A DNA stretch of 64,000 nucleotides from a bacterium (GTDB lineage Bacteria > Hydrothermota > UBA3073 > JACQXS01 > JAQTXJ01): NCBI GenBank assembly GCA_028716385.1, contig JAQUPX010000006.1, forward strand, positions 1 to 64,000, in the 5' to 3' direction. Shown piece after piece: positions 1 through 64,000 of this stretch (positions are counted from its first letter, which is position 1; every line of letters begins with the position of its first letter). The notes beneath the pieces were generated by a model, which saw nothing but the letters and a program-made list of their open reading frames with translations, made no database searches and was not told the DNA's origin. Both the position numbers and the translations under genes were made by a program.

Positions 1-851
1 AAATCTTTATTTGTAGCCGCAACTATCCTGACATCCACTTTTATTGAAGTTAATCCCCCTACCCGCTCAAACTCTCCATTCTCCAATACTCTCAAAACTT
101 TTGCCTGGCAGGAAAGTCCCATATCTCCTATTTCGTCAAGAAATATAGTCCCCTTATCCGCCAATTCAAATTTTCCTATCTTTCTGGAAACGGCACCTGT
201 AAACGCTCCTTTTTCGTGTCCCAGAAGTTCACTTTCTATTAAACTCTCAGGGATAGAAGCACAATTTACTTTTATAAATGAGGCGGTTTTTCTTGTACTC
301 TGGGTATGAATAGCCGTAGCTACAAGTTCCTTTCCCGTTCCGGTTTCGCCAAGTATAAGAACTTTACTGTCGCTCGGAGCACACTTTTCGATTTGAGATT
401 TTATGTATTTTATGGCTTTGGATTCACCCAATATTTCATAACCGCTTGTGTTTATTTTTATCAGTTCGTCTTTTTCTTTTACGAGATTTGTTTTTTCCAT
501 TGCATGCGTTACGGCTATTTTAACTCGTTCAAGACTGAGCGGTTTTTCTATAAAATCATAAGCTCCCAGTTTCGTCGCCTGTATAGCAATATCAATAGTT
601 GCATGCCCGGATATCATAATTACTTCTACGGCAGGTTCTTCTTTTTTTATTTGTTTAAGCAAGTCTATTCCGTTTGCATCCGGCAATCTTACATCCAGAA
701 ATAAAAGGTTTATATCTTCTTTTTTAAGAATTTTTAGTCCTTCTTCGCCGGTTCCTGCAGTAAAAACAGAATATCCCGCATCTTTTAAAATGTCGGATAA
801 TATGGAAAGAATATTTTTTTCATCATCTATTATAAGTATTTTATTTTCCAT
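1..851 (-). CDS. Sigma-54-dependent response regulator (NtrC family), C-terminus outside window
   Basis: Minus-strand reading starts at 851 ([16 protein letters not shown]...) with receiver-domain and AAA+ sigma-54 activator motifs. Absent from the ORF track because it is open at the window edge. Confidence 0.9.
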
Positions 852-884
852 TGTTCACTCCTTTGTTAATTTTTGATATGTTGT

Positions 885-2045
885 CTATGCTTTATTCACA
901 GGCAGTCTTATCGACACTTTTGTTCCTTTATCTTTATTATTTTCTATTTCTATTTTCCCGTTATGGGCAAACAATATTCTTTCCGAAATAATTAATCCGA
1001 GTCCGCTCCCGCCTTCTTTTGTAGTAAAATACGGGTGAAACAGGTGTTTCAAATCCTCTTCGGATATCGCCTTGCCATTGTTAGATATAATTGTTTCTGT
1101 CTCATCGGATAGCAATTTAGTAGTAACAATAATTTCAAAATCCTCTTCTTTTGCTTCAATTGCATTTTTAATAATATTCTTTAACACCTGCTTGATTTGT
1201 CCCGCATCAATAATCATTTCCGGTATGGATTCATCATAATTTTCCTTAAACTTTACATCCGGAATGTTTTCATATAAGCCAACACATTCTTTTATAATTT
1301 CGTTAAGGTTCGTAGTTTTTTTATCCGGCGATGGAAGGCGGGCAAATTCAGAAAATTTCCCCACAAGGGTAACAAAGTTATTAATCTCGGATTCCATTAT
1401 TTTCGTAGTTTTATCAATAACTTCCGGCAGGTCATTGCTTTTCGTAAGATATTTTTCTCTCAATCTTTGGTTGGATAATTGTAATGCAGTAAGCGGATTT
1501 TTAATTTCATGGGCTAACATTCTTGACATTTCCTGCCACGCAGTATGTCTTTCCGTTAATTTTAATTTTTCCCGGGCTTCACGCAAAGATTCAAGCATAA
1601 AGTTAAAAGAGGTTATAAGTTTGTTAAATTCTTTGTCTTTGATTTTACTAAGTGTCATAGAGATATCTCCGCTTGCTATCTTCTGCGACACATAAGTCAA
1701 CTCCTGCAGAGGTCTGGTTATATATTTTACATAGATAAAAACAATAAAAACAGACAATATAAAAAGTCCGCACACAAGCAAAATACTGAACTTAATAAAT
1801 TCTAACTTCAAAGGTTCCAAAAGAGCAGAAGACTGTCTGTATTCCTGTATAGCCTTTTCTGCTACGCACAATTCTTCAGGAGTTCTTGCATTCGCAACCG
1901 AATTCTCCAAAGAATTTTCTATATTTCCCTTTGTTCCAAAAATCGGATTAAAAGGAGCGACCTTAGATGTGAACATTACTATTGGAACAACCGCAAGAAT
2001 AAGTATGAGGGCAAACGCAAGTATCAACCTACTTCTAAGCGTCAT
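885..2045 (-). CDS. HAMP-domain sensor histidine kinase (NtrY-like)
   Basis: Two TM segments, HAMP, H-box (MLAHEIKNPLTALQLSNQRL), N/G boxes (NAIEA, GGSGLGLIISERI); upstream of the response regulator. Confidence 0.9.
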   Translation of the reverse strand: MTLRSRLILAFALILILAVVPIVMFTSKVAPFNPIFGTKGNIENSLENSVANARTPEELCVAEKAIQEYRQSSALLEPLKLEFIKFSILLVCGLFILSVFIVFIYVKYITRPLQELTYVSQKIASGDISMTLSKIKDKEFNKLITSFNFMLESLREAREKLKLTERHTAWQEMSRMLAHEIKNPLTALQLSNQRLREKYLTKSNDLPEVIDKTTKIMESEINNFVTLVGKFSEFARLPSPDKKTTNLNEIIKECVGLYENIPDVKFKENYDESIPEMIIDAGQIKQVLKNIIKNAIEAKEEDFEIIVTTKLLSDETETIISNNGKAISEEDLKHLFHPYFTTKEGGSGLGLIISERILFAHNGKIEIENNKDKGTKVSIRLPVNKA

Positions 2046-2572
2046 TTTTTTATGATGAATTTCAACGAGGGCATCTGGTAATCCCAGAACGCTATAAGTT
2101 CAAATTCTTTACCGCCAATGGCTTCCATTTTTACGGGGTCCATATAAGCTTTTCCTACCATATTTATATTTTTATCAGGGCAAACTAGTTTTACTTTATT
2201 AAAATTAGTCATGCATTGTTCCACATTGCCCATTTCTTTGACTAAAAATGAAGTATCGGATTCAGATATAGTAATTAGAAAATTTTTTTCTGCAATATTG
2301 TATTTTACATTATGAGTTATTTCTTTAGAAAAACTAGTTTCTTTGTTTTGGAAAGTTGCTCTCAAATTAACGGGAGTTCCACTCAATATTATTTCTTTAA
2401 GCCCTTTTGGAAAAGCATTTTTTAAAACAGTGCTTACATATATAGTATCAGAAACAACTACAACTTGAGGCTTGGTAAACGCAACGTCTTTACTTTTTGT
2501 TCCAAGAAGTGTTACTACTCCTATAACAACTGCTATTACTTTTGTCGCAGCAAAATTAAGTAAAACTTCCAT
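2042..2572 (-). CDS. Hypothetical protein with N-terminal hydrophobic segment
   Basis: ORF overlaps the start of the histidine kinase by 4 nt; no recognised domain. Confidence 0.6.
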   Translation of the reverse strand: MEVLLNFAATKVIAVVIGVVTLLGTKSKDVAFTKPQVVVVSDTIYVSTVLKNAFPKGLKEIILSGTPVNLRATFQNKETSFSKEITHNVKYNIAEKNFLITISESDTSFLVKEMGNVEQCMTNFNKVKLVCPDKNINMVGKAYMDPVKMEAIGGKEFELIAFWDYQMPSLKFIIKK

Positions 2573-2682
2573 TCTTGTGTAGAGATTATATTTAATATTC
2601 TAAATGTCAATTTTTTTCATATTTTATTACTTCTTTTCGGGATATTTTGAAATTAGGAGATTCCATCAAAAGCGTAACTCCA

Positions 2683-2697
2683 TCCGTCTCAGGCGGA
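2683..2697. repeat. TCCGYCTSAGGYGGA palindromic repeat, copy 1 (intergenic)
   Basis: TCCGTCTCAGGCGGA. Confidence 0.75.
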
Positions 2698-2714
2698 ACA
2701 GACAAATGCATGCC

Positions 2715-4784
2715 CTACTGTTTCATCTTAATTATTTTTTCTACTTTACAATTTTTTACTTTTACAAAATAAATTCCGGCTTTTGCTACCCTTCCATTGT
2801 TATCTTTCCCATCCCAGGTAACATTCGTGGGCAGTGACGAGTGGTTAGCGATCAGCGGGAAAGTTTTGACTAGTTTGCCGGCTATATCGTAAACCCGTAG
2901 GGAAGGGTCGCGACCCTTCCCTACATTAAACTTTATAGTTGTTGATAAAATAAAAGGATTGGGATAAGTTCGACAAAGGAAAACGGTATTTTTGTTTTGA
3001 TTTTCTTCAATGCCGGAAGGTTTCCGGATAGTTAATTCTAACGGTTCTTTTGTTATTAATAAACCCGGTATGGTTATTATACCCGAAACATCAGCTTTAA
3101 CGATTCCTTGTTGTAGTGTATCTCCGTTTGATTTTTTTACAAGTTCCCAGCAATAATCCTGCCCGGGTTGAGGGGCAAATTTTTGTAACCTGCGAGGAGT
3201 AACGTTTGTTAAAATAGTATCCGCATAGGGAATATCACAGGGATAAATTGATTCGTAAGTTACCCAAAACGTAACACTCCATTTATCCGTAGAATCTATA
3301 ATATTTGCGGTATCCCATTCCATATATCCGCCCCAGGTCCCCCACGAGTCGCCATTTGTAGGATTTCCATCTCCAATGTCGGGGTGTATTCCCGGAGTTA
3401 TGTAGTCTAAGTCCGTTCCTGAAAAAGCAGGAAAAGATTGATTATTACGAAAACGGGCAAGGTAAGTAAGAGACAAATGTTCTGAATATCTAAAGTGTAT
3501 AGTATCAGACCAATTCATATGTTCCCGCTCATCCCAATATAAAGCAAACCCTATTTTTGCCGAATCCAATTGTTTATATAAATCGGGTTTTTCTCCCCAT
3601 GGGGATATTATGTCCGTCTTGCCACATACTGCTATTGTAAATGGCCAGCTTCCGGTATTTTGGTTATTAAGACGCCATTCCCAATCACGTATATCATAAA
3701 CCCCCTTATTACCGATTAGATTCGTAGGAATATTCTGGCTTTCGTCTCCGAACATACTTTTTGGTGCATTATCAAGCCCCTGGCAACGTGGGACAAAAGC
3801 TAATCCTGCACTGTAAAGTTCGGGAAAAAATTCAGTAAGGAAAGTCGTAGCATTTCCCCCCATACTTCCTCCCCACAAAGAAATACGCGTAGAATCAATT
3901 GGAAAATTTTCCAAAAGCCATTTTGTTTCCCAGTGTACACGTCGGATAGTATAGTCTATTATTGTATCGGTATTGGATGGCATGGAAGGCGAAAACCGGT
4001 TATATTTTTTGTTATAACCAAACCACATAGTATTTGAACACGTATCTCTTACAGGAATAGGGTCATCCAAACTCACAAAAAATCCGTTTGGAAGCAAATA
4101 ACGACCAATAACAGGAAGATTGTTCGAGAAAAGATTTTGTGTGCCTCCATGAAGACAAATACTTAATGGCCCGTTATTCGAATTCCCCAATTGTTTCCAA
4201 AAAGCAAAGTTAAATCCCAACCCATTACTATATTCATTTCCCATTACCGAATATTCAGGACGGCCCGAATTGTAATCCGCTTGTCCGTCTATCCAGTGCG
4301 AGTAAATAGTTACAATACTATCCTGATATTGGATTACGGTTTTTATAGAATCTGTAGTTTCCTGAATAGCTCCACTTGTGTTACCAACACCGATAATAGT
4401 GTCTTTGGATAGAACTACTGCGTAATATTTTGTTCCTATTGAATGAGGCGTTACTACAAAATAAGCTTCGTTTGTATCTACTGTTATTGTCCCGTTTAAA
4501 GTGTCAGGCAATTTCCAGCGGGCATTCGGAATATAGTCCGCAAGACGATCATTGGCTCCATTGTTGGCAAAAACTCTGCCAATCAGTACGGCATTTTTAA
4601 TTGAAGTGATTAGCTGGGAACTTTGGTATATTTCATAAGTCGTATCCTCAGGTATAGGGTTAGAGTGCTGCCAGAGCAAAAAAGTTTGTCCTTGTGTATG
4701 CCAGACTCTCACGTTCTGCTGCCCATAAACAAGTTTTGAATTAACTGTAGAAAATAATAATATTACGAATAACAATCTTCTCAT
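2715..4784 (-). CDS. Secreted alpha/beta-hydrolase-like (esterase/peptidase) protein with C-terminal FlgD/T9SS-type sorting domain
   Basis: Signal peptide MRRLLFVILLFSTVNSKLVYG; GGSMGG nucleophile-elbow-like motif; C-terminus YPNPF...LRVYDIAGKLVKTF...WDGKDNNGRVAKAGIYFVKVK. Confidence 0.75.
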   Translation of the reverse strand: MRRLLFVILLFSTVNSKLVYGQQNVRVWHTQGQTFLLWQHSNPIPEDTTYEIYQSSQLITSIKNAVLIGRVFANNGANDRLADYIPNARWKLPDTLNGTITVDTNEAYFVVTPHSIGTKYYAVVLSKDTIIGVGNTSGAIQETTDSIKTVIQYQDSIVTIYSHWIDGQADYNSGRPEYSVMGNEYSNGLGFNFAFWKQLGNSNNGPLSICLHGGTQNLFSNNLPVIGRYLLPNGFFVSLDDPIPVRDTCSNTMWFGYNKKYNRFSPSMPSNTDTIIDYTIRRVHWETKWLLENFPIDSTRISLWGGSMGGNATTFLTEFFPELYSAGLAFVPRCQGLDNAPKSMFGDESQNIPTNLIGNKGVYDIRDWEWRLNNQNTGSWPFTIAVCGKTDIISPWGEKPDLYKQLDSAKIGFALYWDEREHMNWSDTIHFRYSEHLSLTYLARFRNNQSFPAFSGTDLDYITPGIHPDIGDGNPTNGDSWGTWGGYMEWDTANIIDSTDKWSVTFWVTYESIYPCDIPYADTILTNVTPRRLQKFAPQPGQDYCWELVKKSNGDTLQQGIVKADVSGIITIPGLLITKEPLELTIRKPSGIEENQNKNTVFLCRTYPNPFILSTTIKFNVGKGRDPSLRVYDIAGKLVKTFPLIANHSSLPTNVTWDGKDNNGRVAKAGIYFVKVKNCKVEKIIKMKQ
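2897..2924. repeat. Perfect 28-bp palindrome inside a CDS
   Basis: GTAGGGAAGGGTCG|CGACCCTTCCCTAC, two 14-bp arms, no spacer; encodes part of NVGKGRDPSLRVYD. Confidence 0.92.
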
Positions 4785-4786
4785 TA

Positions 4787-6667
4787 TTACTTTATGACTT
4801 GTATGCTCTTCGTCTGTTTTCCCTTGGAAGTCTGCAAGCAGCAGAAATATGTTCCTGAAGACATTCCCGAAGTGTTCATATTAATCGAATATTCCCCGGA
4901 TTTCAGTTTTTCGTTAAGCAGTCCTTTTACTTTCCTTCCGCATACATCAAAAAGTTCTAGTTTTATATTGTCACTATAAGAGATAGAAAATCTTATATTC
5001 AGGTTGTTTCTTAAAGGCGTAACCACAGATAATTTAGAGTTGAATTTTGTTGGTATCCGGTAGTATTCGGATATCCCCGTTTCCACAGTTGGTATCAAAA
5101 TTTTTGATGCATAAACAGAATCGTGGTAAACATAATTTTTTGCTACAAGCGTATCCCCGGGTTTATACAGCGAATCATCATTGTTTGGGTTTACGGCAAA
5201 CATCGGGTAATTCGATGAACTGACATCTATTCTCAAACGGTGTCCTGCCAGAAAAGTTAAAGCAATATCAGATAAGGCAACCGTATCTACATATACCTGT
5301 CCCGGTGTCATAAATTGTTCCGTGCTATAGGAGTTACGGAATCGCATTCTACGGATTCCTTGCGTTACAATTATAGAGCTACTATCCGGGTAGACGTCAC
5401 ATAGACGGACACTAAAATCAGTATCTTTTCTATCCGAAGAAACGTATAACAAAATTTTGACTGATCCGTCTACAACAAGATTACCGGTCAAAACGGGAGT
5501 CGAATAAATAAGCACATCACTGCGGCTTTCCACAGAATCTCTCATGTCTTGTGGACCAACAGGAGTTGAAGGGACAAACGGATTAAACCTTGAACCCCCA
5601 ATAGTTGGTGACGGATTGCGAGGGTCATAGGAAATAGAATCATACGAAACGCTATCTAAAGGCAGGGAAGAATTTAATACGCCTCCTGTTTGTAAATATA
5701 AAGTGTCCGTATAGTTACCGACAGAATACCAATCATCCGTAGTTTTCCATTCATTTACTCCCATCTGGTAATATCTGACAATTGGCAGTTGTTCATAACC
5801 ATTCTGGATATTTCTTATATAATAGTCAAAGAACATAGTTGCAACTGAATCCGCTACACCAACAGAATTCGGATATTCCAGCACTCCCTGTTCTGATTTT
5901 CCAACACCGGAATGCAGCCAAGGGCCCATAATTAGTTTGTGTTTTTGTCTTACGGAAACATCGCTTCTGGTTCTTAAATCTTTGAATGCGCGGATTACGT
6001 CCGAAGGATAATGGTCATACCATCCGCTAATAACCAACATTGGTACGGCAAGAGATTCGGGATAATCATTTGGTTGTTCAACAAAAACTTTCCAGTAAAT
6101 ATTTTCCGTTGGGTAGGATAAAATCGCACCCGTTGTCAGGAAGCCAAGCAATGCCATACTCTGCACTTGTTCTTTACGATACTCGCCACCGTAGTAAAAA
6201 TCCGAATATTTTGTTTTATAATCTTTTACGAGAGGCACACTGCATATAAGATGTGGAGGCCGATGTTTTGCCGTCATAAACTGAATTTGTCCAAGCGCCG
6301 AAGGTCCCCATGTCCCCACTTTTTGATTACACCATACTCTTTGGGCAATCCATTCGACTGCATCATAGCCGTCCAACCCTCTATCATAAGTTCCAACATC
6401 TGCAGAATCGGACCCGTGAAAACCACGCCAGTCAAGAATAACATAGTTATAATGCGCGCTGTCATAAGGGAATGGAGTTCCGCCCGGCTGTCCAACCGAA
6501 GTACGGTAAGTATCTTTGTCATAAGGTGTTTGTATGAGGATAACGGGTTTTGGTATGGTAGAATCATTACTGTATAAATCTGCCGCAAGCCATTTCCCGT
6601 CACGCATCGGTATTTTAAGACTATCGTAATGCACGGATAAACATATGAATAAAATTAAAATATTCAT
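4787..6667 (-). CDS. CocE/NonD-family (peptidase S15-like) hydrolase with C-terminal sorting domain
   Basis: IPMRDGKWLAADLY, DWRGFHGSDS, TWGPSALGQIQ, HSGVGKSEQG and a beta-sandwich C-domain; terminal LELFDVCGRKV...SGTYFCCLQTSKGKQTKSIQVIK. Confidence 0.85.
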   Translation of the reverse strand: MNILILFICLSVHYDSLKIPMRDGKWLAADLYSNDSTIPKPVILIQTPYDKDTYRTSVGQPGGTPFPYDSAHYNYVILDWRGFHGSDSADVGTYDRGLDGYDAVEWIAQRVWCNQKVGTWGPSALGQIQFMTAKHRPPHLICSVPLVKDYKTKYSDFYYGGEYRKEQVQSMALLGFLTTGAILSYPTENIYWKVFVEQPNDYPESLAVPMLVISGWYDHYPSDVIRAFKDLRTRSDVSVRQKHKLIMGPWLHSGVGKSEQGVLEYPNSVGVADSVATMFFDYYIRNIQNGYEQLPIVRYYQMGVNEWKTTDDWYSVGNYTDTLYLQTGGVLNSSLPLDSVSYDSISYDPRNPSPTIGGSRFNPFVPSTPVGPQDMRDSVESRSDVLIYSTPVLTGNLVVDGSVKILLYVSSDRKDTDFSVRLCDVYPDSSSIIVTQGIRRMRFRNSYSTEQFMTPGQVYVDTVALSDIALTFLAGHRLRIDVSSSNYPMFAVNPNNDDSLYKPGDTLVAKNYVYHDSVYASKILIPTVETGISEYYRIPTKFNSKLSVVTPLRNNLNIRFSISYSDNIKLELFDVCGRKVKGLLNEKLKSGEYSINMNTSGMSSGTYFCCLQTSKGKQTKSIQVIK

Positions 6668-6977
6668 TTCGCCCCCTTGTATTTTATAATGCTAACTATC
6701 CGTTTAGTATAGCAAAATCTATGTCATTGTTTAACAATTAATCTCAAACATATCTATATAGTCAATAAACAAAATGTCTGCACCATATTTCTTTTTTCTT
6801 AAATTGTATCAGAAACGATACTCAGCGAAGGTTAAAATTGATACAAAAAATTATTAATAAGATAATCGCTTTTATCTTAATTTCACAATTATTTATAACT
6901 TACTAAGGAATATAGTAACAAAAATGAAAGTTACATCATTCCTGTATTTTTTCGTAAGAACAACTTAATATCCTATT

Positions 6978-7253
6978 TTAATTTTTAAGTTTTAGTTCGC
7001 CGCCTACTTTAACTTCATCTTTTATTTTTACTTCCGTAGGCCAAGTACTTTTCATATCAACTATTCTAACTTCTATTGGTTTTCTAAACTCCACTATAAC
7101 AGGTTCTTTTAATTCAATTACAGGTGATTCGGCTTGCGCTACAGATTCTTTGGCCTGTGCAATAGGCGTCTCCAATAAAGGCTTAAATGCTATAACTGTA
7201 AGCATAAATGCTATCCATAAAAGTAAAAACTTTGTCCATTTATCTTGTTTCAT
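6978..7253 (-). CDS. Hypothetical small protein with N-terminal TM/signal segment
   Basis: 91-aa ORF with hydrophobic N-terminus; AAAT...GGGGG-type RBS region upstream. Confidence 0.5.
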   Translation of the reverse strand: MKQDKWTKFLLLWIAFMLTVIAFKPLLETPIAQAKESVAQAESPVIELKEPVIVEFRKPIEVRIVDMKSTWPTEVKIKDEVKVGGELKLKN

Positions 7254-7360
7254 TTTTCCCCCTTAACTTAATTTCTAAAAAAGATTTAATAAGTTGCTAT
7301 AAATTATATTCCTTATTAGATTTTCATACAATAGAAACTTATAATTAAATAAGCCACAAA

Positions 7361-7621
7361 TTATTTATTTTTTGCCAGAATTCCGAAAGGAACAGGTTTT
7401 ACTGGTGGTCTTTTTAGAGGATATTTTATTTCACTAACAGGCTTACCGGTATGTTTTGAAATCAACTGCGCTATAAGTTTTGAACAGGTTCTCCCCTGGC
7501 AATGCCCCATCCCGGCTCTTGAGAGACGTTTTATTTCGTCAAGGGTAACGATTCCCTGTTTAATTAAATCCGTGATTTCTTCTTCGGTTAAGTCTTCACA
7601 TCTGCAAATAATTTTCGCCAT
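7361..7621 (-). CDS. BFD-like (2Fe-2S)-binding protein
   Basis: IICRCEDLTEEEI...GMGHCQGRTC: CxC...CxxxxC BFD motif. Confidence 0.85.
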   Translation of the reverse strand: MAKIICRCEDLTEEEITDLIKQGIVTLDEIKRLSRAGMGHCQGRTCSKLIAQLISKHTGKPVSEIKYPLKRPPVKPVPFGILAKNK

Positions 7622-7622
7622 A

Positions 7623-8132
7623 TTATTCTACTGTAATTTTATCTTTTAATTTGTCAAATCGTTTCTGACCAATCCCATATATATTTATTATTTCCTCAAT
7701 GCTTTTGAACTTACCCTTTTTTTCTCTGTAGTCTACAATTCTTTGCGCATAAACGGGACCAACTCCCGGCAAAGATATCAACTCCTCTATTGAAGCAGTA
7801 TTGATGTTTATCTTTTTCGCTTCATCGTAGGTTTGTTTTTGTTCAGGTAAGTTCAATGGTTTTGATTCTGTTGGGGTGACTGCTTTAGGTTTCGTTGGGC
7901 TCACGGCTTTGGGTTTAGATTCGTTCACGACTCCTGTAAATTGGGCATTTTTTACGACAACGCTATCAGTAAACACTACCGATTTTAGATATGAAGACTT
8001 AAGTTCCGGCGCAAATACCGGGGTTTTTAATTTGTACACATATATGCCAATTCCAACAATTATACATACAACAAGAAACATAACTACGCTTCTTTCCTGC
8101 GGGGTGAAGAAGTTATCTAAAAAGTTTTTCAT
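7623..8132 (-). CDS. ComEA-like helix-hairpin-helix protein
   Basis: N-terminal TM then KKININTASIEELISLPGVGPVYAQRIVDYREKKGKFKSIEEIINIYGIG. Confidence 0.9.
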   Translation of the reverse strand: MKNFLDNFFTPQERSVVMFLVVCIIVGIGIYVYKLKTPVFAPELKSSYLKSVVFTDSVVVKNAQFTGVVNESKPKAVSPTKPKAVTPTESKPLNLPEQKQTYDEAKKININTASIEELISLPGVGPVYAQRIVDYREKKGKFKSIEEIINIYGIGQKRFDKLKDKITVE

Positions 8133-8824
8133 TCTAAGGTATGATATTTCGGCAATAAATTATCTATTAACTCTTTTTCTTTGTCTGTTAACTCGCCGGC
8201 TATTATATTTATTCCTGACTTAACAAATGCTTCTCTTACGGCAAATACAATCTTTTCTATCTCAAACTCTTTTCCCATAATTTGCTCCACCCCTAACTGG
8301 TTAAAGTTTTCATTTTCGCTGTCAACAAAAAGACTGCCTTGCTGGAGTATTTTTTCGTTCTCCACTTTTTGTGCGCTGCCAAGAATTTTTTTGCCTTCAA
8401 GTTGTAGCTCGTATCTTGCAGAGGCACTGAAACAACTTACTTTATTTACATAATCGGGATTCAATTTTGATTTCACAAGTTCTGCAGGTATATTAAGCAT
8501 ATTCAAACCGACCTGAAACATTTCGCCTATTTTTTTATAAACTTCAGGGGCCGTTTTTCCAAGAACAGAATCTAACGGAACTACAACCGAATAAGTCAAA
8601 TCTCCTTTATGGATTATCGCCCTGCCACCGGTCAACCTACGAACAATATCCATATTTTGTGGAAACTCGGAAGGATTGAATTTCTGGAACCTGCCAATCG
8701 TAACTGCGGGAGGGACAAAAGTATAAAACCTCAAAGTCGGAAGCCCGGAAACAAATAAAGCTTCATCCATTGCCATATTATAGAATCCATTATTGGGAGA
8801 AGTTGGCAAAAATCTGATACGCAT
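8129..8824 (-). CDS. Lipoate-protein ligase A family protein
   Basis: MAMDEALF, TIGRFQ, RRLTGGRAIIHKGDLTYSV motifs. Confidence 0.88.
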   Translation of the reverse strand: MRIRFLPTSPNNGFYNMAMDEALFVSGLPTLRFYTFVPPAVTIGRFQKFNPSEFPQNMDIVRRLTGGRAIIHKGDLTYSVVVPLDSVLGKTAPEVYKKIGEMFQVGLNMLNIPAELVKSKLNPDYVNKVSCFSASARYELQLEGKKILGSAQKVENEKILQQGSLFVDSENENFNQLGVEQIMGKEFEIEKIVFAVREAFVKSGINIIAGELTDKEKELIDNLLPKYHTLE

Positions 8825-9081
8825 TATTTTTTATACTTAATTATATATTAAATTTTGTATAGTAAATAAATTTTAATAATTTGTCAACCTATACCAGAGA
8901 AATGTCAGATTACATAAAGGGATACAAAACAATTTACCTAAAAAGGTAAACAGAAAAAAGTTAAAATTACCCTCCTTAACAAACAAAACTAAAAAAATTT
9001 TATTTTTTACTTGCTAAAAATAAAATTTGATTACATATAATAATTAATATAAAGAAATATATTTATTAAAAAGGAGGGGCG

Positions 9082-9843
9082 ATGAAAAAAACGTTTGCTT
9101 TAGTAGTAGGATGCTTGTTTATGGCATCTTCAAGTTTTGCCTGGCCAGGGCCAGGGACTACGGCTCCTGCATTCACACTCCCGGATACAGCAAGTGTTAA
9201 TCATTCACTTTCCGAATTTGCCGGTAAAGTGGTCTTTCTTAATTTCTGGGCTTCTAGTTGACCATCCTGCGTATCAGAGTTGCCAAGGTTGGCAGCAATA
9301 CAAAATCAATATGGGACAACAAAATTAAAGGTAATTGCAGTTAATTATAAGGAAGCTTTGAGCACGGTAAAATCGTATGCGAAAGGGAACAGTGCTCTTT
9401 TTCTTAGGGATGCGTCGGGCGCTACAACCGTTGCTTATAATATAAATAATGGTATTCCAATCAATTATGTCATTAAGCCGGATGGTAAAGTACAAAATGG
9501 GATGGCAGGATTTAGTGAATCGACAATCAAAGGTTGGATAGATGCTTGCGTAATCGGAGTAGAAGAAAATACGAATAAAGCGCAAACTCCAAAGTTAGCA
9601 TTCTCTCCAAATCCATTCAAAGTTTCAACAGTAATTAGCGCCCAGGGAATAACCACCAATGGAAGTTTACAGATTCAAGATTTAAGCGGTAGAATAGTAA
9701 AATCTTTTTCTGTAACTCCTAACTCTACTGTAAAATGGGACAGAAAAGATAACAACGGCAGAGAAGTTTCGGTAGGAATGTATTTCTGTAAACTAACTGC
9801 CGGGAAAGTTAGTTTGACTCAAAAACTAGTAGTATTGAAATAG
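9082..9843 (+). CDS. Exported thioredoxin/TlpA-like protein with C-terminal sorting domain; predicted selenoprotein (in-frame TGA at 9259-9261, codon 60)
   Basis: RBS AAGGAGG, ATG at 9082, signal peptide MKKTFALVVGCLFMASSSFA, redox motif FWASS-U-PSCVSELPRL; frame continues 193 codons past the TGA to the TAG at 9841. The ORF track shows only the downstream piece (9280-9843). Confidence 0.85.
9259..9261 (+). other. Predicted selenocysteine UGA codon
   Basis: In frame at the position of the first Cys of CxxC; downstream frame open and conserved with the adjacent paralog. Confidence 0.82.
9279..9296 (+). promoter_or_regulatory. Candidate bacterial SECIS hairpin
   Basis: GTTGCCA-AGGT-TGGCAGC: 7 bp including one U-G wobble, 4-nt loop AGGU; loop begins after 24 nt following the UGA. 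Confidence 0.65.
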
Positions 9844-9891
9844 GTTTTAGCATATCTAAAGTTAAAAATGTTAAAAAAGAAAGGAGGGATG

Positions 9892-10656
9892 ATGAAAAAA
9901 GTATTTAGTTTAGTAGCAGTAGGATGCTTATTTATGGCATCTTCGGGTTTTGCTTGGCCGGGACCGGGCACTACTCCACCAAATTTTAGTCTCCCGGATA
10001 CTAACGGCACAAATCATTCGCTTACCGAATTTGCCGGCAAAGTAATTTTTCTTACTTTCTTTACTTCCACCTGAAGTGGCTGCACAGCAGAGCGGCCAAG
10101 GTTGGCAGCAATACAAGATGAATATGGTTTATCAAAGTTAAGAGTAATTGCAGTTGGTATGGTATTAACTTCGAGCACTTTAAAGCCTTATGCAAGAGGC
10201 AGCAGTGCTCTTTTTCTTGCAGATCAAGCCGTAAGCGCATCCGGAAATTATAATATAAACGGCACACTCCCGGTTAATTATGTCATCAAACCCGACGGCA
10301 AAGTATATAACGGAACAACTGGATTTAATGAAACGACAATCAAAAGCTGGATAGATGCCTGCGTAATCGGAGTAGAAGAAAATACGAATAAAACACAAAC
10401 TCTGAAGTTAACTTTCTCTCCAAACCCATTTAAAGTATCCACAGTAATTAGTGCCCAGGGAATAGAAACCAATGGAAGTTTACAGATTCAGGATTTAAGC
10501 GGTAGAGTAGTAAAATCTTTTTCTATAACTCCTAATTCTACTATCAAATGGGACAGAAAAGATAACAATGGCAGAGAAGTTTCGGTAGGAATGTATTTCT
10601 GTAAACTAACTGTCGGGAAAGTTAGTTTGACTCAAAAACTAGTAGTGTTGAAATAA
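9892..10656 (+). CDS. Second exported thioredoxin/TlpA-like protein with C-terminal sorting domain; predicted selenoprotein (in-frame TGA at 10072-10074, codon 61)
   Basis: RBS AAGGAGG, MKKVFSLVAVGCLFMASSGFA, motif FFTST-U-SGCTAERPRLAAIQ; paralog of the upstream gene. The ORF track splits it into 9868-10074 and 10102-10656. Confidence 0.85.
10072..10074 (+). other. Predicted selenocysteine UGA codon
   Basis: Same alignment position as the UGA in the tandem paralog; followed by SGC. Confidence 0.82.
10092..10109 (+). promoter_or_regulatory. Candidate bacterial SECIS hairpin
   Basis: GCGGCCA-AGGT-TGGCAGC: 6 pairs with one internal G.A mismatch, AGGU loop; 24-nt spacing from the UGA as in the paralog. 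Confidence 0.62.
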
Positions 10657-10679
10657 ATTTTATTTGTCTTGAATAAAAG

Positions 10680-10714
10680 AACAGGGGCGACATAAAAATC
10701 GTCCCTGTTTTTTT
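10680..10714 (+). terminator. Rho-independent terminator after the selenoprotein pair
   Basis: AACAGGGGCGAC-ATAAAAATC-GTCCCTGTTTTTTT stem with T tract. Confidence 0.75.
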
Positions 10715-10724
10715 AAGTTCGGAG

Positions 10725-10754
10725 GTAGGGAACAGGCATGCCTGTGTTCCCTAC
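10725..10754. repeat. Near-perfect palindrome GTAGGGAACAGGCA/TGCCTGTGTTCCCTAC
   Basis: 14-bp inverted arms with a 2-nt insertion in one arm. Confidence 0.8.
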
Positions 10755-10824
10755 ACAACTATAAATCCAACGATAGATAATGGCAAAAGAGTGAGAACTA
10801 TCAAGAAACAAAAAATTAGCGGAA

Positions 10825-11460
10825 TTATTTGACGAGATGCATCCAATCGTGGAGAAGAAAATATATTCTTCCTATAAGAAGGGAAAGTCTTGCCATTACG
10901 GTATACCCAAAAGATGCTCCTAACGCTACCATAATGAAATACCTTCCTACTAACATTGGAGCTTTGAATTTGCCTGTATGTTCCTTGGAGAAATAAAAGA
11001 AAAACAATGAAGTCAAAACCCCTACAATTAAAATTATATTGTCTATGCTCGTAAGAACACTCCCCTTTACCACTAACGGCAAGAAAGTAGCTTTTACCTG
11101 CGGTAAAATAAAACCGTGAATACCCGTTGTTATTCCTATACCTGCGCCAATTCCAATTGTAAAAGCAATTGCCCATCGTGATATCCATGAAATACGCGGA
11201 ACAAGTCTCAACAACATAATTACCCCAAGGAAAACCGGTATAAATAATGCCCATTTCCCCATCGTATTGCTTGCAACAAATTTTTCTATCAACATCGGTT
11301 TGATGGTAAAAAAGTAGCAATTTACAAGCATATATGCAGCGGATGAGCCAACATAAATATGCTCGGCAAGTTTGTAAAAAGGATTGTCCTTATAAAGGAA
11401 TGAAAATATACACAACGTAAGAAACGCCGCTACCCATATTCCCAATCTCTCTATTGTCAT
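10825..11460 (-). CDS. Multi-pass membrane protein, unknown function
   Basis: 211 aa, several TM helices; collinear with the membrane genes at 12536-15187. Confidence 0.7.
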   Translation of the reverse strand: MTIERLGIWVAAFLTLCIFSFLYKDNPFYKLAEHIYVGSSAAYMLVNCYFFTIKPMLIEKFVASNTMGKWALFIPVFLGVIMLLRLVPRISWISRWAIAFTIGIGAGIGITTGIHGFILPQVKATFLPLVVKGSVLTSIDNIILIVGVLTSLFFFYFSKEHTGKFKAPMLVGRYFIMVALGASFGYTVMARLSLLIGRIYFLLHDWMHLVK

Positions 11461-11464
11461 ATTA

Positions 11465-12532
11465 TTATCCTAAAATTTTAAACCTATTCCCTACTTCTCT
11501 TTTTTTATCCAATAATAAAGAAGACTTTTTAATTTCACTTAATGCATTTCTTTCCCAAAAAACACCATCGGAATACCCCTGTATAGTTGATTCGCTTTCC
11601 GCCATTGCCAATCTTTTTTGCGCATAAAGACAATACGTTTCATCCATTTCTATCATAACAAAATTTCTCTTTAATTTTTTTGCAACTACTCCGGTAGTTC
11701 CCACGCCAGCAAACGGGTCAAGAATAACGTCTCCCTGTTTAGAACTCGCAAGAATAATTTTTGCAAGTAATTTTTCCGGCTTCTGCGTTGGATGGGGCGT
11801 ATTTTCGGACATTGACCAGAAAGGAATCGTAATATCCGTCCATACATTCGACGGATACGTCCACCTGTATTTTGTTTCATCATCCTGCATCCAGTCTTTG
11901 GCAATTCCGTTTTCACGATAGGGTGCCAATACTTTTCTTTTTAATTTGACTGCTTCAGGATTGAAATAATAATCATTAGACAGGGTGCAGAACCAGATAT
12001 CTTCGGAATTATTTTTCCAGTTTTGTTTTGCGCCTCTCCCCTTTTCTCTTTCAAAAGTAATCCTGTTTCTTATCTTGAAATGCTTTTCGCAAACGAGTTG
12101 AACCGCGGCAGAAGAACGCCAGTCTCCGCAAATATATATTGAAGCAGTCGGTTTAAGAAATCTTACCATTTTTTTTAGCCAGTCGTCCATCCATTTAGCA
12201 TAATCATTTATGGACATTTCCTTAAAACAATTTTCATTAAACGTTTTTGTAATATTATATGGAGGGTCAATAAAAAGCAAATCAACAAAAGCCGACGGCA
12301 GGAAATCCATTGTTTGGAAAACATTCTGTGATATAGTTTTATTTAATATTTGTTTAATATCAACTTTCTTATTTATTTTTAGCAAGTCTTTCTTATATGT
12401 TGGCATTTCTTTTTTAGATAATTCTATTGTTCTGTTGCGAATAGCCTTTCCTTTCAAAGACGAATTATCCCGCATACTCCGAATCTTGTCTTCTACAAAC
12501 CGGACAGCTTCGGACTGAGTTTTTGTTTTCAT
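11465..12532 (-). CDS. Site-specific DNA methyltransferase (DPPY class, beta-like motif order)
   Basis: LLFIDPPYNITKTF upstream of VILDPFAGVGTTGVVAKKLKRNFVMIEMDETYCLYAQKRL; TQKPEKL motif. No cognate endonuclease recognised nearby. Confidence 0.88.
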   Translation of the reverse strand: MKTKTQSEAVRFVEDKIRSMRDNSSLKGKAIRNRTIELSKKEMPTYKKDLLKINKKVDIKQILNKTISQNVFQTMDFLPSAFVDLLFIDPPYNITKTFNENCFKEMSINDYAKWMDDWLKKMVRFLKPTASIYICGDWRSSAAVQLVCEKHFKIRNRITFEREKGRGAKQNWKNNSEDIWFCTLSNDYYFNPEAVKLKRKVLAPYRENGIAKDWMQDDETKYRWTYPSNVWTDITIPFWSMSENTPHPTQKPEKLLAKIILASSKQGDVILDPFAGVGTTGVVAKKLKRNFVMIEMDETYCLYAQKRLAMAESESTIQGYSDGVFWERNALSEIKKSSLLLDKKREVGNRFKILG

Positions 12533-12535
12533 AAT

Positions 12536-13369
12536 TTAGTTACTTTTTCTTCTTCGTATAGACAAAAAGTACCCGACATTACCTACGATTATAAAAAATA
12601 TTATTGCCAGGTGAGCAACGGACTGGGCGGTCATTCCTGTAATTGCATCTCCTTTCAGGTTGACGAGATCTTCGTATTCCGCAGCTCCCTTTAATCCACC
12701 AATAAGCCCTTCTATCTGTTTAGCTTGAAGGTAAGGATAACAATCCGGCGCAGATACTGCGGTACACCCGAGAATAACTTTTTCCCCGAATTGAGCGTTT
12801 GCAATCCTGACCCAGAAATCACCGGTAGCACCGGCTTCCAATCCTATCAACACTCCGATATCATTATAATTGTGAACGGTTTTCATTAACTGTAATAAAT
12901 CAACAGACGTTCCTGCATAATCGGATTTAAAGAAAGTTCGTATTTCTCTCCCTATGCCAAGCATTACGGATGAAACACCGGGTCTGTACCCCAGATTAAC
13001 ATAATCTATACCGTACTTTTTATCGTATTTTTTTGCGGTAGCAATAAGCGCATCCTGACCAAGTGGAAACCCGAGCGGCCAGTGACAAACCATAATTACT
13101 TTTAGATTTTTCTGGAATAGGTGATGCAAAAGAGCGATAAGCATAGGTTGCAATTCAGGTTGAGAACCTGCTTCGTAGTCAATAGAAATCATAACTACTG
13201 AGCCGGCAGGCAATTTGTCAATTGTTTCGTACGCGGATTTGACCGGCGGGCTGACTTTTATGGGTAAGATTTTATGCGTAAGGAAAGGTATGATAATGCA
13301 AAGAGCGATAGCTAAATATATATGGTGTCTATTTATGCTCGTCAGTCTTTCAGAGAAAGATTTTTTCAT
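12536..13369 (-). CDS. Membrane-anchored protein of unknown function
   Basis: N- and C-terminal TM segments around a soluble domain; operonic position. Confidence 0.65.
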   Translation of the reverse strand: MKKSFSERLTSINRHHIYLAIALCIIIPFLTHKILPIKVSPPVKSAYETIDKLPAGSVVMISIDYEAGSQPELQPMLIALLHHLFQKNLKVIMVCHWPLGFPLGQDALIATAKKYDKKYGIDYVNLGYRPGVSSVMLGIGREIRTFFKSDYAGTSVDLLQLMKTVHNYNDIGVLIGLEAGATGDFWVRIANAQFGEKVILGCTAVSAPDCYPYLQAKQIEGLIGGLKGAAEYEDLVNLKGDAITGMTAQSVAHLAIIFFIIVGNVGYFLSIRRRKSN

Positions 13370-13371
13370 TT

Positions 13372-14004
13372 TTATCTTAAATAGCTACGTTCTATTCCCA
13401 GCACCTGCCGCAGGGAAGTAACAATCATCCCGAGAGCGATACCAATAAGCATACCACGTTTTGCAGACATTTGCGGAATATTCATAATCCATTCGGCAAT
13501 ACCGGGAAATTTATCCCACATAAGTTCTCCCAAGGGTATTCTTCCAATCATCACAAGCACCCCTGCAAGCAGCAATAAAGTCGCTTCGATATTTCTTGCC
13601 CTGAAAGCCCTGTAAGAAGCGGATGCAATAAAGAATGCCAACAATGCAAACATAGTTGCCGATAAAGGAATAAATACACTATTATAATACCACATAAAAG
13701 GAGTTCCCGGGTCAAACAATCCTCCGTATTTAAATCCCGAGTAGAAACAAACGATTAAAGTAATAACTATGGAAAGGATAAGGGCTATTGAGTATCCGAA
13801 ACCGGGCGAATGCCTGCGGATATTTCTCGTATGAACGGTTGACAATGTAATAAGTCCTATAATCATAGTGAACCCTACAATAATGGAATACCATTCAAGG
13901 AATATAGTCTGTATTTCTCCTATGGGTTTGTGAGGGACAAAGAATCCTATAATAATGAGGATTCCCGTTATAAAGGTTATAGCTAAAGGTATTTCTCTTC
14001 TCAT
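13372..14004 (-). CDS. Multi-pass membrane protein, unknown function
   Basis: 210 aa, multiple TM helices; directly downstream of 14009-15187. Confidence 0.65.
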   Translation of the reverse strand: MRREIPLAITFITGILIIIGFFVPHKPIGEIQTIFLEWYSIIVGFTMIIGLITLSTVHTRNIRRHSPGFGYSIALILSIVITLIVCFYSGFKYGGLFDPGTPFMWYYNSVFIPLSATMFALLAFFIASASYRAFRARNIEATLLLLAGVLVMIGRIPLGELMWDKFPGIAEWIMNIPQMSAKRGMLIGIALGMIVTSLRQVLGIERSYLR

Positions 14005-14008
14005 TAGA

Positions 14009-15187
14009 TTAGATTGCCGTGAACCAGTTAATAAAAGAATTTATAAAGTTATTCTGTGTGTTAGATAATGCACTAATGGTAGCAAACAATACTCCGACAA
14101 CGATAATTATTATAACGATTATTTTTGCATAGTCTTCACCTTTTATACTTCCAAGCATAAGCGGTTCTCTTGATAAATAAGCGGAAGCGGCGAACATTTC
14201 TTCCCCGATTAACGTATAATCGCAAGCAGCAACAAAGAACGGCAATTGCGAAGTTGCAGGTGTTCCTGCAATCTGTATTGCGCCGATAGAGTTACCGGTT
14301 TCTGCCATTATAAGAGCCTCCGCAAAAAAGTATCCCTGCATAAAAACCGCACCGGGTCTATCTCTTAACATAATACCGTCAACCCCGGCAGCATAACCAA
14401 ACTGGTCTGCGGTTAAATAAAATATTTTACCTTCATCGTAAGTATCCGGGCGACCGACTTCTTCGTGCGCTTGTTTCACGACTTCCTGCGCTGCACTCAT
14501 AACAACAGGGTCATAAGTAGGAACTATCAGGGCAGTGCCATGCATAGCAGCTCTTTTTGCTACCCTTTCAAGGATTGACAGGGAGGCAATAGTAGAAATA
14601 TCGGACATATCTCCAAGCCCAAGAATATAAAGAATAGGTCTTCCCATTTCGGTTGCTCTTCCAACGGCTTCGTCAACAGCCTCAAGTCCGGGAATATTTC
14701 TAATAAATAATGGAACGCCTTTTTTCGCCAGCCAGATATAAAGCAAAGCAAGTCCACAAATAATAAAGCCTAATATTAGGACATTCCAGCGTTTATGGTT
14801 GAACCATTGCGCGGAAGACATTACGGAGTCGGAAGGTTCCGTTTCTATAAAACCGCAAGAAGCGGAATCCAAGGAAAAGGCATATATTTTATACCAATAG
14901 GGTTTTCCATCTTTTACGCTTTTATCTTCAAACCTATTGCTACCTTTTAAGACTGTCCCGACAGAATCGTACTTGCCATCCCGACTGTCTGCACGAAGGA
15001 TATTATAATAAACGACCGAAGAGTCTGCAGATGCCTGCCCGCCTTTTTTTTGGAGGGAAAGTTTCCATTCTATTGATATGGCTTCTCCCTTATCGTTAGG
15101 AATATCCGAGACCTTTATTTCGAAAGCCTGCCCGCCATTTGTTGGGAGGGGAGATGAAATCTGAAGAAAAATAAACAATGCCAACAT
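14009..15187 (-). CDS. Membrane protein with N-terminal FnIII-like region and conserved C-terminal domain (DUF6754-like)
   Basis: Signal peptide, FnIII-like segment (WYKIYAFSLDSASCG), TM, then conserved MGRPILYILGLGDMSDISTIASLSIL. Confidence 0.6.
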   Translation of the reverse strand: MLALFIFLQISSPLPTNGGQAFEIKVSDIPNDKGEAISIEWKLSLQKKGGQASADSSVVYYNILRADSRDGKYDSVGTVLKGSNRFEDKSVKDGKPYWYKIYAFSLDSASCGFIETEPSDSVMSSAQWFNHKRWNVLILGFIICGLALLYIWLAKKGVPLFIRNIPGLEAVDEAVGRATEMGRPILYILGLGDMSDISTIASLSILERVAKRAAMHGTALIVPTYDPVVMSAAQEVVKQAHEEVGRPDTYDEGKIFYLTADQFGYAAGVDGIMLRDRPGAVFMQGYFFAEALIMAETGNSIGAIQIAGTPATSQLPFFVAACDYTLIGEEMFAASAYLSREPLMLGSIKGEDYAKIIVIIIIVVGVLFATISALSNTQNNFINSFINWFTAI

Positions 15188-15384
15188 AATTATATTGTTA
15201 TCAAGATAAGACTATTTGTCAAATATTTTGTAATCCCGTTTAATTAAATAACTATCTTCTTGCTCCTCCAAAATAATTACTTTGCTCTTAGCGAAAGCAG
15301 GATACTGACTTCTGTTAAAGACTTATCGGGGGCCCGTCAAAATTTTAATTGACAAATAATAGACATTGATTATTGTAAAATATA

Positions 15385-15816
15385 ATGAAAGAGCAAGAAG
15401 GAATGACAATTATAGTTAAAACGGGTATCCGTATTTTATCCGGGTTACTTATGATGTATGGGATATATATCATTCTGCATGGACATTTGACTCCCGGTGG
15501 TGGGTTCCCTGGTGGAGTAATCATTGCCGGCAGTTTTGTTTCATACCTACTTGCCTACGGTGGCAAACAAGGATACTCCCGTATAAGAAAAACTTTGCTT
15601 TCCATATTTGAAGGTTTTGGCGGGATAATGTTTGCAAGTATTGCTTTGCTTGGTTTTACCGGTGGCATATTTTTCAGGAATTTCCTCGGCAAAGGAGAGC
15701 CTTTCGCTTTGTTCAGTTCCGGCATTATACCCTTTTGCAACATAGCAATCGGCTTAAAAGTAGCCTGCGGTCTATTTACAATGTTTATCTCCTTTCTGTT
15801 GCTCTCTGAAGACTAA
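15385..15816 (+). CDS. MnhB/MrpB-type Na+/H+ antiporter subunit
   Basis: IYIILHGHLTPGGGFPGGVIIAGSFVSYLLAYG: MnhB signature. Confidence 0.85.
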   Translation: MKEQEGMTIIVKTGIRILSGLLMMYGIYIILHGHLTPGGGFPGGVIIAGSFVSYLLAYGGKQGYSRIRKTLLSIFEGFGGIMFASIALLGFTGGIFFRNFLGKGEPFALFSSGIIPFCNIAIGLKVACGLFTMFISFLLLSED

Positions 15817-15936
15817 AAAATTAAAATTCCCCAACCCATTTAATTATAAACCATCTTCACCGATTCCTTTAACTTTTTTTAACTCCATATAAATTTTTTC
15901 CTTGCAATATTTTTTAATCTGTGTAAAATCAGTTCT

Positions 15937-17952
15937 GTGGAACTGATAATCGTTGAATCTCCAACAAAGGCAAGAACTATCCAGGGGTTTCTTGGCGATG
16001 ACTATAAAGTCTTGTCTTCAATGGGACATCTCGTAGACCTTCCCCGCAATACACTCAGCATAAATGTAGCAAAAGATTTTGCCCCGGAATATGTGGTTCT
16101 AAATAAGAAACTTGCTGCCGAACTTGTAAAAGCATCCGGAAAAGCAAAGACTATCTTTTTAGCAACTGACCCTGACCGTGAGGGCGAAGCAATTGCCTAC
16201 CACCTTAAAAACGTCATACATAAACCTGTCAAAAGAGCATTGTTTTTTGAAATAACGGAAAAAGCCGTCAGGGAAGCATTGAAAAATTCAGGCGAAATAG
16301 ATGATGCAAAAGTAGAAGCCCAACAGGCACGACGTATTCTTGACAGGCTCGTAGGATATGAAATTTCTCCTATCCTATGGCAAATATTCCACAGAAACGT
16401 GCTTTCCGCAGGTAGAGTTCAAACGGTTGCCCTAAGGCTTATATGCGAAAAAGAAGACGCCATAAGAAAATTCACACCCGAGGAATTCTGGACCGTAAAA
16501 TGTTTCTTTGATAAAGATAAAAAATTCTTTGCCACTTTAGAAGATACTGAAATTCACAACAAAGATGAAGCAGAAAAAGTAGAATCCGAATTAAAAAGTT
16601 CTCCTTTTATAGTAGAAAAATTTGCGACGGAAGAAAGACAAAACAAACCTTTACCACCTTATATTACAAGCACGCTCCAGGGCGACGCTTCAACCAGACT
16701 TGGGTTTACTACGAAAACTACGATGAGAACCGCTCAACAACTTTTTGAAGGCATAGAGTTAAAGAAAGGAAGAACCGGGCTTATCACATATATGCGAACG
16801 GATTCTTTAAGAGTTGCAGACCATGCCATAGTTGACGCAAGGAAATACATAGAGTCCGAATTCGGGAAAAACTATTTATCTCCTAAATTCAAGATATTTG
16901 CGGCAGAAAAGTCGGGAGCGCACGAAGCAATTAGGCCTACCGGAGTCGGATTAAGCCCCGAAAGCATAAAAGACAGTTTGACCGTTCAACAATATAAACT
17001 TTATAATCTAATATGGCAGAGATTCGTCGCTTCTCAAATGACAAACGCAATATATGAACACAGCGCTATAGACATTTCTGCAGGTAAATATAAATTGTAT
17101 ACCGAATCCGATAAGTTGAAATTTGACGGATTTATAAAAGTCTGGCCGGCCAAAATAAAAAAAGAAATACCGCTTCCCGAACTGAAAAAAGGCAGTAAAT
17201 TAGACCTTGAAGAACTACTTAAAGAACAAAAATTCACCAATCCGCCTTCAAGATATACCGAAGGTACAATGGTTAAAGAACTTGAATCCAAAGGCATCGG
17301 TAGACCATCCACTTATGAACCTATCATATCAAAAATACTTGATAAACGATATGTATGCAAACAAAAAGCCGAATTAGTTCCTACTGAATTAGGAGAAACT
17401 TTAAATAAAATTTTAATCTCACGATTCCCCGACATATTCAACATAGAATTTACAAGCGGGCTCGAATTAAAATTAGATAAAATAGAAGAAAAAAACATAG
17501 ACAGGCTTAGCGTATTAAAAGAATTTTACACGCCTTTCAAAAAACTTGTAGATGATTTCAATACCAATAAAAAGGAAGTAAAAAAAGAAATCAGCCAGCT
17601 TTTAGATGAGAAATGCACGCTCTGCGGGAAACAAATGATGATGCGCTGGGGTAAATTTGGCAAGTTCATCGCCTGCTCAGGATTCCCGGAATGTAAAAAC
17701 GCAAGGCCCATTCTATCGAAAACAGGAACAAAATGTATTAAATGTGATGGCGAAATAATTGAACGAAGAAGTAAAAAAGGCAGAATATTTTATGGTTGCA
17801 GCAACTACCCAAAATGTGATTTCGTTTTATTCTACAAACCCGTTAACCAGAAATGCGAAAAATGCGGATACCCCATTCTTATAGAAAAAAGACGTAAAGT
17901 CATTTGTCCCGAATGCAATACGGAATTCAACGAAACACCCGACAACATTTAA
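15937..17952 (+). CDS. topA: DNA topoisomerase I
   Basis: GTG start; MELIIVESPTKARTIQGFLG, SSMGHLVDLPR, TDPDREGEAIAYHL, LITYMRTDSLRV, C-terminal four-Cys zinc fingers. Confidence 0.97.
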   Translation: MELIIVESPTKARTIQGFLGDDYKVLSSMGHLVDLPRNTLSINVAKDFAPEYVVLNKKLAAELVKASGKAKTIFLATDPDREGEAIAYHLKNVIHKPVKRALFFEITEKAVREALKNSGEIDDAKVEAQQARRILDRLVGYEISPILWQIFHRNVLSAGRVQTVALRLICEKEDAIRKFTPEEFWTVKCFFDKDKKFFATLEDTEIHNKDEAEKVESELKSSPFIVEKFATEERQNKPLPPYITSTLQGDASTRLGFTTKTTMRTAQQLFEGIELKKGRTGLITYMRTDSLRVADHAIVDARKYIESEFGKNYLSPKFKIFAAEKSGAHEAIRPTGVGLSPESIKDSLTVQQYKLYNLIWQRFVASQMTNAIYEHSAIDISAGKYKLYTESDKLKFDGFIKVWPAKIKKEIPLPELKKGSKLDLEELLKEQKFTNPPSRYTEGTMVKELESKGIGRPSTYEPIISKILDKRYVCKQKAELVPTELGETLNKILISRFPDIFNIEFTSGLELKLDKIEEKNIDRLSVLKEFYTPFKKLVDDFNTNKKEVKKEISQLLDEKCTLCGKQMMMRWGKFGKFIACSGFPECKNARPILSKTGTKCIKCDGEIIERRSKKGRIFYGCSNYPKCDFVLFYKPVNQKCEKCGYPILIEKRRKVICPECNTEFNETPDNI

Positions 17953-17993
17953 TGTAGTACAAGCATCTTGCTTGTTAATATTAGATATATAGT

Positions 17994-18494
17994 ATGATGA
18001 AAGTTACCGGCATAGCAACAGAAAAAGAATTGAATTCTATCCTGCCGTCAGAATCACGAATAGAAAAATGTCCATTCGTAATTTTAGAATGCTTCGAACA
18101 AATTCCCTGTAATCCTTGTATGGATGCCTGTCCAAAAGGTGCCATAAAAATAGAAGACAACATAAATAACCTGCCAAAAGTGGATTTTGACAAATGCAAT
18201 GGATGTGGAATATGCGTATCTTCCTGCCCGGGACTTGCCATATTTGTAGTTCAAAAAAATTATTCCGAGACCTCCGGTACCGTAATGATACCTTATGAGT
18301 TTACGCCCATTCCACAAGTTGGTGAAATTGTTGACGGATTATCCCGCGAAGGATACAAAATTTGTGATGCAAAAGTACTTCGTGTGCTATATACAAAAAA
18401 ACAGGACCGCACTGCGGTTATAACAATTGAAGTTCCAAAAGATTTAATAATGGAAGTCCGAAATATAAAACCTCGCACAAAAAAACAACTATGA
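17994..18494 (+). CDS. 4Fe-4S ferredoxin-type protein
   Basis: CNPCMDACPKGA and CNGCGICVSSCPG motifs; stop overlaps the next ATG (ATGA). Confidence 0.85.
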   Translation: MMKVTGIATEKELNSILPSESRIEKCPFVILECFEQIPCNPCMDACPKGAIKIEDNINNLPKVDFDKCNGCGICVSSCPGLAIFVVQKNYSETSGTVMIPYEFTPIPQVGEIVDGLSREGYKICDAKVLRVLYTKKQDRTAVITIEVPKDLIMEVRNIKPRTKKQL

Positions 18495-19624
18495 ATATTT
18501 GCATATACGAAAATCCGAAGTGGCAAAACTTTTTACCGCTTGTATGGTTAAAACCAACTTTTGACCTGAGATGCGGTATGTTCCTATTCAGTGAAAGAAT
18601 ACAAAAAATTTATCAACAAGCTTCTATACTTACTTTTGAAAACAATAATCCCGGTTCGTTACAAGCAGAACTTTTTATAAACGGCAATACAATTCTTCAT
18701 AAACCATTGCCCGATAAGGAAGCAATATTTATGGCAAACGGAAGAGTGGCAGGATTCAGGACTAAAAAAATAGAAATTACCAATCAAAATTTGCCGGATA
18801 TTATTGACAAACTTAAGAACAAAATCGAAACAATAGAAATAGACGCACAAGTCGTAGAACATCCATGGGAATTAATTTCACTAAATAAAGAAACATTAAT
18901 AAAAGATTATGAATTACTTGGACATTCGCAACCCTGTCCGTCCGCCTCAGGTGGAGCAGTAACGATTGAAAAAGGCGGAATAGTTGAACAGGGGGCATAT
19001 TTAAACACTGACGATGGACCAATTTATGTACGGGCAGGCGCTCGTATACGGGCAACTTCTCTTGTAGATGGTCCATGTTATGTCGGCGAAAAAAGTTTAA
19101 TAGACGGGGCAAAGATAAGACCCGCAGTTACAATTGGTAATGTCTGTAAAATAGGCGGCGAAGTAGAAGAAAGCATATTCTCCGACTACTCAAATAAACA
19201 TCACGAAGGTTTTGTGGGACACTCTTATATCAGTGAATGGGTAAACCTCGGCGCGCTCACTACCACTTCAGATTTGAAAAACACTTACGGCACAATAAAA
19301 ATAAATACATTTGATTCGACTCTTGATACCGGAACATTAAAACTTGGCTCATTTATAGGCGACCATACCAAAACAGGTATCGGAACTTTATTAACCACGG
19401 GATGTGTAATCGGATGTTTTGCCAATATTTATGGAGGTGGTTTATTTCCTAAATATGTTCCCTCTTTTAGTTGGGGAACAAAAGATAAACTCGATGAATA
19501 TGAACTCGATAAAGCAATAGGAGTCGCCCAAAAAGTTATGTCGAGAAGAGGAGTTACTTCAACTCAGGAATACGAATTAAAAATAAAAAAAGCATTTGAA
19601 CAAACAAAAAAAGAAAGAAAATAA
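18491..19624 (+). CDS. GlmU-like putative sugar nucleotidyltransferase with left-handed beta-helix
   Basis: Hexapeptide-like repeats (GPIYVRAGARIRATSLVDGPCYVGEKSLIDGAKIRPAVTIGNVCKIGGEVEESIFSDYSNKHHEGFVGHSYI). Confidence 0.8.
   Translation: MNICIYENPKWQNFLPLVWLKPTFDLRCGMFLFSERIQKIYQQASILTFENNNPGSLQAELFINGNTILHKPLPDKEAIFMANGRVAGFRTKKIEITNQNLPDIIDKLKNKIETIEIDAQVVEHPWELISLNKETLIKDYELLGHSQPCPSASGGAVTIEKGGIVEQGAYLNTDDGPIYVRAGARIRATSLVDGPCYVGEKSLIDGAKIRPAVTIGNVCKIGGEVEESIFSDYSNKHHEGFVGHSYISEWVNLGALTTTSDLKNTYGTIKINTFDSTLDTGTLKLGSFIGDHTKTGIGTLLTTGCVIGCFANIYGGGLFPKYVPSFSWGTKDKLDEYELDKAIGVAQKVMSRRGVTSTQEYELKIKKAFEQTKKERK
18941..18955. repeat. TCCGYCTSAGGYGGA palindromic repeat, copy 2 (in CDS 18491-19624)
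   Basis: TCCGCCTCAGGTGGA, read as (P)SASGGA. Confidence 0.7.
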
Positions 19625-19631
19625 AAGGGAT

Positions 19632-19655
19632 GGTAGCCGCAACCTCTAGGTTGCG
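19632..19655. repeat. Copy of GGTAGCCGCA palindromic repeat family
   Basis: GGTAGCCGCAACCTCTAGGTTGCG, hairpin CGCAACC/GGTTGCG; shares GGTAGCCGCA with the 24070-24330 repeats. Confidence 0.65.
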
Positions 19656-19692
19656 CAAACCTAAAAACAAAGAAAACAAAAAAGGGGGAAAA

Positions 19693-20982
19693 GTGAAATT
19701 AGCAATTATAGGGACAGGGCACGTAGGATTAGTAAGCGCAGTATGTTTTGCAGAAATGGGATACGAAGTAACAGGTATTGACTCTGACTCGAAAAAAATA
19801 GAAGGACTAAAAAAAGGCATAATCCCGATATACGAAGAAGGACTCAAAGAATTACTTGATAAAAACAAACAAAAACTTAAATTTACGACTTCCATCCCTG
19901 AAGGAATACAGGAAGCCGATATTATATTTATATGCGTAGGGACGCCTCCAAAAACATCCGGTGATGCAGACTTATCCATAATTGAAGACGTGGTTACCCA
20001 GATAGCAAGTTCTATGAAAAGCTATAAAATCATAGTAGAAAAAAGCACCGTCCCGGTTCAAACAGGCAAGCGGGTAAAGCAATTAATGGAAATGAAACTC
20101 AAAGGCAAAGTAGAGTTTGACATCGCATCAAATCCCGAATTTTTAAGAGAAGCAAAGGCGATTTATGATTCACTGCATCCTGATAGAATCGTAATTGGCG
20201 TAGAAAGCGAACGCGCAAAAAATCTCTTTATTGAATTGTATAAACCAATAAATGCGCCATTAGTTATAACCAATATTGAATCGGCAGAATTAATAAAACA
20301 CGCATCTAATTCTTTCCTTGCAATGAAAATCTCATTCATAAATGCAGTTTCTACCGTTTGCGAACTTTCAGGCGCAGACATCAGAAAAGTAGCCGAAGGT
20401 ATCGGTCTGGACAAAAGAATCGGAAAAGATTTCTTAAATGCAGGTATCGGATTCGGAGGATTCTGTTTCCCTAAAGACTTAAAAGCTTTCAGAAGAATCG
20501 CCTCAAAATTAGGATACGAATTCGGACTGCTTGAAGAAGTAGAAAAAATAAACGAAGAAATGAAAATCGGGTTTGTAGATAAAATTGAAAATGCCCTCTG
20601 GAACTTAAAAGACAAAACCATAGGAATATTGGGATTGGCATTTAAACCCGGAACCGAAGATATGAGGTATGCTCCATCTATTGATATAATCAGTGCTTTG
20701 CAGGAAAGCGGCGCAAAAATAAGAGCTTATGACCCGGAAGCAATGGAAGAAGCAAAAGGAGTCCTGAAAGACATTACTTATTGCAAAGACGCTTATGATG
20801 TCGCAAAAGATTCCGATTGTCTATGTATCGTTACGGAATGGGATGAGTTTAAAAATATGGACTTGAAAAAGATAAAAGATTTGCTCCGTTCTCCGATTAT
20901 AATAGACGGCAGAAATATATTCGAAAAAGAGAAAATAGAAAAATTGGGTTTCAAATATAAAGGAATCGGAATAAAACAGTAA
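19693..20982 (+). CDS. ugd: UDP-glucose/GDP-mannose 6-dehydrogenase family protein
   Basis: VKLAIIGTGHVGLVSAVCFAEMGYEVTGID, catalytic GFGGFCFPKDLKAF. GTG 19693 with AAAGGGGG RBS preferred over the track start at 19630, which reads through a repeat. Confidence 0.93.
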   Translation: MKLAIIGTGHVGLVSAVCFAEMGYEVTGIDSDSKKIEGLKKGIIPIYEEGLKELLDKNKQKLKFTTSIPEGIQEADIIFICVGTPPKTSGDADLSIIEDVVTQIASSMKSYKIIVEKSTVPVQTGKRVKQLMEMKLKGKVEFDIASNPEFLREAKAIYDSLHPDRIVIGVESERAKNLFIELYKPINAPLVITNIESAELIKHASNSFLAMKISFINAVSTVCELSGADIRKVAEGIGLDKRIGKDFLNAGIGFGGFCFPKDLKAFRRIASKLGYEFGLLEEVEKINEEMKIGFVDKIENALWNLKDKTIGILGLAFKPGTEDMRYAPSIDIISALQESGAKIRAYDPEAMEEAKGVLKDITYCKDAYDVAKDSDCLCIVTEWDEFKNMDLKKIKDLLRSPIIIDGRNIFEKEKIEKLGFKYKGIGIKQ

Positions 20983-20984
20983 AT

Positions 20985-22325
20985 ATGACAGTTCTGATAC
21001 TCTGGCTTTTTTCAACACTCTGGTATGAAGACTGGACAAATGCGGGCATTGATGAGTTACTAATCCGGACAAAAGAAAAGCCTACCGTTTTTACCGGCAC
21101 CGCGCCGCTTGGCAGAGCTGAATTATCTCATTTTCTTAATAATGTAACCCCTGGAAATACTTCCGAATTATGGCTTAAAGAAAAACTAGAAAGGGAACTG
21201 GACAACTACGAAAGATCCGAATATTCAGCCGGGATAATATCGGATTCCTTTACAAGAGAAGCCGTACTAATAGGAAAAGGAATCCACACTTCATTCTTGA
21301 CGGTCTTTGTTGAACCTATTGCAAAGTTTGATACCAGCAACGAATATCCGATAAATATGTGGAAAAACTTTGTAGTCTGCGATTACTTAAAAGGTTATGT
21401 TAGACTTTCAGGTTTCGGAACTTCCGTAACACTTGGGCGAGAACCTATAAAATGGGGGCCCTCGCCAAGAAACACTTTAATCCTTTCGAGCAATGCCCCT
21501 CCTTTTGATATGCTTAAATTCAACTACTCCAATTCTAAGCTTAAGTTTTCATTTTTGGGAACACTCCTTGATTCGTTATCAGGATGCAACAGGTATCTTA
21601 CCGGACACCGATTGGAATACAAAGTCGGCAATCCGCTTTATCTCGGAGTTTCCGAGATAGCGCTGTTTGGAGGCAAAAACAAACTTCCGGATTTATATTA
21701 TTTCAATCCTATTTTTATTTATTATCCATACCAATGGAATCGCCCTTCGGAAGTTAATATCTTATGGAGTATGGATTTCAAATTACTATTAAATCAAATA
21801 GGAATTTACGGCGAGCTTTTGATAGACGACACTCCGTATTCGGAAACAGAAGTAGGCGACCGTCCTAAAATCGGAATAAATACCGGAGTACAGTGGGCTG
21901 TAGGCAAAAATTATTTCCTTGCAGAATATACCAACGTAACGAGATGGACTTATGACCACCTGCGCCCATGGCAGCAATATACATATCTTGGTTATGGAAT
22001 AGGCCATCCTTATGGACCGGATTTCGATGAGACGTTTCTTGGAATCAATCATCATTTTTCAAAAAGCGTAGATTTTCTTTTTGATTATACTTTATTCCGC
22101 AAAGGTGAAGGTACAATAAATGAACCTTACCCGGTTTTGCCAAATCATTTCCCATCTGATTACTGGTTAACGGGAGACCTTAAATATCAAAATAAAATAG
22201 AACTCGGGATACAGATACATAAAGCGTTTACGATATCCTGCAAAGCAGGTTATATTATAGCTAAGGATAATAATACTCCCGTATTTTCCATCTTTCTACA
22301 AAATATTTCAAAAGCTGTTCTATGA
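20985..22325 (+). CDS. Outer-membrane beta-barrel protein (capsule assembly Wzi-like)
   Basis: Aromatic-rich alternating strands; KWGPSPRNTLILSSNAPPFDML resembles Wzi-family LGRG..KWGPG segments. Confidence 0.6.
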   Translation: MTVLILWLFSTLWYEDWTNAGIDELLIRTKEKPTVFTGTAPLGRAELSHFLNNVTPGNTSELWLKEKLERELDNYERSEYSAGIISDSFTREAVLIGKGIHTSFLTVFVEPIAKFDTSNEYPINMWKNFVVCDYLKGYVRLSGFGTSVTLGREPIKWGPSPRNTLILSSNAPPFDMLKFNYSNSKLKFSFLGTLLDSLSGCNRYLTGHRLEYKVGNPLYLGVSEIALFGGKNKLPDLYYFNPIFIYYPYQWNRPSEVNILWSMDFKLLLNQIGIYGELLIDDTPYSETEVGDRPKIGINTGVQWAVGKNYFLAEYTNVTRWTYDHLRPWQQYTYLGYGIGHPYGPDFDETFLGINHHFSKSVDFLFDYTLFRKGEGTINEPYPVLPNHFPSDYWLTGDLKYQNKIELGIQIHKAFTISCKAGYIIAKDNNTPVFSIFLQNISKAVL

Positions 22326-22729
22326 CATTTGAGAAAGAATTTGTTATAAAGACCTCCGCACATCAGGAACTTATAGACATAACTCACGAGGTAAAAAAGA
22401 TTGTTCACGAGTCCGGCATAAAAGACGGCTTTTGTATTATATTTATTCCACACGCAACAGCAGGAGTAATCCTGAATGAAAATGCCGACCCAAACATCAA
22501 AATTGATTTTTTAAATGCTTTAAACAAAGCCATCCCGGAAAGGGCAAACTACTTACACGACAACATAGACGGTAATGCCGCCGCTCATATAAAATCTTCA
22601 ATTGTCGGTCCATCCGTAACCATTCCCATAAAAAATAATCAATTATTACTTGGCACCTGGCAGGATATTATGTTCTGTGAATTTGATGGCCCGCGCTCAT
22701 CAAGAAAGGTAACCGTCCACATATATTGA
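22322..22729 (+). CDS. YjbQ family protein (UPF0047)
   Basis: CIIFIPHATAGVILNENADPNIKIDFLNAL...HIKSSIVGPSVTIPI...LGTWQDIMFCEFDGPRSSRKV. Confidence 0.95.
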   Translation: MTFEKEFVIKTSAHQELIDITHEVKKIVHESGIKDGFCIIFIPHATAGVILNENADPNIKIDFLNALNKAIPERANYLHDNIDGNAAAHIKSSIVGPSVTIPIKNNQLLLGTWQDIMFCEFDGPRSSRKVTVHIY

Positions 22730-22813
22730 AAAAACCCTGTATTATATTTTTATAACCTTTATCGTTTTAATCTTAAATGTTACAAATAACGCAATGGGTA
22801 GGAATGGGGCTAA

Positions 22814-24064
22814 ATGGAAACAATTAAAAAAGATAAAAACCTAAAATTCATTTTCCGCGCATTCCAATACAGAAATTACCGCCTCTTTTTCGGAGGGCAA
22901 GGGATATCACTCATCGGAACGTGGATGCAGCAGATTTCTTTAAGCTGGCTTGTATACCGTCTCACCAACTCCGCATTTTTACTCGGGGTAGTCGGTTTTT
23001 CATCCAATATCCCAATCCTGCTTATAGAGCCATTCGCCGGGGTATTGGCAGACCGTTGGAATCGTAGAAAAATCCTAATCGTCACCCAAATTTTATCTAT
23101 GTTACAGGCATTAACTCTTGCAATTCTTGTTCTAACGGGAACAATTCAGGTATGGCACATAATACTTTTGGGGCTTTTCCTAGGTTCTATCAATGCTTTT
23201 GACATCCCCGCAAGACAATCCTTTATAGTAGAAATCGTAGACAAGAAAGAAGATTTGGGAAATGCCATTGCCTTAAACTCCACAATGTTCAACAGCGCCC
23301 GTCTAATAGGTCCATCAGTTGCAGGTATACTCATTGCCATTACAGGCGAAGGAGTATGTTTTCTCATCAATGCCGTAAGTTATCTTGCTGTCATTTTTGC
23401 TCTGTTAGCTATGAGACTCAATATCCCAAAAATAAAAACCAAAAAGAGTTTTATTTTTCAGGAAATAAAAGAAGGTTTTTCTTATACTGTAAATTCTCTG
23501 CCTATCAAATCCATCATACTATTACTCGGATTGGTTAGTTTTATGGGAATGTCTTATACGATTCTTATGCCAATTTTTGCAAAAAAGATTCTTCACGGCG
23601 GACCTCATACGCTTGGTTTTCTTATGGGAGCAGTAGGAACAGGCGCTTTAGTAGGCGCTTTTTATCTTGCATCCAGAAAAAATATAGCCGGGCTTGGCAG
23701 GATTATTCCGGTAGCTACGGGGATATTTAGTATCGGACTTATTTCAATGTCTTTTTCAAAAGTATTATGGTTATCTTTAATTCTGATGTCCATAACGGGT
23801 TTCGGGATGATAGTTCAGATGGCATCTTGTAATACTGTTATACAAACTATCGTAGACGACAACAAAAGAGGCAGGGTTATGAGTTTTTACATAATGGCGT
23901 TTATGGGGACGGCTCCTTTTGGAAGTCTTCTGGCGGGAGCTCTGGCAAGCAAAATCGGCGCTCCGCATACTTTAACAATCGGCGGAACAGTTTGTTTAAT
24001 CGGTTCTCTAATATTTGCAAGTAAAATCCCCGCTCTAAAAAAACTCCATCCCGAAATATACTAG
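22814..24064 (+). CDS. MFS transporter (EntS/MFS_3-like)
   Basis: FRNYRLFFGGQGISLIGTWMQ...GVLADRWNRRKILI; 12 TM-like. Confidence 0.92.
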   Translation: METIKKDKNLKFIFRAFQYRNYRLFFGGQGISLIGTWMQQISLSWLVYRLTNSAFLLGVVGFSSNIPILLIEPFAGVLADRWNRRKILIVTQILSMLQALTLAILVLTGTIQVWHIILLGLFLGSINAFDIPARQSFIVEIVDKKEDLGNAIALNSTMFNSARLIGPSVAGILIAITGEGVCFLINAVSYLAVIFALLAMRLNIPKIKTKKSFIFQEIKEGFSYTVNSLPIKSIILLLGLVSFMGMSYTILMPIFAKKILHGGPHTLGFLMGAVGTGALVGAFYLASRKNIAGLGRIIPVATGIFSIGLISMSFSKVLWLSLILMSITGFGMIVQMASCNTVIQTIVDDNKRGRVMSFYIMAFMGTAPFGSLLAGALASKIGAPHTLTIGGTVCLIGSLIFASKIPALKKLHPEIY

Positions 24065-24069
24065 CTTGC

Positions 24070-24330
24070 TATCCGTTGGTAGCCGCAGGACTTTAGCCTG
24101 CGTATCTTCCTATCCGTTGGTAGCCACAGGTTTTAATCCAGCCACTGCAAGACTTTAGCCTGCGTACCTTCCTATCCGTTGGTAGCCACAGGTTTTAATC
24201 CAGCCACTGCAAGACTTTAGCCTGCGTACCTTCCTATCCGTTGGTAGCCACAGGTTTTAATCCAGCCACTGCAAGACTTTAGCCTGCGTACCTTCCTATC
24301 CGTTGGTAGCCGCAGGACTTTAGCCTGCGC
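24070..24330. repeat. Tandem repeat: three 62-bp units flanked by two shorter (about 41-bp and partial) versions
   Basis: Units TATCCGTTGGTAGCCACAGGTTTTAATCCAGCCACTGCAAGACTTTAGCCTGCGTACCTTCC start at 24111, 24173, 24235; short units TATCCGTTGGTAGCCGCAGGACTTTAGCCTGCG at 24070 and 24297. Confidence 0.92.
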
Positions 24331-24486
24331 TAATCTCTCTTCCTTTTGGCAGGAGAGATTAAAATGTAGAACGGAATTTTCACCGCAGACCTGCCAAAAG
24401 ATCAGGAGGCAAGCCGTCTGGCAGGGTCGCAGAGGACGCAAAGAATAGATTAGGAATAGTTATCCTCTTTCCGAAGGCAGACTAAT

Positions 24487-25770
24487 TTACTTCTTCCACT
24501 TCACTGAGAATTTTGCGGTCAATACTTTGTCCGTATTAAACAACCTTACTGCAATCCACATCGCTATTACTACAAAAACAACCATATACGCTATGCCAAA
24601 TAATACCATATGATAATCGTGAAAAATAAGAGACTTGGAGGCTAGCATCGGATACGTAAACGGTATCGCATAAACAAGAATTTTTAAACTTAAAGGCAAC
24701 GTCTCTATATCTTTGAACATTGATAACAAAAACGGAATAAAAACTAAAAGCATAATAGGATAAGTCATTGTCATCGCGCTTTTAGTATCCTGGGCGAATA
24801 CTCCCAGAATTATACACATAGATAACGCCGCGATAATAGCCAGAAACAAAGAAACTCCCAGCAACACGTACCCGAAAGGAGTAATGAATAACCCCAAATC
24901 TTTTAAGCTGGTTGACATTTCGGGAGAAGAAGTAAAAGGAGACATATAATACTTAAATCCAAACATATATATAATCGTCATTAAAAATCCCACAACGGCG
25001 GAACCGACCATTTTCCCGGCAATAATATATTCTCGTTTAACGGGCAAAGTCAAAAGAGTCTCAAGCGTCTTGTTTTCTTTTTCCATTCCCATAGAAGTCA
25101 TTACGAGCATTCCCGTATACATAATGACCATCATTATTATCAATGGAATCGTCGTAGATTGAGACATTACCAGCGCCGAAAGCACACCGGCGCTCTCGGG
25201 AATAGTTTTTTCTTTTAGTATCACAAAGTTTTTTGTATGTATCGGGTTTAATATGTCTTCGGGCTTTTTGTCGGGCATCTCTTTCTGGATAAAACTCGTC
25301 GTTATACTGTTGTTTAAAGTTTCGATTATTGACTCAACTCGTCCGCTTGAAATTGCTTCCTGCATACTTAACCCTTTTATTATTGAATATATCTCTATTT
25401 CTACTTTTTCCATTTTTTCTACTTTACCGGAAAACCCTTCAGGTATTACAAGAAGTATGTTTGAGTTTTGCCCCCTGGCTTCCTTTATGGCGGATTTAAC
25501 GTCTTTTGATTTTACAAAATCTATTTGAATGCCCTGTTCGTCGGCTATGCTTAAAATGTTTTGCAAATACGGATTGGAGTCTAAATTCAGGATACTTATT
25601 CTTGTTCTTGCTCCCTTTCCTGTACCTGTCCTTGTCGATTCTTCTTCCATATCGTTTGTTATCTTTCCCATAGAAACAAAAAACAATACCATAAAAGCCA
25701 GCGAGATAAGTAATTGTTTAGTCAACAATTCCGCAACTTCTTTTTTTACTATATTATAAAAATGTTTCAT
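24487..25770 (-). CDS. ABC-2 type transporter permease (NatB-like)
   Basis: N-terminal TM, extracellular domain, six-TM C-half with MEKENKTLETLLTLPVKREYIIAGK. Confidence 0.88.
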   Translation of the reverse strand: MKHFYNIVKKEVAELLTKQLLISLAFMVLFFVSMGKITNDMEEESTRTGTGKGARTRISILNLDSNPYLQNILSIADEQGIQIDFVKSKDVKSAIKEARGQNSNILLVIPEGFSGKVEKMEKVEIEIYSIIKGLSMQEAISSGRVESIIETLNNSITTSFIQKEMPDKKPEDILNPIHTKNFVILKEKTIPESAGVLSALVMSQSTTIPLIIMMVIMYTGMLVMTSMGMEKENKTLETLLTLPVKREYIIAGKMVGSAVVGFLMTIIYMFGFKYYMSPFTSSPEMSTSLKDLGLFITPFGYVLLGVSLFLAIIAALSMCIILGVFAQDTKSAMTMTYPIMLLVFIPFLLSMFKDIETLPLSLKILVYAIPFTYPMLASKSLIFHDYHMVLFGIAYMVVFVVIAMWIAVRLFNTDKVLTAKFSVKWKK

Positions 25771-26474
25771 ACTATGGCTTTCAAAAATACTTCCTCGATA
25801 TTGTTTACGTTATGTTTTATTTTTAATTCCTGCGGAGTTCCGGTTTCTACTATCATACCGTTATTTATTAATGCAATCCTGTCGCATAGAAATTCTACTT
25901 CTAACATATTATGCGAAGACAACAAAATAGTCGTTCCCGATTTAACAAAATCTTTTATTATTTCTCTTATGCCTTTGGAGTTTATGACATCCAGCCCGGA
26001 CGTTGGCTCATCCAGAATGGCTAATTTCGGGCTCATCATTAAAGCTCTTGCGACAAGCAGTTTTCGAGTCATCCCTTTACTGTACGTGCTGACTTTATCT
26101 TTTATCCTATCTCCTAATTGCGCTATTTCGAAACCTTTTTTCAACATTGTCTTATCGGAGTAAAACCCTGCTATGAATTCCAGATACCCTTTACCTGACA
26201 GGTTTTTATATGCCCCTGCTTCTTCCGGCAAATAGCTTATTATTTTTCTAATTTCGGGCGCTTTTTTAGAAACGTCGCAGTCAAAGACTTTCACGCTTCC
26301 GGAAGTTACCTGCAAAAGTGTGGAAATAATTCTCAGGGAAGTTGTTTTGCCTGCGCCGTTAGGACCAATCAATCCGAATATTTCTCCTGCCCGGACATTA
26401 AAAGAAATGCCCTTAAGCGCTTCTATTTTCCCATAACTTTTTATTAAGCTGGTAACTTCTATTGCATTTTCCAT
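25767..26474 (-). CDS. ABC transporter ATP-binding protein (NatA-like)
   Basis: Walker A GPNGAGKTT, YSKGMTRKLLVARAL, Walker B LAILDEPTSGLD. Confidence 0.95.
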   Translation of the reverse strand: MENAIEVTSLIKSYGKIEALKGISFNVRAGEIFGLIGPNGAGKTTSLRIISTLLQVTSGSVKVFDCDVSKKAPEIRKIISYLPEEAGAYKNLSGKGYLEFIAGFYSDKTMLKKGFEIAQLGDRIKDKVSTYSKGMTRKLLVARALMMSPKLAILDEPTSGLDVINSKGIREIIKDFVKSGTTILLSSHNMLEVEFLCDRIALINNGMIVETGTPQELKIKHNVNNIEEVFLKAIV

Positions 26475-26713
26475 TTATAAACGAACTATACCTAGATTAA
26501 AAATATTATCAAGTAAAAAATTAACAATATTTTGACTTTTAATCATTTTACTTTAACAAGCTTTTGCTTGCCTAAAAAACCTTGACAATAAGTCCTGTAT
26601 AATGTACCTTATCCTTATAATAGTTTTGATTATAAAATATAACAAGGAGGAATGTTTATGAAGCAGATACAGAGGTTTGTATTTTTGATAATTGATTGCA
26701 AAAAGGAGGCAAT

Positions 26714-27763
26714 ATGAAAAGAGTAGCTTTTGTTTTAAGTTTAGTGGCACCGGTATTAGTATTCGCCCAGATACAAATAAATTCATCAGAGATTCCCGGC
26801 ACCGTAGGAAAAAATTGGTGGTCAGACATTAATACTTCCTCTACATTTGATGTTGGAACGGCAGGCGCATCAAAAACATGGAACTTCACTTCTCAAAGTA
26901 CCGGAAGCGATAGTAATTTAAATATTATTACAGCTAAAACCAGCGCTCCGTTCAAGGATTCTTTAGCGGCTTCTAATTGTGTTTGGCGTACTGTAAATTC
27001 TAGCGCTACTGATTCAAATTTCTCATACTACAGGTTAGTTTCGGACTCTTTTAATTTATTAGGAGAAGCTCTGAACGTTGGCGGAGAATTTAAGTTTCTA
27101 CGATTTACTCCGGCTGCCCGTATGGCATTGCCGCTTTCCTATGGAGCCCAATGGACAACGAATGTAAATACAAATGTTACTTATATGAGCTATCAGGCAA
27201 CTCTGAATATAATAGCCCATCTTAATGTAGATGCGTACGGACAGATTCAAACTCCTTATAAAACTTTTGATTGTTTAAGAGTTAAAGAATACGATACGCT
27301 CTTAGTAATATTTATGAGTAGTGTGGTGGCCGAGAGCACAAAAATTGTTTATAGTTTCTGGGCAGAGAATTATGGTGTAGTAACGAAAATTACCAGCAAT
27401 TATAGTGAAACCAACCCTAACTTTACTACAGGGACTCTTGAAAGAATGATTAGTTCCAACATCGGTATCGAAGAAAAAAATACGTCCGCACAGAAAACAG
27501 TTAGTCTTTATCCTAACCCGTCCTACAATAACGTAAATATAAAATACTCTCTTCCAAAATGTGGCAACGTAAGCTTGAAAATCTATGACATAACCGGAAA
27601 CCTTGTCCGCACATTAGTTGATAATTCACAATCTGTGGGCGAACATACTACACTGTGGAATGGGAAAAATACCAATGGGACAAAAGTTCCCGCAGGGATT
27701 TATTTCTATGAGTTAAACACAACCACCGACAAGATAAGAAATAAGATAATCCTTCTGAAATAA
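26714..27763 (+). CDS. Secreted hypothetical protein with C-terminal sorting domain
   Basis: AAAAGGAGG RBS, signal peptide MKRVAFVLSLVAPVLVFA; C-terminus YPNPSYNNVNIKYSLP...LKIYDITGNLVRTLVD...WNGKNTNGTKVPAGIYFYEL. Confidence 0.85.
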   Translation: MKRVAFVLSLVAPVLVFAQIQINSSEIPGTVGKNWWSDINTSSTFDVGTAGASKTWNFTSQSTGSDSNLNIITAKTSAPFKDSLAASNCVWRTVNSSATDSNFSYYRLVSDSFNLLGEALNVGGEFKFLRFTPAARMALPLSYGAQWTTNVNTNVTYMSYQATLNIIAHLNVDAYGQIQTPYKTFDCLRVKEYDTLLVIFMSSVVAESTKIVYSFWAENYGVVTKITSNYSETNPNFTTGTLERMISSNIGIEEKNTSAQKTVSLYPNPSYNNVNIKYSLPKCGNVSLKIYDITGNLVRTLVDNSQSVGEHTTLWNGKNTNGTKVPAGIYFYELNTTTDKIRNKIILLK

Positions 27764-27782
27764 GCAATTTTATTAGTGTACA

Positions 27783-27818
27783 AACCCCTTTACCTAAAAA
27801 AAGGTAAGGGGGTTTTAT
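27783..27818 (+). terminator. Rho-independent terminator
   Basis: AACCCCTTTACCTAAAAAAAGGTAAGGGGGTTTTATTTT. Confidence 0.8.
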
Positions 27819-28021
27819 TTTCAAAGCTCTATTCACGCAAACGGCTCGCCCAACAAACTGTCAGAAAGACAAGATGTTAAAATAAAAGTTCTCCTGCTAA
27901 ATTATAAAAAAAGAAGCATACTTCAAAAGTTTTTGGGCTTGACTTTTTATAAATAAGAATACATATATATATAATTGATGTACCCAATAAATAATAAAAC
28001 AATATCGTAACAGGAGGGGAA

Positions 28022-30736
28022 ATGAGAAAAATTATTAATTTATTAGTATTTTCTTCTTTAATATTCTTGTTTAGCTTTACAATAGAAGGCGGGAGATGGA
28101 GCAGAACCGGAAACAGAGCTACGTGGTCTATGGGATACAGCGGAGCCCTACTCACAAACGGAAAAGTAGTAATCGAAGGAGTAAAATGGACTGCAGAATA
28201 CGAGGTGTTTGACCCTTCAACAGGATTATGGACGGCAAAATCTCTTTCGGGTTTAACCGACCATTATGCCGGGATATTACTGCCAAACGGCAAAGTATTA
28301 CAAACCGCACCCGCAAACGCCCTCCACCTTTATGACCCGACAAACGATAGTTGGGGGTCATCCGGGACTTCTTTCACGGCAGCAACAAAGAACAATGTCA
28401 CTTTACTTAAAAATAACAAAGTCCTTCTAATTGGGACTTCAGTTTGTTATCTTTATGATTATTCTACCGATGCGGTAGCCTCAACAGGAAACGTTAGCGA
28501 TATTAATAATGGGACGGAAACATTACTTCCCACTGGCGAAGTGCTTGTAATTAAAAACACGTTCGCCAGCACTTATAATCCAACGACAGGCGTATGGACT
28601 ACAGCTCCGTTGCCCGCAAAAAGCAGGTTTTGCCATACGGCTATTTTATTGCCGCCGCCATTAAGCAAAGTATTGGTTGCGGGAGGAACTAGCGCCGGAG
28701 TTACTTGTGAGCTTTTCGACCCGGTATCAAAAACATGGGCAACTACCGGAAACTTGCTTTACGGGCCAAGAGTTATATCGGAATCCGTTCTATTGCCTTC
28801 GGGAAAAGTTCTAATGATAAGTTCGGACCCGGATAATGGAGGAGCAGCTTCTGCTTCACTTACCTGTGAACTTTATAACCCGGATTCGGCAGGTACATGG
28901 GCATTAGCAGATAGTCTTATCCCGCCAATATCTACATTTGGCGCGGCAAGCCATAATTCCGCATTTATACTTCAAACCGGTAAAGTTCTATTAGCCGGTT
29001 GCGGGAAAGGCTCCGCATCAAATCCATCTCCGGCTTCTCTAATCTATGACCCGTCAGATGGAGTATTCACGGCAAGACCGTCGTTAAATTACGCAAGAGC
29101 CGCACATACAACAACCCCTCTTCCCATCGTTCACACGAGTAATTGCAGCACTAATGTCCTCATCGTCGGCGGAGAGAACTCAAGCGGGGCAATGAAAAAA
29201 TGCGAATTATATAATTACAGAAAAAAAACGGTTGGAGTTACGGGAGACTTGAACACGGAAAGAAGTAACCATACGGCAGTTTTAACGTCATCCGGATTAG
29301 TCCTTGTTACGGGCGGGAAAAATACTTCAGGAACTCTAAAATCCTGCGAAACTTTCGATGTAAATACGGAATTGTGGACAAGTGCTACCGATATGACGAA
29401 TTCACGATTTGACCATAGCGCTACCTTATTAACAAACGGCACTAATGTCCTTGTAACCGGTGGAGAAAACGCAGGCAGTTATATTGCAAGCTGTGAAACA
29501 TACAACGGAACAAACTGGTCCAGCGCCGGAAATATGAGCACCCCGAGAGCAAGACATTCAGCCGTACTGCTTTTTGATGGAAAAATACTTGTTATTGGCG
29601 GCCAAACTACGGGAGGAACGGCAACTAATAGCTGTGAACTATGGGATGGAACGAGCTGGTCGGCAGCCGCAAACTTAAATACTGCAAGATACTGGCACGC
29701 CGCAATACTTTTACAATCAGGCAAAGTCCTTGTAACAGGAGGAACCGGCAACGGGACAACGGCGCTTGCAAGTTGTGAAATTTATGACCCGGTTGCAAAT
29801 ACATGGACACAAGAAGCGAGTTTAAATCAGGCTCGTTACCAGCATAATTCTACGCTTCTTTATTCCGGACTTGTTCTTTCAACGGGAGGTTTTGACGGGA
29901 CAACTTACACTTCCAGCGCAGAAATTTGGGACCCGGCAGCAGAATTTGACACATCTTCAAATACACATAGGTGGAAAATTACTGCTCAACTTCCCACGGC
30001 AAGAGCTTATCATTCATCCGTTCTTGTTACCGACTTACAACCGTACATCCTTGTAATTGGAGGGAAAAACGGAAGCTATGTCAATGCAATAGAAGAATAT
30101 GATGTCGGGCTTGGTTACCAGAGAGACTGGCAACCTGCGATAACAAGCTCTCCTTCAGTAACTCCCATAACTTCTCCTATGACTATAAACGGAACGTTAT
30201 TCCGCGGAGTGTCTGAAGCAGACGGGGGAAATTATTGTCATATTACTTCAAACGACCACCCGATAGTATCTATTGTCAGGGTAGGAGGAGGCAACTGGCA
30301 ATCTAACGGAGGCGGAGATATGCTTTATACGCCGAACAGCAGTTTATGGAGCGAAACAAGTACGACAATTAATCCGCCTGTTGGTTTTGCACAAGGGTAT
30401 TATAGATTATGGGTTATAGCAAATGGTATTCCGTCTAAATGGTATGAAGGATGCGCCACAGGAACTGAAGAAAAATCAAACATCAAAACCCCTTCGACTA
30501 CGCTCAGGGCAAGTCAAAATCCTTTTTCTAAATCAACAACTATCAGTTATAATATTGGTAAAAATGTAGGGTCCGTCTCAGGCGGATTTAGCCTCGCGAT
30601 TTACGATATTGCAGGAAAATTAGTAGAAGAGACTAAAGATAATATCATAGGGGAAAACCTGAAAACAGGTATTTACTTTGTGAAAATAGATGGGTATAAA
30701 CCGATAAAAGTGGTTAAGCTGTCTTGCATACGATAA
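28022..30736 (+). CDS. Secreted Kelch-repeat protein with C-terminal sorting domain
   Basis: Many repeats of the form (HTAVLLxxGKVLVxGG...CELYD...W); signal peptide; C-terminal FSLAIYDIAGKLVEETKDN...GIYFVKIDGYKPIKVVKL. Confidence 0.88.
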   Translation: MRKIINLLVFSSLIFLFSFTIEGGRWSRTGNRATWSMGYSGALLTNGKVVIEGVKWTAEYEVFDPSTGLWTAKSLSGLTDHYAGILLPNGKVLQTAPANALHLYDPTNDSWGSSGTSFTAATKNNVTLLKNNKVLLIGTSVCYLYDYSTDAVASTGNVSDINNGTETLLPTGEVLVIKNTFASTYNPTTGVWTTAPLPAKSRFCHTAILLPPPLSKVLVAGGTSAGVTCELFDPVSKTWATTGNLLYGPRVISESVLLPSGKVLMISSDPDNGGAASASLTCELYNPDSAGTWALADSLIPPISTFGAASHNSAFILQTGKVLLAGCGKGSASNPSPASLIYDPSDGVFTARPSLNYARAAHTTTPLPIVHTSNCSTNVLIVGGENSSGAMKKCELYNYRKKTVGVTGDLNTERSNHTAVLTSSGLVLVTGGKNTSGTLKSCETFDVNTELWTSATDMTNSRFDHSATLLTNGTNVLVTGGENAGSYIASCETYNGTNWSSAGNMSTPRARHSAVLLFDGKILVIGGQTTGGTATNSCELWDGTSWSAAANLNTARYWHAAILLQSGKVLVTGGTGNGTTALASCEIYDPVANTWTQEASLNQARYQHNSTLLYSGLVLSTGGFDGTTYTSSAEIWDPAAEFDTSSNTHRWKITAQLPTARAYHSSVLVTDLQPYILVIGGKNGSYVNAIEEYDVGLGYQRDWQPAITSSPSVTPITSPMTINGTLFRGVSEADGGNYCHITSNDHPIVSIVRVGGGNWQSNGGGDMLYTPNSSLWSETSTTINPPVGFAQGYYRLWVIANGIPSKWYEGCATGTEEKSNIKTPSTTLRASQNPFSKSTTISYNIGKNVGSVSGGFSLAIYDIAGKLVEETKDNIIGENLKTGIYFVKIDGYKPIKVVKLSCIR
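30491..30508. repeat. CCTTCGACTACGCTCAGG quasi-palindromic repeat inside CDS
   Basis: Encodes PSTTLRA in the Kelch protein. Confidence 0.6.
30572..30586. repeat. TCCGYCTSAGGYGGA palindromic repeat, copy 3 (in CDS 28022-30736)
   Basis: TCCGTCTCAGGCGGA, read as SVSGG. Confidence 0.75.
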
Positions 30737-30825
30737 ACAATACGAAAGAATCAAAAATTAGTTGACACTATATTATAAGTAAAGTAAATAAGAAGATAAT
30801 CAAATAATAATTTTCGGGAGGATAA

Positions 30826-31467
30826 ATGGAAAACGTATTAGTAAATAGATGGTTGCAAACAAGATATGCATTTTTTCACTGGAGACAGGAATTAAGCTCG
30901 ACAAAAAAACTCTATCTGGCAATTGGTATGGCAGGAATTACGGGACTGATGGCTCAAATATACATACCTCTTCCTTTCACGCCCGTGCCGATTACAGGAC
31001 AGGTTTTCGGCGCACTCCTGAGCGGTATAATATGTGGCGGTTTGTTCGGCGCCATAAGCCAGGGGATTTATTTATGCCTTGGAATTCTTGGTTTACCCTG
31101 GTTCGCAGGCGCAAAAGGCGGATTGAACATTATAGGCGACCCGACGATAGGTTATCTTATAGGATTTATCTTCTCTGCTTTTATCATTGGTAAACTCACG
31201 GACAGAAAAATCGGGAACAGAAAATTCTTATCCCAATTCGGCTTAATGATAATCGGCGTACTAATAATCTACGGCTTCGGAGCAATGGGGCTTGCGGTTG
31301 TTATTCATTCCGGGTTGAAAGAAACATTGTTAAAAGGAGTAATTCCTTTTATCGGTGTGGATTTAATCAAATCCTGTTTCGCAGCAGGAATTAGTTCAAG
31401 CATATTACCTAAAGCTTCATATAATGAAGAAGTAGACAAGAACCTATATTCTTCTAACAAATATTAA
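30826..31467 (+). CDS. bioY: BioY family biotin transporter
   Basis: FTPVPITGQVFGALLSGIICGGLFGAISQGIYLCLGILGLPWFAG...DPTIGYLIGF. Confidence 0.92.
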   Translation: MENVLVNRWLQTRYAFFHWRQELSSTKKLYLAIGMAGITGLMAQIYIPLPFTPVPITGQVFGALLSGIICGGLFGAISQGIYLCLGILGLPWFAGAKGGLNIIGDPTIGYLIGFIFSAFIIGKLTDRKIGNRKFLSQFGLMIIGVLIIYGFGAMGLAVVIHSGLKETLLKGVIPFIGVDLIKSCFAAGISSSILPKASYNEEVDKNLYSSNKY

Positions 31468-31849
31468 CACTCCTGACGCTATCAAATTAAGAGGACACCA
31501 TCTCTTATGCACACAGGGATTCCAGGGGTACGGGTACGACAAAAGTTTTACGGATAATATGAAACAGGTAGTAAATAAGTTAAACACATCCGATAATTTA
31601 TGGATAAAGATAACGGATACTTGCGATGAAATTTGCGTTAAATGTCCCAACAGCAACGGAGAAGAATGCTCAAAAGACCATATAAAAACAATGGATTCAA
31701 TCATTCTGAAAGAGTTAAAGCTTACCCCGGGAGACAGGTTAAAAAAGGAAGATGTGTTTACAACAATAAAAAAACATTCACAAAAATTACAGAAGGTTTG
31801 CAAAGGATGTGAATGGCAACAAGTGTGTTTGTTTTATAACAATCCCTAA
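31463..31849 (+). CDS. DUF1284 family iron-sulfur-like protein, non-canonical start inferred
   Basis: Frame upstream of the track ATG (31559) encodes conserved-looking IKLRGHHLLCTQGFQGYGYDKSFTDNM; no ATG/GTG/TTG between the in-frame stop at 31433 and 31559. Cys motifs CDEICVKCPN, CKGCEWQQVC. Confidence 0.7.
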   Translation: MNTPDAIKLRGHHLLCTQGFQGYGYDKSFTDNMKQVVNKLNTSDNLWIKITDTCDEICVKCPNSNGEECSKDHIKTMDSIILKELKLTPGDRLKKEDVFTTIKKHSQKLQKVCKGCEWQQVCLFYNNP

Positions 31850-31853
31850 TCCG

Positions 31854-31868
31854 TCCGCCTGAGGCGGA
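31854..31868. repeat. TCCGYCTSAGGYGGA palindromic repeat, copy 4 (intergenic)
   Basis: TCCGCCTGAGGCGGA, perfect arms, just upstream of the TPR lipoprotein gene. Confidence 0.75.
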
Positions 31869-31903
31869 GCGGAAAGGGCTTGTTAAAAGGAGGAAGGGGA
31901 AAA

Positions 31904-32902
31904 ATGAAAAGATGTTTTTTTGCCGCTGTATTAGCGGTATTCGTTTGTGGCTGCGCAAGTACTTATATGACTGCCGGCAAAGTATATGTCCAGAAAGAAG
32001 AGTACGAGAAAGCCATAGAACAATTCAATATCCAACTGGAGCAAAACCCTAACGATGGAGATGCATTATGGTGGCTTGGATGTGTTTATTCATATAAAAA
32101 AGATTTTGAAAAAGCTTGCGGGTATTTTGACAAGCTGAGAGAAACTGCTCCGGAAAAGGCAGAGTTAACAAAAGAGAAATATTTTTTATGGACTGTTTAT
32201 TATAATGCAGGACTTGACGCGTTAAAAAAAGAAACTTTTGAAATCGCCAAAAAAAGATTTGGAACGGCAACATTAGTTGAACCGGATTCTGCAAGCGCAT
32301 ATATCAATTTAGCTCAAGCATACTCAAAAACAGGCAATGAAGATTCTATGGTCCTTTGTTACGAAAAGGCAAGCAAAGTTGCACCTAAAAATCCTGACAT
32401 ATGTATGGACCTTGCCATATACTACAATAAAGAGAAGAATTATGATAAAGCTATGGAACAACTCAAAAAAGCGTTAGAAATAAGTCCTAAAAATGCTGAA
32501 ATACTCTATCGCCTTGGTGTTACATATTATCTAAAAGAAGACTATTCCAACTCGGAAAGTTTCTTTAATGAAACAATCAAACAGGATTCTACTTATGCAG
32601 ATGCCTATTTTAACCTCAGCGCTTCTTTGGTTAAAGAGAAAAAATTCAAACCGGCAATAGATGTGCTGCAAAAATACTTAATCTCCAAACCCACGGATAC
32701 GGAAGCCTTATCTAATTTAGGAGAATTATATCTTTTAAACCAGGAGTATAAACTTGCAGTTGATACATATACAAAACTTATTGCAATAGACTCTTCCAAC
32801 CCCTTGTATTATGAAAACAGAGCAAACGCTTATTGGAAAATAGGTGATAAAGAAAAGAATAGCGCTGATATGAAAAAAGCTCAGGAATTACAAAAGAAAT
32901 AA
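31904..32902 (+). CDS. TPR-repeat lipoprotein
   Basis: Lipobox FVCGC after signal peptide; multiple TPR motifs. ATG 31904 preferred over 31880. Confidence 0.85.
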   Translation: MKRCFFAAVLAVFVCGCASTYMTAGKVYVQKEEYEKAIEQFNIQLEQNPNDGDALWWLGCVYSYKKDFEKACGYFDKLRETAPEKAELTKEKYFLWTVYYNAGLDALKKETFEIAKKRFGTATLVEPDSASAYINLAQAYSKTGNEDSMVLCYEKASKVAPKNPDICMDLAIYYNKEKNYDKAMEQLKKALEISPKNAEILYRLGVTYYLKEDYSNSESFFNETIKQDSTYADAYFNLSASLVKEKKFKPAIDVLQKYLISKPTDTEALSNLGELYLLNQEYKLAVDTYTKLIAIDSSNPLYYENRANAYWKIGDKEKNSADMKKAQELQKK

Positions 32903-32917
32903 ATCTTGCGGGAAAAA

Positions 32918-32963
32918 AAAAGAGCTAAATAAAACTTATATTGTTTTATTTAGCTCTTTTTTT
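32918..32963. terminator. Bidirectional Rho-independent terminator between convergent genes
   Basis: AAAAGAGCTAAATAAAAC-TTATATT-GTTTTATTTAGCTCTTTTTTT. Confidence 0.85.
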
Positions 32964-34692
32964 ATTTCACAAATATTTTCTCAATATCTTTTAGTTCAAT
33001 CACCACTACGGGATTTCTTATTTTCCAATCCTCCAACGCCTGAGGATGAACTTCCCCTATAATACCAACGATTTTATTATTTACTAAAATATTTGCTGCC
33101 CTGCCTTTAATAAATGAAGGATGTTCTATTTTTTGTAGATTGTTGCTATATATACCATCTATATCTTTTTTGCTTCCGCTTTGTTCTGAATCAGGAAGAG
33201 AATAATATAATATTATATCAAGAACGCTATGCAAGTCAGAGAAACTTGCCTCAGGGTAAGATATTAAAGCAGTAAGATTAACGATAGTCCTGCTCCCATA
33301 ATTTACGGTTGAATCAGCAACTACTACTTCTCCTATTTCGAATATTTTATGAGGGTAAACGGATTTAGAAGACACAGACTCAACGGATAAAAGAGAAGGG
33401 ACAATAGAATTTCGCAAGACAGAGTAAGTATCAGAAACGGGGTTTTCTATTTCAATTATAGATTCCGAAGGCTCCGTATTCCCTAACATTTGATTTTTTG
33501 AAGTAAGTATGTTTGAAACTATTTCTTCAAACCCGGCACCAATCATAAGTTTTCTTAGTTTCTGTATAATAGGTTCTACAGATGTCGTTTTCCCCACAGT
33601 AAATTCATCTAATTCTGCCGGTTCAAAATTATTGTATCCATATCTGATTGCAAAATCTTCTATCACATCAACAGGATGCATTATGTCCCGACGATATGAC
33701 GGGGGCGTTATCGCAAACTGTTCGCCTGAGAAAGTTGTTTCGTATCCACTTTTATCTAATTCCTCTATAATTTTTGTTGCTTCTAATTTTAATCCTAATA
33801 ATTTTTCAAAATCGGTTTTATTGATTTTTATTTCTTCTTTAAAGTCATACGGGGAAACAACGTTTTTGCCGAATTTCGTATCATACGGATATTTCACTTC
33901 TACCGGGATAATCTCTGCGCCCCTGTCTTTTAAGTTTTGGGCAATGATATTTGCAATAAGTAATACCTGTTCAATATTATTACCCGTAACATCACAAAAC
34001 AAATTTACATTTCCTGCCTGAACCCTGCCAACAGAGTTAGAATTTATAATTGGCGGGAAAGATAAAACGTTTCCCTTGCTGTCTTCCAATAATGGATATT
34101 TAGAAAAGTCTTTTAAAATATAAGCGTACTCTTTGCCTTTTGGATGAAGTTCCAGTATCTCTTTTAAAGTAATTTCCCTGTCAAATTCAAGCGGGACAAA
34201 CTTTTTTTCTTCCGGAGAAATTGCTTTATAATAAACAGGAAATGTTATCTCTTCGGCATTATATATACCTATGGAAATATTCTTTCTATTTCGTCCATAA
34301 TTGTCTGCAAGTTTTTCCTGCGTTTGGATAAGTTGCGCCAATCCATCTTCGGTAAGAGATAATCCTTTTACTAAAAACCCTCCAATATAAGGTCTTATAT
34401 TCCGTAATTGCGTATCTACAATTATTTCATTATCTGTTTTTTCAGTCTTGGATTTTGTTAGAGGATTTTGATATTTGATATTTGATATTTGATATTTAAT
34501 TTCCCTTGCTATACCCTCTGCACAAAGCAAGTCAGGTCTATTGGTATCATCCAAATCTATTTTTAATTCATCCCCGTTGGTTTCTTTTAATTCTCCTTTA
34601 ACGGAGTGTAATAACGTTCCCAATTCGGCAACGGATAAAGTCTTTTTTAATAAAGATTCTAAATCTTTTTTTGAAATAGTAATGCCTGCCAT
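32962..34692 (-). CDS. pheT: Phenylalanine--tRNA ligase beta subunit, archaeal/eukaryal-type
   Basis: 576 aa; begins ITISKKDLESLL...LKIDLDDTNRPDLLCAEGIAREI; lacks the bacterial N-terminal EMAP-like tRNA-binding domain. Confidence 0.93.
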   Translation of the reverse strand: MAGITISKKDLESLLKKTLSVAELGTLLHSVKGELKETNGDELKIDLDDTNRPDLLCAEGIAREIKYQISNIKYQNPLTKSKTEKTDNEIIVDTQLRNIRPYIGGFLVKGLSLTEDGLAQLIQTQEKLADNYGRNRKNISIGIYNAEEITFPVYYKAISPEEKKFVPLEFDREITLKEILELHPKGKEYAYILKDFSKYPLLEDSKGNVLSFPPIINSNSVGRVQAGNVNLFCDVTGNNIEQVLLIANIIAQNLKDRGAEIIPVEVKYPYDTKFGKNVVSPYDFKEEIKINKTDFEKLLGLKLEATKIIEELDKSGYETTFSGEQFAITPPSYRRDIMHPVDVIEDFAIRYGYNNFEPAELDEFTVGKTTSVEPIIQKLRKLMIGAGFEEIVSNILTSKNQMLGNTEPSESIIEIENPVSDTYSVLRNSIVPSLLSVESVSSKSVYPHKIFEIGEVVVADSTVNYGSRTIVNLTALISYPEASFSDLHSVLDIILYYSLPDSEQSGSKKDIDGIYSNNLQKIEHPSFIKGRAANILVNNKIVGIIGEVHPQALEDWKIRNPVVVIELKDIEKIFVK

Positions 34693-36204
34693 TTATGTAT
34701 TGACATACCTCATTGTCTCCAAATCTCTGGAAAAGAAATCCCTGATATCATTAATTTTTAAAGCCATCATTGCCATTCTATCCAATCCCAATCCCCATGC
34801 AATTACCGGAACTTTAACGCCAAGCGGAGCGGTAACTTCGGGTCTGAATATTCCTGCGCCTCCAAGTTCCACCCAGCCAAGTGTAGGATGTTTTGCATAC
34901 AAAGAAGCGGACGGTTCCGTGAACGGAAAATAACTCGGCGTAAACTTGACTTCTTTTGCGCAGGCAAGTTCGCTTGCAAACAATTTTAATAATCCAAGCA
35001 GACTCCTGAAATTAATTGATTCACTTAATACGATACCATCCAGTTGTAAGAAATCAGGCGCGTGCGTGGAATCTACATCATCTGGTCTGAAACACCTTGC
35101 AATCGTAAAATATTTACCCGGCGGTTCAGGATGTTCCGCAAGAGCGCGGGCAGACATTACAGTCCCCTGACTCCGTAAAATCAGCCGTTTGGTTTGTTGA
35201 TTATCAAATTCGTAACCCCAGCCTTTTGAACCTGTTTCGCCGCCATTTTTATGAACTTTTGACACGTTATTTATAAACTTTTCTTCTTCTTTTATAGTTT
35301 TTGCATACCTCGGAGACTTTACAAAATAAACTCCGTGGACATCACGTGCAGGATGAGACTGCGGCATAAAAAGAGCATCCAGATTCCAGAATTCCGTTTC
35401 CACAATTCCTCCTCTGGTTTCACAAAATCCCATACTCAGAAGCTTTGCTCTTACTTCGTTAATAAATTCCGCATAAGGATGAGGTCTACCGATTAAGATT
35501 CGTCTTGGCTTGATATCAAAACTAAACTCCCTGAAATGTTTTGTTCGCCACGAACCGTCTTTAAGCATTTCAGGAGTAAGCTGGGTAATTTCGTCCTTAG
35601 AAAAATCTTTTTTTTGCACGACTTCCCAAACTTTTTTACCTTGTTCGGTCAATTTTATTAGGTAAGTAGTTTCTTTCGTAAGGTCAAAAATATTTCTCGT
35701 TTTCCCGCGTTCCTTGTAGCGTTCATTTACAAGGGATTTTTTTAACTCGTCCAACTCATCAAACAAAAGGCTATTATTGGCATCTTTTATTAAGCTTTGC
35801 AAGACTTCTATTTTCCCGGAACAACCGCCGTCAGCCTCGTTAAGAACAAGAACCCCGCCTGTTTGTATCTCAATAATATTATAAGATTTCAAAAACTTTA
35901 TAGCGTCTTTCTTTTCTTCGACATCTAAAAAATCAATGTCGGTTATTTTTACCGATTGTTTTTCCTTGATGAAATCTATCACTTTTTTCTCGGGAGTCCC
36001 TTCCAAATATTTCTTGCCCAATTCGGTTAAATACACGGTGGTTTTTACCTGAGGGGTTATTTCTATTATCTGTTTGAGTTGCAGCCAACTCGCCGGCCCC
36101 TGGTTCTCCGATGCAATACAAACTTCTTCATCACTACTTTTTATGTTTTCTTTTAGTAGTTTAATTTCCAGAGGATGCAATTCGTTTAATAGATTTTCTA
36201 ACAT
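34693..36204 (-). CDS. pheS: Phenylalanine--tRNA ligase alpha subunit, archaeal/eukaryal-type
   Basis: 503 aa with N-terminal winged-helix-like repeats; GRPHPYAEFINEVRAKLLSMGFCETRGGIVETEFWNLDALFMPQSHPARDVHGVYF; GLGLDRMAMM motif 3. Confidence 0.94.
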   Translation of the reverse strand: MLENLLNELHPLEIKLLKENIKSSDEEVCIASENQGPASWLQLKQIIEITPQVKTTVYLTELGKKYLEGTPEKKVIDFIKEKQSVKITDIDFLDVEEKKDAIKFLKSYNIIEIQTGGVLVLNEADGGCSGKIEVLQSLIKDANNSLLFDELDELKKSLVNERYKERGKTRNIFDLTKETTYLIKLTEQGKKVWEVVQKKDFSKDEITQLTPEMLKDGSWRTKHFREFSFDIKPRRILIGRPHPYAEFINEVRAKLLSMGFCETRGGIVETEFWNLDALFMPQSHPARDVHGVYFVKSPRYAKTIKEEEKFINNVSKVHKNGGETGSKGWGYEFDNQQTKRLILRSQGTVMSARALAEHPEPPGKYFTIARCFRPDDVDSTHAPDFLQLDGIVLSESINFRSLLGLLKLFASELACAKEVKFTPSYFPFTEPSASLYAKHPTLGWVELGGAGIFRPEVTAPLGVKVPVIAWGLGLDRMAMMALKINDIRDFFSRDLETMRYVNT

Positions 36205-36303
36205 ATAAATTATAATGCTAAAAAGTTTATCGGGTAAGAAACATCCAAATAATCGTAACTATTCTTTCTTGCTCTATAACGACATTCTAAAAATTAATAA
36301 TGT

Positions 36304-38142
36304 TTATCTTATGACGGTTATTTTTTTGTTTTCCTTTGTCCCGTTTGTTTTTAATTGACAGAAATAGATTCCGTTTTTGACATTTACTCCCCTGTCATCT
36401 TTTCCATTCCATTTAACGCTATAGTTTCCTGCGGTTTCCATTTTATTAATAAGGGTACGAACGACTCGTCCTTGTATGTCATAAACGGCAAGCGTTACCT
36501 TTGTATTATTTGACAAAGAGTATTGAATGAGAGTCCCTTTTGTAAATGGGTTCGGGTAGTTGTTTAGTGTCGGAATATTTTTCGACAAAGAATTGTTTTC
36601 TTCTACGCCAATATCATTTTCATTAATTCCATCGTCAATTTGCCATAATCTAGGTATTTCATAATCTGATACCCATAGGTTTGCGCCATCATGGCAAATT
36701 CCTTCTAGAAAATTTTCCGGATGTAAAAATTCTTGAACCAATATCGCAGTATCCCCGGAAACATCCAATTGATTTATGTCGTTATCCGTATTGTCATTCA
36801 CCCACAAATGCCCCGTTGTATGCTCGGGGACCCAAACCATATCCATTCCCCAGCTTATTAAACTACCTGTAGATACGCTATCTATAACAACGCAAGAAGT
36901 ATTCATTTTGTATAATAAACCGCTGCCGGCGCCGCCTAACCATAAATATTGTCCATCCCATGCTATACCTCTTGGGGAAGAATGTGGAGAAGCAAAAGAA
37001 TCAATAACAGTTCCCGTACATGTGAGATGGTATATCATATTGCTCGGATTAAACCTTACAATCCATAAATCACTCCCGTCAAAAGTAATGCCCAAAACAT
37101 ATCCCGTAAAAGGAAGCGTAAATTGTGAATATACGGTTCCGTCGGTTGAATCTACTTTATAAAGAATGGCGTTTGAATCAGAATCAGTAGCCTGGTGTAA
37201 AACGTAAATAGTATCTCTAACCCATGCTATTCCCATTATCATAGTATCTTCGGGAGCAGGGATAGTTCTGATAGTATCCCCGGCTGTAGCTGAACTTTCC
37301 ACAATTCCATCATCAATTTGCCATAATCTCGGTATTTGAAAATCGGATACCCATAAGTTCGTCCCATCATGACAAACCCCTTCCAGGTAAGCTTTCGGAT
37401 GTAGAATTTGCTGAACAAGTATCGCAGTATCCCCGGAAACATCCAATTGATTTATGTCGTTATCCGTATTGTCATTCACCCACAAATGACCTGTTGTGTG
37501 CTTGGCAACCCAGACCATATCCATTCCCCAGCTTATTAAACTACCTGTAGATACGCTATCTATAACAACGCAAGAAGTATTCATTTTGTATAATAAACCG
37601 CTGCCGGCGCCGCCTAACCATAAATATTGTCCATCCCATGCTATACCTCTTGGGGAAGAATGTGGAGAAGCAAAAGAATCAATAACAGTTCCCGTACATG
37701 TGAGATGGTATATCATATTGCTCGGGTTAAATCTTACAATCCATAAGTTATTTCCATCAAAAGTAATACCAAGGACATATCCTGTAAAAGGAAGTGTAAA
37801 TTGTGAATATACGGTTCCATTATCCGGGTCTATTTTATAAAGAATGGCGTTTGAATCAGAATCAGTAGCCTGGTGTAAAACGTACATCGTGTCGTTAACC
37901 CATGCTATTCCCATTATCATAGTATCTTCGGGAGTAGGTATAGACCTTATAGTATCTCCAACTGCAAAAGGAGAATATCTATCTTCCGCTCCACTTGATA
38001 TTAACCTCTTTGCAACATTTTCTCTTTTAATCTTGGATTGGGTAACATCTGACTTAGACGCAGAGCCACCGCCCGGCGAAGCATTCGACATTGTGCTGAA
38101 AAAACTTACTAATACGACCGCGAAAAGAAACTTTTTTACCAT
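36304..38142 (-). CDS. Secreted beta-propeller protein with internal tandem duplication and C-terminal sorting domain
   Basis: Two about 226-aa near-identical halves; C-terminus YPNPFTKGTLIQYSL...VYDIQGRVVRTL...WNGKDDRGVNVKNGIYFCQLKTNG. Confidence 0.88.
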   Translation of the reverse strand: MVKKFLFAVVLVSFFSTMSNASPGGGSASKSDVTQSKIKRENVAKRLISSGAEDRYSPFAVGDTIRSIPTPEDTMIMGIAWVNDTMYVLHQATDSDSNAILYKIDPDNGTVYSQFTLPFTGYVLGITFDGNNLWIVRFNPSNMIYHLTCTGTVIDSFASPHSSPRGIAWDGQYLWLGGAGSGLLYKMNTSCVVIDSVSTGSLISWGMDMVWVAKHTTGHLWVNDNTDNDINQLDVSGDTAILVQQILHPKAYLEGVCHDGTNLWVSDFQIPRLWQIDDGIVESSATAGDTIRTIPAPEDTMIMGIAWVRDTIYVLHQATDSDSNAILYKVDSTDGTVYSQFTLPFTGYVLGITFDGSDLWIVRFNPSNMIYHLTCTGTVIDSFASPHSSPRGIAWDGQYLWLGGAGSGLLYKMNTSCVVIDSVSTGSLISWGMDMVWVPEHTTGHLWVNDNTDNDINQLDVSGDTAILVQEFLHPENFLEGICHDGANLWVSDYEIPRLWQIDDGINENDIGVEENNSLSKNIPTLNNYPNPFTKGTLIQYSLSNNTKVTLAVYDIQGRVVRTLINKMETAGNYSVKWNGKDDRGVNVKNGIYFCQLKTNGTKENKKITVIR

Positions 38143-38278
38143 TGTTCCCCCCTTTTCTCTTTATTGCTAAAATATGTTTTTAATCTATCTCTTTAATTGC
38201 TAAAAGTCAAATCCTTTTTGAACTATGTTGAAACATTCCTTAAAAAATCATTGACTAAATAGAAAAACTCAATATTTT

Positions 38279-38467
38279 ATGAATATGAATAATCGCCCGT
38301 TATTTGGGAGAAACCCTACTCTTATGAACACAAACAACCGTCAATTATTTCAGAAGAAACCTATAAAACCCAATACTGTGCCTATGCTTCTAGGAATAGC
38401 TGTTTTCTTCTTTCTATTTTTTATCGCCCGTAAATTTCTGTTAAAAATGATAACCCTGCAACAATGA
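38279..38467 (+). CDS. Small single-TM hypothetical protein
   Basis: 62 aa; stop overlaps the trpS start (ATGA). Confidence 0.5.
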   Translation: MNMNNRPLFGRNPTLMNTNNRQLFQKKPIKPNTVPMLLGIAVFFFLFFIARKFLLKMITLQQ

Positions 38468-39477
38468 AAAGAATTTTATCCGGGAGTAGACCAACGGGTA
38501 GAACCCATATCGGCCACTTATTCGGCGCGCTTTCAAACTGGGCAAAACTGCAAGACACTTACGAATGCTTTTTTGAAGTAGCCGATATTCACGCGCTAAC
38601 TACAAGTATAAACAAAGAAGAGATGCGACCGGTAATTCGCGAACTTGTCGCTGATTGGATTGCTTGCGGAATTGACCCTAAAAAATCTACACTGTTTATT
38701 CAATCTCTTGTGCCTCAACATTCCGAACTGCATTTGTTCTTGTCAATGATTATGCCCGTAAACTGGCTAAAACAAAATCCGACACTTAAAGACAGAATGA
38801 GAAATTATGCTCCTCCAACTAAAGAAGACACAACTACTACAGAAATAACGGAAGACTTATATTCAAATTTGAATTATGGTTTGTTAGGTTATCCCGTTTT
38901 GCAGGCGGCGGATATACTCATTTACAAAGCGAATGCCGTTCCCGTTGGCGAAGACCAACTTCCTCATATAGAGATGACAAGAGAAATCGCCCGCAAATTT
39001 AACAACGCTTACGGGAATATATTTCCCGAACCCGAATCTATAGTTAATACCACTACAAGAGTTCCCGGGCTGGATGGAAGGAAAATGTCAAAGTCATTAA
39101 ACAATACAATTACCATAGATGAATCTTTTGAATCTATTAAATCTAAAATATCTCAGGCATTTACCGACCCCCTGAAAATCCGTAAAACTGACCCGGGGCA
39201 TACGGATGGCTGTATTGTTTTTGCTTATCATAAACTCATAAACTCAGAAGCTATTCCCTTGATAAAAAAAGAATGCGAAGAAGGAACGCGTGGATGCGTA
39301 AGCTGTAAAGCTGAATGTTCTGGAGCAATGAATAAATTCATTGAACCATTCAGAGAAAAAAGAGCGCAGATAAACATAAACGATATAGACAATATTCTTG
39401 AAGAAGGTTCAAAGAAAGCAAAAGAAGTTGCAAGCGCTACTATAAAGGAAATAAAAGAAGCGATGAAGTTGTGGTAA
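38464..39477 (+). CDS. trpS: Tryptophan--tRNA ligase
   Basis: SGSRPTGRTHIGHLFGAL (HIGH), GRKMSKSLNNT (KMSKS). Confidence 0.96.
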   Translation: MKRILSGSRPTGRTHIGHLFGALSNWAKLQDTYECFFEVADIHALTTSINKEEMRPVIRELVADWIACGIDPKKSTLFIQSLVPQHSELHLFLSMIMPVNWLKQNPTLKDRMRNYAPPTKEDTTTTEITEDLYSNLNYGLLGYPVLQAADILIYKANAVPVGEDQLPHIEMTREIARKFNNAYGNIFPEPESIVNTTTRVPGLDGRKMSKSLNNTITIDESFESIKSKISQAFTDPLKIRKTDPGHTDGCIVFAYHKLINSEAIPLIKKECEEGTRGCVSCKAECSGAMNKFIEPFREKRAQININDIDNILEEGSKKAKEVASATIKEIKEAMKLW

Positions 39478-39486
39478 CCTCAAAAA

Positions 39487-39730
39487 TTAGGACGCAGATA
39501 AACGCAGATAACAAAAAGATTAACAAGAACTACAAACAAATAACAAATACAAAAAGGATTAAAAATTTTAGACAAGATTAACAGGATAAAAGATTAAATA
39601 AAGAACAAATTTATAGCCACGGATAACAAACACGGATTTGCACGGATTAAAGAAAACAGTTTAGAGTGAAAGAATAACAAAAACAAAAAACGGAAAAGAT
39701 TTTAATAAATCCTGATAATCTGCGTCCTAA
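39487..39730. repeat. Intergenic MITE-like segment with 13-bp terminal inverted repeats
   Basis: TTAGGACGCAGAT (39487) and ATCTGCGTCCTAA (ends 39730); internal CACGGAT-type subrepeats; no ORF. Confidence 0.5.
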
Positions 39731-39751
39731 AAAAGTTTTTTTTAATAAAAT

Positions 39752-40774
39752 ATGTTAATAAAAGATTTTTCTTATGCGTTACCTGAGTCTCTTATTGCAC
39801 AGTATCCTGCCAAACGAGGAGAATCACGATTATTAGTCCTGCATAAAGATACGGGCAAGATTGAGCATAAAACTTTCCCCGAAATAATAGAATATCTTAA
39901 CAACGGAGACGTGCTTGTTCTGAACGAAACCAAAGTTATGCCGGCTCGTCTTATCGGTAAGCGAATAGATACGGGTGGTAAAGTAGAAATACTATTAACG
40001 AGCAAGACATCGGAATCCTGCTGGGCTTTCATAGGCAAACCAAACCGTTCAATGAAACCGGGAGTTAAAATTGAGTTCACTTCCGATTTCAGCGGAGAAA
40101 TAATTTCCGCAAATAATAAGATACTCTTTAAGTTTTCTCCCACAGATAATTTCGAACTTAAGCTTAACAAATATGGCAGGATGCCTCTTCCGCCTTATAT
40201 AAAGAGAGAGGCTTTTTCCGAAGACAAAACGACTTATCAAACGGTCTACGCAAAAACGGAAGGCGCCTGTGCCGCGCCCACTGCAGGGTTACATTTCACG
40301 GAATCCCTATTAAATAAAATAGAAACAAAAGGAATAAACATAGCAAAGATTTTATTGCATACCGGTTTAGGTAGTTTCAAACCCATACGGTGTGAAAACA
40401 TAGAAGAACATAAAATGATGTCGGAATACTACCGGATTTCGGAGCAATCCGCGGATAAAATTAACTCCGTTAATACCGGTTCTGTAATCGCGGTAGGAAC
40501 GACTAGCGTAAGGACTCTCGAAAGTATGGGAGAATTAAGAGACGGCAAAAAGCACTTGAAATCAGGAGAAGGCTGGACAGATAAATTTATATATCCCGGT
40601 TATAAATTTCAAATAGTAGATAAATTAGTTACAAATTTTCATCTCCCGGAATCTTCCTTGTTTTTGCTTGTCTGCGCTTTCGCAGGACAAAAAGTAATAC
40701 AGGAAGCATACAAACAAGCTATAGATAAAAAATACAGATTCTATTCCTACGGCGACGCAATGCTTATATTATGA
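39752..40774 (+). CDS. queA: tRNA preQ1(34) S-adenosylmethionine ribosyltransferase-isomerase
   Basis: FSYALPESLIAQYPAKRGESRLLVL, LNETKVMPARL, AAPTAGLHFTESLL, TNFHLPESSL. Confidence 0.97.
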   Translation: MLIKDFSYALPESLIAQYPAKRGESRLLVLHKDTGKIEHKTFPEIIEYLNNGDVLVLNETKVMPARLIGKRIDTGGKVEILLTSKTSESCWAFIGKPNRSMKPGVKIEFTSDFSGEIISANNKILFKFSPTDNFELKLNKYGRMPLPPYIKREAFSEDKTTYQTVYAKTEGACAAPTAGLHFTESLLNKIETKGINIAKILLHTGLGSFKPIRCENIEEHKMMSEYYRISEQSADKINSVNTGSVIAVGTTSVRTLESMGELRDGKKHLKSGEGWTDKFIYPGYKFQIVDKLVTNFHLPESSLFLLVCAFAGQKVIQEAYKQAIDKKYRFYSYGDAMLIL

Positions 40775-43591
40775 GCCTATTCCCGCTACCGGCAAAGGCA
40801 TCGGTTGTTTCATTTCTTTATCCAGTTCTTTAAGCAACTGCACTGCAACGGAATCATAAGGATGATAAACTACCCATTTTTCTAACAGTATTTTTGCAAG
40901 TTCGGTTTTTTGCCCCATCCTGAACAAAGACAGTATTTTTCCTGCAAGCATTTGGTTTTTCATACACTGGTCAAGAATCTTATTCATTTCAAATATGTTA
41001 TTTGTAGATTGATATACGCTAATCAGTCCTGCATATCCCGCTGCCGGGTCTTCCGGGCTTATCTCAATTGCTTTATTAAAAGCTTCAACCGCTTTGTCCG
41101 TGTTCTTTGAATTCAGGTAAGCTTCTCCTATAGTATACCATTCCATCGGGTCTTTTGCTACTTTAGCCAATTCGTCTATATTTTCCATTGCTTCTGTTTG
41201 CCTGCCTGCCAACTGGTATAATGCGGCAAGATGATAATTGAAAGGCAACACGTCTTCGGACTGGAATTTTTTACCGGTTTCCAGAGCTTCTATAGCCTTA
41301 TCCAAATTCCCTTTTTCTCTATAGGCTAATCCAAGTGCGAAATAAGAAGCGGCATAGTTAGTAAGCAATCTTTTATCATTTTCACTTTTATAAACTTTAG
41401 AGTCAAACAATGACCGATATTTATAGACTTTATTTAACAATGAGTCGGAAACCTGTATGTTAAATCGTTGTGCACCTGGACCAACTACTCTATACGCCAT
41501 TGCTTCCATTTGAACATACGGTGTAAGCCCTTCCATATTATCCATAGAAACCGTTACCGCAAAGAATATAGGTATTTTAGGTTTATACCCTTTCATAACT
41601 ATATTGGCAAAATCTTCTGCGGGCAGGAAATATTCTTCGGGCAATCTGACCCAGTATTCTCTTGGAATTCTTTTTACATAATAATCCGGGCGAATAAGTT
41701 CCATCTCCACCGGGAATTTATCCCTGTATTTTTTAGGCAATGCCATTCTTTTTATGGGCATAAAAATCTTAGGTTCAAACTTGAATCCGCTGTTAGTGGC
41801 AAGCATATCTCTTACTGCCAAATCTTTCACGAATAAAGTTTTATCTTTCACGGGTTCGCCATTTTTAATCACAGGAAAAGGAATAAGATTTTCGGCTTCA
41901 TAATCCGTAAAAGAAATGGGTGCACCCCAGCTTCTCAATTGTTTTATATACCAATCCGTATTAAGCAAAGACAAGTTCGCTACCATTAATTTAGGCTTAA
42001 TGCTTTTTACTGTCTGCGCAAACCATAATGGGAACGTATCATTATCTCCGTTTGTAAATATTACTGCGCCGTCATCGCAAGAATTAAGCATATTATAAGC
42101 ATAATCGTCAGGAATCCAGTTTCCGCGCCTATTTATATGTGAATTGAAATTGCCCAAAATAGGAACTAACACAAGCAACCCAAAAACCGGAGACATAATT
42201 CTCTGAGCCCATTTATTTCTTAACAACGTTAACAATCCCCATACTCCGATACCGATGTACCATCCAAATACGGTAAAAGCGGAGTCATAGAAATAATGTC
42301 GTTCTCTCACTTCTACCGGTCTGTGCAGAGGATTAGTATCGGAAGGCGAGAACTTAAAATTCATATAAAAAGTAAGAACAAAAGTTAACGTAAGCAATAA
42401 CGTAAACATCAACCAGAATGTGCGCTTTTCTCTTTTATAATGTGTCCATATGCCAAACAATCCAATCCCTATAAAAATGATATTGAAAAACAAGCTTGCC
42501 AATTTAGTGAAATTAGAAGCAATTTCTCCTTCCCATCTTGATTGTCTTGGATACGGAACCCACTGCCATGTCAGATAATCGGTAAAAAACTTAATTTGAT
42601 ATACGAATGCCTGCACCATATTATATTTGTTTTCCGGAGTTTCCGTTTCTCTTTTAAGTATAGTGCTTACTCCAAGCTTTGCAGGTCCATACTGAGTTCT
42701 TGAAAAAACATCCCATAGTTTTGGGATATCGGTAGGAGCGGCTTCATTAATGTAAGGATTATGATGTGCTCTTATCATAAGATAGGAGTAACTTCCTATT
42801 CCCAATAAAAACCCAACCACAACAAGTCCAATAAATTTTCCGTCAAACATTTCTTTACGGTAAGTTACTATCAGGAAAATTATTACGGCTATTCCCATTA
42901 CTCCAACCAAAACGAGTGACATTCCCATAAAAAGGGCAAGAAATGGCAATGTAATTGCTATAAACCTTAAACTATCCAAATCTTTTTTATTCAGCAACAT
43001 AAACAGAAATATTGCAGGTGCGGTAAGCATTGGCATTAGTTGTATTCCAACGGAAAGCGCAAACATATAGGTAATCAGGAATAAAAATCTTTTATGATAA
43101 GGCGTCTGAAGTTCATCCTGCCATCTTAATATCCAGAATATACATAACATAACCATAAAAGATGCCAATCTATAAACTTCTGTTTCTACTGCACCCCACC
43201 AGCAGGTATATGCTAAAGACCCAATCATAGCTCCGACACCTGCACTTAATGCTATGATAAAATGCTCCATTTTGTTCTGAGGAGCTTTCATTTTTACGAG
43301 TATTTTTGCGGCTATTACCCACAATAAACCTGCAGTAATCGCTCCGCTTATTACCGACCCCATATTTGCCCTGAATGCAATTTCTTTCCCAAACGGGATA
43401 AAGCATAACATTTTATTAAGCAGGGTATATAATGGTGAGCCCGGTGGATGTGGCACTCCTAAAGAATAACCACAAGCAATAAACTCCCCGCAATCCCAGA
43501 AAGACAAAGAAGGCTGAACGGTATAAAGATAAATCCCGAATACTGCTAAAGTGGAGATAATAAATCCCCACATATATTCTTTTTTGCTCAT
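40769..43591 (-). CDS. DUF2723 integral membrane protein with C-terminal TPR region
   Basis: PSLSFWDCGEFIACGYSLGVPHPPGSPLYTLL typical of DUF2723; TPR at C-terminus. Confidence 0.88.
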   Translation of the reverse strand: MSKKEYMWGFIISTLAVFGIYLYTVQPSLSFWDCGEFIACGYSLGVPHPPGSPLYTLLNKMLCFIPFGKEIAFRANMGSVISGAITAGLLWVIAAKILVKMKAPQNKMEHFIIALSAGVGAMIGSLAYTCWWGAVETEVYRLASFMVMLCIFWILRWQDELQTPYHKRFLFLITYMFALSVGIQLMPMLTAPAIFLFMLLNKKDLDSLRFIAITLPFLALFMGMSLVLVGVMGIAVIIFLIVTYRKEMFDGKFIGLVVVGFLLGIGSYSYLMIRAHHNPYINEAAPTDIPKLWDVFSRTQYGPAKLGVSTILKRETETPENKYNMVQAFVYQIKFFTDYLTWQWVPYPRQSRWEGEIASNFTKLASLFFNIIFIGIGLFGIWTHYKREKRTFWLMFTLLLTLTFVLTFYMNFKFSPSDTNPLHRPVEVRERHYFYDSAFTVFGWYIGIGVWGLLTLLRNKWAQRIMSPVFGLLVLVPILGNFNSHINRRGNWIPDDYAYNMLNSCDDGAVIFTNGDNDTFPLWFAQTVKSIKPKLMVANLSLLNTDWYIKQLRSWGAPISFTDYEAENLIPFPVIKNGEPVKDKTLFVKDLAVRDMLATNSGFKFEPKIFMPIKRMALPKKYRDKFPVEMELIRPDYYVKRIPREYWVRLPEEYFLPAEDFANIVMKGYKPKIPIFFAVTVSMDNMEGLTPYVQMEAMAYRVVGPGAQRFNIQVSDSLLNKVYKYRSLFDSKVYKSENDKRLLTNYAASYFALGLAYREKGNLDKAIEALETGKKFQSEDVLPFNYHLAALYQLAGRQTEAMENIDELAKVAKDPMEWYTIGEAYLNSKNTDKAVEAFNKAIEISPEDPAAGYAGLISVYQSTNNIFEMNKILDQCMKNQMLAGKILSLFRMGQKTELAKILLEKWVVYHPYDSVAVQLLKELDKEMKQPMPLPVAGIGS

Positions 43592-43607
43592 TTTAAACGC
43601 TCCTTGT

Positions 43608-44342
43608 TTATACGACTTGTTTATATAGTTCTTGTTTTACTTTTGTTTTAGGTATATTTGTAATTAATTCCCCTTTTACTGCAATACTTATGTGTCCCGT
43701 TTCTTCGGATACTATAATACATACTGCATCTGTTTCTTCCGATAAACCAAGCGCAGCCCTATGCCTTGTCCCGATTTCAGTTACCAATGGTTTTTCGGAA
43801 ACAGGCAAAATACAGGCGGCAGCCACTAATGTGTTTCCTCTTACAATAACGGCCCCGTCGTGCAAAGGAGAAAGAGGAGTAAAAACGGTAAGTATAATTT
43901 CACTTGATAATCTTGATTCCATAAGTTGTCCCGTATCAATATAATCTTTAAGCGAAACTTCCCTTTCTATTACTATTATGGCGCCTTCTTTTTTTTCCGA
44001 TAATGCAAATACCGTTTTTGTAAGTTCATCAATAGGCATTTTTATTTCCTGTGTAAATACTTTTCCAAATCTTGCACCAAGTCTTGCAAGGGCATTTCTA
44101 AGTTCCGGTTGAAACAAGAACACTAAAATTATTATCCATGCAGTCCACAATCCCTTAAATATGAATGAAAGCGTGTCAAATTTCAGAAATTCCGATATAA
44201 TCGCAAGAACAAACAAGCTTACTACTCCAATCATCATCTGAAGCGCTTTCGTGCCTTTAATAAAAGAAAAGAAATAATAAATAAAAGCGGAAAGTATTAT
44301 TATTTCAAATGCATTTACAACTCTAAATTTAATAAATCCCAT
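43608..44342 (-). CDS. cdaA: Diadenylate cyclase CdaA
   Basis: Three N-terminal TMs, DAC motifs LHDGAVIV and GTRHRAALGLSE. Confidence 0.95.
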   Translation of the reverse strand: MGFIKFRVVNAFEIIILSAFIYYFFSFIKGTKALQMMIGVVSLFVLAIISEFLKFDTLSFIFKGLWTAWIIILVFLFQPELRNALARLGARFGKVFTQEIKMPIDELTKTVFALSEKKEGAIIVIEREVSLKDYIDTGQLMESRLSSEIILTVFTPLSPLHDGAVIVRGNTLVAAACILPVSEKPLVTEIGTRHRAALGLSEETDAVCIIVSEETGHISIAVKGELITNIPKTKVKQELYKQVV

Positions 44343-44422
44343 TTTATTAGTTGGAGTTTGTTTCGTCAGAAACGTTATAGCAAGCCCTTTCCAGCTTTGC
44401 TGGATTAGGGATTTCTATCCCG

Positions 44423-46387
44423 CTAGCGGGACTCCAATTTATCCGTTTTCGCTGCTTTTTTATTTGTCTTCAATGTTTGTTTGCTTACAGGCTTAACCTG
44501 TTTAGGCTTTTTCCCCAACCCCAATACTTCATCTATTTCATCCCCCGTAAGCACTTCTTTTTCCAATAATTTCTTTGCAAGGCTATGCAAACCACTCATA
44601 TGTTCTTTGATTATGTTTTTAGCTCTGGTTTCCCCTATCCTGACAAACTTACTAATTTCTTTATCTATGCTTTTTGCCGTTTCTTCGGAGAAGTCTCTGT
44701 GTTGTGAAATTTCCCTTCCGAGGAATATTTCTTCATTCTTTTTACCAAATGCTATAGGGCCAAGCACATCGCTCATCCCCCATCTACAAACCATCTTATG
44801 GGCAAGTTCGGTAGCCTGTTCAATGTCATTCCTTGCTCCCGTTGTTTCGGTGTTAATAGCACTAACTTCGGCTGCCCTGCCGCCACATAAAACTGCGAGT
44901 TGGGTAAAACAGTATTCCCTGGAATAATTTTTCCTTTCATCAACGGGTAGCTGTTGTGTAAGTCCGAGTGCCATGCCCCTTGGTATAATAGTAACTTTGT
45001 GTATGGGGTCTGCCCCGGGCATAAATTTCGCCACAATTACGTGTCCTGCTTCATGATAAGCCGTATTTTTACGTTCATTTTCCGACAAGACAAGGCTCTT
45101 TCTTTCTACTCCCATAAGAACTTTATCTTTCGCTTCTTCAAAGTCTTCCATTTCTACTTTATCTTTACCTTTTTTAGCTGCAAGAAGTGCCGATTCGTTA
45201 ACCGTATTGGCAATATCTGCGCCTGAAAACCCCGGGGTGCCGCGAGCCAATATTTTCAAGTCAACATCATCCGACATAGGAATTTTCTTTACATGGACTT
45301 TAAAAATCATTTCCCTGCCAAGTATATCCGGTCTATCCACTACGATTTGCCTGTCAAACCTTCCCGGTCTTAGAAGAGCGGGGTCAAGTATGTCCGGGCG
45401 ATTGGTTGCCGCCATTACAATAATACCTTTGTTTGCTTCAAAACCATCCATTTCTACTAACAAGGCGTTTAAGGTTTGTTCTCTTTCGTCGTGCCCGCCG
45501 CCGATTCCTGCTCCACGGTATCTTCCGACAGCATCAAGTTCATCTATAAATATAATACAGGGTGCGCTTTTCTTTCCTTTATTAAACAAATCCCTGACTC
45601 TTGAAGCTCCGATACCTACAAATAATTCAACGAAGTCCGAGCCTGACATAGAGAAAAAAGGTACGCCGGCTTCTCCTGCGGTAGCTCGGGCAAGTAAGGT
45701 TTTACCTGTCCCGGGAGCTCCGAGAAGTAGAGCGCCTTTTGGAATTTTGGCTCCAAGACGTTCAAATTTTTTAGGGAATTTCAAAAATTCAACTATTTCA
45801 CGTAATTCGTTTTTAGCTTCCTCCACGCCTGCCACATCTTCAAAAGTTATTTTGTCTCCTTTATTATCTACTCTTTTTGCTTTACTTTGCCCGAAACTCA
45901 TTGCATCTTTAGGCACTTTTCCCATATTTCTTATCATAAAAAACCAAAAAGCACCAAATATTACAAGCAAGAAAATGGAAGGGCCGAACCTGGAAAATAC
46001 ATTAGAAAATGCGCGAGCATTTACTTTAACTCCCTGCATTATAAGTTCGGATATTGTAGTCTCATCCGCAAAGGGCATAAGAGTCTTAAAATATCGGGAT
46101 TCTATGTCGTTCTGTTTGATTGGGGTTTTGAATTCTCCTTGAATCTCCCTATCTGCAATAACTACTATGTTAGCTATATTATTTGAATCTACTTGTGAAC
46201 GAAATTGCGAGTAAGGAATTTCAAGCATCTTTGTCGCTCCGAACTGAGAAAACATAAGAATAAGCCCCACAATAAAAAATATCCAAATAAATATTCCCCC
46301 GACAAATGGTCTTGGAGGAAGTTTCTTGCCGGGTGTTCCACCCGGACGGTGATTCAAATTTTTATGACTCTTATTATTCATTTTCAT
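44423..46387 (-). CDS. ftsH: ATP-dependent zinc metalloprotease FtsH
   Basis: Walker A GAPGTGKT, Walker B IIFIDELDAVG, HEAGH. Confidence 0.97.
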   Translation of the reverse strand: MKMNNKSHKNLNHRPGGTPGKKLPPRPFVGGIFIWIFFIVGLILMFSQFGATKMLEIPYSQFRSQVDSNNIANIVVIADREIQGEFKTPIKQNDIESRYFKTLMPFADETTISELIMQGVKVNARAFSNVFSRFGPSIFLLVIFGAFWFFMIRNMGKVPKDAMSFGQSKAKRVDNKGDKITFEDVAGVEEAKNELREIVEFLKFPKKFERLGAKIPKGALLLGAPGTGKTLLARATAGEAGVPFFSMSGSDFVELFVGIGASRVRDLFNKGKKSAPCIIFIDELDAVGRYRGAGIGGGHDEREQTLNALLVEMDGFEANKGIIVMAATNRPDILDPALLRPGRFDRQIVVDRPDILGREMIFKVHVKKIPMSDDVDLKILARGTPGFSGADIANTVNESALLAAKKGKDKVEMEDFEEAKDKVLMGVERKSLVLSENERKNTAYHEAGHVIVAKFMPGADPIHKVTIIPRGMALGLTQQLPVDERKNYSREYCFTQLAVLCGGRAAEVSAINTETTGARNDIEQATELAHKMVCRWGMSDVLGPIAFGKKNEEIFLGREISQHRDFSEETAKSIDKEISKFVRIGETRAKNIIKEHMSGLHSLAKKLLEKEVLTGDEIDEVLGLGKKPKQVKPVSKQTLKTNKKAAKTDKLESR

Positions 46388-47801
46388 TCATTGCCTTTAC
46401 CTTTACTTCAAGGATTTTTCTTGTATTGTTTTCTATAAATGCCCTATACGCCCTTCTTTTACCTACAATCCATAAAATTCCAAGTTTATCTATCAATAAA
46501 GGAATCTCCATCCTTTCTTCTGCCGGAATCCTATCATCAATAAAAACTTTTTTTAAACTTTTACTGTATCCTGCTCCCAAAAATTTATCTCCTGTTTTTT
46601 TTGCTCTTATAAATAACGGTAAATTAAGTTTATCAAAATCAAAATACTCTTTATGCCTGTCATCAAAAATTAATGAGGCTTGGCTTTTTCCATCTTTTAC
46701 TAGATAATTGCTAGGTAAAGTATGTTTTTTTACTTTAGTACAAATTTTGTATTTGCCAACTTTTATTTCTCCCGGGATAGGCAATATCATCTCTGACAAC
46801 TCATTAATAGGAGCTTCTGCCCGTTGGAGATACGGGAAAGCCTTTTTATTTACAAAATTTATCGAGGTATAAGATTTTGTAATTTGAAGGCTGTGAGATG
46901 TGAAAACATTGCCGGATTTAGCTTTTGCTATGTAATTAATTATATTTTCCGTTTCTTCAAAATTAGGAACTACTGAATTTAGTTGCTCTGCTAATTTGCG
47001 GATTATTCTTCTTTGTATTGCCATATCTTCGTTTAAAAAAGCGGTCAAGTTTAAGGACATCGTGTCGTTTTTTTCGATTACAAGTTTATTGAGTGATTTC
47101 TCCGTAAGCTCTTCCAGAAGTTTCTCTTCCTGTTCCATAATTTCTCTGAGTTGCATTATTTTTTTTCCGAAAGAAGGAGCCAATTGTTTAACGATTTTAT
47201 GTCTTACAAAGTTGCGTGTATATTTACAATTATAGTTTGAATAATCCGTTTCGTATTTTATTTTTTCTTTTTTCAGGAAACTGATTATTTCGCTGTGTTC
47301 TATTTCAATAATAGGCCTTATAATGTTATCTCTAATCGGAGGAATCAAAGACAAGCCTTTGCGTCCGGTTCCTCTTGCAAGTCTCATAAAAAAAGTCTCG
47401 ACTTCATCCGTCATTGTATGTCCTGTAGCAATTTTAGTTGCGCCGATTTTTGAAACTATTTTATCCAGGAATGCGTACCTTGCTTCACGGCCTGCTTCTT
47501 CCAAAGTTAATTTATTTTTCCTGGCATATGCTTTTATATCTATTTTTCCCGTTGTAATTGGGATTTTATAGTTTCGCGCAAGCGATTTAACAAATTCCGT
47601 TTCCCTGTCTGCTTTTTTTCGGAGTCCATGGTTCAGGTGAGCTATATGAAGGTCAAGAGAATATTTTTTTTGTAAGTTTTTCAATGCCCACAAAAGGAAT
47701 ACGGAATCTGCGCCTCCGGATACTGCAATCAAAACTTTATCCCCGTGGTTGATAAGCCCGTATTTTTCAATAGTTGATATCACCTTCTCCTGTATAAGCA
47801 T
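46374..47801 (-). CDS. tilS: tRNA(Ile)-lysidine synthase
   Basis: VLIAVSGGADSVFLLWAL (PP-loop), GHTMTDEVETFFMRLARGTG; start of ftsH overlaps its end. Confidence 0.95.
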   Translation of the reverse strand: MLIQEKVISTIEKYGLINHGDKVLIAVSGGADSVFLLWALKNLQKKYSLDLHIAHLNHGLRKKADRETEFVKSLARNYKIPITTGKIDIKAYARKNKLTLEEAGREARYAFLDKIVSKIGATKIATGHTMTDEVETFFMRLARGTGRKGLSLIPPIRDNIIRPIIEIEHSEIISFLKKEKIKYETDYSNYNCKYTRNFVRHKIVKQLAPSFGKKIMQLREIMEQEEKLLEELTEKSLNKLVIEKNDTMSLNLTAFLNEDMAIQRRIIRKLAEQLNSVVPNFEETENIINYIAKAKSGNVFTSHSLQITKSYTSINFVNKKAFPYLQRAEAPINELSEMILPIPGEIKVGKYKICTKVKKHTLPSNYLVKDGKSQASLIFDDRHKEYFDFDKLNLPLFIRAKKTGDKFLGAGYSKSLKKVFIDDRIPAEERMEIPLLIDKLGILWIVGKRRAYRAFIENNTRKILEVKVKAMNENE

Positions 47802-47928
47802 AATTGTTAAAAATAAATTAAAATAGCCGTTTTGTCAAATTATTTAATTGTATAATAAAGCTATGTTTTTAATAAGTATTAAGATACTGTAAGCAGGTTG
47901 TTTTTTGAGTTGATTTTGAATTATATTT

Positions 47929-49503
47929 TCAGAATTTAATACTAATCAGGGAACCGCTAAACGGCATATTTTCTTTTTCGCTCATCAATAAGTTCAGTAA
48001 ATTTTGGGGTTGCAGTTGCAGGTTAAGCCCCAGAGAGTGTTCTCCCTGTCCACGGCTTATGAGGGTATTTGTGACAAGGTATCCTGCCCATCCCCCGGCA
48101 AGCCCTATTGAGAATTTAACTTTTCCGTTTTCTATCATTGAATCGGCTAACATAATAACACCTGCACCTAAAAGGCTCCCTGCCAGAGTTCCACCTGTCA
48201 GGGCAACACCATCTACAAGTGTAAGGTCGGGTGTTTTAAAAAGCTGCAAACCTTTCCATAATCCCAGCAGGTTAATTGCGCCTGCCGTGCCGGCATATAA
48301 TTTTTGCTTTGTGGCAGTCATTCCCGAATCCAATCCTCCCCAGAGATACGAAGAAACGTTCATACTCGTTGCCGCGGATAATGTGGCAAATGTTGTAAAT
48401 CCGAGCCAATCTCCGTAAGTATACACGTCTTTTCCCTTGTTGTACCACCGATATTCTCCATATCCCAGACCACAAAGTGTAAATGCTTCCAATGTTCTCT
48501 TTTCCCAACCGAGATGTTCCCAATCTTCATACCTGCCTGGGATTAAAAGATAAGGGACAAGTGCGCCATAAATGCTGCCCCAGTATCCCATTTCTGCCAT
48601 CATTGCAGCTCTGCCCTCATTTAATTTATGCCTTCCCGCAAAAGAGTAACCTGCAAAATCTCCTAAGATTCCACCTGCAAGTGCGCTTAAACGATAGATT
48701 TTAGAATAATTTGTCGAATCTGAAGACCTTGTTATATCTGCCAAAAGAAGCCCTACTCCGTATCCCTGATGAGTCCAGGACCAGGAAAAACCGGCCTGGC
48801 CAAGAGTGACAGGTTTATTAATTGTCAGAGCAAGAGGAATAAAGAATCCGGCTGCCGAAGTAAACAATTGGACGGCTGCTGCAACAGTATTTGTTTGTTG
48901 AATTGTATCTTCTGGCATTGTATCCCTCGATGTTGTATCATTAACAACAAGTTGAGCCATCAAAGGAGCCCATTCGGTTGTTGATGATTGAAGCGAGGTA
49001 AGCGCAAAAAGTCCCCAACCGCTTCTGTCCAATTTGGGATGTGCCAAAAACAAATTATTTATTTTCAATTGTAAGGTTTTAAATTCTTCTTCGCTCGTAG
49101 CTTTTCGTGTCCTTAAAAGTTTCGAGCCTTCTTTGTAAAATGTTTCTATGCTATAGGAACCAGAGGATGTTTTATAAACTTCTATTTTTGCCAATCCTTT
49201 TATATCCTGAAAAATACCTATTTTTTTTGCGTCCGGTGCGGTCAAAGTCATTAAGGTCCCTTTAGTGTCGAATGATACTTGTTCTTCTTGGAATGGAGTC
49301 GTAGATACGAGAGTTCCCTTGGCATCAAAAGAGACTTGTTCTCCCCGGGATGGGGATTGTTTGCCGCTATCACCTAAAATTAAAGTTTGAGAGTCAGGAG
49401 AACTTGACAGCAAGGAATATTTTATATCTGCATCTTTTGAAGTTGGTTTTACTGCCTGAAAATTTGCGGTTATTAACAAATTAACTATTAATAGTATCTG
49501 CAT
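47929..49503 (-). CDS. Secreted/membrane hypothetical protein with Gly/Ala-rich hydrophobic segments
   Basis: N-terminal signal-like segment and repeated hydrophobic helices; no family recognised. Confidence 0.55.
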   Translation of the reverse strand: MQILLIVNLLITANFQAVKPTSKDADIKYSLLSSSPDSQTLILGDSGKQSPSRGEQVSFDAKGTLVSTTPFQEEQVSFDTKGTLMTLTAPDAKKIGIFQDIKGLAKIEVYKTSSGSYSIETFYKEGSKLLRTRKATSEEEFKTLQLKINNLFLAHPKLDRSGWGLFALTSLQSSTTEWAPLMAQLVVNDTTSRDTMPEDTIQQTNTVAAAVQLFTSAAGFFIPLALTINKPVTLGQAGFSWSWTHQGYGVGLLLADITRSSDSTNYSKIYRLSALAGGILGDFAGYSFAGRHKLNEGRAAMMAEMGYWGSIYGALVPYLLIPGRYEDWEHLGWEKRTLEAFTLCGLGYGEYRWYNKGKDVYTYGDWLGFTTFATLSAATSMNVSSYLWGGLDSGMTATKQKLYAGTAGAINLLGLWKGLQLFKTPDLTLVDGVALTGGTLAGSLLGAGVIMLADSMIENGKVKFSIGLAGGWAGYLVTNTLISRGQGEHSLGLNLQLQPQNLLNLLMSEKENMPFSGSLISIKF

Positions 49504-49714
49504 TTCCCCTCCCAGTTAAGAATTTATACTTTATCTTCCAAAATAAACCTATCGTTTTTATAAAAAATTTCTTTATGTTAATCAACCTGAATAACCAATT
49601 TATGAGTTTATATTCAGTTTTGTTTCACTGTCAATTAAATTTTGGAAAACTTGACAATCAAAAAAAAAGTATAAAGATAATACACTATGATAAATACAAA
49701 AGGATGAGGGAGAA

Positions 49715-51322
49715 ATGAAATCATATTTATTTTTTGTGTTTTTTATAATTTATATATTCTTTATTACAGGTAATATTGAAGCAAAAACAATTCACATTCC
49801 GGCTGACTATCCTACAATTCAAACAGGAATTGATTCTTCCGACCCGGGAGATGTGGTTCTTGTCTCAAAAGGGACTTACCCCGGCGGTATAAATATGAAG
49901 GGAGGCATCCATCTCAAAAGTGAAGAAGGCCCGGAAAGCACAATCATTAGCGGAGAACTATCAATTACATCAGTTGTCAGATGTATTGATTTAACTGATA
50001 CGGCTCTAATTGATGGTTTTACCATATGTGATTGCAATAAAGATGCTTTTTGTGGTGGTGGAATATATTCCAATAATTCAAATATAATTATAAGAAATAA
50101 CATTATTCGGGGTAACACTTTAGAACCATATATGGGTATCTCTGTAGCGGGTGGAGGTATATATGTTAACGGAGGGTCGGCTTTAATTGAGAATAATATA
50201 ATAAGGGGGAATAAAGTTAAGGAGGAGGTTTTTAAAAATAAGAAAAAGTCTGATATTATGTTAGTAAAAGATGGAGGAAATAACCTTCAGGTGGGATGGT
50301 TTGATGCACATGGTGGTGGCGGAATATATGCAGAATCTACAATGGTAATTATCAAAAATAATCTGATACTTGAAAACAGCGCAGAATTGGGCAGTTATGC
50401 TGGAGGCGGAATTAGGTGTAGAGAGTGTATAAAAGCCGTTATTTTCAATAATCTTATAGATAGCAATTGGGCAGGCAATGACAAGGATGTATTCGGTTAT
50501 GGAATGGGAATCTACTGCGATGCCCCGGTAGAGATAATCAACAATACAATAGTTAATAATTATTTCGAGTACTTTACTATAGGCAATGGACAAGGTGGCG
50601 GTATTTATTGTGAAAGAAATTCTTCGGGACAGGACTCTATAATTATAAAAAATAACATAATTGCCTTTGACAGCGCATCAATATTTGACAGTACATTTAT
50701 AATAGGGGGAGGAGGTATATATTGTGAGGACAGTCTGGATAAAGTTTTTATTGGATATAACGGTTTTTATCTCAACATACCCGATAACTTTTATAATGCT
50801 CCGCAGGGAGTTGGCAATTTCTCCTGGGGCACTAACAGGAACGGCAATCCCTGTGATAGCTTCTATAACATAAACATTGACCCGGGATTTACAAGCGGGC
50901 CGTTAGGAAATTATTACCAGCAAAATGTTTTAGGTTGCGGGGATTATATTGTTGATGGTGAGTTTCGCTTTAAGGGCGGAAATACCACTGACGGCAATGC
51001 TGATACCGGGTGGGTTGATTTAGGATACCATTATGGAGTTTCTATAATAGGAGTTGAAGAAAAGGAAGTAAGTCCGCCTGAGGCGGATCAGAATTTAGAA
51101 CTAAAAGTTGCGCCAAATCCATTTACTACAATGACCGGCATTAAATGGTCAAAAGGAGGTGAAGGACAAAAAAATAATATACGGATTTACGATTTAGGTG
51201 GTAGATTGGTAAAAACAACGAATAATAATATCATAGGTACAGATTTGAAACCCGGCATTTATTTTGTTAAAATAAATAATTACAAACCGATAAAAATAGT
51301 AAAAATGTCTTACCTACGATAA
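49715..51322 (+). CDS. Secreted right-handed parallel beta-helix protein with C-terminal sorting domain
   Basis: TIHIPADYPTIQTGIDSSDPGDVVLVSKGTY start typical of beta-helix proteins; C-terminal IRIYDLGGRLVKTTNNN...GIYFVKINNYKPIKIVKM. Confidence 0.87.
   Translation: MKSYLFFVFFIIYIFFITGNIEAKTIHIPADYPTIQTGIDSSDPGDVVLVSKGTYPGGINMKGGIHLKSEEGPESTIISGELSITSVVRCIDLTDTALIDGFTICDCNKDAFCGGGIYSNNSNIIIRNNIIRGNTLEPYMGISVAGGGIYVNGGSALIENNIIRGNKVKEEVFKNKKKSDIMLVKDGGNNLQVGWFDAHGGGGIYAESTMVIIKNNLILENSAELGSYAGGGIRCRECIKAVIFNNLIDSNWAGNDKDVFGYGMGIYCDAPVEIINNTIVNNYFEYFTIGNGQGGGIYCERNSSGQDSIIIKNNIIAFDSASIFDSTFIIGGGGIYCEDSLDKVFIGYNGFYLNIPDNFYNAPQGVGNFSWGTNRNGNPCDSFYNINIDPGFTSGPLGNYYQQNVLGCGDYIVDGEFRFKGGNTTDGNADTGWVDLGYHYGVSIIGVEEKEVSPPEADQNLELKVAPNPFTTMTGIKWSKGGEGQKNNIRIYDLGGRLVKTTNNNIIGTDLKPGIYFVKINNYKPIKIVKMSYLR
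51073..51087. repeat. TCCGYCTSAGGYGGA palindromic repeat, copy 5 (in CDS 49715-51322)
   Basis: TCCGCCTGAGGCGGA, read as SPPEAD just before the sorting domain. Confidence 0.75.
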
Positions 51323-51533
51323 CCACACATTAATGGGGACAAAGCAAGATTGCCAAACAATGGTTTGGGCAAGTAACCAAACCTGCCCAACAACCCCAAC
51401 TGCGTTGAGTAAACGTATAAGCAGACAAATTCTGTGTTTCAAGTTTTGCGTAACCCCTAAACGATTCTGAAAAATAACTTGCAAAATAAACAATTCAGTA
51501 TAGATAACTAAATAATTCTTTATAAATAAATTA

Positions 51534-52379
51534 ATGAATAGGATACTAAAAAAACAGGTGTTAGCTCCGGGAATAAAGCTGTTTAATGTAGAAAACAAAG
51601 ATATTGCGGAAAAAGTTTTGCCGGGACAATTTGTGGTTATACGAGCTTATGAGCAAGGAGAACGAATTCCGCTTACCGTTGCAGACGTCGATAAAAACAA
51701 AAAATTTATTACTTTAATATTCCAGGAAGTTGGGCAATCTACTTTTTATTTCGGTTCCCTTAAAGAAGGGGATGAAATTTCAGACGTGGCAGGACCGCTT
51801 GGGAAACCTTCCGAAATTGAGTGCTTCGGCACCTGTGTTTGTATAGGTGGGGGGATTGGCATTGCTCCCGTTTACCCAGTTATCAAGGCGCTTAAAAACA
51901 AAGGCAATAAAGTAATTTCCATTATCGGCGCGCGAACGGAAGAGTTATTAATCCTTGAAAAAGAAGTTAAACAATTTTCGGACGAACTTTACATAACAAC
52001 AGATGACGCTTCTTATGGCAAAGAAGGAAGGGTATCTAACGAACTTTCAAGGCTTATAAAAGAGGGAATGAAAATTGACCGCGTCATAGCAATCGGTCCC
52101 GGGATAATGATGAAAACGATTGCCGAAATAACAGAGCCTTGTAAAATTAAAACAATAGTAAGTTTAAACCCCATAATGGTTGACGGGACGGGAATGTGTG
52201 GAGCTTGCAGAGTAGAAGTTGGCGGAGAGACAAAATTCGCCTGCGTAGACGGACCGGAATTTGACGCGCATCTTGTAAATTTTGACCTCCTTATGAAACG
52301 ACAAAGAATGTACACTATAGAGGAAAAAGAGTCTTTAGGTTCCCTGGAAAAAAATAAAAAACTTTTTAAATCCAAATAA
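51534..52379 (+). CDS. Sulfide/dihydroorotate dehydrogenase-like FAD/NAD-binding protein (NfnA/SudB-like)
   Basis: GQFVVIRAYEQGERIPLTVAD; CVCIGGGIGIAPVYPV; C-terminal MCGACRVEVGGETKFACVDGPEFD. Confidence 0.92.
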   Translation: MNRILKKQVLAPGIKLFNVENKDIAEKVLPGQFVVIRAYEQGERIPLTVADVDKNKKFITLIFQEVGQSTFYFGSLKEGDEISDVAGPLGKPSEIECFGTCVCIGGGIGIAPVYPVIKALKNKGNKVISIIGARTEELLILEKEVKQFSDELYITTDDASYGKEGRVSNELSRLIKEGMKIDRVIAIGPGIMMKTIAEITEPCKIKTIVSLNPIMVDGTGMCGACRVEVGGETKFACVDGPEFDAHLVNFDLLMKRQRMYTIEEKESLGSLEKNKKLFKSK

Positions 52380-52381
52380 AT

Positions 52382-53773
52382 ATGGCAAAACCCATCCTAA
52401 AAAAAGTCCCGATAAGCGAACAATGTCCCGAAGAAAGGATAAAAAATTTCAACGAAGTCCCTTACGGATATGTTCCCGGCGAAGCAATGAAGGAAGCAAA
52501 AAGATGTTTGCAATGCAAGAACGCCCCCTGCATAACCGGTTGTCCCGTAGAAATAGATATTCCGGGGTTTATAAAAGCAATAGGTGACGGGAATTTCAAT
52601 GACTCAATAAAGATTTTAAAAGAAAAAACCGTTCTCCCTGCTGTATGCGGAAGAGTATGTCCACAGGAAGAACAATGTGAAAAAGTTTGCACTCTGGCTA
52701 AAATCGGAGAACCGGTTGCCATAGGAAGACTTGAACGTTTTTCTTCTGAATGGGAAGCACAACAGAAAACAACAGACATCCCCAAAACACCAAAATCTAC
52801 CGGAAAAAGAGTTGCGGTTGTCGGATCGGGGCCTGCCGGATTAACTATTGCCGGAGACCTTGCTATGTTGGGGCATAATGTAGTTATTTTTGAAGCATTA
52901 CACCAGCCCGGCGGGGTATTGATTTACGGGATACCGGAATTCAGGTTGCCAAAAGCTATTGTTGAAAGAGAAATAGAATATATTAAAAAACTGGGAGTGC
53001 AAATAATTACTTCTTTTGTTGTAGGAAAAACCAAAACAATAGAAGAACTTCTTAAAGAATTTGATGCGATTTTCGTAGCTGCCGGAGCCGGACTCCCTTG
53101 GTTTATGAATATACCTGGCGAAAATTATAACGGGATATATTCTGCAAATGAATACCTCACAAGGGCAAATCTTATGAAAGCATATTTATTCCCGGAATGG
53201 GATACTCCGATTATTAAAGGAAAACGAGTTGCCATAATCGGTGGCGGAAATGTTGCAATGGATTCTGCGAGAACGGCTCTTCGCCTCGGAGCTGAGCACT
53301 CAATGATAATTTATAGGCGTTCAGAAAATGAAATGCCCGCAAGACTGGAAGAAATAATCCACGCGAAAGAAGAAGGAATAGAATTTCATTTCCTTACTCT
53401 GCCTGTTCAATATTATGCAGATTATTTAGGCTGGGTAAATAATATGGAATGCATAAAAATGGAACTTGGAGAACCGGATAGTTCCGGAAGAAGACAACCG
53501 ATTTCAATAAAAGATTCTAATTTTAAAATTCCCGTAGATGTAGTAATTGTAGCAATAGGCAATTCGCCTAATCCGTTAATTACAACTACCACGCCCGGTA
53601 TTGAAATAAGCAAAAAAGGGACTATCAAAATAAATGAAAAAACGGGCGAGACTTCAAAACCTCGTGTATATGCGGGAGGAGACGTTGCAACGGGCGCAGC
53701 AACCGTTATACTGGCAATGGGAACGGCGAGGATAGCGGCAAAGTCAATACATAATTTACTACAAAACAAATAG
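52382..53773 (+). CDS. gltA: NADPH-dependent glutamate synthase small-subunit-like flavoprotein (NfnB/GltA-like)
   Basis: CLQCKNAPCITGCPVEIDIPGFI, VAVVGSGPAGLTIAGDLA, VAIIGGGNVAMDSARTALRLGA. Confidence 0.94.
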   Translation: MAKPILKKVPISEQCPEERIKNFNEVPYGYVPGEAMKEAKRCLQCKNAPCITGCPVEIDIPGFIKAIGDGNFNDSIKILKEKTVLPAVCGRVCPQEEQCEKVCTLAKIGEPVAIGRLERFSSEWEAQQKTTDIPKTPKSTGKRVAVVGSGPAGLTIAGDLAMLGHNVVIFEALHQPGGVLIYGIPEFRLPKAIVEREIEYIKKLGVQIITSFVVGKTKTIEELLKEFDAIFVAAGAGLPWFMNIPGENYNGIYSANEYLTRANLMKAYLFPEWDTPIIKGKRVAIIGGGNVAMDSARTALRLGAEHSMIIYRRSENEMPARLEEIIHAKEEGIEFHFLTLPVQYYADYLGWVNNMECIKMELGEPDSSGRRQPISIKDSNFKIPVDVVIVAIGNSPNPLITTTTPGIEISKKGTIKINEKTGETSKPRVYAGGDVATGAATVILAMGTARIAAKSIHNLLQNK

Positions 53774-53910
53774 GCCTTTATTATTTTTTTATTTACAAAA
53801 AGCAAAAACCAAAAGAGAAAAGTTGACAATATAAAAATAACATATTATGAACTCTGCTTTAGTATAAATATAAGGGAAAAGAGCTTATTTATTGGAGAAA
53901 AGGGGGAAAT

Positions 53911-55185
53911 ATGAATGCTTTTGAGATGGCACAAAGGCAGTTTGATGAAGTTGCAGACCAGCTTAAGCTTAGCAAATCTGCTCGTGCAATAATGAGAGAA
54001 CCGTTAAGAGAATTCCATTTTAATATACCCATAAAAATGGACGATGGTTCTATTAGAGTGTTCAGGGGTTTCAGAGTTCAGCACAATGATGCAAGGGGCC
54101 CAAATAAGGGTGGACTTCGTTTTGCGGCAAATGAAACGATTGACACCGTAAAAGCTCTTGCTACCTGGATGACGTGGAAATGCGCAGTATCCGACATCCC
54201 ATTGGGTGGAGGAAAAGGTGGAATCGTCGTTGAACCTGCAAGTCTTTCGGATGGAGAAAAAGAAAGATTATGTCGTGGTTGGATAAATCAGATGTGGAAA
54301 AATATTGGGCCTTTAATGGACGTTCCCGCTCCTGATATAGGCACAACACCTCAAATGATGGGCTGGATGATGGATGAATTTTCAAGATTAACCGGAAAAT
54401 CTTATCCCGGCGTAGTTACCGGGAAACCATTAGGCGGCGGCGGTTCGCTCGGAAGAACGGCAGCGACCGGGTTCGGCGTAATTGTTACCGTCCGTGAAGC
54501 CCTTAAAGAATTAAAACTTCAGGCAAAAAATTGCAAAGCATCAATTATGGGATTTGGAAACGTATCCCAATATGCGGCAATAAATTTCATAAAGCTTGGC
54601 GGGAAAGTTGTTTGCGTATCATACTGGAACAGACACGATAAAAAATCTTATACCGTAAGTAAAGATAGCGGAATTGACCCTATTTTCTTACAATCAATTA
54701 CCGACCAGTATGGAGCCATAGATAACAAAAAAGCAATGGCTAAAGGATATAAAATAGAATCTGCAGATGCATGGTTATCAAAAGATGTGGAAGTCCTTAT
54801 CCCGGCAGCATTAGAAGGAATAATCACGGGGGACACGGTAAAGAGAATAAGTTCCAAAGTCAGGATTATAGCCGAAGGTGCAAATGGACCAACAACTCCG
54901 GAAGCAGATGCGGTAATAAGAAAAAACCCAAAGATATTGCTTATCCCTGATTTCCTATGTAACGCAGGTGGAGTAGTTTGTTCGTATTTCGAAGGAGTCC
55001 AAAACAATATGAACTTCTACTGGAGCGAAAACGAAGTAAATGAAAAATTAGATGAGAAGATGACAGTTGCATTCCATAAGGTTTTGAAAATGTCAAAAGA
55101 GAAAAAGACTTATATGAGAAATGCAGCTTATATGGTAGCAATAGATAGCGTTGAAAAAGCTATGAAGTTAAGAGGCTGGATTTAA
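53911..55185 (+). CDS. gdhA: Glutamate dehydrogenase (Glu/Leu/Phe/Val family)
   Basis: FRVQHNDARGPNKGGLRF, ALATWMTWKCAVSDIPLGGGKGGI, IIAEGANGPTTPEAD. Confidence 0.95.
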   Translation: MNAFEMAQRQFDEVADQLKLSKSARAIMREPLREFHFNIPIKMDDGSIRVFRGFRVQHNDARGPNKGGLRFAANETIDTVKALATWMTWKCAVSDIPLGGGKGGIVVEPASLSDGEKERLCRGWINQMWKNIGPLMDVPAPDIGTTPQMMGWMMDEFSRLTGKSYPGVVTGKPLGGGGSLGRTAATGFGVIVTVREALKELKLQAKNCKASIMGFGNVSQYAAINFIKLGGKVVCVSYWNRHDKKSYTVSKDSGIDPIFLQSITDQYGAIDNKKAMAKGYKIESADAWLSKDVEVLIPAALEGIITGDTVKRISSKVRIIAEGANGPTTPEADAVIRKNPKILLIPDFLCNAGGVVCSYFEGVQNNMNFYWSENEVNEKLDEKMTVAFHKVLKMSKEKKTYMRNAAYMVAIDSVEKAMKLRGWI

Positions 55186-55296
55186 TAGCGTATATTTAAA
55201 AAGATTTTGGTAGGTTATTAAGGTAGCCTACCAAAATCTTTTTCCCCTATAAAATTCTGTTAAAATCATTGCCCCGATTTTATTGCGAATGTTCTT

Positions 55297-55545
55297 TTAT
55301 AATAATCCACACCCCAGTTCCTCTTTAATTTTTTTTACATCCCCCTTCTTCATTTTCGTTTCTGCCTTACAAACCGGGCATCTATGCAGAGAAAATTGTC
55401 CCGGGTCTCGTATACAATCTTTCACCCAATCTATATGATTCCCAATTTTTTGACTTTCACAGTTTTTACAATGGATTATAACCATTCTGTTACCCTCGTG
55501 TGTTCCTTTTTGGATGTCCATGAGGGTTATGTAATTTATTCCCAT
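55297..55545 (-). CDS. Small Cys-rich zinc-ribbon-like protein
   Basis: HCKNCESQKI...CIRDPGQFSLHRCPVCKAETKMKKGD; two CxxC pairs. Confidence 0.55.
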   Translation of the reverse strand: MGINYITLMDIQKGTHEGNRMVIIHCKNCESQKIGNHIDWVKDCIRDPGQFSLHRCPVCKAETKMKKGDVKKIKEELGCGLL

Positions 55546-55789
55546 AATTAATACATAACAAAAAGGTAAAAAACATTACTAACTTTAACTAAATGTTTCC
55601 ATGCCACTGGAACCTTTAATTCCATAGGTTTCGAGTAGTTTAGCGGTTACGGCATTTCTTTTGTCCGCCATCTGTCAGAACTCGCATTTTATATGTCCGG
55701 GTTGCGACGCTTTGTCTTTCTGAGATGTGTGTCTAAAAATGCTTTCTCTTTTCAAATCAATTTCTCCTAGTTTAAAAAGTCTTCCAGTT

Positions 55790-56010
55790 GAGCATATATT
55801 TACTTCTATGTCACATACTCAATTTTCTCCGGTTTCTCTCTCAATTTTTCTGATACTAATATGAAATGGCTTCCCTTACACATTTTTTTGGCAAAGGAAG
55901 TCCCATCGCATCCAGCATCAAACATATAAAACCAACACTTCTTGAGGGCAAAATCTACAACTTTTTTAGAAAGCTTAGATAAAGCAAGGTAGCCCCACCT
56001 TGGAGCTAAC
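55790..56010 (-). pseudogene. Possible decayed coding remnant (transposase-like?)
   Basis: Minus-strand open frame without start: SLAPRWGYLALSKLSKKVVDFALKKCWFYMFDAGCDGTSFAKKMCKGSHFILVSEKLREKPEKIEYVT*; weak resemblance to DDE-transposase DxGYDxxxF segment. Confidence 0.3.
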
Positions 56011-56129
56011 GATTATCTATTCTACCAAGATCATAATAATGTATAACCTAAAATGTATATTCTTTTGTTACCGATTGTTCTCCTCTATTTCCCCTTAAAA
56101 TTCTCCGATGCAAACACTCCACTCATTCC

Positions 56130-56285
56130 CTAGTTTTCCTTCAGTTGCTCGTTTATAATAATACACACCGCTTCTTTGGGACAATCTAAAGTCTTAGTTA
56201 ATATATCAGTAATTTCTTCTGTAATCCTTTGCTTCTGTTCCACGCTTACCTTTCTCTGCTGTAAATTCATTGTTATTATTGGCAT
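56130..56285 (-). pseudogene. Truncated 4-oxalocrotonate tautomerase-like paralog
   Basis: MPIITMNLQQRKVSVEQKQRITEEITDILTKTLDCPKEAVCIIINEQLKEN then TAG where the intact paralog has W (KENWGVGG). Confidence 0.7.
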
Positions 56286-56475
56286 AATTGCCTCCTAAAT
56301 AAATATTCAAAACGATCTGAATCTATTGTCTTTAAAGCAACAAATTTGAGATTTGTTGAACTACATAATATAAGAGTTATAAAAATATAACTTTTGCTCT
56401 CAATTTTATTCTCTTACCTCTCCCCCTAAAGTAGAATATTAAGGATAAAAAATTATGAATCGTTCCTTTATCTAC

Positions 56476-56685
56476 TCAGCAGGGATATTCAGCAGGAGAT
56501 ATTTCTGATACAAGCGTTCCACCAACACCCCAGTTTTCTTTTGGATGTTCGTTTATTATAATATGCACTGTTTCTTTTGGACAGCCTAAAATCTTATTTA
56601 CCGTATCAGTAATTTCCTTTACAACCTTTTGTTTCTGCGTCACACTTGTTTTTCCCTTCCATAAATCCATTGTTATTATTGGCAT
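56476..56685 (-). CDS. 4-oxalocrotonate tautomerase family protein
   Basis: MPIITMDLWKGKTSVTQKQKVVKEITDTVNKILGCPKETVHIIINEHPKENWGVGG; N-terminal Pro after Met. Confidence 0.9.
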   Translation of the reverse strand: MPIITMDLWKGKTSVTQKQKVVKEITDTVNKILGCPKETVHIIINEHPKENWGVGGTLVSEISPAEYPC

Positions 56686-56711
56686 AATTATATCACCTCC
56701 TTCTATGAATT

Positions 56712-58175
56712 CTAAGGTATATCTTCTATACCAATTAGTTTTATCCCAGTTATGTCTGCCACTTCTCTATTGAGAGATCTCAAATCATTTTTTGTTAACT
56801 TATAAATATCATTGTATCCGGCAAGCATTGTAAGAATTTTCAATTCATCAGCCATTACCGTTAGGAAATTTGCAATTCTTCGGGCACCTTCATCTACATC
56901 CAATCTCTCGGTTAGTTCTGGATCTTGAGTTGCTATTCCATATACACATTTTCCTGTATTGCATTGCTTACAAACCCTACAACCCAAAGATATAAGAGCA
57001 GCTGAAGCTATTCCCACAATATCAAATCCCATAGCAATAGCTTTTGCCGCATCTGCGCCTGTTTTTATACCACCGAGTAATATAAGTTTAATTTTCCCTT
57101 TCTTGCCTGAATCTTTAAGTGCCTTTACAGCAGGTGCAATACACCCTAACGTTGGAATACCTGCATGCTCTGTAGTAATTTCCGGAGAAGCTCCTGTGCC
57201 TCCCTCCATTCCATCTACAGCTATAGCATCTGGATTTGCTTTAGCCGCCGTTTTTACATCTTTGTATATATTTCCAGGCCCTAATTTAATTATTATTGGA
57301 ATTTGCCAATTGGTCACTTCTCGCAACAATTTAACATGTTTATCTAAATCTTCTGTTTGATTCATATCAAGATGTCTGCAAGGTGATAAAGCATCAGTTC
57401 CAAATGGTATACCTCTTATTTTTGATATATCAGGAGTAACTTTTTCGGCAAGAAGATGCCCCCCCATACCAGGTTTTGCGCCCTGTCCAATTTTTATCTC
57501 AATAGCACTTGCAGTTTTAAGATATTCAGTATTACATCCAAATCGCCCAGTTGACCATTGAACAATTAAGTTTTTAGCCAATTCCCTCTCTTTAGGGAAA
57601 GACCCTCCTTCCCCTGTATTAGCAGCAGAACCTACCTGAGCAGTTCCTTTCGCTAAAGCCATTTTAGCATTTTTGCTTATTGCACCATAAGACATAGCGC
57701 CAACTATAATTGGAATGTCTAAAATTAATGGGTTCTTTGCCCTACCTTCTCCAATTACAACTCTTGTACTACATTTTTCTCTGTATTTATCTACAGGAGT
57801 CTTAGAAAGTTGAGCGGGTACTATAATTATGTCATCTAATACAGGTAGTGGTCTTCCCGAACCATAGCTTCTCAACCCATATTTTTTAGTTTCCGCTTTC
57901 AAATGAATTGTTTCCACAACATCTGAGGTCCACGGACCTCTTGAAAATGACTCCGATGCTATTGGATCCACTATAATAGCTCTTACTGGACAATTCTCCT
58001 CACATATTCCACAACCTGAACATTTTTCTGGGTAACATGAAAATGGAGCCGGAAATGTTTCTCTAATTCTTTCTCCTAATGTTTCTGTAGGACAATTTTT
58101 CACACATAATAAACACCCAATACATTTATTTCTATCTATTTCTACACGGTAGGTTCTTCTATAAGTTCTAATCAT
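56712..58175 (-). CDS. Glutamate synthase FMN domain (GltB2-like) with N-terminal 2x[4Fe-4S] ferredoxin domain
   Basis: CIGCLLCVKNCP and CSGCGICEENCPVRA; DGMEGGTGASPEITTEHAGIPT; LLGGIKTGADAAKAIAMGFD; CRVCKQCNTGKCVYGIATQDP. Confidence 0.93.
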   Translation of the reverse strand: MIRTYRRTYRVEIDRNKCIGCLLCVKNCPTETLGERIRETFPAPFSCYPEKCSGCGICEENCPVRAIIVDPIASESFSRGPWTSDVVETIHLKAETKKYGLRSYGSGRPLPVLDDIIIVPAQLSKTPVDKYREKCSTRVVIGEGRAKNPLILDIPIIVGAMSYGAISKNAKMALAKGTAQVGSAANTGEGGSFPKERELAKNLIVQWSTGRFGCNTEYLKTASAIEIKIGQGAKPGMGGHLLAEKVTPDISKIRGIPFGTDALSPCRHLDMNQTEDLDKHVKLLREVTNWQIPIIIKLGPGNIYKDVKTAAKANPDAIAVDGMEGGTGASPEITTEHAGIPTLGCIAPAVKALKDSGKKGKIKLILLGGIKTGADAAKAIAMGFDIVGIASAALISLGCRVCKQCNTGKCVYGIATQDPELTERLDVDEGARRIANFLTVMADELKILTMLAGYNDIYKLTKNDLRSLNREVADITGIKLIGIEDIP

Positions 58176-58187
58176 TAGTATTCCTCC

Positions 58188-59534
58188 CTATATTTGTCTT
58201 TTTATAATTCTTAATTGTGTAGCGCCTCCACAAGACATACAAGGATCGTAAGCACGAATCACTTGTTCTATTTTTACTTTATCTTCATCAGAACAATCTC
58301 CTTTTTTACTATCAAGCACCTCTCTGGCTGATTCAAAAGTAGATCTTTCAATACTCCCCTGATGAAAAGTAGTAGGTGCAATTACTCTTGCTTTTTTCAC
58401 TATACCTTCATTATCAGTTTCGTATTGATGAAGTAATGCACCTCGTGGTGCCTCTACTATTGCTACTCCAATTCCATCTTTGGGATATGCAACATTTTTA
58501 ATGTCTTTATCTAAACCAGACGCAATAATATCTCTCATTCCTTTTATGCATTCAAACATTTCTGCTACCCTTGAGATATCATAACTCATTGCGGACTGTG
58601 TAAAAGTACCAAAAGTTTCCTTAAATTTGTGGAAAACATTGTTGTCCCACTTTGCATTCTGAATTCTTGCAACAGGTCCTACTCTAAATTGGCCATTATT
58701 GGGCCCCATACTTGTTATATAAGGATGCCTTATATAAGAATATTCTTTTTCTTCTTCGGTTATTCTCTCTAAAACTTCTGAAGATGACAAATATTCTTTG
58801 GTTTCATCTTTCATTAAAAGTTCCATAGAGTCATCATTGTAAAGTTCAAGTTTTTTACTTTGTTTAATTGCTAAGAAATTAGTTTCAATTTTTCCATAAG
58901 AAAGTAAAAAGTCTTTTTTCTCATTTATTATACGATAAGTATATTCTTCTATTGTTTTCATTGATTTAGTAGTAGCATCCAATAATGTCAAAATTTTATC
59001 TATTTCTTCTTGATTTAATGTTTTTAATACCCCGCCCGGGACAGATATGATTGTATGAACTTTTCTTCCTGCAATTATTTCACCTATTTGCTGTCCGATC
59101 ATTCGTAATTCTATACCTGCTTCAAGAAAATCCGGATATTTTTTCTGTAAATCTGTTATTGTGTTTACACCATCAATAAGTAAGCCAGGACCTGCAAGAA
59201 AAACAGTATGAAGTGCGTGACTGGAAAGAGTGTTTGCAAGCAACAACAATTCCCGTATCTTTTTTGCAGAGTCAGGAATATTAGTCTCCCAAGCATATTC
59301 TAATGCTTTACAGGCACAAATATTATGTGCAGCATAACAAATACCACAGATTCGCGCAGCTAATCCTGGAACTTCCGAAGCATGTTTTCCTTTAAAAATA
59401 GTATCGAATCCTCTCGAAGGTTCGGTAGCTATATACTCAGCCTTTTCTACTTTACCATATTTATCAACATAAATTGCAATAGAAGCATGCCCTTCTATTC
59501 TGGCAACATTTTCTATTGTAATTATTTTAGACAT
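58188..59534 (-). CDS. [NiFe] hydrogenase large subunit, group 3 (MvhA/HoxH)-like
   Basis: RIEGHASI, AARICGICYAAHNICACKALE (L1), APRGALLHQYETDNEGIVKKARVIAPTTFHQ, C-terminal AYDPCMSCGGATQLRI (L2 variant). Confidence 0.92.
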   Translation of the reverse strand: MSKIITIENVARIEGHASIAIYVDKYGKVEKAEYIATEPSRGFDTIFKGKHASEVPGLAARICGICYAAHNICACKALEYAWETNIPDSAKKIRELLLLANTLSSHALHTVFLAGPGLLIDGVNTITDLQKKYPDFLEAGIELRMIGQQIGEIIAGRKVHTIISVPGGVLKTLNQEEIDKILTLLDATTKSMKTIEEYTYRIINEKKDFLLSYGKIETNFLAIKQSKKLELYNDDSMELLMKDETKEYLSSSEVLERITEEEKEYSYIRHPYITSMGPNNGQFRVGPVARIQNAKWDNNVFHKFKETFGTFTQSAMSYDISRVAEMFECIKGMRDIIASGLDKDIKNVAYPKDGIGVAIVEAPRGALLHQYETDNEGIVKKARVIAPTTFHQGSIERSTFESAREVLDSKKGDCSDEDKVKIEQVIRAYDPCMSCGGATQLRIIKRQI

Positions 59535-60289
59535 TTTAATATTTCTCCTTTTTCTTTATCACTAAATTTTCTGAAATTTCTATAGAGAAAAATAGGTCCC
59601 CTGCAGCCCTCACATGACATATTTGCTTTTATACATCCAGCGTTACATCCTCCGATTGTTTGTCTTCCAAGACATAAATAACCTTGTTCCAAAAAACATT
59701 TTTTAGGGTCTGGGGCTTCCTCTAATAAAGTTTTCCATTTTCCTCCAGGTGGAATTGAAGGTGCTTTATAATTTCTCTCTCTAACACATTCATCGCAAAC
59801 TGTATGAGCAATTTCAGGGACAGGTCTTCCTTCAATTAATGCGAGAATAGTGTCTCTGATAATATCTGCTGGAGGAGGACAACCAGGAACAAAAAAGTCA
59901 ATATCAATAAAAGCTTTTGGTGAACATATTAAAGGATGAAGTTTGTGACCATGTTCTTTTAAATTATTTCCTTTATTCCCTTTGAATGGACTTTTAAGAT
60001 TCCCTAAACAAGCAATCCCACCAAAACAGGCACAAGACCCTAATGCAAGCACTTTTTTAACATGGGGAGCCATTTGTCTTAATAAGGATTCATCTTTATT
60101 GGTTAATATTGCTCCTTCTATTATTAAAAGGTCTGTCTCGGCTTCTATAGTGTCTGTAACTTTATCCATTAATAGGTAAGAATGAACAACATTAATTCCT
60201 CCTGCAAATATTGCTTTACCTACATCAAGAAGAGATACATGACACCCGGAACAACCACCTAATTGTATTGTAGAAACATTTACTGCCAT
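59522..60289 (-). CDS. [NiFe] hydrogenase small subunit (MvhG-like)
   Basis: IQLGGCSGCHVSLLD, LALGSCACFGGIACLGN, FVPGCPPPADII, C-terminal Fe-S cysteines. Confidence 0.92.
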   Translation of the reverse strand: MAVNVSTIQLGGCSGCHVSLLDVGKAIFAGGINVVHSYLLMDKVTDTIEAETDLLIIEGAILTNKDESLLRQMAPHVKKVLALGSCACFGGIACLGNLKSPFKGNKGNNLKEHGHKLHPLICSPKAFIDIDFFVPGCPPPADIIRDTILALIEGRPVPEIAHTVCDECVRERNYKAPSIPPGGKWKTLLEEAPDPKKCFLEQGYLCLGRQTIGGCNAGCIKANMSCEGCRGPIFLYRNFRKFSDKEKGEILKCLK

Positions 60290-60294
60290 AGCTT

Positions 60295-60933
60295 TTATTT
60301 ATAAAATGGTCTCAATTCTTTTGGAACTATTTTTTTTATATTATCTAACTGAAATTTTATTTTATTTTCAGTAAATAAAACTTCTAAGAAACTTTTATCG
60401 TCGCTGTTCAACTTTTGGATAATTGTGTTATTGCCGAGACTTGCTATTTTCCCCCCAACAAATATTCTTCCTTTAATCATCCAATCTCCTACCTTTTCTC
60501 CAATATTACCTAAAACTATAATATTCCCCCCGGTTAAATATAATCCCACAAAATCACCAGCAACTCCCTTTGTGAGAATCACTCCACCCTTACTGATTTG
60601 ACCAATGTTATTTCCTGCATTCCCATTGATAATAATCTGTCCCCCATACATATACATTCCTGCACCCTCACCACAATTTCCATTGATGATTATTTTCCCA
60701 CTTCGCATAGTATCCCCTACAAACCTTTTTGCATTTCCACTTAAAATTATGGATGCTCCATTATTTAAAGCACCTAAGAAATCACCTGCATGACCATTGA
60801 TGGCGATTTCTACATTTTCTTCCCACCCCACAGCAACAGAATCCTGGCTATTAATACCTACTACTACTGCCCTTTTTTTTTCAACTTTAATCTCATCATA
60901 TAAATATTTATTTAATCCTCTTGAATTTTCCAT
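60295..60933 (-). CDS. Glutamate synthase GXGXG domain protein (GltB3-like)
   Basis: Repeated GXXXGXXXXGGXIXXXGNXG beta-helix (GKIIINGNCGEGAGMYMYGGQIIINGNAGNNIGQISKGGVILTKGVAGDFVG). Confidence 0.92.
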   Translation of the reverse strand: MENSRGLNKYLYDEIKVEKKRAVVVGINSQDSVAVGWEENVEIAINGHAGDFLGALNNGASIILSGNAKRFVGDTMRSGKIIINGNCGEGAGMYMYGGQIIINGNAGNNIGQISKGGVILTKGVAGDFVGLYLTGGNIIVLGNIGEKVGDWMIKGRIFVGGKIASLGNNTIIQKLNSDDKSFLEVLFTENKIKFQLDNIKKIVPKELRPFYK

Positions 60934-60974
60934 AATTACCCCTTAATACTTTTTTGTATCTTTTCCAAATTTTT

Positions 60975-61163
60975 TCACGATACATCCTTTTTTTTATTTC
61001 TCATATATTCTTGATGTTTAGAACATTTATGATACGATTCAGACAAACAATACTCCCCTTTTTCTGATTCGCTGGGAATGAATATCCTTTTTGAAAATGC
61101 TACACAATATTCAATAGTCATCTCTCTAAAGAATGGGCATTGCATTTTCCCGTACTTTAACAT
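60975..61163 (-). CDS. Small Cys-rich protein (Cys pattern C-x9-C-x17-C-x9-C)
   Basis: MQCPFFREMTIEYCVAFSKRIFIPSESEKGEYCLSESYHKCSKHQEY; first gene of the hydrogenase operon; start may be internal Met at about 61145. Confidence 0.6.
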   Translation of the reverse strand: MLKYGKMQCPFFREMTIEYCVAFSKRIFIPSESEKGEYCLSESYHKCSKHQEYMRNKKKDVS

Positions 61164-61188
61164 ATTTAAATGATATAGCAGGTATTAT

Positions 61189-61204
61189 AGCAAGTATTGT
61201 GTCA
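61189..61204 (-). promoter_or_regulatory. Candidate sigma-54 (-24/-12) promoter for the hydrogenase/GltB operon
   Basis: Minus strand TGACAC-AATAC-TTGCT against consensus TGGCAC-N5-TTGCW; immediately upstream of 61163 and beside a sigma-54 activator gene. Confidence 0.72.
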
Positions 61205-61472
61205 TTTTGATATGCCGAGACTATTAAACGTTTCTAACTACTTATTGTTCAAGAAGTTACGATTTTTATTATATTATCTTTTCTCGACATTTATTTTCGT
61301 AATTTATCTGAAGTGTTGAATTTTTGAACAATTTTTTATTGGAAAATATACACCTTGTAGGGTAAAAAGGTTATTTAGACGAAAAATTATAGGAAGACAA
61401 GTTATTGTAGTTTTTTTAAACAGTGCTGTGCAAAAATTCTACACCAGAGTAAATGGAAGATTTGGGAGGTTT

Positions 61473-62846
61473 TTAATAGGGCATTTCTCTTTTGGTTTTT
61501 ATTTTATACTTTCTGAGTTTGTTGTGCAATGTCCCCCGGTCTATTTTTAGCGCCAAAGCAGTTTTGCTTATATTACAATTAAGTTTTTTAAGGATAGTTA
61601 ATATATGCGCTTTTTCCATTGCTTCAAGCGAATCATCAAGCGGTAAGTCAACGGGAGTTTGCTTGTAAGTATCCTCCTGTATAACCTCGGACAAATGTTT
61701 TGGCATAATGATATCGCCTTTGCTCAGGATAACAGTTCGCTCAATAACATTTTCTAATTCTCTTATATTTCCCGGCCAATCGTATTTTACCATAAGACTT
61801 AACGCTTTTCTTGAAATTGATTTTATTTTCTTTTTCTCTTTAGTACAATATATCTTTAAAAAATGCTCAATCAAAAATGGGATATCCTCTTTTCTCTCTT
61901 TTAATAAAGGTAAGTCAATGGAAACCGCATTTAGCCGATAATATAAATCTTCTCTGAATGTTTTTTCAACTATAGCCTTTTTCAGGTCTTGGTTGGATGC
62001 AGAAATAACCCTAACATCTACTGGAATTATTTGTGTCCCCCCTATTCTCCGAAATTCCCTTTCTTGTAACACTCTCAATAAATCTACTTGTGCAGAGAGG
62101 CTCATTATTCCCACTTCATCAAGAAATACTGTTCCTCCATTAGCCATTTCAAACCTACCTATCTTTTGCTTATTAGCCCCGGTAAACGTTCCTTCCTCAT
62201 ATCCAAATAACTCGCTTTCTAACAAAGTTTCTGGTATAGCAGCGCAATTTATGGCAATAAACGGTTTGTCGCTACGCAAACTCCGAGAATGGATAGTTCG
62301 GGCAATAACCTCTTTCCCCGTACCACTGGCCCCCTGAATTAGTACTGTCGCACTACTTGGAGATATTACCTCAATCAAATCCCGAATGCGTTTCATTTTC
62401 GAACTTCTCCAAACAATGTGTTGAAAACCATAATGCTGTTTTAGTTGTTGCTTTAGATATATATTCTCTGCAATTAGTTCGCGTCTCTCGATTACCTTTC
62501 TCAGAGTAAAGTCTATTTCTTTCAGGGAAAACGGCTTAATCAAGTAGTCATATGCACCTTCTTTTATAGCCTCTACAGCACTTTTAACCGTAGCGAATGC
62601 TGTTATTATTATTACTACTACTTCCGAGTATATTTTCTTAAAAGCATGCATTACTTCTATACCATCCATTTCAGGTAGTTTAAGATCTACAAATGCTAAA
62701 TCAATTTTCTCCTTTTTCATTTTTTTGATACCTTCTTTCCCATTGCTTGCTATGAAAACTCTATATCCGCCTTCTTGTAGCCAGTCGGAAAGACTTTTCC
62801 TAAGAAGTGGTTCGTCATCTACAATCAATACTGTAAGCTTATTCAT
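61473..62846 (-). CDS. Sigma-54-dependent response regulator (NtrC/AtoC family)
   Basis: Receiver DDEPLLRKSL, AAA+ GASGTGKE, GAFTGA variant (EEGTFTGA), Fis-type HTH NISKTALALKIDRGTLHNKLRKY. Confidence 0.96.
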   Translation of the reverse strand: MNKLTVLIVDDEPLLRKSLSDWLQEGGYRVFIASNGKEGIKKMKKEKIDLAFVDLKLPEMDGIEVMHAFKKIYSEVVVIIITAFATVKSAVEAIKEGAYDYLIKPFSLKEIDFTLRKVIERRELIAENIYLKQQLKQHYGFQHIVWRSSKMKRIRDLIEVISPSSATVLIQGASGTGKEVIARTIHSRSLRSDKPFIAINCAAIPETLLESELFGYEEGTFTGANKQKIGRFEMANGGTVFLDEVGIMSLSAQVDLLRVLQEREFRRIGGTQIIPVDVRVISASNQDLKKAIVEKTFREDLYYRLNAVSIDLPLLKERKEDIPFLIEHFLKIYCTKEKKKIKSISRKALSLMVKYDWPGNIRELENVIERTVILSKGDIIMPKHLSEVIQEDTYKQTPVDLPLDDSLEAMEKAHILTILKKLNCNISKTALALKIDRGTLHNKLRKYKIKTKREMPY

Positions 62847-62857
62847 TATGTTATGCC

Positions 62858-63925
62858 TTATAATGGAAGCGTGATAGTAAAGGAAGTGCCTTTTCCTACC
62901 TCGCTACGAACATCAATGCTACCATTATGTCTTTTTATAATTTCGCAAGACACTGGTAAACCCAACCCTGTCCCTTTTCCTGCCTCTTTACTGGTATAAA
63001 ACAAATCAAACAAGTGAGGAAGTTTTTCTTCCGAAATGCCACATCCAGTATCTGTAATCTCCACTACAAACGACGACTTTGTCTTGACAAATTTTGAACA
63101 TATCATTAATTTCCCTCCGCTTTGCATCGCATCTAAGGAGTTGAGAATAATATTCACAAAAACCTGCCTAAGCTGGATATTATCAACTGTAATGTTTGGT
63201 AAATTGGGGTCTAATTTCTTTTCTATATTTACCTTTAGGATGAATGCTTGAGGCTCAATAAGAAATATTATGTCCTTTAAAACTTTATTTATGTTGGTAG
63301 GTGTTTTCTCAAACCCAACTTCTCGCGAGAAGTTTAAAAAATTCCTTGTAATATTCCCACATCTAATAACCTCTCCTTCCACACTTTTTAAATATTCCGT
63401 TACTATTTTAAGATCTTCCAAATTCGGAGAACGATTTTCAATTTTCTTTAGCACTATCTCTATCGCAGCCGAGATACCACTAAGAGGATTGTTAATCTCA
63501 TGCGCTATTCCTGCTGCCAATTTACCAACCGCAGCCAATCTTTCAGAATAAATCATTTCTTTTTCCAATTTTACTAATTCAGTGGCATCTCTAAAAACCT
63601 CTATAATTCCTGCTCCTTTGCCATTACAATCTCTTAGAAGAGATATATAGGAATTAATAGTAATTTTTTGCTTCTTTGCCGTTAAGATGTCCTTCTTGTG
63701 ATGATATGTTGGTTGACCAGTTCTTATTACTGTTTTAAGAGGACAATCTTTTTTACAAATAGAACCTTTAAATACATCTTTACATTTATGTTCCCTTACT
63801 GCATTAAGACAAAAACCTGTGATTCTCTCGGCTGATTTATTTAGATATATCACCCTTCCTTTTTTATCAACAACACAAACACCCTCATATATATTTTCTA
63901 ATACATTGGCCTCAAAGTTTTTCAT
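62858..63925 (-). CDS. PAS-domain sensor histidine kinase
   Basis: PAS N-terminus with Cys cluster (CKDVFKGSICKKDCPL), H-box GIAHEINNPLSGI, GKGTGLGLPVSCEII. Confidence 0.94.
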   Translation of the reverse strand: MKNFEANVLENIYEGVCVVDKKGRVIYLNKSAERITGFCLNAVREHKCKDVFKGSICKKDCPLKTVIRTGQPTYHHKKDILTAKKQKITINSYISLLRDCNGKGAGIIEVFRDATELVKLEKEMIYSERLAAVGKLAAGIAHEINNPLSGISAAIEIVLKKIENRSPNLEDLKIVTEYLKSVEGEVIRCGNITRNFLNFSREVGFEKTPTNINKVLKDIIFLIEPQAFILKVNIEKKLDPNLPNITVDNIQLRQVFVNIILNSLDAMQSGGKLMICSKFVKTKSSFVVEITDTGCGISEEKLPHLFDLFYTSKEAGKGTGLGLPVSCEIIKRHNGSIDVRSEVGKGTSFTITLPL

Positions 63926-64000
63926 ATTTTGACTTTTTTCATATTTATTATTTTACCCCAATTCTTGTGCATGTCAAGTCCTTTTGAAAACATTTTGAAA

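Follow-up and report, generated by a model that had tools for sequence, protein, structure and literature searches.

Promoter recognition by sigma-54 (RpoN) is regarded as varying hardly at all. A key, nearly invariant position of sigma-54 promoters is the second G in the -24 element, and R456A is a standard dead allele of the sigma factor. Hydrogenase operons are known to be placed under sigma-54/NtrC-family control, as by HoxA and HupR. In Escherichia coli, R456A abolishes promoter binding and stops binding of the -24 element (PMC7175178, PMC3459932), and the mutant is unable to direct transcription (PMC3459932). The locus analyzed here lies in a window of 64,000 nucleotides from a WOR-3 genome (G000) and shares with the HoxA and HupR systems an NtrC-type two-component regulator beside hydrogenase genes. 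It differs from them in that the hydrogenase is of the Vhu/Mvh type and is joined to GXGXG and GltS-like proteins, that no regulatory hydrogenase was seen in the operon and that the leader gene encodes an undescribed cysteine protein. As in other sigma-54 systems, RpoN is encoded in the genome and an NtrC-type activator adjoins the site. The same arginine of the RpoN box that is replaced in the E. coli R456A mutant is lost from the main RpoN of the WOR-3 class to which the genome belongs; the E. coli mutant is dead for transcription, whereas threonine is the wild-type residue in the class and is accompanied by many apparent promoters.

The putative promoter, TGACACAATACTTGCT, is located at 61189-61204 on the minus strand and matches TGACAC-N5-TTGCT letter for letter, as reported in the initial annotation. 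Compared with the sigma-54 consensus (TGGCAC-N5-TTGCW), the site has the TGxCAC core, the GC doublet of the -12 box (TTGCT, 61189-61193, in agreement with TTGCW) and the 10-bp spacing between the two doublets, and it fits TGNCAC-N5-TTGCW exactly. The single mismatch falls in the -24 box (61199-61204), whose doublet is GG in the consensus and GA in the window site; GA is also found in roughly one in three promoter-like sites of G000. Because the GG doublet is absent, the site was classified, based on sequence and conservation, as a variant rather than a canonical sigma-54 promoter. Transcription is predicted to start at about 61176-61179, and the gene for the small cysteine-rich protein follows the site at a distance of 26-41 bp. 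When two mismatches are allowed, the window shows no excess of matches over shuffled sequence (26 observed, 20.9 expected), but matches with up to one mismatch are in excess across the genome (101 vs. 39 for a reversed-pattern control), and the letters alone are therefore not decisive for the site. Palindromes in the upstream region where activator sites are expected (61205-61472, minus strand) did not exceed those in shuffled sequences. The corresponding region of a second WOR-3 genome (G006) contains three copies of a sequence like TGTnTAATnnTTATnnA, spaced about 60 bp apart, which is no more than suggestive of enhancer sites.

The site had been placed just upstream of the first operon gene; the position holds, but the first gene encodes the cysteine protein and not a hydrogenase subunit. 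The genes of the operon and of the two-component system are all on the minus strand. The small leader protein contains four cysteines (60975-61163; 62 amino acids from 61163, or 56 from the ATG at 61145) and is followed by a GXGXG-domain protein of the GltB C-terminal/FwdC type (60295-60933; PF01493, 2.5e-20; NCBIfam FwdC and GltB), the NiFe hydrogenase small subunit of the Vhu/Mvh G type (59522-60289; PF01058; best NCBIfam match VhuG), the large subunit of the Vhu/Mvh A type (58188-59534; PF00374; best NCBIfam match VhuA) with the cysteine pairs RICGICxxxH and DPCxxC, and, as the product of the last gene, a GltS-like protein that combines a glutamate-synthase FMN domain with two 4Fe-4S motifs (56712-58175; PF01645, 1.8e-115; Fer4). 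From the cysteine gene onward, neighboring genes are separated by 5-41 bp or overlap slightly. The large subunit ends in DPCMSCGGATQLRIIKRQI, without the histidine that usually follows the last cysteine pair, and its G006 counterpart is alike in this respect. Downstream of the operon (56100-56700) lie two short minus-strand frames starting with MPIITM that look tautomerase-like by eye, and an NfnA/NfnB-like pair (sulfide/dihydroorotate dehydrogenase-like plus GltA type) and a glutamate dehydrogenase are encoded at 51534-55185, convergent with the operon. Glutamate dehydrogenase is also encoded near the G006 operon and after the cysteine protein in G002.

Upstream of the operon and in the same orientation, coordinates and Pfam matches bear out the sigma-54 activator and the PAS histidine kinase that had been assigned there. 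The NtrC-type activator (61473-62846; Response_reg, Sigma54_activat 4.6e-70, HTH_8) has a receiver domain, an AAA+ domain and a Fis-type HTH. The GAFTGA loop is present in the G006 counterpart (translated by eye), whereas the window protein has GTFTGA at this position. The kinase (62858-63925) is a cytosolic protein with PAS_4/PAS_9, HisKA and HATPase_c domains (Pfam). A cysteine-rich motif (CKDVFKGSICKKDCPL) lies within its PAS domain (63700-63800) and could take part in redox sensing.

A search with the hydrogenase large subunit against 147 WOR-3 genomes identified a single true ortholog, in G006 (74% identity). The gene order in G006 is that of the window (kinase, regulator, cysteine protein, GXGXG protein, small subunit, large subunit, GltS-like protein), and the matching place reads TGGCACAGTATTTGCTATATC (promoter TGGCACAGTATTTGCT), a perfect TGGCAC-N5-TTGCT consensus. 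The comparison of orthologous loci that had been proposed as a check thus finds the promoter kept, again downstream of a two-component system of this kind. At the -24 doublet the G006 ortholog has GG and G002 has GT, compared with GA in the window.

The cysteine protein (pattern CPFxEE..YC..C..Y..C; 60975-61163 in the window, loci L199-L208 elsewhere) has no match in Pfam or NCBIfam. At E<=0.01 it matches proteins in 30 further WOR-3 genomes, with doubt attaching to the weakest matches. The match falls within a frame of 350-390 amino acids in some genomes, possibly a fusion to a longer protein. Eleven cysteine-protein loci (the window, G006 and nine further loci) were scanned for promoters within 200 bp upstream of the gene. 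In all of them the best -24/-12 site is found 24-53 bp before the start and the TGC of the -12 box is invariant; in 10 of the 11 the score of the best site was reached by at most two of 500 shuffles that keep base composition only, the exception being G102 (11/500). An NtrC-type regulator and/or kinase is located directly upstream at every locus except that of G004 (10/11), and the seven regulators tested with Pfam are all Sigma54_activat response regulators. Several of the loci continue downstream into redox operons (glutamate dehydrogenase, NuoE/F-like and Hdr-like proteins, identified by eye from translations). From these sequence comparisons, the cysteine protein is a candidate for an undescribed leader of sigma-54-type redox operons in several WOR-3 genomes. 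The G006 ortholog and the nine further loci lend support to a sigma-54 promoter that links the operon to the two-component system, and 61189-61204 is very probably the sigma-54 promoter of the hydrogenase/glutamate-synthase operon. Weighing against this assignment are the near-chance motif count for the window, an extended -10 that shares letters with the -12 box, the outcome of the palindrome comparison and the GTFTGA loop of the activator.

The initial annotation regarded a genome without rpoN as fatal to its reading; G000 carries two copies, and that objection therefore falls away. RpoN1 (G000:C1:682590-683045, L001) contains the AID, CBD and DBD domains and an RpoN box that reads ARTTVVKYR, and RpoN2 (G000:C2:419833-420288, L002) contains CBD and DBD domains, no recognizable AID, and the box ARRTVAKYR. 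The latter is identical to the E. coli box, and an alignment with solved E. coli chains places the threonine of RpoN1 at the position of R456, so that the canonical arginine is missing from RpoN1 and present in RpoN2. The box ARTTVxKYR was found in all 14 genomes of the class with a readable main RpoN box (G000-G009, G011 and G013-G015). Outside the class, the RpoN boxes that were read in the phylum are RR boxes, in a survey that covers part of the genomes of the phylum and in which a few matches (e.g., G052 and G055) were unresolved by pattern; the box of G028 is TRRTVAKYR, and this genome is hence not a T-box genome. In the RpoN tree the T-box proteins form one clade and RpoN2 of G000 falls inside it on a long branch. 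The nesting of an RR protein within the T-box clade suggests that the arginine was probably regained after duplication, with the long branch making the placement less sure. Beyond what had been annotated, the -24 box is off consensus at the nearly invariant G alongside a class-wide change in RpoN.

Genome-wide matches in G000 sort into TGGCAC, TGACAC and TGTCAC, nearly always with TTGCT, and the promoter-like sites carry G, A or T at the variable -24 position with roughly equal frequency, C being nearly absent. Sites of the pattern TGACACR-N4-TTGCW number 64 in the class (about 32 Mb) and 20 in the other genomes (about 49 Mb; P = 2.5e-11), the compared genomes being bins of varying completeness, and the ratio of TGACAC to TGGCAC sites is 64:65 in the class and 20:136 outside. 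The positions of the sites differ as well. Placement was judged on the flanks by an ORF rule rather than by gene calls, the cut being set at 160 codons once the data had been seen. Under the strict form of the rule 29 of 36 TGACAC/TGTCAC sites in G000, G004 and G014 are located upstream of genes; a form that tolerates a short 5' extension of the downstream frame gives 33 of 36. Only 2 of 20 TGACAC sites in RR-box genomes of the phylum are so placed (P = 4e-7 or 1e-9), with 18 of 20 in coding sequence; the rule as first applied by eye had given 33/36 vs. 1/20. TGGCAC sites in the other genomes are upstream of genes in 19 of 20 cases, and such sites also remain in the T-box class. In G000 a FlgE/F/G-type flagellar gene follows a TGACAC site, and TGGCAC sites precede an activator gene and a rod-like gene. 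The variant promoter form appears to be normal in the class and the changed sigma factor is most likely the reason; taken together, these sequence data point to a lineage-wide relaxation of -24 recognition.

Alternatively, the operon could be driven constitutively from a sigma-70 promoter whose extended -10 is TGCTATAAT (61184-61192), the likeness to sigma-54 being accidental. TGCTATAAT is a perfect extended -10 and overlaps the -12 box, but no -35 partner was found by scan and TTGCTATA-like tails are frequent after -12 boxes in G000. The TATAAT of the window is TATATC in G006, so that the sigma-70 reading is not conserved, and the hexamer is lost in G002 and G020, whereas the -24/-12 pair is kept in all of these genomes. 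A sigma-70 promoter was rejected on the missing -35 and the lack of conservation, and is very improbable. Use of RpoN2 at the site, with a degenerate T-box RpoN, is more improbable still: RpoN2 exists, has CBD and DBD domains and an RR box and could serve some sites, but it has no recognizable activator-interacting domain, was not found in G001 or G006, is nested in the T-box clade with a long branch and, given its canonical box, should favor GG over GA.

The site may instead be a sigma-54 promoter of which TGACAC is a weak, degenerate copy, with the excess in the class caused by A/T mutational drift or by the motif of another regulator and the sigma factor unchanged in its specificity. This would agree with the restriction of the T box to one clade, with the coexistence of TGG sites and with the A+T-richness of the window (judged by eye, for the window only). 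Against drift, TGCCAC sites are few and mostly coding, whereas TGACAC and TGTCAC sites keep TTGCT and lie 11-290 bp before genes; in RR-box genomes the placement of TGACAC sites is not promoter-like; within G000 the flagellar gene follows TGACAC and the rod-like gene TGGCAC; and in E. coli, -24 binding stops when the residue that is changed here is lost. A degenerate copy is accordingly rather unlikely. A natural, lineage-wide change of sigma-54 specificity, in which the class combines R456T with a -24 base that drifted to G, A or T and one lineage duplicated rpoN and regained the arginine in the copy, is the reading that we favor with some reservation. That R456T itself caused the relaxed -24 is likewise held to be fairly probable; the change from R to T is a single event shared by descent, and the link is for this reason one of correlation plus known biochemistry.

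If the RpoN holoenzyme uses 61189-61204 as a functional -24/-12 promoter, a single message would cover the whole operon, from the cysteine leader and the GXGXG protein through the two hydrogenase subunits to the GltS-like flavoprotein. RNA polymerase would wait in a closed complex until the PAS kinase phosphorylates the NtrC-type regulator, which would then bind upstream and open the complex by ATP hydrolysis, so that the operon would follow a signal, probably redox or nitrogen state. Control of the operon by the adjoining kinase and regulator is suggested by their conserved adjacency. The A of TGACAC would be tolerated because the main RpoN of the class carries threonine at the R456 position and may no longer read the second G of the -24 box strictly.

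No paper on natural R456 variants or on WOR-3 sigma-54 was found in the open literature, subscription journals being mostly outside the search. If true, a class with a natural threonine and a -24 box that followed would represent a natural experiment on the co-change of a sigma factor and its promoters, and standard prediction based on TGGCAC would miss about two thirds of such sites in G000. At the same time, signal-dependent control would extend to an unusual hydrogenase/glutamate-synthase unit and to its cysteine leader, which is undescribed.

Two further RpoN families of the phylum deviate in their C-terminal region. The RpoN of family f6 (L109, G010:C46) ends after the HTH and lacks the RpoN box, and a C-terminal RpoN query gave no match in either genome of this family. 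In family f10 (L112-L115; G019, G024, G030 and G035) the RpoN box is SRRMVTKLR, which is off consensus, and TGGCAC-TTGCA sites are kept.
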